Below are positions 1 through 37,403 of a stretch of 37,403 nucleotides of DNA, piece by piece (the stretch's first letter is position 1; every line of letters begins with the position of its first letter). Both the position numbers and the translations under genes were made by a program. The stretch is from NCBI GenBank assembly GCA_902533695.1, contig CACAMV010000008.1, forward strand, positions 1-37,403, read 5' to 3'. The DNA is from an uncultured SAR116 cluster alpha proteobacterium. GTDB lineage: Bacteria > Pseudomonadota > Alphaproteobacteria > Puniceispirillales > Marisalimonadaceae. The notes under the pieces were generated by a model, which did no database searches, had not been told where the DNA came from, and worked only from the letters and a program-made list of their open reading frames with translations.

Positions 1-1013
1 TTTCTAACGATTTAGTTTCTTTAAACAAAAATAATAAAAAAATACTAATTGTTTCTTCTGGAGCAATAGCACTTGGACGAAAACAATTAAATTTGCGGGG
101 CACCTTGTCACTTGATGAAAAACAGGCTGCTGCTGCTGTAGGTCAAATTAATTTGTCACATGCATGGAAAGAAGTTTTAAAATCCTTAGATGCTAATTCT
201 GCTCAAATTTTGCTGGCACCAGATGACACAGAGACAAGAAGAAAACATATTAATGCAAGAGCTACACTTGAAAAATTACTGAACTTAAAGGTTTTTCCAA
301 TAATTAACGAAAATGATACCGTTTCAACCCAAGAAATCAAATACGGTGATAATGATAGACTAGCTGCAAGGGTCGCTCAAATGTGCAGTGCTGATCTATT
401 AATTTTATTTTCTGATGTTGATGGCCTTTACTCTTCAGACCCTCAAAAAAAACAGAAAACTGAACTAATCGAAGAAATTGAAAATATAACTACTGAAATA
501 GAAGAAATGGCGGGTCCATCAAGCACCTTCTTTTCTAGTGGAGGAATGATAACTAAGATTGAAGCTGCTAAAATTGCTACAAACGCAGGATGTAACGTTA
601 TAATTGCAAATGGACAAATTACTCATCCTTTATCAAACCTATTTTCAAAAAATGGGAAAGGGAGTTGGTTTAAAGCAAACACAAAACCACAAAATTCAAG
701 AAAACAATGGATATCAAGTGCTTTGCAAGTAAAAGGTAAAATTTTCATTGATTCTGGAGCTGAGAAAGCTGTATCAAATGGTAATTCAATTTTGCCAGCT
801 GGTGTAATAAAAACTGAGGGTAAATATAATAAAGGTGATTTAATTAGTATCGTTAATGAAGAAGGTGTTTTGTTAGGTAAAGGTTTATCACATTACAATA
901 ATGTTGAAGTAAACTTAGTAAAAGGTTTAAATAGTCAAAATATTGAAAAAATCTTAGGATATAGAGGAAAAGACGAGATCATCCACAAAGATGATTATGT
1001 GCTAGAAAATTAA
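1..1013 (+). CDS. proB: Glutamate 5-kinase (5' end outside window)
   Basis: ATP-dependent phosphorylation of L-glutamate to gamma-glutamyl phosphate, the first step of proline synthesis in the cytoplasm. The open frame runs in from the window edge (in frame from base 3), so the true start is missing; a TTG at 93 lies inside the gene and is not a start. The edge sequence reads IVSSGAIALGR, the family's nucleotide-binding segment, followed by EKQAAAAVGQ. Further on are NENDTVSTQEIKYGDND and the SDVDGLY segment of the amino-acid kinase fold. The last ~100 residues (from about SALQVKGKIFID) look like the C-terminal PUA domain found in full-length ProB. It lies 15 bases upstream of proA, the next enzyme of the pathway, in the same direction. 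In many alphaproteobacteria obgE precedes it; that part is not visible. Identification is secure. Confidence 0.96.
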   Translation, partial: SNDLVSLNKNNKKILIVSSGAIALGRKQLNLRGTLSLDEKQAAAAVGQINLSHAWKEVLKSLDANSAQILLAPDDTETRRKHINARATLEKLLNLKVFPIINENDTVSTQEIKYGDNDRLAARVAQMCSADLLILFSDVDGLYSSDPQKKQKTELIEEIENITTEIEEMAGPSSTFFSSGGMITKIEAAKIATNAGCNVIIANGQITHPLSNLFSKNGKGSWFKANTKPQNSRKQWISSALQVKGKIFIDSGAEKAVSNGNSILPAGVIKTEGKYNKGDLISIVNEEGVLLGKGLSHYNNVEVNLVKGLNSQNIEKILGYRGKDEIIHKDDYVLEN

Positions 1014-1028
1014 TTAGAGATCTGCATT

Positions 1029-2282
1029 ATGAATAATCTTATAAATAACATAACAAAAAATTCAAAAAATGCCTTCCAAATATTGTCAAATAGCAAATTG
1101 GAAACAAGAAATGCGGCGATATTAAATACCGCAAAATTAATAAAAATAAATAAGAAGAAAATTTTAGAACAAAATAATAAAGATTTGCAAAAAGTTGGGG
1201 CAAAAGATTTGCCAAAATCATTCGTTGATCGTCTAACATTAAATGAATCTCGGATTGAATCTATGTGTAAAGGTTTGGAAGAAATTTCGAAACAGAACGA
1301 TCCAGTTGGAAGAATATTGGATAATTGGAAAAGACCTAATGGTTTGTCAATTTCAAAGATATCAGTTCCTCTTGGCATTGTTGGTATTATTTATGAGTCA
1401 AGACCAAATGTCACTATTGATGCAGGCAGCCTTTGTATTAAATCAGGAAATGCCGCTATTTTAAGAGGTGGATCAGACTCTTTTAACACATCAAGGTATT
1501 TGACTGAACTACTTCGTGAAGGACTTAAAATATGTGGCTTACCAGAAGATTGTGTTCAATTTATAAATACTACAGACAGAAAATTGGTTTCTGATATGTT
1601 AACTGCTGTCGATAAGATAGATATTATTATACCTCGAGGGGGAAAATCTTTAGTATCTAAAATTCAAAATGAGGCTAGAGTTCCAGTTTTCTCTCATCTT
1701 GAAGGCATATGTCATGTTTATGTTGATTATGAAGCTGATTTAGATAAGGCAACAAAAATTATTATTAATTCAAAAATGAGAAGAACAGGCATCTGTGGAG
1801 CTGCAGAAACACTTTTGTTAGACGGCAAATTAGATAATAATTTCACAAAAACAATAATTCATGAATTAAAAAAACTTGGATGTGAAATTAGGGCTGAGAA
1901 AAAAATTTTTCATCAATTCTCAGATGTCATCCTTGCTAATGAATCTGATTGGAAAACAGAATATTTAGATTCTATTATATCTATCAAATTTGTTAATGGA
2001 GTTTCTGATGCAATTAATCACATTAATAATTATTCATCAAACCATACTGACTCAATAATTACTGAAAACAAAATTACTGCTAATTGTTTTTTGAACAAAG
2101 TAGATAGTGCTATTGTAATGCATAATGCATCAACCCAATTTGCTGATGGTGGAGAGTTTGGTATGGGAGCAGAAATTGGCATCTCAACTGGCCGTTTACA
2201 CGCAAGAGGACCCGTCGGCGCTTACCAATTGACTAGTTTCAAGTATTTGGTAAGGGGTTCTGGACAAATACGTGATAATTAA
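1029..2282 (+). CDS. proA: Gamma-glutamyl phosphate reductase
   Basis: NADPH-dependent reduction of gamma-glutamyl phosphate to glutamate-5-semialdehyde, the second step of proline synthesis. The 417-residue product has the usual length. Recognisable segments are VPLGIVGIIYESRPNVT near residue 115, SGNAAILRGGSD, IIPRGG, and the catalytic cysteine in RRTGICGAAETLL near residue 255. The C-terminal part contains FADGGEFGMGAEIGIST and LHARGPVGAYQLTSFKY, typical of the family's end. It starts 15 bases after proB and ends 5 bases before nadD, so all three are probably cotranscribed. Nothing is missing or unusual. Confidence 0.97.
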   Translation: MNNLINNITKNSKNAFQILSNSKLETRNAAILNTAKLIKINKKKILEQNNKDLQKVGAKDLPKSFVDRLTLNESRIESMCKGLEEISKQNDPVGRILDNWKRPNGLSISKISVPLGIVGIIYESRPNVTIDAGSLCIKSGNAAILRGGSDSFNTSRYLTELLREGLKICGLPEDCVQFINTTDRKLVSDMLTAVDKIDIIIPRGGKSLVSKIQNEARVPVFSHLEGICHVYVDYEADLDKATKIIINSKMRRTGICGAAETLLLDGKLDNNFTKTIIHELKKLGCEIRAEKKIFHQFSDVILANESDWKTEYLDSIISIKFVNGVSDAINHINNYSSNHTDSIITENKITANCFLNKVDSAIVMHNASTQFADGGEFGMGAEIGISTGRLHARGPVGAYQLTSFKYLVRGSGQIRDN

Positions 2283-2287
2283 GTCAT

Positions 2288-2932
2288 ATGAAACAAGTAA
2301 ATCGTAATCATTACAAAAATAATTTCCCAAATTGCTTTTTTTTTCATCGTAACATTAGAGTTGGATTATTAGGTGGATCTTTTGACCCAACGCATGAAGG
2401 CCATATACATATAAGTGAAATAGCTAAAAAAAAACTTAAGTTAAATGAAATTTGGTGGATCATATCTCCACAAAATAGATTAAAAATTAAAAATATAAGA
2501 TCAACATTTGAAGATAGATTAAATTTAGCTAAAGAGATGACATACAAAAATAGAAATATCAAAGTTTTGGATATAGAATATAAATATAAATTTTTTACTA
2601 CTTACCAAATAATTACATTTTTAAAAAATAAAACAAAAAATACAAATTTTTTTTGGTTAATGGGTAGTGATAATCTTTTGAATTTTCAAAATTGGATCAA
2701 GCCAAAAGAATTATCAAAAACTTTTCCAGTTGCAGTTATTGAAAGACCAAGTTATTCTTATAGAGTATTAAATTCCTTAGGAGCATATATTTTGGGCAAT
2801 CGCCTGAAAAAAATAAAAATTAATTTACTTACTCGTAAAAATCGTTCTTGGGTATTTCTTAGAGATAAACTTAATCCATCTTCTTCTACGCAAATTAGAA
2901 ATTCTAATGAGCAATATCTAAACATTAGATGA
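2288..2932 (+). CDS. nadD: Nicotinate-nucleotide adenylyltransferase
   Basis: Transfers AMP from ATP to nicotinate mononucleotide to form deamido-NAD. The nucleotidyltransferase signature GLLGGSFDPTHEGHIHIS lies at about residues 27-44 and the C-terminal substrate loop SSSTQIRN near residue 199, so the 214-residue enzyme is complete. The initiating ATG sits 5 bases after proA and gives about 20 residues ahead of the conserved beta strand. That is a slightly long N-terminus, but no later ATG occurs before the signature. Its stop overlaps the rsfS start in an ATGA, indicating translational coupling. The proA-nadD-rsfS-rlmH order is a classic alphaproteobacterial arrangement. Confidence 0.95.
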   Translation: MKQVNRNHYKNNFPNCFFFHRNIRVGLLGGSFDPTHEGHIHISEIAKKKLKLNEIWWIISPQNRLKIKNIRSTFEDRLNLAKEMTYKNRNIKVLDIEYKYKFFTTYQIITFLKNKTKNTNFFWLMGSDNLLNFQNWIKPKELSKTFPVAVIERPSYSYRVLNSLGAYILGNRLKKIKINLLTRKNRSWVFLRDKLNPSSSTQIRNSNEQYLNIR

Positions 2933-3309
2933 AAAAAAATAATAAAAAAATTAATCCAAAAAATTTGTTAGAAATTGTTATTCAGTCTCTCGAAAAAGAC
3001 AAGGCGATTGACATTAAATCTATTGATTTAATCAGCAGGAGTAGTTTTGCTGATTTCATGATAGTTGCTAGTGGAAACTCATCCAGACAAGTTAAAAGTA
3101 TGTCCGAAAACCTAACAAAAAAACTTAAAGATATCGGAATCTCCATACGTAAACCAGAGGGATTAATTAATGCGGATTGGGTGTTAATTGATATTGATGA
3201 TGTAGTAGTTCATTTGTTTAGACCAGAGGTAAGAGAATTCTATAAATTAGAAAAAATGTGGGAAATAACAAATTTAAAAAACTCTAAAGAAACACAATTT
3301 TTGAAATGA
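2929..3309 (+). CDS. rsfS: Ribosomal silencing factor RsfS
   Basis: RsfS (Iojap/YbeB family) binds ribosomal protein uL14 on the 50S subunit and blocks subunit joining when nutrients are short. The 126-residue product carries the expected SFADFMIVASGNSSRQVKSM segment near residues 42-61, the RKPEG motif near 92, and WVLIDIDDVVVHLF, ending with REFYKLEKMW. It overlaps both neighbours by four bases (ATGA at 2929 with nadD, ATGA at 3306 with rlmH), so the three genes are translationally coupled. Length and content are normal. Confidence 0.95.
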   Translation: MKKNNKKINPKNLLEIVIQSLEKDKAIDIKSIDLISRSSFADFMIVASGNSSRQVKSMSENLTKKLKDIGISIRKPEGLINADWVLIDIDDVVVHLFRPEVREFYKLEKMWEITNLKNSKETQFLK

Positions 3310-3755
3310 AGTATCAAATAACTTGCATCGGAAAAGCTTCCAATACACCAGAACAATCCTTGATTAATAAATATTTAAAGAGGTTAGGTAAGAAAATAAT
3401 AATAAAAGAAATTAGTAAAAAATATGAAAATTTTGATAATCTTTATGATCAAGATAAGAAACTTTTTGCTCTGTCTCCTAAAAACTCATTTCTTATCTTA
3501 CTAGATAGAGAAGGGTCAAATTTTACAACACAAAAACTAGTTCAAACAATTAAGAATTGTCAAAATCAAAATTACAAGATAGTAAATTTTATTATAGGGG
3601 GCTATTTAGGTAATGGTAATTACATTAAAAAAAAAGCTAATTATATTTTATCTTTTGGTCAGTTAACTTGGTCACATTTGATGGCTAGAATTATGATTAT
3701 TGAACAATTATATAGAATAGAGTCGATTTTCAATAATCATCCATACCATAAATAA
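3306..3755 (+). CDS. rlmH: 23S rRNA pseudouridine-1915 N3-methyltransferase
   Basis: SPOUT-class methyltransferase that methylates pseudouridine 1915 in helix 69 of 23S rRNA. At 149 residues it is close to the family's ~155. Diagnostic pieces are LLDREGSNFTTQK near residue 70, the knot region FIIGGYLGNGNYIKKKAN near 97-114, and the C-terminal run LTWSHLMARIMIIEQLYRIESI ending in HPYHK, where the classical protein has a PYH ending. The canonical GGADG of the cofactor knot reads GGYLG here, a modest deviation. The start overlaps the rsfS stop (ATGA) and gpmI follows after 5 bases. Confidence 0.94.
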   Translation: MKYQITCIGKASNTPEQSLINKYLKRLGKKIIIKEISKKYENFDNLYDQDKKLFALSPKNSFLILLDREGSNFTTQKLVQTIKNCQNQNYKIVNFIIGGYLGNGNYIKKKANYILSFGQLTWSHLMARIMIIEQLYRIESIFNNHPYHK

Positions 3756-3760
3756 AAAAA

Positions 3761-5314
3761 ATGAATTCAAAACTTACCAACAAACCATTGATCTTATGTA
3801 TTATGGATGGATGGGGACTAAGAAAAGAAAAAAAAAGTAATGCAATTAAGCTAGCAAAAACATTGAATTATGATTACTTTTTAAAAAATTTTCAAAATTG
3901 TGAACTTGATGCATCTGGTCTAAACGTTGGACTACCTAAAAATCAAATAGGTAATTCTGAAGTTGGACATATGAACATAGGGGCTGGTAGAGTTATTCTA
4001 CAAACTTTACCCAAAATAAATCTTGCCTTTGAAAATAATGAAATTATAAGCAACAAAAATTTAAATAATTTTGTTAGAAAACATTCAAAAAATAATACTA
4101 TCCATATCTTGGGGCTTTGTAGTTCAGGAGGCGTGCATTCTCATAAAGATCATATAATTAAAATATCAAATATATTGTGTAAAAAAAATCTCGACATTGC
4201 CCTTCATTTGTTTTCTGATGGCAGAGATGTATCTCCTCATGAGTTTGGTAGTATAATAGGAAGTATTTCAAAAGAACTAAATCCAAAAATAAAAATTTCG
4301 TCTCTTATAGGCAGATTTTTTGCTATGGATAGAGATAAAAGATGGGAGAGAACCAAAAAAAGTTATGACTTAATAGTTGAGGGTAAATATGATTTTAAAT
4401 TTGAGAATATAAAAAATGCAATTGATGCCGCATATTCAAGAAAAGAAACTGATGAATTCATATCCCCAACGATAATTGGGAATTACAAAGGTGTTAAAAA
4501 TAATGATAGCATCCTGATCTTGAACTTTAGAGCAGACAGAGTTAGGCAATTATTAGATTCACTTTTAAACCCTTCATTCAATCACTTCAAAAGAAATCGT
4601 GCAAATGTACTATTCGAAAATGTTTTAGGATTAACAGAATATTCTAATAAATTAAAACCATTTATCAAATCAATCTTTAAAAATGAAAATATCAAAGATA
4701 CTTTGGGTGAGATAATATCTAAATATGGTTTGTTACAATTAAGATTAGCAGAAACGGAAAAGTATCCGCATGTAACATATTTCTTCAATGGCGGAATTGA
4801 ACAAAAATTTAAAAATGAAGATAGAACTTTAATTCCATCACCAAAAGTTAAAACATATGATTTAAAACCAGAAATGTCTGCAAAAGAAATTGAAAAAAAA
4901 CTTGTATTATCAATTAAAAAAAATGTTTATGACCTTATTATTGTAAATTTTGCAAACCCAGATATGGTAGGTCATACTGGAAACTTATCAGCATGTATAA
5001 AATCTGTTGAAGCTGTAGATCAATCCATTGGAAAAATCAAAAAAGCTATTGATCAAACTAATGGGATTATTCTTATTACGTCAGATCACGGTAATTGTGA
5101 ACTAATGTGGGATGAACGGAAGAAGACTATTCATACAGCTCATACCACCAACAAAGTGCCGTTTATTTTAGTAAATAGTATCAAAAATAATAATTTTTTT
5201 GACATAAATTTGAGAGATGGGAAATTAGCAGATATAGCACCAACTATTTTAAAAATTTTAGATTTAAATGTACCAAAAAAAATGAATGGACAATCATTAA
5301 TTTTTAAACCTTAA
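3761..5314 (+). CDS. gpmI: 2,3-bisphosphoglycerate-independent phosphoglycerate mutase
   Basis: Mn-dependent interconversion of 3- and 2-phosphoglycerate in glycolysis and gluconeogenesis. The 517-residue product matches the iPGM length. The metal-binding IMDGWG is near residue 16 and the phosphoserine nucleophile lies in GNSEVGHMNIGAGR at residue 66. Also present are SDGRDVSP near 152, GRFFAMDRDKRWER near 188, NFRADRVRQL near 257, and the C-terminal metal ligands NFANPDMVGHTG, TSDHGNCE and HTAHTTN. It follows rlmH by 5 bases and is probably in the same operon. An AT-rich 53-base gap separates it from ctpA; in many alphaproteobacteria an envC-type murein hydrolase activator gene lies there. 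Confidence 0.97.
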   Translation: MNSKLTNKPLILCIMDGWGLRKEKKSNAIKLAKTLNYDYFLKNFQNCELDASGLNVGLPKNQIGNSEVGHMNIGAGRVILQTLPKINLAFENNEIISNKNLNNFVRKHSKNNTIHILGLCSSGGVHSHKDHIIKISNILCKKNLDIALHLFSDGRDVSPHEFGSIIGSISKELNPKIKISSLIGRFFAMDRDKRWERTKKSYDLIVEGKYDFKFENIKNAIDAAYSRKETDEFISPTIIGNYKGVKNNDSILILNFRADRVRQLLDSLLNPSFNHFKRNRANVLFENVLGLTEYSNKLKPFIKSIFKNENIKDTLGEIISKYGLLQLRLAETEKYPHVTYFFNGGIEQKFKNEDRTLIPSPKVKTYDLKPEMSAKEIEKKLVLSIKKNVYDLIIVNFANPDMVGHTGNLSACIKSVEAVDQSIGKIKKAIDQTNGIILITSDHGNCELMWDERKKTIHTAHTTNKVPFILVNSIKNNNFFDINLRDGKLADIAPTILKILDLNVPKKMNGQSLIFKP

Positions 5315-5319
5315 TAATT

Positions 5320-5347
5320 TTGCTTAATTACAAATTTAATATATTAT
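5320..5347 (+). promoter_or_regulatory. Possible promoter for ctpA
   Basis: TTGCTT (5320-5325) and TATTAT (5342-5347) are 16 bases apart in the gpmI-ctpA gap, with an AGGG-type ribosome binding site at about 5358 before the ATG at 5368. The -10 is overlapped by a perfect 12-base palindrome, TATCTTAAGATA (5345-5356). In such AT-rich DNA matches like this arise by chance, so this is only a candidate. Confidence 0.3.
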
Positions 5348-5367
5348 CTTAAGATATAGGGTCAAAA

Positions 5368-6738
5368 ATGAAAATTATCAAATTTCAAAAAAAAATAATT
5401 AATAGCGGTTATTTCGTTTTTTGTCTCTTTTGTGTTTCAATATTCATTTTAAGTTTAACTCCAAATAACTTTTTAAATGCGAAAAATAATAGGCAAGAGA
5501 CATATAAGCAATTGAGCCTATTTGGGGATGTTTTTCAAAGGGTACAAGAACAATACGTAGATGATGTGGAAGACAAAAAGTTAATTGAGTCAGCAATATC
5601 AGGAATGCTACAATCCTTAGATCCTCATTCATCTTATTTGAGCGCAGATGATTATAGCGACATGCAAGTTAAAACAAAAGGTACCTTTGGAGGACTTGGC
5701 ATAGAAATTACAATGCAAGACGGCGTTGTAAAAGTTGTTTCTCCAATTGACGATACACCTGCTTTCAATGCTGGCATGATGCCAGGTGACTTAATAATTG
5801 GAGTTGATGGTTTATCCATTAGAGGATTATCTATAACCGAAGCTGTTGAAAAACTTAGAGGGCCAATAGGCAGTAAAGTAAAAATTACTGTAATAAGGAA
5901 AGATCAAGATCCATTTGACTTGGAAATCAAGAGAGACAAAATAAAAATAAGATCTGTCAGATATGAAATTATTCAAGATGTTGGTTATGTGAGGCTTACA
6001 ACTTTTTCAGAAACTACTACAAGTTCCATGAAAGAAGCTATAGGAAAAATAAAAAATAAAACAGGAATAAATTTTCAAGGTCTTATACTTGATTTAAGAA
6101 ATAATCCTGGTGGTCTTTTAAATCAATCTATTTCTGTCACCGACGCGTTTCTTAATGACGGAGAAATTGTTTCTACACGTGGAAGAAATAAAGATGACAC
6201 AAGCAGAACATTCGCACAGGCTGGTGATGTTATTGATAATGAGCCATTAGTAATTTTAATAAACAGTGGTTCGGCTTCGGCAAGTGAAATTGTTGCTGGA
6301 GCTTTAAAAGATCATGGTAGGGCTATTATTTTAGGGACTAGAAGCTTCGGGAAAGGGTCTGTCCAATCAATTATACCAATTCCAGGAAACGGTGCAATAA
6401 GAATGACTACAGCAAGATATTACACACCAAGCGGAATCTCTATTCAAGCAAAAGGTATAGAACCAGATATTTTAGTAGAGTCTGGAATAACAAAAAAGAA
6501 TGATAAAAATTCTACAAATTTAAGAGAAGAAGATTTAAAAGGTGCCTTAGACAAATCAAATAAAAATTCACAAAGCTTACAAAGTCAAGAAAACAAAAAT
6601 ATGGCTGACAAACTTCTTGAAGATAATCAGATTTCTAGAGCTGTTGACTTAATCCGAGGCATTAAATTGTATGGCAAAAAAAAAGATAATAATAAAAAAT
6701 TAGCAAGAGAAGGTAAAAAAACAAAAAAAATAAGTTAA
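5368..6738 (+). CDS. ctpA: Carboxyl-terminal processing protease (S41 family)
   Basis: Periplasmic serine protease that trims or degrades proteins from their C-termini; in other bacteria it acts on cell-wall hydrolases and lipoproteins. An N-terminal hydrophobic stretch at residues 14-31 looks like a signal sequence or anchor. A PDZ domain follows at about 105-185 (GTFGGLGIEI, GMMPGDLIIGVDG), then the S41 core with LILDLRNNPGGLL near 239-251. The Ser/Lys dyad is visible as GSASASEIVAGAL (serine about 302-304) and SFGKGSVQS (Lys329). The last ~60 residues are charged, Lys/Asn-rich and probably disordered. A ribosome binding site precedes the ATG, and rppH follows after 7 bases. The usual upstream partner gene envC is absent. 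Confidence 0.95.
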   Translation: MKIIKFQKKIINSGYFVFCLFCVSIFILSLTPNNFLNAKNNRQETYKQLSLFGDVFQRVQEQYVDDVEDKKLIESAISGMLQSLDPHSSYLSADDYSDMQVKTKGTFGGLGIEITMQDGVVKVVSPIDDTPAFNAGMMPGDLIIGVDGLSIRGLSITEAVEKLRGPIGSKVKITVIRKDQDPFDLEIKRDKIKIRSVRYEIIQDVGYVRLTTFSETTTSSMKEAIGKIKNKTGINFQGLILDLRNNPGGLLNQSISVTDAFLNDGEIVSTRGRNKDDTSRTFAQAGDVIDNEPLVILINSGSASASEIVAGALKDHGRAIILGTRSFGKGSVQSIIPIPGNGAIRMTTARYYTPSGISIQAKGIEPDILVESGITKKNDKNSTNLREEDLKGALDKSNKNSQSLQSQENKNMADKLLEDNQISRAVDLIRGIKLYGKKKDNNKKLAREGKKTKKIS

Positions 6739-6745
6739 TTTTAAA

Positions 6746-7240
6746 ATGTTTAATTTAAAACCAATTTATGAACGACCATATAGGCCTTGCGTAGGTTTGA
6801 TGATTTTTAATAATTTAGGAAAAATTTTTTCTGGACAAAGATTAGATAACCCCTCAAATGCTTGGCAAATGCCTCAAGGTGGTATCGATAAAGGCGAAAA
6901 CCCAATTGAAGCTGCATTCAGAGAATTGAAAGAAGAAACTAGTATAAAATCAGCCACATATATTGCTGAATACCCTGAATGGATTAAATATGACGTTCCA
7001 AAAAACCTTGCCGACAATTTGTGGCATGGTCAGTTCAGAGGTCAAACACAAAAGTGGTTATTACTTCACTTTGTAGGCTCAGATAGTGAGATTAATGTCA
7101 ACACTCAAAATCCAGAATTTAAAAAATGGATTTGGATGGATCCGGAGGAATTGTCAGAAAAAGCTATATACTTTAAGAAACATGTTTACAAAAAAATAAA
7201 TAATGTTTTTATACCCTTGATCAGAAATCTTATTAATTAA
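6746..7240 (+). CDS. rppH: RNA pyrophosphohydrolase (Nudix)
   Basis: Converts 5'-triphosphate RNA to 5'-monophosphate RNA, starting mRNA decay, and may also hydrolyse dinucleoside polyphosphates. The full Nudix box is present at about residues 47-68 (GGIDKGENPIEAAFRELKEE). N-terminal YRPCVGLMIFN and the following SGQRLDNPSNAWQMPQGG match the RppH/IalA subgroup, as do WHGQFRGQTQKWLLLHF and the WMDPEEL end. The 164-residue length is normal. It is 7 bases after ctpA, a pairing common in alphaproteobacteria. Its stop (7238-7240) lies inside the 3' end of the oppositely oriented atpC, so the two transcripts converge with an 8-base coding overlap. Confidence 0.94.
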   Translation: MFNLKPIYERPYRPCVGLMIFNNLGKIFSGQRLDNPSNAWQMPQGGIDKGENPIEAAFRELKEETSIKSATYIAEYPEWIKYDVPKNLADNLWHGQFRGQTQKWLLLHFVGSDSEINVNTQNPEFKKWIWMDPEELSEKAIYFKKHVYKKINNVFIPLIRNLIN

Positions 7241-7637
7241 CTTTTTCTAATACGAACTTATAAAAATCTGACTGCTTGCTAGCTAAAGAAGAAATATCTT
7301 TATCTTGATGGTTGACTTGTTTTTCTGAATTTAATAATTTTTCTTCTAGATGATGTTTATTTAAATCATTAAAATTTTCAGCTCTTTCAGATAGGATAAC
7401 TACACTTGTTTCAGTAACTTCTGCCACACCACCATCAACGATTATACTATCAATTAACTTATTACTTTCATCATAAAGTTCAACTATCCCTCTATTTAGA
7501 AGAGTTAACAGAGGGGTATGTTTGAACATGATACCAAGATTACCTTCTTGACCTGGCAAAACTGCCATAAAAACATCTTTAGAAAGCATAAGCTTTAGAG
7601 GTGTAATCAATTGGAAATTTGTATTGTTAGATAGCAT
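7233..7637 (-). CDS. atpC: F1 ATP synthase epsilon subunit
   Basis: Epsilon subunit of the central stalk; couples rotor movement to catalysis and can inhibit ATP hydrolysis. The N-terminal beta-sandwich is clear: PLKLMLSKDVFMAVLPGQEGNLGIMFKHTPLLTLLNRGIVE has the G-x-GILP-HTPL pattern at about residues 14-54, followed by a VDGGVAEVTETSVVILSE segment. The C-terminal helical part is short and Lys/Asp/Ser-rich, as is common in alphaproteobacteria. It is the last gene of the operon, 16 bases after atpD, and has an AGGAAT ribosome binding site. It overlaps the end of rppH by 8 bases and no hairpin terminator is visible at that junction. Confidence 0.93.
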   Translation of the reverse strand: MLSNNTNFQLITPLKLMLSKDVFMAVLPGQEGNLGIMFKHTPLLTLLNRGIVELYDESNKLIDSIIVDGGVAEVTETSVVILSERAENFNDLNKHHLEEKLLNSEKQVNHQDKDISSLASKQSDFYKFVLEKVN

Positions 7638-7653
7638 TTAGAATTCCTATAAA

Positions 7654-9977
<2,324 letters not shown>

Positions 9978-9998
9978 GTGAAATCCTACATCTAATAA

Positions 9999-11534
9999 TT
10001 AACTATAATTCTTAATTAAATCTTCAATTAATTTTCTCAAATCTTGTTCCGCTTTATCTGACAATAATTTTTCTTTTCTAATAGAATCAATTACGGAAGC
10101 CCCCTTAGTACGAAGATTTTGTAGCAAAGATTTTTCAAAATCTGTAATATCTGATATAGAGATTTTATCAAGATATCCATTTACACCCGAAAAAATAACC
10201 GCGACTTGCTCTTCAACCGATAAAGGCGTGTATTGAGGCTGCTTCAATAATTCAGTAAGCCTTTCACCCCGGGACAATAATTGTCTAGTAGAGGCATCCA
10301 AGTCAGAAGCAAATTGCGCAAATGCAGCCATTTCTCTATACTGAGCTAAATCTAACTTTATTGTTCCTGCCACTTGTTTCATAGCCTTAATTTGTGCAGA
10401 AGAGCCAACCCTAGAAACAGATAAACCAACATTAACTGCTGGTCTTACACCTTTATAAAATAATTCTGTTTCTAGAAAAATTTGACCATCAGTAATTGAA
10501 ATAACATTTGTTGGGATAAAGGCAGAAACGTCTCCACCTTGAGTTTCAATAATTGGTAAAGCTGTTAGAGAACCTGAACCGTTGTCTTTATTCATTTTAG
10601 CAGCTCTTTCAAGTAACCTGGAATGTAAATAAAATACATCTCCTGGATAAGCCTCTCTTCCAGGAGGTCTTCTTAATAATAAAGACATTTGTCTATAAGC
10701 AACCGCTTGCTTAGACAAATCATCATAAACAATAACAGCATGCATTCCGTTATCCCTAAAGTATTCACCCATTGATGCCGCTGAATAAGGAGCTAAGAAT
10801 TGCATTGGAGCTGGATCTGAAGCTGTGGCTGCAACAACAATAGAATATTCTAACGCCCCATTCTCTTCCAATGTTTTTACAATCTGAGCTACCGTTGATC
10901 TTTTCTGTCCAACAGCAACATATATACAAAACAATTTTTGCTTATCATCTTTTCCAGCATTATCATTGACTGCTTTTTGGTTTAAAAAAGTATCAATTGC
11001 TATAGCAGTCTTTCCTGTCTGTCTATCACCAATAATTAATTCTCTTTGCCCTCTTCCAATTGGTATTAAAGAGTCAATTGCTTTAAGACCTGTTTGCATA
11101 GGTTCATGAACAGATTGTCTAGGCATTATACCAGGTGCCTTGGTCTCAACTCTAGAACGCTTTACGTTTTTTAAAATTCCTTTCCCATCAATAGGATTTC
11201 CAAGAGCATCAACCACCCTACCCAATAATCCATGACCCGTTGGTACATCAACAATTTCTCCTGTCCTCTTAACTGTATCACCCTCTTTGATAGATTTATC
11301 GCTTCCGAAAATCACTACCCCTACATTATCCTTTTCAAGATTTAGTGCCATACCCGCTATACCACCTTCAAACTGAACCATTTCACCAGCTTGGATCTCG
11401 TCAAGTCCATATACTCTCGCAATTCCATCACCAACTGATAATACTTTACCAATTTCCGTGATTTCAGCTTCAGAATCAAAATTTTCTATTTGATTCTTTA
11501 AAATAGAAGAAATTTCTGCAGCTTTAATATCCAT
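9999..11534 (-). CDS. atpA: F1 ATP synthase alpha subunit
   Basis: Non-catalytic nucleotide-binding subunit of the F1 hexamer. It has 511 residues, and the N-terminus [16 protein letters not shown] is typical. The P-loop [19 protein letters not shown] is near residue 169; [43 protein letters not shown] and [40 protein letters not shown] are all present. A strong ribosome binding site (AAAGGTGAGAG) overlaps the end of atpH; the atpH stop directly abuts the atpA start. The F0 genes (a, b, c) are not in this window, in line with their separate location in alphaproteobacteria. Confidence 0.98.
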
Positions 11535-12098
11535 TTAACTCTCACCTTTCATTGCCATTTCTAAATTCTTAAGTTTTGTTTTTAAAGAATTATCAATCAT
11601 TTTTGAACCAATTTTTAAAATTAAACCACCTAGTAAAGAATGATCAACATGCGTAAATAAAGAAACAGTTTTTCCATTAATCTTGTTTAAAATCAAATTT
11701 TTAAGCTCAGTTTGTTCATCTTTATCAAGTTTGTGAGCAGTAAAAACTTCAACTTCAATTTCACCTTTTCTTCTTGAAACCTCAAACAAAAATTCATCTA
11801 TTACTCTATTTAAAATAGAAATTCTACCATTTTTACCAAGTACTCGACAAAAATTAATTGTGATGTCATTAGCTTTTGCTTTTTTTAAAAGATCCGAAAT
11901 AACAAGAATTTTCTTTTTCTTTCCAATAGTTGGAGATAGAATTAGTCTGCTAAAATTCTTATGCTTTAAAAATAATTCTTTTAGACTATTAAAATCTCTT
12001 ACAACATTTTGTAATATATTCTTTTCAGAGCACAATTGATATAACGCATTTACATATCTGCCTGTCAATCCAACAGGTTTTTTTTCTGAAATTTCCAT
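11535..12098 (-). CDS. atpH: F1 ATP synthase delta subunit
   Basis: Peripheral-stalk subunit that connects F1 to the b subunits (the OSCP equivalent). At 187 residues, the N-terminal domain reads LTGRYVNALYQLCSEKN near residues 11-27. The C-terminal part contains GEIEVEVFTAHKLDKDEQTELKNLI and the signature DHSLLGGLILKIGSKMIDNSLKTKL near residues 152-176. It is the first gene of the operon. The 104-base gap upstream separates it from priA in the same direction and probably holds the operon promoter. Divergent in sequence as usual for this subunit, but position and signature make the call secure. Confidence 0.95.
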   Translation of the reverse strand: MEISEKKPVGLTGRYVNALYQLCSEKNILQNVVRDFNSLKELFLKHKNFSRLILSPTIGKKKKILVISDLLKKAKANDITINFCRVLGKNGRISILNRVIDEFLFEVSRRKGEIEVEVFTAHKLDKDEQTELKNLILNKINGKTVSLFTHVDHSLLGGLILKIGSKMIDNSLKTKLKNLEMAMKGES

Positions 12099-12160
12099 TT
12101 AAATCACACTCTAATCTTTATGGCTATCACAGCAAATAAACTATTGCAAGTAGAAGGTTC

Positions 12161-12189
12161 TGCATATCTTATTTTTATTATTAAGACAA
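12161..12189 (-). promoter_or_regulatory. Possible promoter of the atpHAGDC operon
   Basis: On the minus strand, TTGTCT (plus 12184-12189) and TATGCA (plus 12161-12166) are separated by 17 bases, about 60 bases upstream of the atpH ATG in the priA-atpH gap. The -10 match is weak. The gap contains no gene; this is the best-spaced pair I found there. Readthrough from priA is also possible. Confidence 0.28.
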
Positions 12190-12202
12190 AATTTTCAATC
12201 AA

Positions 12203-14206
12203 CTATAGAAAATTATATGGATCTACATCTACATTTAACCTTATGTTTTTTGGAGTTTTACAAATGTTTAACCAATTTTTAATCACATTATTTAAATCTA
12301 TATTTTTTTTAGATTTAATTAAAAATCTTCTCCTATATCTTCCTCTAAGGAAACTCAGCGGCGCAGGTGCTGGTCCAAGAATCTCTACATCCTTATAATT
12401 AGGCACCGTTTTCAACAACTTAAATGCAAATTCATCTAATTTTTTTTCAATTTTTGAAGATAATATAATCGAGACTAACCTAGAAAAAGGAGGCATATTT
12501 GAACTTTCTCTATAATCTAATTCTTGATCATAAAAATTACTAACATTCATTTTAACTATAGTTTTTAAAACGGTGTTCTTTGGATTGTAGGTTTGGATAT
12601 AAACAAGTCCTCTCTCTTTTTTAAGATGCCTTCCGGCCCTTCCAGAAACTTGCATTAACAATTGGAAACATTTTTCAGATGCTCTTAAATCTCCTCCATG
12701 TAAACCTAAATCACCATCAACAATTCCAACAAAATTTAATTTTGGAAAATTGTATCCTTTAGCCAATAGTTGTGTCCCAATAATGAAATCAACATCACCA
12801 GCCACAATTTTTTTTAAAATAATATTGAAGTCTTTTAAATTTTTCATTGTATCACTGGAAAAATTTTCAATAACCGCTGAGGGGAAAAGTGTTTTTATTT
12901 CTTCATTAATTTTTTCTATACCTGGAGCACATGAAACTAAAGAATTAGAATTACAATTTTCACAATATCTAAAAGCTTTTTTCTTAAAACCACAGTGATG
13001 ACATAAAAAAATATTTGATTTTTTGTGTTCAACTAACCATGTATCACAATTATCACATCCAACTTTATAACCACATTGTTTACACAAAGTTAAAGGTGAA
13101 TATCCTCTCCTATTCAAAAAAAGCATTGATTGTTGTTTATTTTCAAACCTCTTTTTTAATTCATTAATGACGCATTCTGACAACCAATTTCCTCTGGTAG
13201 GAGCATTCTCTTTCATATCTATTATCTTCACTTCAGGCAATCTTGCTCCTGTGGCGCGATTCGGTAAAATTAAAGATTTAAATTTCTTTTTTCTAGAATT
13301 AAAAATACTCTCTATAGATGGTGTTGCTGAGGAAAGTACAATAGGAATTTTAATTTTTGAAGCAAGATAGATCGCCATATCTCTTGCATGATATCTAATT
13401 CCGCTATCTTGTTTAAAAGAATTATCATGCTCTTCATCTACAACTATTAGTCCTAAATTTTGAAAAGGTATAAAGAGTGATGATCTTGCTCCTACTAATA
13501 CCAATTCAACTTTTGAAATGGCTTTTAACCAAATATTCTTTTTTTCGCTTTTTTTTATTCCGGAATGCCAAACTGATGGTTTGAAACCAAATCTCTCTAT
13601 AAATCTCATTTCCCATTCCGAGGTTAATCCAATTTCAGGCAATAAAATTAAAACTTGCTTTCTATTTTTTAAACAATAATCTACTGCTTCAAAATAAGTC
13701 TCTGTTTTGCCTGACCCTGGTACTCCTTCCAATAAATAACATTTTGGTCTTTGATTTTTTAATGAATTAATAATTTGTTGAGAACTTTTTGCTTGAAAAC
13801 TATTTAATTTTTTTATTCTTATAATGTTTAATTTATTTTTTTTGTCTGAACAATTTTTTTGTTTTTTAGCTAGTTTAGTTTCTAAATTCCTAAATGATTT
13901 TTTATCAAAAGGAGACAAAAACAATTTAATAATTGACCCCTTGTCAACATAATTCCAGTTTGAGAAAAAATTCATAAACTTTATATATGAGATAGGTATT
14001 AATGGAAAATTTAAAATTTCATCTATTTTTTTTAATTTTGTAATAGGTAATTCACTGCCATGAAAGCCGATTACAATACCTAAAATTTCTCTTGTTCCAA
14101 ATGGAATTATAACTATTTGTCCGATTTTAATTTTTACAAAATTTGGAACAAGATAGTCAAAAGACTTGTTAAAAGGACCGGATGGCAATACAGAAATTAT
14201 TTTCAT
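12203..14206 (-). CDS. priA: Primosomal protein N' (replication-restart helicase PriA)
   Basis: 3'-to-5' helicase that recognises stalled forks and reloads the replisome. At 667 residues it is a little shorter than the ~730 of E. coli PriA. The N-terminal DNA-binding domain begins MKIISVLPSGPFNKSFDYLVP. Walker A is GVPGSGKTE at 161-169, the DEEH box at 257-260 and RYHARDMAIYLASK follows. The zinc-binding insertion has eight cysteines in CxxC pairs at about residues 374-416 (CKQCGYKVGCDNC, CHHCG, CENC). GTQLLAKGYNFP and LMQVSGRAGR are the late helicase motifs. It is divergent from the transaldolase gene and upstream of the atp operon, a neighbourhood shared by many alphaproteobacteria. Confidence 0.95.
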   Translation of the reverse strand: MKIISVLPSGPFNKSFDYLVPNFVKIKIGQIVIIPFGTREILGIVIGFHGSELPITKLKKIDEILNFPLIPISYIKFMNFFSNWNYVDKGSIIKLFLSPFDKKSFRNLETKLAKKQKNCSDKKNKLNIIRIKKLNSFQAKSSQQIINSLKNQRPKCYLLEGVPGSGKTETYFEAVDYCLKNRKQVLILLPEIGLTSEWEMRFIERFGFKPSVWHSGIKKSEKKNIWLKAISKVELVLVGARSSLFIPFQNLGLIVVDEEHDNSFKQDSGIRYHARDMAIYLASKIKIPIVLSSATPSIESIFNSRKKKFKSLILPNRATGARLPEVKIIDMKENAPTRGNWLSECVINELKKRFENKQQSMLFLNRRGYSPLTLCKQCGYKVGCDNCDTWLVEHKKSNIFLCHHCGFKKKAFRYCENCNSNSLVSCAPGIEKINEEIKTLFPSAVIENFSSDTMKNLKDFNIILKKIVAGDVDFIIGTQLLAKGYNFPKLNFVGIVDGDLGLHGGDLRASEKCFQLLMQVSGRAGRHLKKERGLVYIQTYNPKNTVLKTIVKMNVSNFYDQELDYRESSNMPPFSRLVSIILSSKIEKKLDEFAFKLLKTVPNYKDVEILGPAPAPLSFLRGRYRRRFLIKSKKNIDLNNVIKNWLNICKTPKNIRLNVDVDPYNFL

Positions 14207-14260
14207 ATTTTGTGACTAAACATTTATATAAATTTTATTTTAGCTTTTTATTTTATGTTA

Positions 14261-14272
14261 ATGTTATAACAT
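14261..14272. promoter_or_regulatory. 12-base perfect palindrome in the priA/tal divergent promoter region
   Basis: ATGTTATAACAT is self-complementary and sits directly before TATATT (14275-14280), a possible -10 for tal. The tal gene has a strong AGGAGG ribosome binding site at 14293-14298. The position suits an operator, but no regulator can be named and short palindromes are common in AT-rich DNA. Confidence 0.25.
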
Positions 14273-14302
14273 ATTATATTATTAAAAAATTTAGGAGGAA
14301 AA

Positions 14303-14956
14303 ATGAAGTTGTTCTTAGACTCCGTAGACCTAGAGGTGATAAATTCTTTATCCAAAACTGGTTTAATTGATGGTATTACAACAAACCCATCTTTAATTGC
14401 AAGCTCAGGTATGAATTTTTTAGAAACGATTAAAAAAATTTGTGACTTAGTTGATGGACCTGTAAGCGCAGAAGTAACAGCAACTGATTTTAAAAGTATG
14501 TTACTTGAGGGTCAAAAACTTTCTAAAATTTCCTCAAACGTTGTAATTAAAGTTCCACTTACAAAAGATGGCTTAAAAGCTTGTAAGGCTTTTTCTAAGC
14601 AAGGGATAAGAGTAAATGTAACTTTATGTTTTAGTACTGCCCAAGCTCTATTAGCAGCAAAAGCAGGAGCAACTTTTATCTCTCCATTTATTGGAAGACT
14701 AGACGACCTTGGGGCCGATGGCATAAATTTGATTGCAGAAATAGTTGAAATTTACAATAACTTTAACTTTCAGACTGAAATATTAGCCGCCTCTATTAGA
14801 AGTGTTCAAGATGTTGTTGATTCAGCAAAATTAGGAGCTGATATAGCGACAATTCCACCAAAAATTTTTGAGGGAATGTTTTTACATCCTCTAACAAACA
14901 AAGGGCTTGAATCTTTTTTAGCTGATTGGTCAAAAACAGGCCAATCTATATTATGA
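14303..14956 (+). CDS. tal: Transaldolase, small (FSA-like) type
   Basis: TIM-barrel class I aldolase of the pentose phosphate pathway, moving a dihydroxyacetone unit between sugar phosphates. It has 217 residues. The Schiff-base lysine is K83 in [11 protein letters not shown], with GITTNPSLI near 24-32 and [14 protein letters not shown] near 127-140. The subfamily includes both transaldolases and fructose-6-phosphate aldolases. Where E. coli FSA has Gln59 and Tyr131 this protein has E57 (SAEVTA) and F129 (SPFIGR), the transaldolase-type residues, so I favour transaldolase. The start is fixed by an AGGAGG site. It ends in an ATGA overlap with xerC, and its activity would connect with the tkt/rpe operon at 22-28 kb. 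Confidence 0.93.
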
Positions 14957-15864
14957 TTAATTGTAATAAAAACTTTACCAATTTCATTAATTTTTATCAT
15001 GATTGGTTGAAATATTTAAAAAATAATCTTAATTTCAGTGAACACACTTGTTCTTCCTATGGAAGAGATATGTCGGATTTCTTCAAGTTTTGTGAGTTAA
15101 AAAAATACCTTATTTTTGAAATTGATAAAAATATTTTAAGAAATTATCTATTCAAACTAAATGAAATGAATTTTTCAAGATCAACAATAGCTAGGAGAGT
15201 ATCAAGTTTAAAAAACTTTTACAAATTTGCTTTGAAAGAAAATAAAATTGAAAGTTTGAATTTTTCAATTTTCAAAAGTCCTAAAGTTAAAAAAAGTATA
15301 CCAAAATCTATTGATCCAGAATTAATGACTAAAGTAATAAATTCTGTTATGGATGAAAAAAAAGAATTGTGGATTAATTTAAGAGATAGAGTTGTTATGC
15401 TACTACTATATGGCGTTGGATTAAGAATAAATGAAGCTTTATCTTTAAAAAAAAAAGATTTACCTGATGGAGAATGGCTAAGAATTCTTGGTAAAGGAAG
15501 TAAATACAGAGATGTGCCTGTAATACCTGAAATAGTTGAAAAAATGAAAGAATATTTGGCTATTTGCCCTTTTAAACAAAATGCTGATGATTCAATGTTT
15601 TTAGGCAAAAGAGGAGGTTCGTTATCCCCAAGAGTAATTCAAAGAAGGATAGAGCAAATTAGGATTAAGCTAGGACTTCCAGAATATACAACACCGCACG
15701 CTTTAAGGCATTCATTTGCCACTCATCTTCTTTCTGGTGGAGGAGATTTAAGAGCAATACAACAACTTTTAGGCCATTCAAGTTTGTCTTCGACTCAACG
15801 ATACACAGATATAAATGAGTCAGAGTTGATAAATCTTCACAAATCAATCCATCCTAGACAATAA
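14953..15864 (+). CDS. xerC: Tyrosine recombinase XerC
   Basis: Site-specific recombinase that, with XerD, resolves chromosome dimers at dif. From the chosen ATG (14953, in an ATGA overlap with tal) it has 303 residues. A TTG at 14926 would add nine residues lying inside tal and is less likely. The N-terminal SAM-like core-binding domain covers roughly 10-105. The catalytic residues are all visible: R158 ([12 protein letters not shown]), K181 ([12 protein letters not shown]), H249 and R252 ([13 protein letters not shown]), H275 ([16 protein letters not shown]) and the nucleophile Y284. The IHPR C-terminus is typical of the alphaproteobacterial form. No att sites or other phage genes are nearby, arguing against a prophage integrase. 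Confidence 0.9.
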
Positions 15865-15866
15865 TG

Positions 15867-15884
15867 TCTTAAATTAATTTAAGA
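15867..15884. repeat. 18-base perfect palindrome between convergent xerC and katG
   Basis: TCTTAAATTAATTTAAGA is fully self-complementary and lies 3 bases after the xerC stop. As RNA it could form a 7-pair stem with a TTAA loop. Its 14-base core TTAAATTAATTTAA recurs at 22177-22190, at the convergent asnB/gph junction. It may assist termination, but there is no GC pairing or directly adjoining U-run. Confidence 0.4.
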
Positions 15885-15900
15885 TCATTGAAAACAACTC

Positions 15901-15922
15901 AAAAATCAAAATAGATTTTTTT
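15901..15922. terminator. Weak bidirectional terminator between xerC and katG
   Basis: AAAAATC (15901-15907) and GATTTTT (15914-15920) form a 7-pair arm around a 6-base loop and are followed by more T on the plus strand; the minus strand also ends the hairpin in T. It lies between the ends of convergent xerC and katG. The stem is almost entirely A:T, so the call rests mainly on position. Confidence 0.35.
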
Positions 15923-15929
15923 AATTTAA

Positions 15930-18092
<2,163 letters not shown>

Positions 18093-18102
18093 TTATAATA
18101 AG

Positions 18103-18131
18103 AAATTATTAATGGTAGGTTAAAAAGTCAA
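18103..18131 (-). promoter_or_regulatory. Candidate promoter of katG
   Basis: On the minus strand, TTGACT (plus 18126-18131) and TAATTT (plus 18103-18108) are exactly 17 bases apart, about 45-70 bases upstream of the katG ATG. The -35 matches the sigma-70 consensus at 5 of 6 positions. It adjoins the Irr-box candidate at 18136-18152, suiting regulation of katG by the upstream gene's product. Confidence 0.45.
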
Positions 18132-18135
18132 GTAG

Positions 18136-18152
18136 ATTAGAATTGTTTTAAA
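18136..18152. promoter_or_regulatory. Irr-box (ICE-like) candidate upstream of katG
   Basis: ATTAGAA-TTG-TTTTAAA matches the inverted-repeat pattern TTTAGAA-N3-TTCTAAA, recalled for alphaproteobacterial Irr sites, at 12 of 14 half-site positions. It sits a few bases upstream of the katG -35 and just after the end of the irr gene. I recalled the consensus from memory and the background is AT-rich, so this is a candidate rather than a demonstrated site. Confidence 0.42.
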
Positions 18153-18161
18153 GTAAAAACT

Positions 18162-18560
18162 TTAGTTTTTTTCAATTAACTTTATAATTATGTCAATTCC
18201 AGAAGATTTGTAACCCTTAGGTAATTTAGGAAATTTTTTGACATGGATATCGCCGGGTCTAAAGTCAATCAATTCACCAGTCTTTTCATTAAAAAAATGA
18301 TGGTGATGCTCAACATTAGTATCGAAAACATAAGTTTCACCCAAACTTTGTAAATGTGATATCAAACCTACATTTTTAAATTTATTTAGACAATTATATA
18401 TTGTAGCTAGGGACATTTGTTTTCCAGATTGAATTATATCATTATGAAGATTTTCTGCAGTAAAATGCCGATTTATTCCATTAAACAAAATATCGGCAAT
18501 AGCAATCCGTTGTTTTGTTGGCCTCAACCCTGCTTTTCTTAATTTAGTCTTACTATCCAT
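18162..18560 (-). CDS. irr: Irr-type iron response regulator (Fur family)
   Basis: Fur-superfamily DNA-binding regulator; alphaproteobacterial Irr senses haem/iron status and controls haem, iron-uptake and oxidative-stress genes. The 132-residue product has the winged-helix segment GLRPTKQRIAIADILF near 11-26, RHFTAENLH near 31-39 and SLATIYNCLNKFKNVGLI near 50-67. A four-histidine run (H85-H88) sits in the dimerisation/haem-binding region, and the end GYKSSGIDIIIKL resembles Irr rather than Fur, PerR or Zur. I see no CxxC zinc pair, which also favours Irr. It lies upstream of katG, and a PerR-like role in peroxide control is a reasonable alternative. On the minus strand a consensus TTGACA (plus 18614-18619) lies upstream, overlapping a perfect palindrome. 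Confidence 0.85.
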   Translation of the reverse strand: MDSKTKLRKAGLRPTKQRIAIADILFNGINRHFTAENLHNDIIQSGKQMSLATIYNCLNKFKNVGLISHLQSLGETYVFDTNVEHHHHFFNEKTGELIDFRPGDIHVKKFPKLPKGYKSSGIDIIIKLIEKN

Positions 18561-18617
18561 ATCATTAACTTTAAAGTCACTTGAATTTATAAGTAATGCT
18601 TTTCTTATATTTTTGTC

Positions 18618-18635
18618 AAGTTAATGAATTAACTT
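18618..18635. promoter_or_regulatory. Perfect 8+2+8 palindrome between irr and the amidase gene
   Basis: AAGTTAAT-GA-ATTAACTT is a perfect inverted repeat centred in the 135-base divergent region. Its left edge overlaps the TTGACA (minus strand, 18614-18619) suited to the irr promoter, and its right edge abuts the TTGATC candidate -35 of the amidase promoter. The size and position are those of an operator for a dimeric regulator. It does not match the Irr-box pattern, so the binding protein is unknown. Confidence 0.42.
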
Positions 18636-18636
18636 A

Positions 18637-18664
18637 TTGATCTAATTTAAATATATAATATTAT
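18637..18664 (+). promoter_or_regulatory. Candidate promoter of the amidase gene
   Basis: TTGATC (18637-18642) and TATTAT (18659-18664) are 16 bases apart, predicting a transcript start about 25 bases before the ATG at 18696. No clear ribosome binding site is visible in front of that ATG. Confidence 0.35.
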
Positions 18665-18695
18665 CTTAATTAATAATTAAAACAAATATTAAATC

Positions 18696-20117
18696 ATGAC
18701 AAGACCTTGTGAATTATCTGCTTCGGAGGCAAGAAAGCTAATAGGCAAAAAAAAACTTTCTTCTTTAGAGCTCACCAAGAGCTGCCTAGAAAATGTTAAA
18801 AAATTTAACCCAAAGATTAATGCTATTGTAGCAATTGATGAATACGATGTAATAAAACAAGCAACTGAGGCAGACAAAAAAATTAAAAAAGGTGATAAGC
18901 TTGGGATTTTGCATGGATTACCAATAGGAATTAAAGACTTAAATATGGTTAAAGGCTTAAGATCTACATCTGGCTCTTTAATATATAAAAAGCATATACC
19001 AGAAAAAGATGACGAAATTGTAAAAAATATTAGAAAAGCTGGAGGTATAATTTTTGGTAAAACAAATACACCAGAGTTTGGAGCAGGTGCAAATTCAAAA
19101 AATAGAGTTTATGGAGCAACAGGAAACCCATTTGATTATGATAAAACCCCTGCTGGATCTTCTGGAGGAAGTGCTGCTGCCTTAGCACTAAATATGGTCT
19201 CACTTGCCAATGGATCTGATTATGCTGGAAGTCTGAGAACACCAGCAGGCTTTTGCGGTGTGACAGGATTTAGACCTTCACCTGGCATAGTACCATCCAC
19301 AGACTCTAATGTTGCTTTAAATCCTTTTTCTGTCCAGGGCCCAATGGGCAAGGATGTAAAAGATACTTATTTGTTGTTACAAGCTCAGGCTGACATTAAC
19401 AATTTAGATCCATTCTCAAACTCAAATGCAACTGAGCTATTGGAAAATTTAGTTGAATGTGATTTATCTTCTTTTAAAATGGCTTACTCAGATGATTTGG
19501 GTTGTGCTCCAGTAGACAAACTGATTGCCTCAACATTTTTTACTAAAATAAAATCTTTTAAAAACCATTTTAAAAGTTCCAGAAAATGTCATCCAGATTT
19601 TTTAGACATTCATGATTGTTTTGAAGTGATAAGAGGTTTTAATTATGTTTCATCTCATGGTGAAAAATTTTTATCTAGCAAGAAATTATTAGGACCAAAC
19701 GTAATCGATAATGTTGAGAGAGGTCTAAAATTTAATATTAATGATTTATCGTGGGCTTATAGAGAACAAACAAAGATATTTAAAAACTTTAGAAAATTTT
19801 TTGAAGAATTTGATGTTTTAATCTGCCCTTCCGCTTCAGTTTCTCCTTTTCCACATGAAAAATTGTTTGTTGATGAGATAAATGGAGAAAGAATGCCTAA
19901 CTATACGAGATGGTTAGCACTAAGCTATGCTCCGACTATGGCTTTACCATGCGCCTGGTCATTACCGTGCGGACTAGATAATCTAAATATGCCTTTTGGA
20001 ATACAATTAATTACACCTGCTGGAAATGATTTAAAATTGTCTAAAATAGCTCTGGCCATTGAAAATGCTCTACAAATGAGCAAAAAAACAAAAAGACCTA
20101 TTCCTGAAATAAATTAG
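18696..20117 (+). CDS. Amidase signature family enzyme
   Basis: Serine amidohydrolase that releases ammonia or an amine from an amide. The substrate cannot be read from the sequence. The Ser-cisSer-Lys machinery is present: K80 in GLPIGIKDLN, the glycine/serine loop PAGSSGGSAAALAL at 152-165 (cis-serine about 155), and the nucleophile S179 in SDYAGSLRTPAGFCGV. The usual GTDTGGSIR reads GSDYAGSLR, so this is a divergent member. The surrounding genes do not include gatB or gatC and the substrate region differs, so it is unlikely to be the tRNA amidotransferase subunit GatA. At 473 residues it is full length. It is divergent from irr and lies 84 bases upstream of asparagine synthetase; a role in nitrogen scavenging is possible but inferred. 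Confidence 0.9.
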   Translation: MTRPCELSASEARKLIGKKKLSSLELTKSCLENVKKFNPKINAIVAIDEYDVIKQATEADKKIKKGDKLGILHGLPIGIKDLNMVKGLRSTSGSLIYKKHIPEKDDEIVKNIRKAGGIIFGKTNTPEFGAGANSKNRVYGATGNPFDYDKTPAGSSGGSAAALALNMVSLANGSDYAGSLRTPAGFCGVTGFRPSPGIVPSTDSNVALNPFSVQGPMGKDVKDTYLLLQAQADINNLDPFSNSNATELLENLVECDLSSFKMAYSDDLGCAPVDKLIASTFFTKIKSFKNHFKSSRKCHPDFLDIHDCFEVIRGFNYVSSHGEKFLSSKKLLGPNVIDNVERGLKFNINDLSWAYREQTKIFKNFRKFFEEFDVLICPSASVSPFPHEKLFVDEINGERMPNYTRWLALSYAPTMALPCAWSLPCGLDNLNMPFGIQLITPAGNDLKLSKIALAIENALQMSKKTKRPIPEIN

Positions 20118-20131
20118 AATTTTAAAATTCT
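20116..20131. repeat. 16-base perfect palindrome at the amidase stop codon
   Basis: AGAATTTTAAAATTCT is fully self-complementary, overlaps the amidase TAG stop and lies 32 bases upstream of the sigma-54 promoter of asnB. It could be a weak terminator stem or a protein-binding site; nothing in the sequence decides between these. Confidence 0.35.
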
Positions 20132-20162
20132 CTTATATTAATCTCATTTAAATTTTGTAAAG

Positions 20163-20179
20163 CTGGCACATTTTTTGCT
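20163..20179 (+). promoter_or_regulatory. Sigma-54 (RpoN) promoter of asnB
   Basis: CTGGCAC-ATTTT-TTGCT matches the -24/-12 consensus TGGCAC-N5-TTGC exactly, with 10 bases between the invariant GG (20165-20166) and GC (20177-20178). Predicted transcription starts near 20190, about 12 bases before the ATG at 20202, leaving room only for the AAAGAG ribosome binding site. I found no other TGGCAC-N5-TTGC in the window. The nitrogen-related target fits NtrC/RpoN control. A convincing NtrC enhancer was not recognised upstream. Confidence 0.72.
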
Positions 20180-20201
20180 GATAAATATAAAAGAGAAAAT
20201 A

Positions 20202-22145
20202 ATGTGTGGAATTAACGGGATCATTTTAAAAAACCAGATACCTAATCCTTCAGAAATAAGGAGAATGAACCAAGCTATTAGACATAGAGGACCGGATGGT
20301 GAAGGTATATTAAAATTTGAAAATTGTATATTAGGTCATAAAAGGCTTTCTATTCAAGATCTATCAGAAAAAGGTCATCAACCAATGTCAGTTGATGGGC
20401 GCTACTGGATTACATTTAATGGAGAAATATATAATTTTAAATCTATACGGATTGATTTAGAAAAGTTAGGTTATTCATTTTTTTCCAACACAGACACTGA
20501 AGTTATTTTAAACGCTTATAAAGAATGGGGAACTGAATGTTTTAAAAAATTTAATGGAATGTGGTCATTATGTATTTTAGATAAAAAAACAAAAAATTTA
20601 TGTATGTCAAGAGATAGATACGGAGTTAAACCATTTTACTATTATGTTGATAATACTAATTTTTTATTTTCATCTGAGATAAAAGGATTGTTTGTTTCAA
20701 GTTTAAATTTAAAACTAGATCCAGAAAAATGTTTTCATCTTCCACAAGAGTTAGAGGGTAATTTTAGTACAATATATAAAAATATTAAAATAGTTCCTCC
20801 AGGAACTCTATTTAATTTCAATTTAAATAGTTTTAAATTGGAAAAAACTCGTTGGTGGAAAAGCTTGGAAAATCCACCACACATTTCTCCAAATAAAAAC
20901 ATTGTAAAAGAAGAATTAGTTAGTAAATTAATATCAGCAACCAAATTAAGATTAATTTCAGATGCCAAAATTGCAACATCCTTAAGTGGAGGATTAGATT
21001 CTTCGGTTATTTTTTCTATTCTTAACAAATATGGCGATCAATCAAACCTCGATTTAAACCCGTTTATATGTCAACAAAATAACAAAACTTTTGAAGAGGG
21101 CATTTCATTAGCAAAAAAATACAATAGAAAACCAATAATAATTGATGAAAAAATAAATCCATATTTAGAATTTAAAAAAAATATTTTAGCACTTGAGATG
21201 CCAATGGCTTATTTTAATCAATTGAGCTTATATAAACATCAAAAAGCATTAGGGGTTAAAGTGAGTTTAGATGGACATGGTGCGGATGAATGTTTAGGAG
21301 GATATTTAAATAACATTAAATTTTTTAACTTTGATGCTCATAATCTAATATTTAACATTTATAACACAGTATTGAAATTATCTGATTCTGAAAAATTGAA
21401 AAGTTTCATCAAGCAATATCAATTTGCAGATAACATTAAGTCATACGCAGATAAAGAAATAACTCAATTTTTTAAAATCTCAAAGACAATTAACAACAAA
21501 TTTCTAGACTATAATATACTAAAAAATCTGCATCCACTAAAAAATAATTTTTTAGAGGAAGATTTAGAAGAAATGCAAAATTATAGTTATGCATATCAAA
21601 ATCTATATTCCATTTCTAATTTTGGTTTTTTACAATGGCTTTTGACTAAATGGGACAAGGCTTCTATGACAAATTCTATAGAAATTAGATGCCCATTCAT
21701 GGATTATAATTTTTTTGAATATTCATTATCTATTCCTTTAGAACACAAAGTTAATAATGGTTTTAACAAATCTATTTTAAGAGAAGCATTTACTGAATAT
21801 TTACCTGAAGAAATAACTAAAAGTAAAATTAAACAAGGCTTACCTGCTGTCCCTTTACCGGTTAATAAAGATTTTTTGGATTATGTGAAACGAATTGTGA
21901 ATGATAAAAATTTTATAGAATACGATTATTGGAAAGGTAAAATTATCAAAAATGAAGTTGAAAAAGACAGTTTTTTCAATTCTAAGGAAAATTGTAAAGA
22001 TCTTTTTAATATAATCTCAATACAACAATTAGATGAATCTATGAAAGATTTAAAAAATACAGTCTCAAAATCTATTTTTAATGAATCAGAAAATTATAAT
22101 TTATTAACACAAAATAAATCACATAATATTATGATAGCTTCATAA
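20202..22145 (+). CDS. asnB: Asparagine synthetase (glutamine-hydrolysing)
   Basis: Forms asparagine from aspartate, ATP and glutamine. The start is set by biology: the class II amidotransferase needs cysteine at position 2, and ATG-TGT at 20202 gives MCGINGI. A TTG at 20175 would place nine residues before it and lies in the promoter. The 647-residue product has the glutaminase domain (RHRGPDGEG near 29-37, HKRLSIQDLS, FNGEIYNF near 72-79) and the synthetase ATP pyrophosphatase loop SLSGGLDSSV at about 260-269. DGHGADECLGGY and EIRCPFMDYNFFEYSLSIP follow. It is longer than E. coli AsnB (554) and similar to the ~600-650 residue forms, some of which amidate other substrates in polysaccharide gene clusters; no such cluster is seen here. 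It is probably nitrogen-regulated through the sigma-54 promoter. Confidence 0.92.
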   Translation: MCGINGIILKNQIPNPSEIRRMNQAIRHRGPDGEGILKFENCILGHKRLSIQDLSEKGHQPMSVDGRYWITFNGEIYNFKSIRIDLEKLGYSFFSNTDTEVILNAYKEWGTECFKKFNGMWSLCILDKKTKNLCMSRDRYGVKPFYYYVDNTNFLFSSEIKGLFVSSLNLKLDPEKCFHLPQELEGNFSTIYKNIKIVPPGTLFNFNLNSFKLEKTRWWKSLENPPHISPNKNIVKEELVSKLISATKLRLISDAKIATSLSGGLDSSVIFSILNKYGDQSNLDLNPFICQQNNKTFEEGISLAKKYNRKPIIIDEKINPYLEFKKNILALEMPMAYFNQLSLYKHQKALGVKVSLDGHGADECLGGYLNNIKFFNFDAHNLIFNIYNTVLKLSDSEKLKSFIKQYQFADNIKSYADKEITQFFKISKTINNKFLDYNILKNLHPLKNNFLEEDLEEMQNYSYAYQNLYSISNFGFLQWLLTKWDKASMTNSIEIRCPFMDYNFFEYSLSIPLEHKVNNGFNKSILREAFTEYLPEEITKSKIKQGLPAVPLPVNKDFLDYVKRIVNDKNFIEYDYWKGKIIKNEVEKDSFFNSKENCKDLFNIISIQQLDESMKDLKNTVSKSIFNESENYNLLTQNKSHNIMIAS

Positions 22146-22186
22146 GCTCATAACTTTTAGTCACAATAATACATCCTTAAATTAAT

Positions 22187-22861
22187 TTAAACATTTAATA
22201 GACTTAATAATTCACTCATTTCATTGAGAGTAAAATCGGCTTTAAAATTTTCTACTGATCTTTCACTATAACCCCCTTTTACAAAAACAGATTTAATGCC
22301 AGATAATCTTGCAGCTTCTACATCATTAAATGTATCTCCTATCATAAAAAACGAATGATTTTTTAAATTAAGATTTTTAATGACTTTTTCTATCATTGCT
22401 TTATTTGGTTTTAACGGCACTCCATCCTGAGCGCCAACTATAGTTTTAAAATAATGATTAACTTTCATTTGTTTTAGTAATTTTTCAGTAACAAATTGTC
22501 TCTTATTTGTACATATTGACAAGGGAATGTTTTTTTCAGAAAGTTTTTTTAATGTTACATGAACACCTTTCATAAAAGTGCTAAACTTATATGGAACATC
22601 AGAGTAATTCCTTCTATATGAATTATAAACTGGACAAATTAAACTTTCATCACCATCGCAAAATTTTACAACTCTTTCTGATAATCTTAACATTCCTTGA
22701 CCAACAAATAAGCCTAACTGTTTCTCAGTGATTTTTTTTAAATTGAACTCTTCAAGAGTTTTGTTAATGGCTAAATGCATATCTGGCAAAGAATGAATTA
22801 ATGTTCCATCCAAATCAAAAATTAGTGCAATTTTTATTTTTGAATTTAATTTTTTATACAT
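22187..22861 (-). CDS. gph: Phosphoglycolate phosphatase (HAD family)
   Basis: HAD hydrolase expected to dephosphorylate 2-phosphoglycolate; in Calvin-cycle operons the same gene is called cbbZ. The 224-residue product shows motif I as IFDLDGTLIHSLPD near 14-27, motif II SICTNKR, and motif III/IV KPNKAM followed by FFMIGDTFNDVEAARLSGIKSVFVKGGYS. HAD substrate specificity is hard to read, so the activity is inferred partly from its position. Its ATG directly abuts the rpe stop codon. It is the last gene of the six-gene sugar-phosphate operon. No clear terminator follows, only the palindrome TTAAATTAATTTAA at 22177-22190. Confidence 0.85.
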   Translation of the reverse strand: MYKKLNSKIKIALIFDLDGTLIHSLPDMHLAINKTLEEFNLKKITEKQLGLFVGQGMLRLSERVVKFCDGDESLICPVYNSYRRNYSDVPYKFSTFMKGVHVTLKKLSEKNIPLSICTNKRQFVTEKLLKQMKVNHYFKTIVGAQDGVPLKPNKAMIEKVIKNLNLKNHSFFMIGDTFNDVEAARLSGIKSVFVKGGYSERSVENFKADFTLNEMSELLSLLNV

Positions 22862-23521
22862 TTAATTTTTTTTAAGTGAAGAGATATTTTTTCTATATTC
22901 AGAAACATTTCCTCCATTGAATATTGATGAGCCAGCCACTAACACATTTGCGCCTGCTCTAACAATTTTTGGTGCTATCCTATCATTTATGCCACCATCT
23001 ACTTGTAAATATATAGGCCTATCACTTATTAACTCTTTTACTTTTTCTACTTTTTCTATAGTCGATGAAATGAATTTTTGTCCTCCAAAACCAGGATTAA
23101 CCGACATCACCAAAATTAAATCTAAAATATCAAGTACACTTTCAAGACCAGATATACTTGTACTAGGATTAATTGAAATTCCAGCTTTACATCCAAATTG
23201 TTTTATTTTTGAAAGCGTTTTATCCATATTTTTACAAACTTCTTTATGGACTGTTATTAAATTTGAACCAGCATCTGCATAAGCACTCAATAAGTCTTCA
23301 GGGTTTGACACCATTAAATGAGTATCAAAAAATTTCTTTGAATATTTTCTGATACTTGAAATGATTGGTGGTCCAAAAGTTAGATTTGGAACAAAATGAC
23401 CATCCATAACATCTAGATGAATCCAATCTGCACCTGCTCTATCTATGTCCATAATCTCTTGACCAAGATTACAAAAATCGGCGGATAAAATTGAAGCAGC
23501 TATAATAAGATTATTTTTCAT
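22862..23521 (-). CDS. rpe: Ribulose-phosphate 3-epimerase
   Basis: Interconverts ribulose 5-phosphate and xylulose 5-phosphate. The TIM-barrel signatures are present: IAASILSADFCNLGQEI at the N-terminus, WIHLDVMDGHFVPNLTFGPPII near 33-54, DTHLMVSNPE, LVMSVNPGFGGQKFI near 137-151 and LQVDGGIND. I prefer the ATG at 23521 (219 residues, MKNNLIIAASILSADF). A TTG at 23533 would add four residues and overlaps the gap stop in a TTGA arrangement, so it cannot be excluded; neither has a good ribosome binding site. It is located between gap and gph and is probably translationally coupled to both. Confidence 0.95.
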   Translation of the reverse strand: MKNNLIIAASILSADFCNLGQEIMDIDRAGADWIHLDVMDGHFVPNLTFGPPIISSIRKYSKKFFDTHLMVSNPEDLLSAYADAGSNLITVHKEVCKNMDKTLSKIKQFGCKAGISINPSTSISGLESVLDILDLILVMSVNPGFGGQKFISSTIEKVEKVKELISDRPIYLQVDGGINDRIAPKIVRAGANVLVAGSSIFNGGNVSEYRKNISSLKKN

Positions 23522-23529
23522 ATTTTGAT

Positions 23530-24537
23530 TCAAATATGTTTGTAAATTTCTTTGACAGTATCACACATTCTATTTGAAAATCCCCATTCATTATCATACC
23601 AGCTCATCACCCTTACAAGGTTACCATTCATTACTTTAGTTTGATCAATATGAAAAATTGATGACAAAGGATTGTGATTAAAATCACTCGAAACAAGTTG
23701 TTCTTTAGTATAACCCAATATGTTTTTTAATTTACCCTTTGAAGCATTTTTAATAGCATTATTAACTTCATCAACTGTTGTCTGTTTTTTTGAAATAAAC
23801 TTAAAATCAACAACAGAGACATTTTGAGTTGGAACCCGAATGGCAACACCATCTAATTTGCCATTTAGTTCGGGTAACACTAAACCAACAGCTTTTGCAG
23901 CACCAGTTGATGTGGGTATCATATTAATTGCAGCACCCCTTGATCTATATAAATCGATGTGCATAGTATCTAAAGTTGGCTGATCTCCAGTATATGAGTG
24001 AATTGTAGTCATAAAACCATTTTCAATCCCCACCGTCTCATTTAATACCATGGCAATTGGTGCTAAACAATTTGTTGTACATGAAGCATTTGATAAAACC
24101 ATATGCTCCGAATTTATTTTTTTGTGATTAACCCCATAAACTATAGTTATATCAGCTCCATTAGCTGGAGCAGAAACTAATACTTTTTTAGCTCCTGCTT
24201 TTAAATGTAATTGAGCTTTTTCCTTATTCGTAAATAATCCTGTACATTCTAAAACTACATCAATTCCCATTTTTTCCCAGGGTAATTTTGCTGGCTCTCT
24301 TATAGCTGTTACTTTTATAGGTCCTTTGCCAACATCAATTTTATCTTCTGAAACTTCAATGTCACTAGGGAATTTACCATGAATACTGTCATATTTTAAC
24401 AAATGAGCATTGGTAGCAACAGGACCTAAATCATTAATTGCAACAACTTGTATTTCATCAACATTATTTTCTACAATTGCTCTTAAAATATTTCTTCCAA
24501 TTCTTCCAAAGCCATTAATGGCTACTTTCATGGACAT
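23530..24537 (-). CDS. gap: Glyceraldehyde-3-phosphate dehydrogenase
   Basis: Oxidises or, in gluconeogenesis, forms glyceraldehyde 3-phosphate. The Rossmann start is [12 protein letters not shown] at 5-16. The catalytic cysteine is C153 in [12 protein letters not shown], the histidine partner lies in TIHSYTGDQ near 180, and [26 protein letters not shown] and [13 protein letters not shown] complete the family picture. The start ATG at 24537 has an AAGGAAGG site ahead; a second ATG two codons later is possible. At 335 residues it is normal. It is between pgk and rpe in the operon, 21 bases after pgk. No second gap gene is visible, so I cannot say whether this copy is glycolytic or gluconeogenic. 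Confidence 0.97.
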
Positions 24538-24558
24538 GTCTATTCCTTCCTTTATTAA

Positions 24559-25761
24559 TCATTTGTTTTTTAAAACCCCAGATATTCCAGGAAGACTTTT
24601 CCCTTCCAACCATTCTAAGAATGCTCCTCCAGCTGTTGAAACATAACTTAAATTATCAGTAACTCCTGCATTATTCAATGCTGATATAGTATCACCACCA
24701 CCAGCAACGCTGATTAGTTTTTTTTGTTTACTTAGCTCTGAAACAAAATTTGCAATTAAATTAGTTCCCTTATCAAATGGTTTAAATTCAAATGCTCCTA
24801 ATGGTCCATTCCACAACAAAGTTCTACATTTTAAAATAGTATCTTGTATTTGACTTAGAGTATCATGCCCAATATCCAATGCCATCATATTAGATGGGAT
24901 GTTTGCTATTTCTACATTTAAATTTTTATTATTTTTTTTAAAACCATTTGATATAACGACGTCTTTGGGAAGTATAAATTGACAGTTATGTTTTTTACCT
25001 ACTTCTAAAATTTCTTTTGCAACAGATATAAAATTTTTTTCATACAAGCTATTACCAACATTATTACCTAAAGAGGCCAAAAATGTATTAGCCATTGCAC
25101 CTCCAATAATGATGTAATCCATTTTCTTAGATAAATTATTTATCAATTTTATCTTTGAGGAGACTTTTGATCCTCCAATAATAGATACAACAGGCTTTTT
25201 TGGCTTTTTCAAAACTTTTTCCAGAGCATCAATTTCTTTAATTAGATGAAACCCAGAAAAAGAAGGTAAAAATTTAGTTATTCCAAATATACTAGCATGT
25301 TTCCTATGTGAACAAGAGAAAGCATCATTCACATATAAATCACAGCCTGAAGATAATTCTTTTGCAAATTCATCATCATTATTTTCTTCTCCTGGATAAA
25401 ACCTTAAATTTTCTAAGAGAAGAATTTCACCATTTTTTAGTCTTTTCTTTTTGAATAATGCTTCTTCTCCAACGCAATTGGGTGAAAATTTTACATCCAT
25501 TCCAAATTCTTTTGTTAAAATTTTAAGAAGTGGTTTCAAACTAAATTTTTCTACTTTTTTTCCATTTGGGCGCCCAAAATGGCTGCAAATTACTACCTTA
25601 CCATTTTTTTTAACAATTTGCATAACTGATGGAATTAAACTTTTAATTCTAGTATTATCTTTCACCAAACCATTTATCACTGGAACGTTTAAATCTACTC
25701 TAATAAGAATTGTCTTATTGTATAAATCTTCATTAGTTATAGTTTTAAGAATTTTGGTCAT
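24559..25761 (-). CDS. pgk: Phosphoglycerate kinase
   Basis: Reversible phosphoryl transfer between 1,3-bisphosphoglycerate and ADP. The 400-residue product is complete: ILIRVDLNVPV near 18-28, CSHFGRPNG near 58-66, LLENLRFYPGEE near 114-125, VNDAFSCSHRKHAS near 157-170, PVVSIIGGSKVSSKI, ALDIGHDT, WNGPLGAFEF and the C-terminal GGGDTISALNNAG with STAGGAFLEWLEGK. It starts 14 bases after tkt and is followed by gap 21 bases later. Nothing unusual is seen. Confidence 0.97.
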   Translation of the reverse strand: MTKILKTITNEDLYNKTILIRVDLNVPVINGLVKDNTRIKSLIPSVMQIVKKNGKVVICSHFGRPNGKKVEKFSLKPLLKILTKEFGMDVKFSPNCVGEEALFKKKRLKNGEILLLENLRFYPGEENNDDEFAKELSSGCDLYVNDAFSCSHRKHASIFGITKFLPSFSGFHLIKEIDALEKVLKKPKKPVVSIIGGSKVSSKIKLINNLSKKMDYIIIGGAMANTFLASLGNNVGNSLYEKNFISVAKEILEVGKKHNCQFILPKDVVISNGFKKNNKNLNVEIANIPSNMMALDIGHDTLSQIQDTILKCRTLLWNGPLGAFEFKPFDKGTNLIANFVSELSKQKKLISVAGGGDTISALNNAGVTDNLSYVSTAGGAFLEWLEGKSLPGISGVLKNK

Positions 25762-25775
25762 AAAATATTAAAAAA

Positions 25776-27746
25776 TTAATTTAATTTTTTTAAAATCTTT
25801 TGTTTTATTACTTCTGGGCTAAAGCCAAAAAATTCAAATAGTTTGTCTGATGGGCCAGATGCACCAAAAGAATCCATTCCTATGAACAAGCCTTCACTAT
25901 TTATATATTTATGCCATCCAATTTCAGAGCCTGCCTCTATTGCTACCTTTAAAACATTGCCTAAAACATTAGACCTATATTCTACTGTCTGTTTTTCAAA
26001 TAACTCCCAACAAGGTAATGACACAACAACGGCATGGATGTTTTCATCATATAATAGTTCAGAAACTTTAATAGCTATTTCAACTTCAGAACCAGTGGCA
26101 ATTAGAGTTACATCCCTTTTATAGCTGGTATCACGAATAATGTACCCTCCTTTACTCGTATAATTTATATTTTCTTTTTCATGTCTTATTAAATTTAAAC
26201 CTTGTCTTGACAAAGCTAAAACAGATGGACCTTCTGAATTAAGTGATTCAATCCATGCTTCAGCTGTTTCAATGGCATCTGCCGGCCTAAAGACATTCAA
26301 ATTTGGTATTGCTCTTAACATGGCTAAATGTTCGATTGGCTGATGTGTAGGGCCATCTTCACCTAAACCAATAGAGTCATGTGTCATTACATAAACAACT
26401 TTTGTTTTCATTATTGCTGATAGTCTTATTGAAGATTTCATATAGTCACTAAAAACTAAGAATGTTCCACCATAAACAATAAAACCCTTGTGTAAGTATA
26501 AGCCATTCATAACGGCACCCATCAGATGTTCTCTGATGCCATAATGAATATAATTACCTTTGTACTTCCCAGGCATAATTGACTTCATTGTTTTTGTTTT
26601 TGTTAAATTTGAACCAGTTAAATCTGCTGAACCCCCAATTGTATTTTCAACAGACGAATTTAAAATCTCTAAAAAATTAAAACTAGCTTGTCTAGTTGCT
26701 ATCTTAGGCTTTTCTTTTTTTACGGTTTTGATATAGCTCTCAAGTTTTTTCTCAAATTTTTTGTTCAATATACCTAACATAAATAACTCAAATTTAGTTT
26801 TCTTTTTATGAATTGCTAATCTTTTTAGCCAATCAACTCTTTTCTTTTTTCCTCTTATTTTAATTACATTCCATTCCTTGATCACGTCATCTGGAATGAA
26901 AAAAGACTCATAATCCCAATTTAAGTTTTTTTTAACAAGTTTGACTTCCTCTAAACCTAGAGGTGCTCCATGAGTTTTTTCTGTTCCAGATAAATTTGGT
27001 GAGCCAAAACCTATAGTTGTTTTGCATGCAATTAATGATGGCTTTTTAGATTCTTTTGCTAGATTTATAGCTTTAAAAACCTCTTCAAAGTTATGTCCAT
27101 CAATTTTTTGAGTATGCCAACCGGAAGACTTGAACCTTAAAATTTGGTTACTAGAAGTAGACAATTTAATATTTCCATCAATAGAAATTTGATTATCATC
27201 CCAAAAGACTATGAGCTTTGATAATTTATGATGGCCAGCAAATTCAATAGCCTCATGGCTTATACCTTCTTGCAAACAACCATCTCCTAAAATCGTATAA
27301 GTATGATGATCAACTAATTGATCTCCAAATCGTGCGTTTAACATTTTTTCAGCTAATGCCATTCCAATGGATGTTGCAAATCCTTGACCAAGTGGACCAG
27401 TGGTTGTTTCGACACCTAATGTGTGACCATATTCAGGATGCCCAGGTGTGTTATGATTTAACTGTCTAAAATTTCGGATACTTTCGATAGTCATATCTTT
27501 ATATCCACTTAAATAATGTAAGGCATAAACTAGCATAGATCCATGACCTGCTGATAAAACAAACCTATCTCTATCTGGCCAATCAGGAACATCAGGATCA
27601 ATTTTCAAAAATTTGCTAAATAATATTGTAGCTACATCTGCGATACCCATAGGCATACCAGGATGTCCTGAATTCGCTTGCTGAACTGCTTCTGCTGACA
27701 GTACTCTAATAGCATTTGACATTTTTTTTAACTTATTGAGTTCCAT
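25776..27746 (-). CDS. tkt: Transketolase
   Basis: Thiamine-diphosphate enzyme moving two-carbon units between sugar phosphates. I chose the ATG at 27746 (656 residues, MELNKLKKMSNAIRVL); an upstream TTG at 27764 is less likely. The N-terminal part has AVQQANSGHPGMPMGIAD, the cofactor motif GDGCLQEGISHEA with the later WDDNQISIDG, and the middle domain has GIREHLMGAVMNG and THDSIGLGEDGPTHQPIEHLAMLRAIPN. The C-terminus ends with FGASGPSDKLFEFFGFSPE. The length matches bacterial transketolases. Second gene of the operon, 33 bases after fbp. It supplies the same sugar-phosphate pool used by the transaldolase at 14.3 kb and by rpe downstream. Confidence 0.97.
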   Translation of the reverse strand: MELNKLKKMSNAIRVLSAEAVQQANSGHPGMPMGIADVATILFSKFLKIDPDVPDWPDRDRFVLSAGHGSMLVYALHYLSGYKDMTIESIRNFRQLNHNTPGHPEYGHTLGVETTTGPLGQGFATSIGMALAEKMLNARFGDQLVDHHTYTILGDGCLQEGISHEAIEFAGHHKLSKLIVFWDDNQISIDGNIKLSTSSNQILRFKSSGWHTQKIDGHNFEEVFKAINLAKESKKPSLIACKTTIGFGSPNLSGTEKTHGAPLGLEEVKLVKKNLNWDYESFFIPDDVIKEWNVIKIRGKKKRVDWLKRLAIHKKKTKFELFMLGILNKKFEKKLESYIKTVKKEKPKIATRQASFNFLEILNSSVENTIGGSADLTGSNLTKTKTMKSIMPGKYKGNYIHYGIREHLMGAVMNGLYLHKGFIVYGGTFLVFSDYMKSSIRLSAIMKTKVVYVMTHDSIGLGEDGPTHQPIEHLAMLRAIPNLNVFRPADAIETAEAWIESLNSEGPSVLALSRQGLNLIRHEKENINYTSKGGYIIRDTSYKRDVTLIATGSEVEIAIKVSELLYDENIHAVVVSLPCWELFEKQTVEYRSNVLGNVLKVAIEAGSEIGWHKYINSEGLFIGMDSFGASGPSDKLFEFFGFSPEVIKQKILKKLN

Positions 27747-27779
27747 AAAATTTCTTTTTAACAAACAATTAAATCTGAT

Positions 27780-28721
27780 TTACTCTGAATTTAAGAAAGT
27801 ATCAACCTCTTCTTTTGAACCAAAAATAAATGGTGTCCTCTGGTGAATGTCGTTAACTTCAATATAAAGAATATCTTTAATGCCATCAGTTGATTTACCT
27901 CCAGCATTTTTAACTAAAAGCGCTATCGGATTTGCCTCATATGTAAGCCTCAATCGTCCATTTTTATTTTTTTCACGCAAATCATTAGGGTACAAAAAGA
28001 TTCCACCTCTATTAAATATTCTACTTGCGTCAGCTACTAGAGATCCTACCCATCTCATATTAAAATCTTTATTTCTTGGGCCATTTTTTCCTTTTTGACA
28101 ATTTTTAATATAATTTTTAACTTTTCTATTCCAAAACCTTTCGTAGGATGAGTTAATAGCATATTCTGAAGTAGTTTCAGAAATGGTCACATCTTTACAA
28201 ATTAGTTCAAATTTCATTAATTGGTGATTTAATAAAAACAAATGAGTTCCGTGCTTTAATGTTAAAAATAATGTTGTTCTTGGACCATAAACAAAAAAAC
28301 CTGAGCATAATTGGTTAATTCCTAGCTGTTTCACTGCTTCTTCATTTTTTAAATTATTTCTTGGAAGTATTGAAAAAATTGTTCCAATAGAAACATTTGT
28401 TTCAATATTTGATGAACCGTCTAGCGGATCAGTTATGACAACATAATCACCGTATTCGTTAAGATTAACAAAACCATCCTGTTCTTCAGAACAATAACAA
28501 CTTACATCTGCATTTTTAATTGAATTTAATAATATTTGATCTGAGAAAATATCTAGCTCCTTTTGAATATCGCCATCAGAATTTGTTGAAACTTTATATA
28601 CGTCATACGAATTATCCTTTATAGCTTGGCTAATTTTAATAGCAGCATCGCATAGGTTCAAAATAACTTTGTTAATTTTTGAATTATTAAAATTTTTATT
28701 TAAAAACTTGGAAATTTCCAA
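27780..28721 (-). CDS. fbp: Fructose-1,6-bisphosphatase, class I
   Basis: Hydrolyses fructose 1,6-bisphosphate to fructose 6-phosphate in gluconeogenesis or the Calvin cycle. The 313-residue product has the metal-binding SEEQDG near 79-84, ITDPLDGSSNIETNVSIGTIFSI near 96-118, VYGPRTTLFLTLKHG, RWVGSLVADASRIFNRGGIFLYP and YEANPIALLVKNAGG. It begins with TTG: an AGGAG site lies 7 bases ahead, an in-frame stop lies just upstream, and no nearby ATG fits. It is the first gene of the operon, divergent from the half-GlnE gene across a 107-base spacer that must contain both promoters. Confidence 0.95.
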   Translation of the reverse strand: MEISKFLNKNFNNSKINKVILNLCDAAIKISQAIKDNSYDVYKVSTNSDGDIQKELDIFSDQILLNSIKNADVSCYCSEEQDGFVNLNEYGDYVVITDPLDGSSNIETNVSIGTIFSILPRNNLKNEEAVKQLGINQLCSGFFVYGPRTTLFLTLKHGTHLFLLNHQLMKFELICKDVTISETTSEYAINSSYERFWNRKVKNYIKNCQKGKNGPRNKDFNMRWVGSLVADASRIFNRGGIFLYPNDLREKNKNGRLRLTYEANPIALLVKNAGGKSTDGIKDILYIEVNDIHQRTPFIFGSKEEVDTFLNSE

Positions 28722-28828
28722 AATATTCTCCTAATTTTTTCAAAATATTTTTTCAAATTTTGATTTTATTTAAATTAAGTGATTAAATTATTTTTAACTT
28801 TTAAATTAATCTAATTAAAGTATTAAAA

Positions 28829-30352
28829 TTGATCTATTACAACAAAATTAATCTCCCTGAAAATTTGTCCTCTTTGCATGATATTAACAATGGAAACAGT
28901 CATCATGTCAATGAACTAATTTCTTATTTGTTTACAGTAAAAAAATTAAATGCAAAGCAAGTTAAAACTTTATTCCTAAATTTTTTTGAAAATAAAATTC
29001 ATACAAGCATTAGGAAAAATTATACCACACTAATCGGAAAAATTTTAGATAATTTGTTACCAATAATGCTAAAGCATCCTCATCCAAAACAAGGAACTTA
29101 CCAGTTACTAAGATTTTTAGATCAATTAAGTCCAAATTTTGAATTTTTAGAGGAAATTCTGTCAAAAAAATATATACACTCTAACTTATGTAATGTCTTA
29201 GAATTTTCTGGTCATATTACAAATATTATTTCAAAAGATCCTTATTTGTTGGAGACACTAGACCCATATTTTTCTCTGAAATTAAATGAGAATATAAATG
29301 TATATAATAATGCTTTTGACAAGATTGATTATACTAATTTTGAAGAAGAAAAAATACTTAATGTATTAAGGATTACTCATCGAAAGCTTAAATTGAAAAT
29401 TATTTTGTCAATAATTAATAATTCCATTGAATTAAAACCTGCTTCACTAGAATTCTCTCTTCTTGCAAAATCTTGCTTAAAAAAAACCATTGAGATCGCA
29501 TATTATTTAATTAATAGCAAAACAAAATCAAGAAAAGTTCAATCTCTAGAAATAGGCATTATATCTTATGGGAAATTTGCACAAAATACAATGACTTCAA
29601 ATTCTGATCTCGACTTAGTTTTTATTTTTCCTGATAAAGTCATTAATAGTAATCAAAATTATAAAAATTTATATATTCCCTTTTCAAAAAAAATCATAAA
29701 CATCTTATCATCAAAAACATCTGAAGGAATTTTGTATGAGGTCGACACAAAATTAAAACCAACAGGTAAAGTTGGACCAGTTGCTTGTGATATCTCAGAA
29801 TTTTGTCAATTCCATAAATTCAAATCATTTTGCTGGGAAACAATAGCTTTAAAAAAAGCTAAATTAGTATTTGAGTCATCAAAGTTTCATGAAGAAATAA
29901 AAAATAATTTAGAAAATTTAAAACTTAAAAAAATTAAAATTAAAAATCTTGTTGATGAAATCAAAATAATGAGAGGTATTAAAATCAATAAAAATAAAGT
30001 TAAAATAAAAATGAACAAAATAAATTGGTACGAAACAAAATACTCTCTTGGTGGGCAAAGAGATATAGAATTTTTAAATTTTTTTTATGAAGAAAAAGAA
30101 ATTATTGAATTTATAAAAGATATTGATGAAAAAAAGATAATTATTAAAAGAATTGAAAATTTTTATTTTATTGTCGACCAGTATGTCAATATAACATATT
30201 TAAATCAAAAACCAGAAAAATTACCAAACAAAATATTAAAAAATATACTTAAAAAGTTAAATATAAAAAATCTTAGTCAATTAAAAACTCAAATTAAATC
30301 TCACAAAAACAAAATTAACGAGTACCTAAATGAAATATTGCATAATTATTAA
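28829..30352 (+). CDS. glnE: Half-length GlnE: glutamine synthetase adenylyltransferase domain only
   Basis: Related to GlnE, which adenylylates and deadenylylates glutamine synthetase, but only 507 residues long against about 950. It corresponds to the C-terminal, adenylylating half. Residues 60-150 match the helical lead-in (LLRFLDQLSPNFEFLEEIL, ISKDPYLLETLDP). The nucleotidyltransferase core follows: YGKFAQNTMTSNSDLDLVFIF with D260 and D262, EGILYEVDTKLKPTGKVGP with D306, and CWETIALKKAK. The TKYSLGGQRDIEFL segment and a shortened helical tail end the protein. The YEVD form is that of the C-terminal catalytic half. The glycine loop, normally GKLGG, reads GKFAQ. The start is TTG at 28829, with an in-frame stop 27 bases upstream and fbp beyond, so no N-terminal half adjoins it. 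amtB follows after 127 bases. Family certain; activity unproven. Confidence 0.85.
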   Translation: MIYYNKINLPENLSSLHDINNGNSHHVNELISYLFTVKKLNAKQVKTLFLNFFENKIHTSIRKNYTTLIGKILDNLLPIMLKHPHPKQGTYQLLRFLDQLSPNFEFLEEILSKKYIHSNLCNVLEFSGHITNIISKDPYLLETLDPYFSLKLNENINVYNNAFDKIDYTNFEEEKILNVLRITHRKLKLKIILSIINNSIELKPASLEFSLLAKSCLKKTIEIAYYLINSKTKSRKVQSLEIGIISYGKFAQNTMTSNSDLDLVFIFPDKVINSNQNYKNLYIPFSKKIINILSSKTSEGILYEVDTKLKPTGKVGPVACDISEFCQFHKFKSFCWETIALKKAKLVFESSKFHEEIKNNLENLKLKKIKIKNLVDEIKIMRGIKINKNKVKIKMNKINWYETKYSLGGQRDIEFLNFFYEEKEIIEFIKDIDEKKIIIKRIENFYFIVDQYVNITYLNQKPEKLPNKILKNILKKLNIKNLSQLKTQIKSHKNKINEYLNEILHNY

Positions 30353-30479
30353 TCATATTATATATAGTGATTAAAATTTAATCAATAACTTTTATTTCGT
30401 AAAAAATTTTCAAACTTTTTTTGAAATTTTTGCTTTTCAAATTTAAAAAAGCACAAATTAATTATTATTTGAGGTTAAA

Positions 30480-31760
30480 ATGAAATTTTTGAAAATTATT
30501 TTCTTTTCCATTACTTTTGCTTTTCTTGTTAATACTGCAAATGCTGAAGTAGATAAAGAAGTACAATATATATTAAATTCTTTTTCTTTTTTAGTACATG
30601 GATTTTTAGTAATGCTAATGGCTGCAGGATTTTGTATGCTTGAAACAGGTTTGGTAAGAGCTAAGAACGCGGTTGTCCAATGTGCAAAAAACATTGGTTT
30701 ATATTCTATTGCGGGACTTATGTTCGCTTTTGTAGGGTATAATTTAATGTATTTAGATGTAACTAATTGGATAGGTTCTATTTCAATATGGAGTCCTTCT
30801 GACAAACTAGATCCGTTGGAAGGCGGTTATTCATCTGGATCAGATTGGTTTTTCCAAATGGTTTTCTGTGCAACAGCAGCTTCAATAGTAAGTGGAGCAG
30901 TTGCTGAAAGAGTTAAATTGTCAAGTTTTTTAGTATTTGTATTAATTTTGACTGCTTTTATTTACCCAATACAAGGATCTTGGTCTTGGGGTGGAGGTTT
31001 CTTAAGTGAAGCTGGATTTTTAGATTTTGCAGGATCATCAATTGTTCATGGAGTTGGAGGTTGGGCAGCCCTTACTGGAGCAATAATTTTAGGAGCAAGA
31101 AAAGGAAAATATACTGTTGAAGGTGACGTGAAACCAATGCCAGGATCTAATTTACCTCTAGCAACATTAGGTACTTTTCTTCTGTGGTTTGGATGGTTTG
31201 GATTCAATGGTGGATCTCAACTCGCAATGGGCTCTGCAGTAGATGTGGCGGCCATTTCCAATATATATATAAATACTAATCTTGCTGCAGCAGGAGGAGT
31301 GGTTGTATCAATAATTGTAACTATGTTGTATTATAAAAAAACTGATCTTACTATGGCCTTAAATGGTGCCTTGGGAGGTTTGGTTGCTATCACAGCTGAA
31401 CCGCTTGCGCCAAGTCCAATGCTTGCAATTTTTATAGGTGCAGTAGGAGGTTTTATAGTTGTATTTACTATTCCTCTTCTCGACAAATTTAAAATAGATG
31501 ATGTAGTGGGTGCTATCCCAGTTCATCTTTTTGCAGGAATTTGGGGGACCATAGCAGTAATATTTTCTAACGATGAAGCTACTTTTGGATCTCAATTATA
31601 TGGAATTGTAGCGATTGGCTTATTTACGATTATAACTTCAGGTGTTGTTTGGTATATACTTAAATTAGCAATGGGGATAAGAGTTACTGAAGAACAAGAG
31701 CTTGAAGGAGTTGATGTCAGTGAAGTTGGAATGGAAGCATACCCTGACTTTAGAAAATAA
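30480..31760 (+). CDS. amtB: Ammonium transporter AmtB
   Basis: Inner-membrane ammonium/ammonia channel. The 426-residue product starts with a signal peptide (residues 1-22, ending ANA), as in E. coli AmtB. Conducting residues are visible: the twin histidines H190 (SSIVHGVGGWAALTG) and H349 (AIPVHLFAGIWGT), the phenylalanine gate area FFQMVFCATAASIVSGAVAER near 124-144, and YPIQGSWSWGGGFL near 162-175. About eleven hydrophobic segments follow the signal peptide. An AGG ribosome binding site precedes the ATG. No PII gene (glnK/glnB), the usual partner, lies on either side. The upstream 127 bases contain imperfect A/T inverted repeats but no sigma-54 match; downstream is a strong terminator. 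Confidence 0.97.
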   Translation: MKFLKIIFFSITFAFLVNTANAEVDKEVQYILNSFSFLVHGFLVMLMAAGFCMLETGLVRAKNAVVQCAKNIGLYSIAGLMFAFVGYNLMYLDVTNWIGSISIWSPSDKLDPLEGGYSSGSDWFFQMVFCATAASIVSGAVAERVKLSSFLVFVLILTAFIYPIQGSWSWGGGFLSEAGFLDFAGSSIVHGVGGWAALTGAIILGARKGKYTVEGDVKPMPGSNLPLATLGTFLLWFGWFGFNGGSQLAMGSAVDVAAISNIYINTNLAAAGGVVVSIIVTMLYYKKTDLTMALNGALGGLVAITAEPLAPSPMLAIFIGAVGGFIVVFTIPLLDKFKIDDVVGAIPVHLFAGIWGTIAVIFSNDEATFGSQLYGIVAIGLFTIITSGVVWYILKLAMGIRVTEEQELEGVDVSEVGMEAYPDFRK

Positions 31761-31780
31761 TTTTCCTACACCCCTCCCTA

Positions 31781-31810
31781 AAAAAAAGGCAGTTAAACCT
31801 GCCTTTTTTT
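31781..31810 (+). terminator. Rho-independent terminator after amtB
   Basis: AAAAAAAGGCAG (31781-31792), loop TTAAAC, CTGCCTTTTTTT (31799-31810): a perfect 12-pair arm with five GC-containing core pairs and a run of seven T. It starts 20 bases after the amtB stop. Because the left arm is an A-run, it works equally on the minus strand and probably also ends the convergent gene at 31915-33522. Confidence 0.9.
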
Positions 31811-31914
31811 CAAAAAATATACTTTACTTTTATTAAATTTATATCTGAAAAACAAAATTTGATCACAAAAAGATAAGATACATAAAACTTACCATCAAGT
31901 TAGAAAAATTATTT

Positions 31915-33522
31915 TTACGATCTATAAACAAAGGTCTCCTCAGAAGATTTGTCCCAAAATTTTTCAAAAGCAGGATGATCTTTATGACTAGATTTTTTTA
32001 ACAAATCCTTATTATTCAGCCAGGGAAATATAGTTAGCGCAGACCCTAATTGTTTCCCATCTTTTCTAATGACAAGATGCTCAGGTTGAAATTTATTTGG
32101 ATGATCAATGCCAGCTGATTCTACTATCTCTTTTAACGCTCTTAATGTGCTATCGTGAAAGTTAAAAACCCTTTCTGATTTATCAGAAACTACTAATGCT
32201 CTTGAACGAGATTTGTCTTGTGTGGTTATTCCAGTCGGACATTTGCCATTGTGGCAGCTAAGTGCCTGAATACAGCCAAGAGAAAACATAAAGCCTCTTG
32301 CCATATTGCAAACATCTGCACCGATAGATGAAGTTCTTGCCAAATCGTGAGCTGATATCAATTTACCTGAAGCAATTAATTTAACTTGATCCCTAATCCC
32401 TAAACCGACCAAAGTGTTTTGAACTAACATCAATCCATCTTGCAAAGGAGCACCAATGTGATCCAAAAATTCACTGGGTGCAGCGCCTGTGCCTCCTTCA
32501 GAACCATCAATAGTTATAAAGTCAGGGCCATTTTTGAATTTTCTCATAGCTTTAGCTATACCAAACCATTCCCATGGATGGCCAATACACATCTTTATAC
32601 CTATCGGTTTACCATTTGACCATTCTCTTAAGTTTTCTATAAATTCTATTAACTCTGATGGAGTGTTAAAAGCTGAATGCGAAGAAGGGCTAATGCAATC
32701 CTTTCCAATTTCAACCCCTCTAGCTTTAGCAATTTCTGCATTTACTTTTGCCCCAGGTAAAATTCCACCATGTCCTGGCTTTGCTCCTTGAGAAAGTTTT
32801 ATTTCTATCATTTTTACTTGATCAATTGACGCTTGTTCTTTGAACATTTTTTTATCAAATTTACCATTTTTATCTCTACAACCAAAATATCCACTGCCAA
32901 TTTGCCAAATCAAATCGCCACCATTTTGTACATGATAATCTGACACACCTCCTTCTCCGGTGGTATGAGCAAAAGAACCTTTTTTGGCACCAGAATTTAG
33001 AGCAAATATTGCTTGAGGTGACAACGCACCAAAAGACATGCCGGAAATATTTAGCACGGAAGAATTATAAGCTTTTTTACATCTTTCTTTTCCAACTAAT
33101 ACTCTAAAGTCATGACTTTTTAAAATACTAGGTATTATTGAGTGATTTAACCATTCATGACCACTTTCAGACATGTCTATAATTGAACCAAACGGTCTTG
33201 ATCCACCAATTAATTTTGCTCTTCTATAAACAAGGCTCCTTTGATTTCTTGAGAAAGGGACTTGCTCATCATCAGATTCAACAAAATATTGTCTTATTTC
33301 TGGACGGAAACTCTCAAGAAAAAATCTTATTCTTGCTGTCAAAGGGTAATTCCTTAAAACAGAAGTTTGTTTTTGCGTAAAATCAATAAAACCAAATATA
33401 AAAGCTATTAAACCTAACAAAAAACTTAAAAAACTTAGAAACAAGAAATCAATTAAAAACAAAACCAAGCTGAAAGGCATTAATAGTGAGAAGAAAAACC
33501 ATACCAAATATCTTGTATTCAT
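31915..33522 (-). CDS. FMN-binding glutamate synthase-domain protein, membrane-anchored
   Basis: Stand-alone version of the glutamate synthase central/FMN domain (COG0069 type), without the glutaminase domain of GltB. From the ATG at 33522 it has 535 residues. A GTG at 33534 overlaps the GGAGGA ribosome binding site and is rejected. Residues ~5-45 form two hydrophobic membrane segments. The barrel shows MSFGALSPQAIFALNSGAKKG, TGEGGVSDYH, KLSQGAKPGHGGILPGAKV, TIDGSEGGTGAAPSEFLDHIG and IASGKLISAHDLARTSSIGAD. The iron-sulfur cysteines C-x5-C-x4-C are kept in GCIQALSCHNGKCPTGITTQD. The physiological reaction of such proteins is uncertain; some are annotated as glutamate synthase. It converges on amtB and is divergent from the TerB-like gene. 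Confidence 0.88.
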   Translation of the reverse strand: MNTRYLVWFFFSLLMPFSLVLFLIDFLFLSFLSFLLGLIAFIFGFIDFTQKQTSVLRNYPLTARIRFFLESFRPEIRQYFVESDDEQVPFSRNQRSLVYRRAKLIGGSRPFGSIIDMSESGHEWLNHSIIPSILKSHDFRVLVGKERCKKAYNSSVLNISGMSFGALSPQAIFALNSGAKKGSFAHTTGEGGVSDYHVQNGGDLIWQIGSGYFGCRDKNGKFDKKMFKEQASIDQVKMIEIKLSQGAKPGHGGILPGAKVNAEIAKARGVEIGKDCISPSSHSAFNTPSELIEFIENLREWSNGKPIGIKMCIGHPWEWFGIAKAMRKFKNGPDFITIDGSEGGTGAAPSEFLDHIGAPLQDGLMLVQNTLVGLGIRDQVKLIASGKLISAHDLARTSSIGADVCNMARGFMFSLGCIQALSCHNGKCPTGITTQDKSRSRALVVSDKSERVFNFHDSTLRALKEIVESAGIDHPNKFQPEHLVIRKDGKQLGSALTIFPWLNNKDLLKKSSHKDHPAFEKFWDKSSEETFVYRS

Positions 33523-33609
33523 ATTATCCTCCACTTAATTTATTTATTTTAAATCTAAAAATTTGTAGTAAGTTATTAACTATATAAATAATTTATAACA
33601 AGTGGAAGC

Positions 33610-34053
33610 ATGTTTTCAAAATTTACATCAATATTTGAAAGAGTAAAAAAAGAAAAGGATGAAATAATATATTTAGATGAAGAAATATATGCTATATTAT
33701 CACTCTTAATAGAAGCTAGTAAAATTGATGATCATATAGATGAGAGTGAAATCAATACCATTATCGAATTTTTAATTAAAAAATTTCATCTAAAAGAATC
33801 TAAGGCAAAAATGGCTACAGAATTTGCTATTGAAAAAAGTAATGACAAAGTAGAAATATATTCTGATATAAAAATCATACTCAACAATATGAATCATCAA
33901 CAGAGAATTTCTGTAATTGAAATGATGTGGGCAATTGTTTTGGTAGACGGAAAGTTAGACGATTATGAAACAAACTTAATGAGCCGTATGTGTGGGCTCT
34001 TGCATGTTTCTGGTATTGAGAGTTCTCAAGCAAAGAAAAGGGCTTTAGGTTAA
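33610..34053 (+). CDS. TerB-like protein
   Basis: Small acidic helical protein of the tellurite-resistance TerB superfamily. Of 147 residues, two related halves each carry an acidic metal-binding-like loop: IEASKIDDHIDESEIN near 32-47 and IVLVDGKLDDYETNLMSRM near 108-126. No tellurite operon genes (terC, terD, terZ) are nearby, so tellurite resistance should not be inferred. A GGA-type ribosome binding site precedes the ATG. It lies 25 bases upstream of ivd in the same direction and may be cotranscribed with leucine degradation. Molecular function unknown. Confidence 0.8.
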   Translation: MFSKFTSIFERVKKEKDEIIYLDEEIYAILSLLIEASKIDDHIDESEINTIIEFLIKKFHLKESKAKMATEFAIEKSNDKVEIYSDIKIILNNMNHQQRISVIEMMWAIVLVDGKLDDYETNLMSRMCGLLHVSGIESSQAKKRALG

Positions 34054-34078
34054 TTCAATTCAATATAGGTGTTAGTAT

Positions 34079-35245
34079 ATGTTTGAAAAATCTATGGATT
34101 TCGGATTTAGTGAAGAACTAAAACTTTTAAAAAATAATGTCCACAAATTTGCTCAAAATGAAATTGCTCCTTTAGCAAAACAAATCGACAAAAGTAATGA
34201 TTTTCCAAATGAATTGTGGGAAAAATTTGGATCTCTTGGATTGCTAGGAATCACAGCTGATATAAGGTTTGGAGGTAGTGGAATGGGTTATTTATCTCAT
34301 TGTGTGGTTCTTGAGGAGATTAGCAGAGCAAGTGCTTCAGTTGGACTTTCTTATGGCGCTTTTTCTAACTTATGCATTAATCAAATAAATAGAAATGGGA
34401 ACGAGAAACAAAAAGAAAAGTACTTACCCGATCTTTGCAGTGGGAAAAAAATTGGGGCACTTGCAATGAGTGAAACTGGTTCTGGTTCAGATGTTATCTC
34501 AATGTCTTTAATTGCTGAAAAGCAAGGAAATAATACATTTCTTTTAAATGGTTCTAAAATGTGGATTACAAATGGACCTGATGCAGATGTTGTCGTTGTC
34601 TATGCAAAAACAGATACAAATGAGGGATCAAAAGGTATTACCGCTTTTTTAATTGAAAAGGAAATGACAGGATTTTCTGCTGGCAAAAAAATTAATAAGT
34701 TAGGGATGAGGGGTTCAAATACTGCTGAATTATTTTTTGAAAATTGCGCTGTCCCAGAAGAAAATATTTTAGGTAATCTAGGAGATGGAGCTTCAATATT
34801 AATGAGTGGATTAGATTATGAGCGAGTAGTATTAGCAGCAGGTCCTCTTGGGATTATGGCAGCTGCATTAGATGCGGTGGTACCCTACATACATGAAAGA
34901 AAACAATTTGGGAAATCAATTGGTGAGTTTCAACTAATGCAAGGTAAAATAGCCGACATGTACACTACTACAAATGCATGCAGAGCTTATGTTTATGCCG
35001 TTGCAGAAGCTTGTGACAGGGGGGAAACAACAAGAAAAGATGCTGCAGGTTGTATTTTATATTCTGCAGAAAAGGCAACGCAAATAGCTTTAGAAGCAAT
35101 TCAATCTCTTGGTGGAAACGGATATACAAAAGACTACCCGGTTGAGAGATTATTAAGAGACGCTAAGCTTTATGAAATTGGTGCAGGCACTTCAGAAATT
35201 AGAAGAATGCTTATTGGAAGAGAATTATTTTCGGAAACAAAATAA
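34079..35245 (+). CDS. ivd: Isovaleryl-CoA dehydrogenase
   Basis: FAD-dependent acyl-CoA dehydrogenase converting isovaleryl-CoA to 3-methylcrotonyl-CoA in leucine breakdown. The 388-residue product has [13 protein letters not shown] near 136, [19 protein letters not shown] near 162, [18 protein letters not shown] near 210, and [18 protein letters not shown] near 243-260, whose glutamate is at the position of the isovaleryl-CoA dehydrogenase catalytic base. [42 protein letters not shown] ends it. The next genes encode the methylcrotonyl-CoA carboxylase beta subunit and methylglutaconyl-CoA hydratase, which fixes the substrate class. Its stop codon directly abuts the next start. Confidence 0.95.
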
Positions 35246-36847
35246 ATGGGAATTTTAAAAACATCAATTAGTACAAAAAGTGCTGATTTCAAAAATAACA
35301 AAAGATTTATGTTAAATAATCTTGAGCAAATCAGAATAGTTAACGAAAACTCATTCAGGGGCGGAGTAAAGAAATTTGACAGCAAGATCACAAAAAATGT
35401 CAAGTTGTTACCTAGAATGAGAGTAACAAAACTTCTCGACAAAGGTTCAGAATTTATAGAGATAGGCTTGTCAGCGGGTTATAACTTATATGAAAATGAA
35501 TGTCCCGGAGGAGGTATAATCACAGGAATAGGAAAAATAAATAACTTTAATGTTATGGTCATATGTAATGATTATACCGTTAAGGGAGGAACTTATTATC
35601 CAATCACTGTCAAAAAACACTTAAGAGCTCAAGAAATTGCAATTGAAAACAACTTGCCATGCATTTATCTGGTTGATTCTGGAGGCGCAAACCTTCCTAA
35701 TCAAGATGAAGTTTTTCCGGATAGGGAACATTTTGGTAAAATTTTTTATAATCAGGCCAAAATGTCTTCTAAGAAGATACCTCAAATATCAGTTGTAATG
35801 GGAAGTTGTACAGCAGGAGGGGCTTATGTTCCAGCCATGTCAGATGAAACGATAATAATTAAAAATCAGGGTACAATTTTTCTTGCTGGCCCACCTTTAG
35901 TCAAAGCTGCCATCGGAGAAAAAATAACCGCAGAAGAATTAGGTGGAGGAGATGTTCATGCTAAAATTTCTGGCGTTGCTGATTATCTTGCAAATGATGA
36001 TCATGATGCTTTAGAACTTACAAGAAAATGTTTTAAAAACCTTAACCTTAAATTAAAAAATAAAATTACAACTTTTGAAGAACCCATTTATGAGCAAGAA
36101 GATCTTCTTGGAATTGTTCCATCAGATTTAAGGAAACCCTTCGATATAAAAGAAATAATTATGAGAATAGTTGATGGTTCTAAATTAGAAGAATTTAAAA
36201 AAGAATATGGTAAAACTCTTATAACTGGTTTTGGATCTATTCACGGAAACAATTGCGGAATAATTGCAAATAATGGAGTTTTGTTTTCTGATAGCGCCCT
36301 TAAAGGGACTCATTTTATCCAATTATGCAGTCAAAGAAAAATACCTATCATTTTTATACAAAATATAACTGGCTTCATGGTTGGTAAAAATGCAGAGTAT
36401 GGTGGGATAGCTAAAAATGGAGCAAAGTTAATTAATGCCGTGTCAAACACAAAGTGTCCTAAAATTACATTAATTGTGGGTGGTAGTTTTGGCGCAGGAA
36501 ATTATGGAATGTGTGGTAGAGCATATAAACCTAAATTTTTATGGACCTGGCCAAGTTCAAAAATTTCTGTCATGGGAGGAGAACAAGCTGCCAATGTTTT
36601 AGTCCAATTAAAAAAAATAAATGCAAATAAAAAAGGGGAAATTTGGAACACAGAAGTAGAAAAAAAATTTCAAAAAAAATTAGTTGATAAATTTGAAAAA
36701 CAATCTCACCCTCTATACGCTTCTGCAAGATTGTGGGACGATGGGATAATTGACCCTACCAAAACAAGAAAAATTATTGCTCAATGTATTGATATTTCTC
36801 TAAATAAAAAAATTGATGATACTAAATATGGTTTGTTTAGAATGTAA
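35246..36847 (+). CDS. mccB: Methylcrotonyl-CoA carboxylase, carboxyltransferase (beta) subunit
   Basis: Transfers the carboxyl group from carboxybiotin to 3-methylcrotonyl-CoA. The 533-residue product has the acyl-CoA/carboxybiotin carboxyltransferase folds: [16 protein letters not shown] near 86, [32 protein letters not shown] near 140-170, [17 protein letters not shown] near 183-199, and in the second half [29 protein letters not shown]. The [12 protein letters not shown] segment is characteristic of methylcrotonyl- rather than propionyl-CoA carboxylase. The start ATG directly follows the ivd TAA. The biotin-carrying alpha subunit (mccA) is expected beyond the window. Confidence 0.95.
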
Positions 36848-36886
36848 AACTTATTCTATAAAAAAATAAATTTATGAATTAATGAA

Positions 36887-37403
36887 ATGTATAATTATAA
36901 AAGTCTAAAAGTTCAAAAAAAGTTTAATGATGTGATGGAAGTTACCTTAAATGAACCAGATAGACACAATGCTTTATCTCCACAGATGATAGAAGATTTA
37001 AGCACTTGTTTTGAAAAATTAAATAAAAACAAAAAGGTTAAGATTATTATTTTATCTTCAACTGGAAAGAGTTTCTGTGCTGGTGGAGACCTTGAATGGA
37101 TGAAAAAACAAATAAAAGCAGACCGTAAAACTAGAATTATAGAGGCAAAAAAATTAGCAACAATGTTGAATAAACTTTTTTATGTAAATAAAACTATTAT
37201 TGGGATAGTAAATGGAAATGCTTTTGGAGGCGGTATCGGAATTATATCTATTTGTGATATCGTTATAGCTTCGGAGCAAATAAAAATGGCATTAACTGAA
37301 ACAAAGTTGGGATTGATTCCAGCAACTATAAGTCCATATGTTATTCGAAAAATTGGTGAGAAGAACTGTATAGACTTGTTTGCTTCTGCAAGAGTAATAT
37401 CTC
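36887..37403 (+). CDS. Methylglutaconyl-CoA hydratase (3' end outside window)
   Basis: Enoyl-CoA hydratase/isomerase family; expected to hydrate 3-methylglutaconyl-CoA to HMG-CoA in leucine degradation (liuC type). The frame opens at ATG 36887 (MYNYKSLKVQKKFNDVMEV) and runs off the window after 172 codons. Visible motifs are LNEPDRHNALSPQMI near 19-33, the oxyanion-hole segment SSTGKSFCAGGDLEWM near 58-73, and NGNAFGGGIGIISICDIVIAS near 107-127. ETKLGLIPATISPYVIRKIGE near 135-155 has the PATISPYV typical of methylglutaconyl-CoA hydratases. It follows mccB by 39 bases. The start lacks a clear ribosome binding site but the downstream reading is firm. Confidence 0.9.
   Translation, partial: MYNYKSLKVQKKFNDVMEVTLNEPDRHNALSPQMIEDLSTCFEKLNKNKKVKIIILSSTGKSFCAGGDLEWMKKQIKADRKTRIIEAKKLATMLNKLFYVNKTIIGIVNGNAFGGGIGIISICDIVIASEQIKMALTETKLGLIPATISPYVIRKIGEKNCIDLFASARVIS

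Follow-up and report, generated by a model that had tools for sequence, protein, structure and literature searches.

A natural single-headed GlnE conserved in a SAR116 family, putatively a one-way glutamine synthetase adenylyltransferase

Introduction

What becomes of the control of glutamine synthetase (GS) when its regulator GlnE is encoded as one half only? Adenylylation of GS is a standard example of reversible control, which teaching assigns to an enzyme with two heads. In the E. coli GlnE, the C-terminal head adenylylates and the N-terminal head deadenylylates (PMC12409994). The window analysed here, a stretch of 37,403 nucleotides from an uncultured SAR116 cluster bacterium, carries a glnE of about half the usual length. 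We ask which half it represents, whether it is a genuine gene, and in which direction its single head would act.

Gene structure and assignment to one half of GlnE

The half-length glnE occupies positions 28829–30352 on the forward strand, an open reading frame with a TTG start and 507 aa, in which linker/regulatory-like helices (residues ~1–118) precede an adenylyltransferase domain (119–357, Pfam) and a helical C-terminal part. The TTG is credible as the start because in the alignment it falls within one residue of most relatives' ATG (ML[YH]KKL..PINL). The sequence-only reading had held that an in-frame stop 27 bases upstream and a divergent fbp leave no place for an attached N-terminal half, and both features are confirmed: the TAA lies at 28802–28804 (forward strand), and fbp, encoding a class 1 fructose-bisphosphatase (27780–28721, reverse strand), starts at 28721.

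That reading had also recognized only the C-terminal half of GlnE in these 507 residues, and the domain matches bear it out. The Pfam family of GlnE (PF03710) matches once, over residues 119–357 (113.3 bits; cut-off 24), and residues 29–417 align to positions 465–859 of the 946-residue NCBIfam model of bifunctional GlnE. The equivalog scores (NF008292, 161.7 bits vs 487; NF010706, 139.2 vs 724) fall far under their cut-offs, as is to be expected of a protein that lacks one half; the absent part is the N-terminal deadenylylating domain, so the protein does not qualify as a bifunctional GlnE. Against the E. coli structures, a family profile matched the adenylylating domain (3K7D, E 1.3e-41) more strongly than the N-terminal domain (1V4A, 3.2e-20), and the half-gene profile scored the C-terminal domain above the N-terminal one (76–165 bits vs 34–80) in all of the full-length GlnE proteins tested. 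The predicted model (mean pLDDT 72.8) superposes on both heads, with Z 31.7 for 1V4A and Z 29.0 over 405 residues for 3K7D, reaching 3K7D residue 946, and this does not by itself decide between the N- and C-terminal assignments. The helical subdomain PF08335, matched twice in full-length GlnE proteins, is undetected by HMM in the half-gene, although the alignment of the model with 3K7D extends as far as residue 507.

At residue level, the translation places the catalytic D-L-D (D260, D262; 29606–29614, forward strand) within SDLDLVF, whose leucine is replaced by valine in some family members, and the translation and family alignment place the third catalytic aspartate, D306 (29744–29746, forward strand), within YEVDTKL. 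All three aspartates are invariant among the family members read. Positions that separate the two heads are mostly C-like in the half-genes, which carry the C-head signature residues M255, T256, Y303, E304, F325 and D412. The clear exception is R411, located by the head comparison in the GGQRDIE motif (30050–30070, forward strand): all family members read have it, as do 39/39 of the N-terminal heads and 0/39 of the C-terminal heads compared. The transferase domain of GlnD has a similar GGLRD motif. Otherwise invariant positions are also changed in the half-genes, namely G233, R308 (to K) and Q418 (to F/Y). Profile scores, signature residues and the position in the tree described below place the head closer to C-terminal than to N-terminal heads, and judged by its sequence the window gene is the GlnE linker joined to the predicted adenylylating C-terminal half.

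Conservation in the family and descent

The genome of the window is fragmented, 1.15 Mb in size and 60% complete, and within that assembly no GlnE domain occurs besides the half-gene. The absence becomes convincing because near-complete relatives also lack a second domain. The named relatives that a protein search brought up are SAR116 cluster genomes, obtained from single cells or as metagenome bins. A survey of relatives for the short form, which the sequence-only reading had proposed, recovered a single-domain GlnE without a second strong domain in 30 of 37 sampled genomes of the same family (f1), that is, in all GlnE-positive ones, including genomes that are 93–100% complete (G003, G005, G006 and G009). 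The remaining seven are consistent with genome incompleteness. Frames span ~495–530 codons, with two exceptions of 474 and 379 codons that are both cut by contig ends. Full-length GlnE, which that reading had considered as a sign of a truncated pseudogene if it occurred in close relatives, was found in sister families only and nowhere within f1.

The dN/dS of the half-gene is 0.12–0.31 (eight pairs), a sequence-based estimate indicating purifying selection. A pseudogene, a truncation at a contig edge or missing data are ruled out by one form, one start and one context in at least 30 separately assembled genomes together with dN/dS <1, and the chance that the gene is a truncated pseudogene or an assembly artefact is close to nil. 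By these genome comparisons, the f1 organisms are small-genome ocean bacteria that share a natural, conserved single-headed GlnE.

An N-terminal half encoded elsewhere, the other outcome that the sequence-only reading had weighed, was sought with a profile that combines eight N-terminal heads from this order and scores 703 and 670 bits on true N-terminal halves (G042, G037). Across 14 f1 genomes it retrieved no such half: the half-gene itself was the only match in 11 (54–79 bits), and the other three gave nothing. Two candidate locations were rejected. In some relatives 1.7 kb separate fbp from glnE, and this space is occupied by two other genes; the weak second PF03710 matches of relatives fall in frames as long as GlnD, several of them at GlnD places.

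The order fbp (reverse), glnE (forward), amt (forward) is kept throughout f1 wherever the contig reaches; in the window, amt, a marine-subtype ammonium transporter (TIGR03644), lies at 30480–31760 on the forward strand. In some f1 members two additional genes separate fbp from glnE (L042 3368–4920 and L051 3361–4930, both reverse strand), and by eye these were named FMN-binding PaiB-like and pirin-like. Adjoining amt in the window, a reverse-strand gene (31915–33534) encodes 539 residues with a Glu_synthase domain only, far shorter than full glutamate synthase. The fbp-glnE-amt setting is absent at the glnE loci of the sister families; therefore either glnE moved or the neighbourhood was altered.

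Sister SAR116 families f2 and f4 encode two-headed GlnE in frames of 914–1035 codons. No GlnE match was found in one f4 genome (G039, 99% complete) or in family f3, and GlnE seems to have been lost repeatedly within this order; in G039 and f3, GlnA was found, and GlnD and PII mostly so, despite the missing GlnE. More widely, among 290 alphaproteobacterial and 347 Pseudomonadota genomes, a strong GlnE came with at least two matches in all but the window's genome and G081, a count that is blind to heads too diverged for the profile. G081 (99% complete, 1.4 Mb) presents a mirror case: the GlnE-like protein of its locus L221 (1–2169, reverse strand; 776-codon frame) retains SDIDL and D-L-R-L-R-P in the N-terminal head, and its C-terminal head looks degenerate (no YEVD).

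In a tree of 92 rows all half-genes group together on a long branch (2.35) that joins at the C-head end, and support of 53/58 does not decide between a place inside the C-heads and one just beside them. A clade uniting the half-genes with same-order C-heads was not rejected (p 0.445). Since this test neither rejects nor demonstrates the clade, vertical descent of the half-gene within the order is rated as likely on the sequence comparison.

Glutamine synthetase, PII and GlnD

Each f1 genome with a match encodes one GlnA, and the adenylylation tyrosine (D-L-Y-E-L-P), a check suggested by the sequence-only reading, is kept in 24/24 f1 GlnA proteins read. Its retention is weak evidence of modification, because GlnA without a GlnE partner also keeps it (e.g. 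L144, L236 and L240); the tyrosine is necessary for GS modification but not telling. The residue that follows is E in f1 (LYELP; e.g. L187 1771–3195) and D in the sister families (YDLP). We rejected this D-to-E change as a sign of co-evolution, given that A, H and S also occur there across the class and that YELP is likewise found in L240, whose genome has no strong GlnE.

The PII protein encoded next to glnA retains the uridylylation tyrosine in its T-loop, RGAEY(V/I)VDFLPK, which in the window's genome reads RGAEYVVDFLPK. Most f1 genomes encode a full-length GlnD, and the copies read have their nucleotidyltransferase motif intact; the incomplete genome of the window yielded no GlnD.

Direction and reversal of the single-headed reaction

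What such a head does is suggested by engineered precedent. In Azorhizobium, a truncated C-terminal GlnE ('uAT') adenylylates GS in one direction and shuts it down, and strong unopposed uAT activity is costly to the engineered cells (PMC9249168); something must therefore balance the half-length GlnE of f1. By sequence and by this analogy, the best reading is that it is a natural, uAT-like unidirectional GS adenylyltransferase. We consider it somewhat more probable than all else that loss of the N-terminal domain left a functional one-way head that adenylylates GlnA, with reactivation by another route. The ancestor of one SAR116 family would have lost the deadenylylating domain and retained the linker and adenylylating domain; the single head would move AMP from ATP onto the conserved tyrosine of the sole GlnA, braking ammonia assimilation under plentiful nitrogen, presumably under the control of PII and glutamine. 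The classical phosphorolytic reversal would not be performed by this protein, and GS may be reactivated through dilution and new GS synthesis, or by an unrecognized enzyme. From the gene content, the two-way GS switch of f1 appears to have been reduced to a single direction or reconstructed. Counting against one-way adenylylation are the long branch, the changed invariant positions, the undetected PF08335, the lack of a GlnD match in the window's incomplete genome, and R411, as found in the deadenylylating half.

That last residue, in its GGQR context, is a reason to consider a bidirectional head, adenylylating GS with PII and removing AMP phosphorolytically with PII-UMP or under nitrogen starvation. 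The retained GlnD and uridylylatable PII would make the PII-UMP signal available, and the animal AMPylase FICD runs both directions at one active site (PMC12409994). Most other head-separating residues are nevertheless C-type, including E304 where N-heads have R, and GlnD and PII have other targets, so that their retention need not concern GlnE. Moreover, R411 may not mark deadenylylation at all, given the likeness to the GlnD motif. We regard a bidirectional head as unlikely, and its specific form, in which f1 regained the arginine of the lost head and compressed the bicyclic cascade into one domain with one active site working both ways, as very slightly less probable again.

A separate deAMPylase is one branch of the preferred reading stated as a claim of its own: the head would adenylylate GS, and an unrelated, unrecognized enzyme of phosphatase or phosphodiesterase type would remove AMP, as SidD reverses SidM. 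The harm of unopposed adenylylation in engineered cells (PMC9249168) and the existence of deAMPylases of several folds (PMC12409994) speak for it, but no obvious candidate stands among the glnE neighbours (fbp, amt, the pirin-like and FMN-binding-like genes), and as a specific claim its probability is low. Lower still is that of a half-length GlnE that no longer modifies GS and instead regulates by binding PII or GS, or has a different adenylylation target; the long branch, the substitutions at otherwise invariant positions and the undetectable PF08335 would fit such a change, yet the three catalytic aspartates are invariant under purifying selection, and a mere binder need not keep them.

Comparison with known enzymes and biological meaning

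With bifunctional GlnE (GS-ATase; E. coli, NF008292 and NF010706) the half-length protein shares the linker and C-terminal domain, homologous over nearly its full length, the catalytic aspartates and the predicted fold (3K7D); it differs in the absent N-terminal domain, the undetected PF08335, the R411 and K308 changes and scores far under the NCBIfam cut-offs. It resembles the engineered uATs of Azospirillum and Azorhizobium (PMC9249168) in that the AR domain is gone and the AT domain kept, but those are laboratory truncations with demonstrated activity, whereas the half-length GlnE is natural, family-wide and selected, with activity predicted only. The adenylyltransferase domain of Legionella SidM/DrrA is likewise a single nucleotidyltransferase AMPylase head of similar fold (6YX5, Z 15.5), although its target and context are different and the similarity is distant. 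A natural single-headed GlnE is not described in the openly licensed papers searched.

With a natural one-headed GlnE fixed in a marine family, experiments can address whether GS adenylylation has to be reversed at all, whether its reversal is replaceable, or whether one head can carry it out. The half-length proteins may also serve as natural templates for the uATs used to get nitrogen-fixing bacteria to release ammonia.
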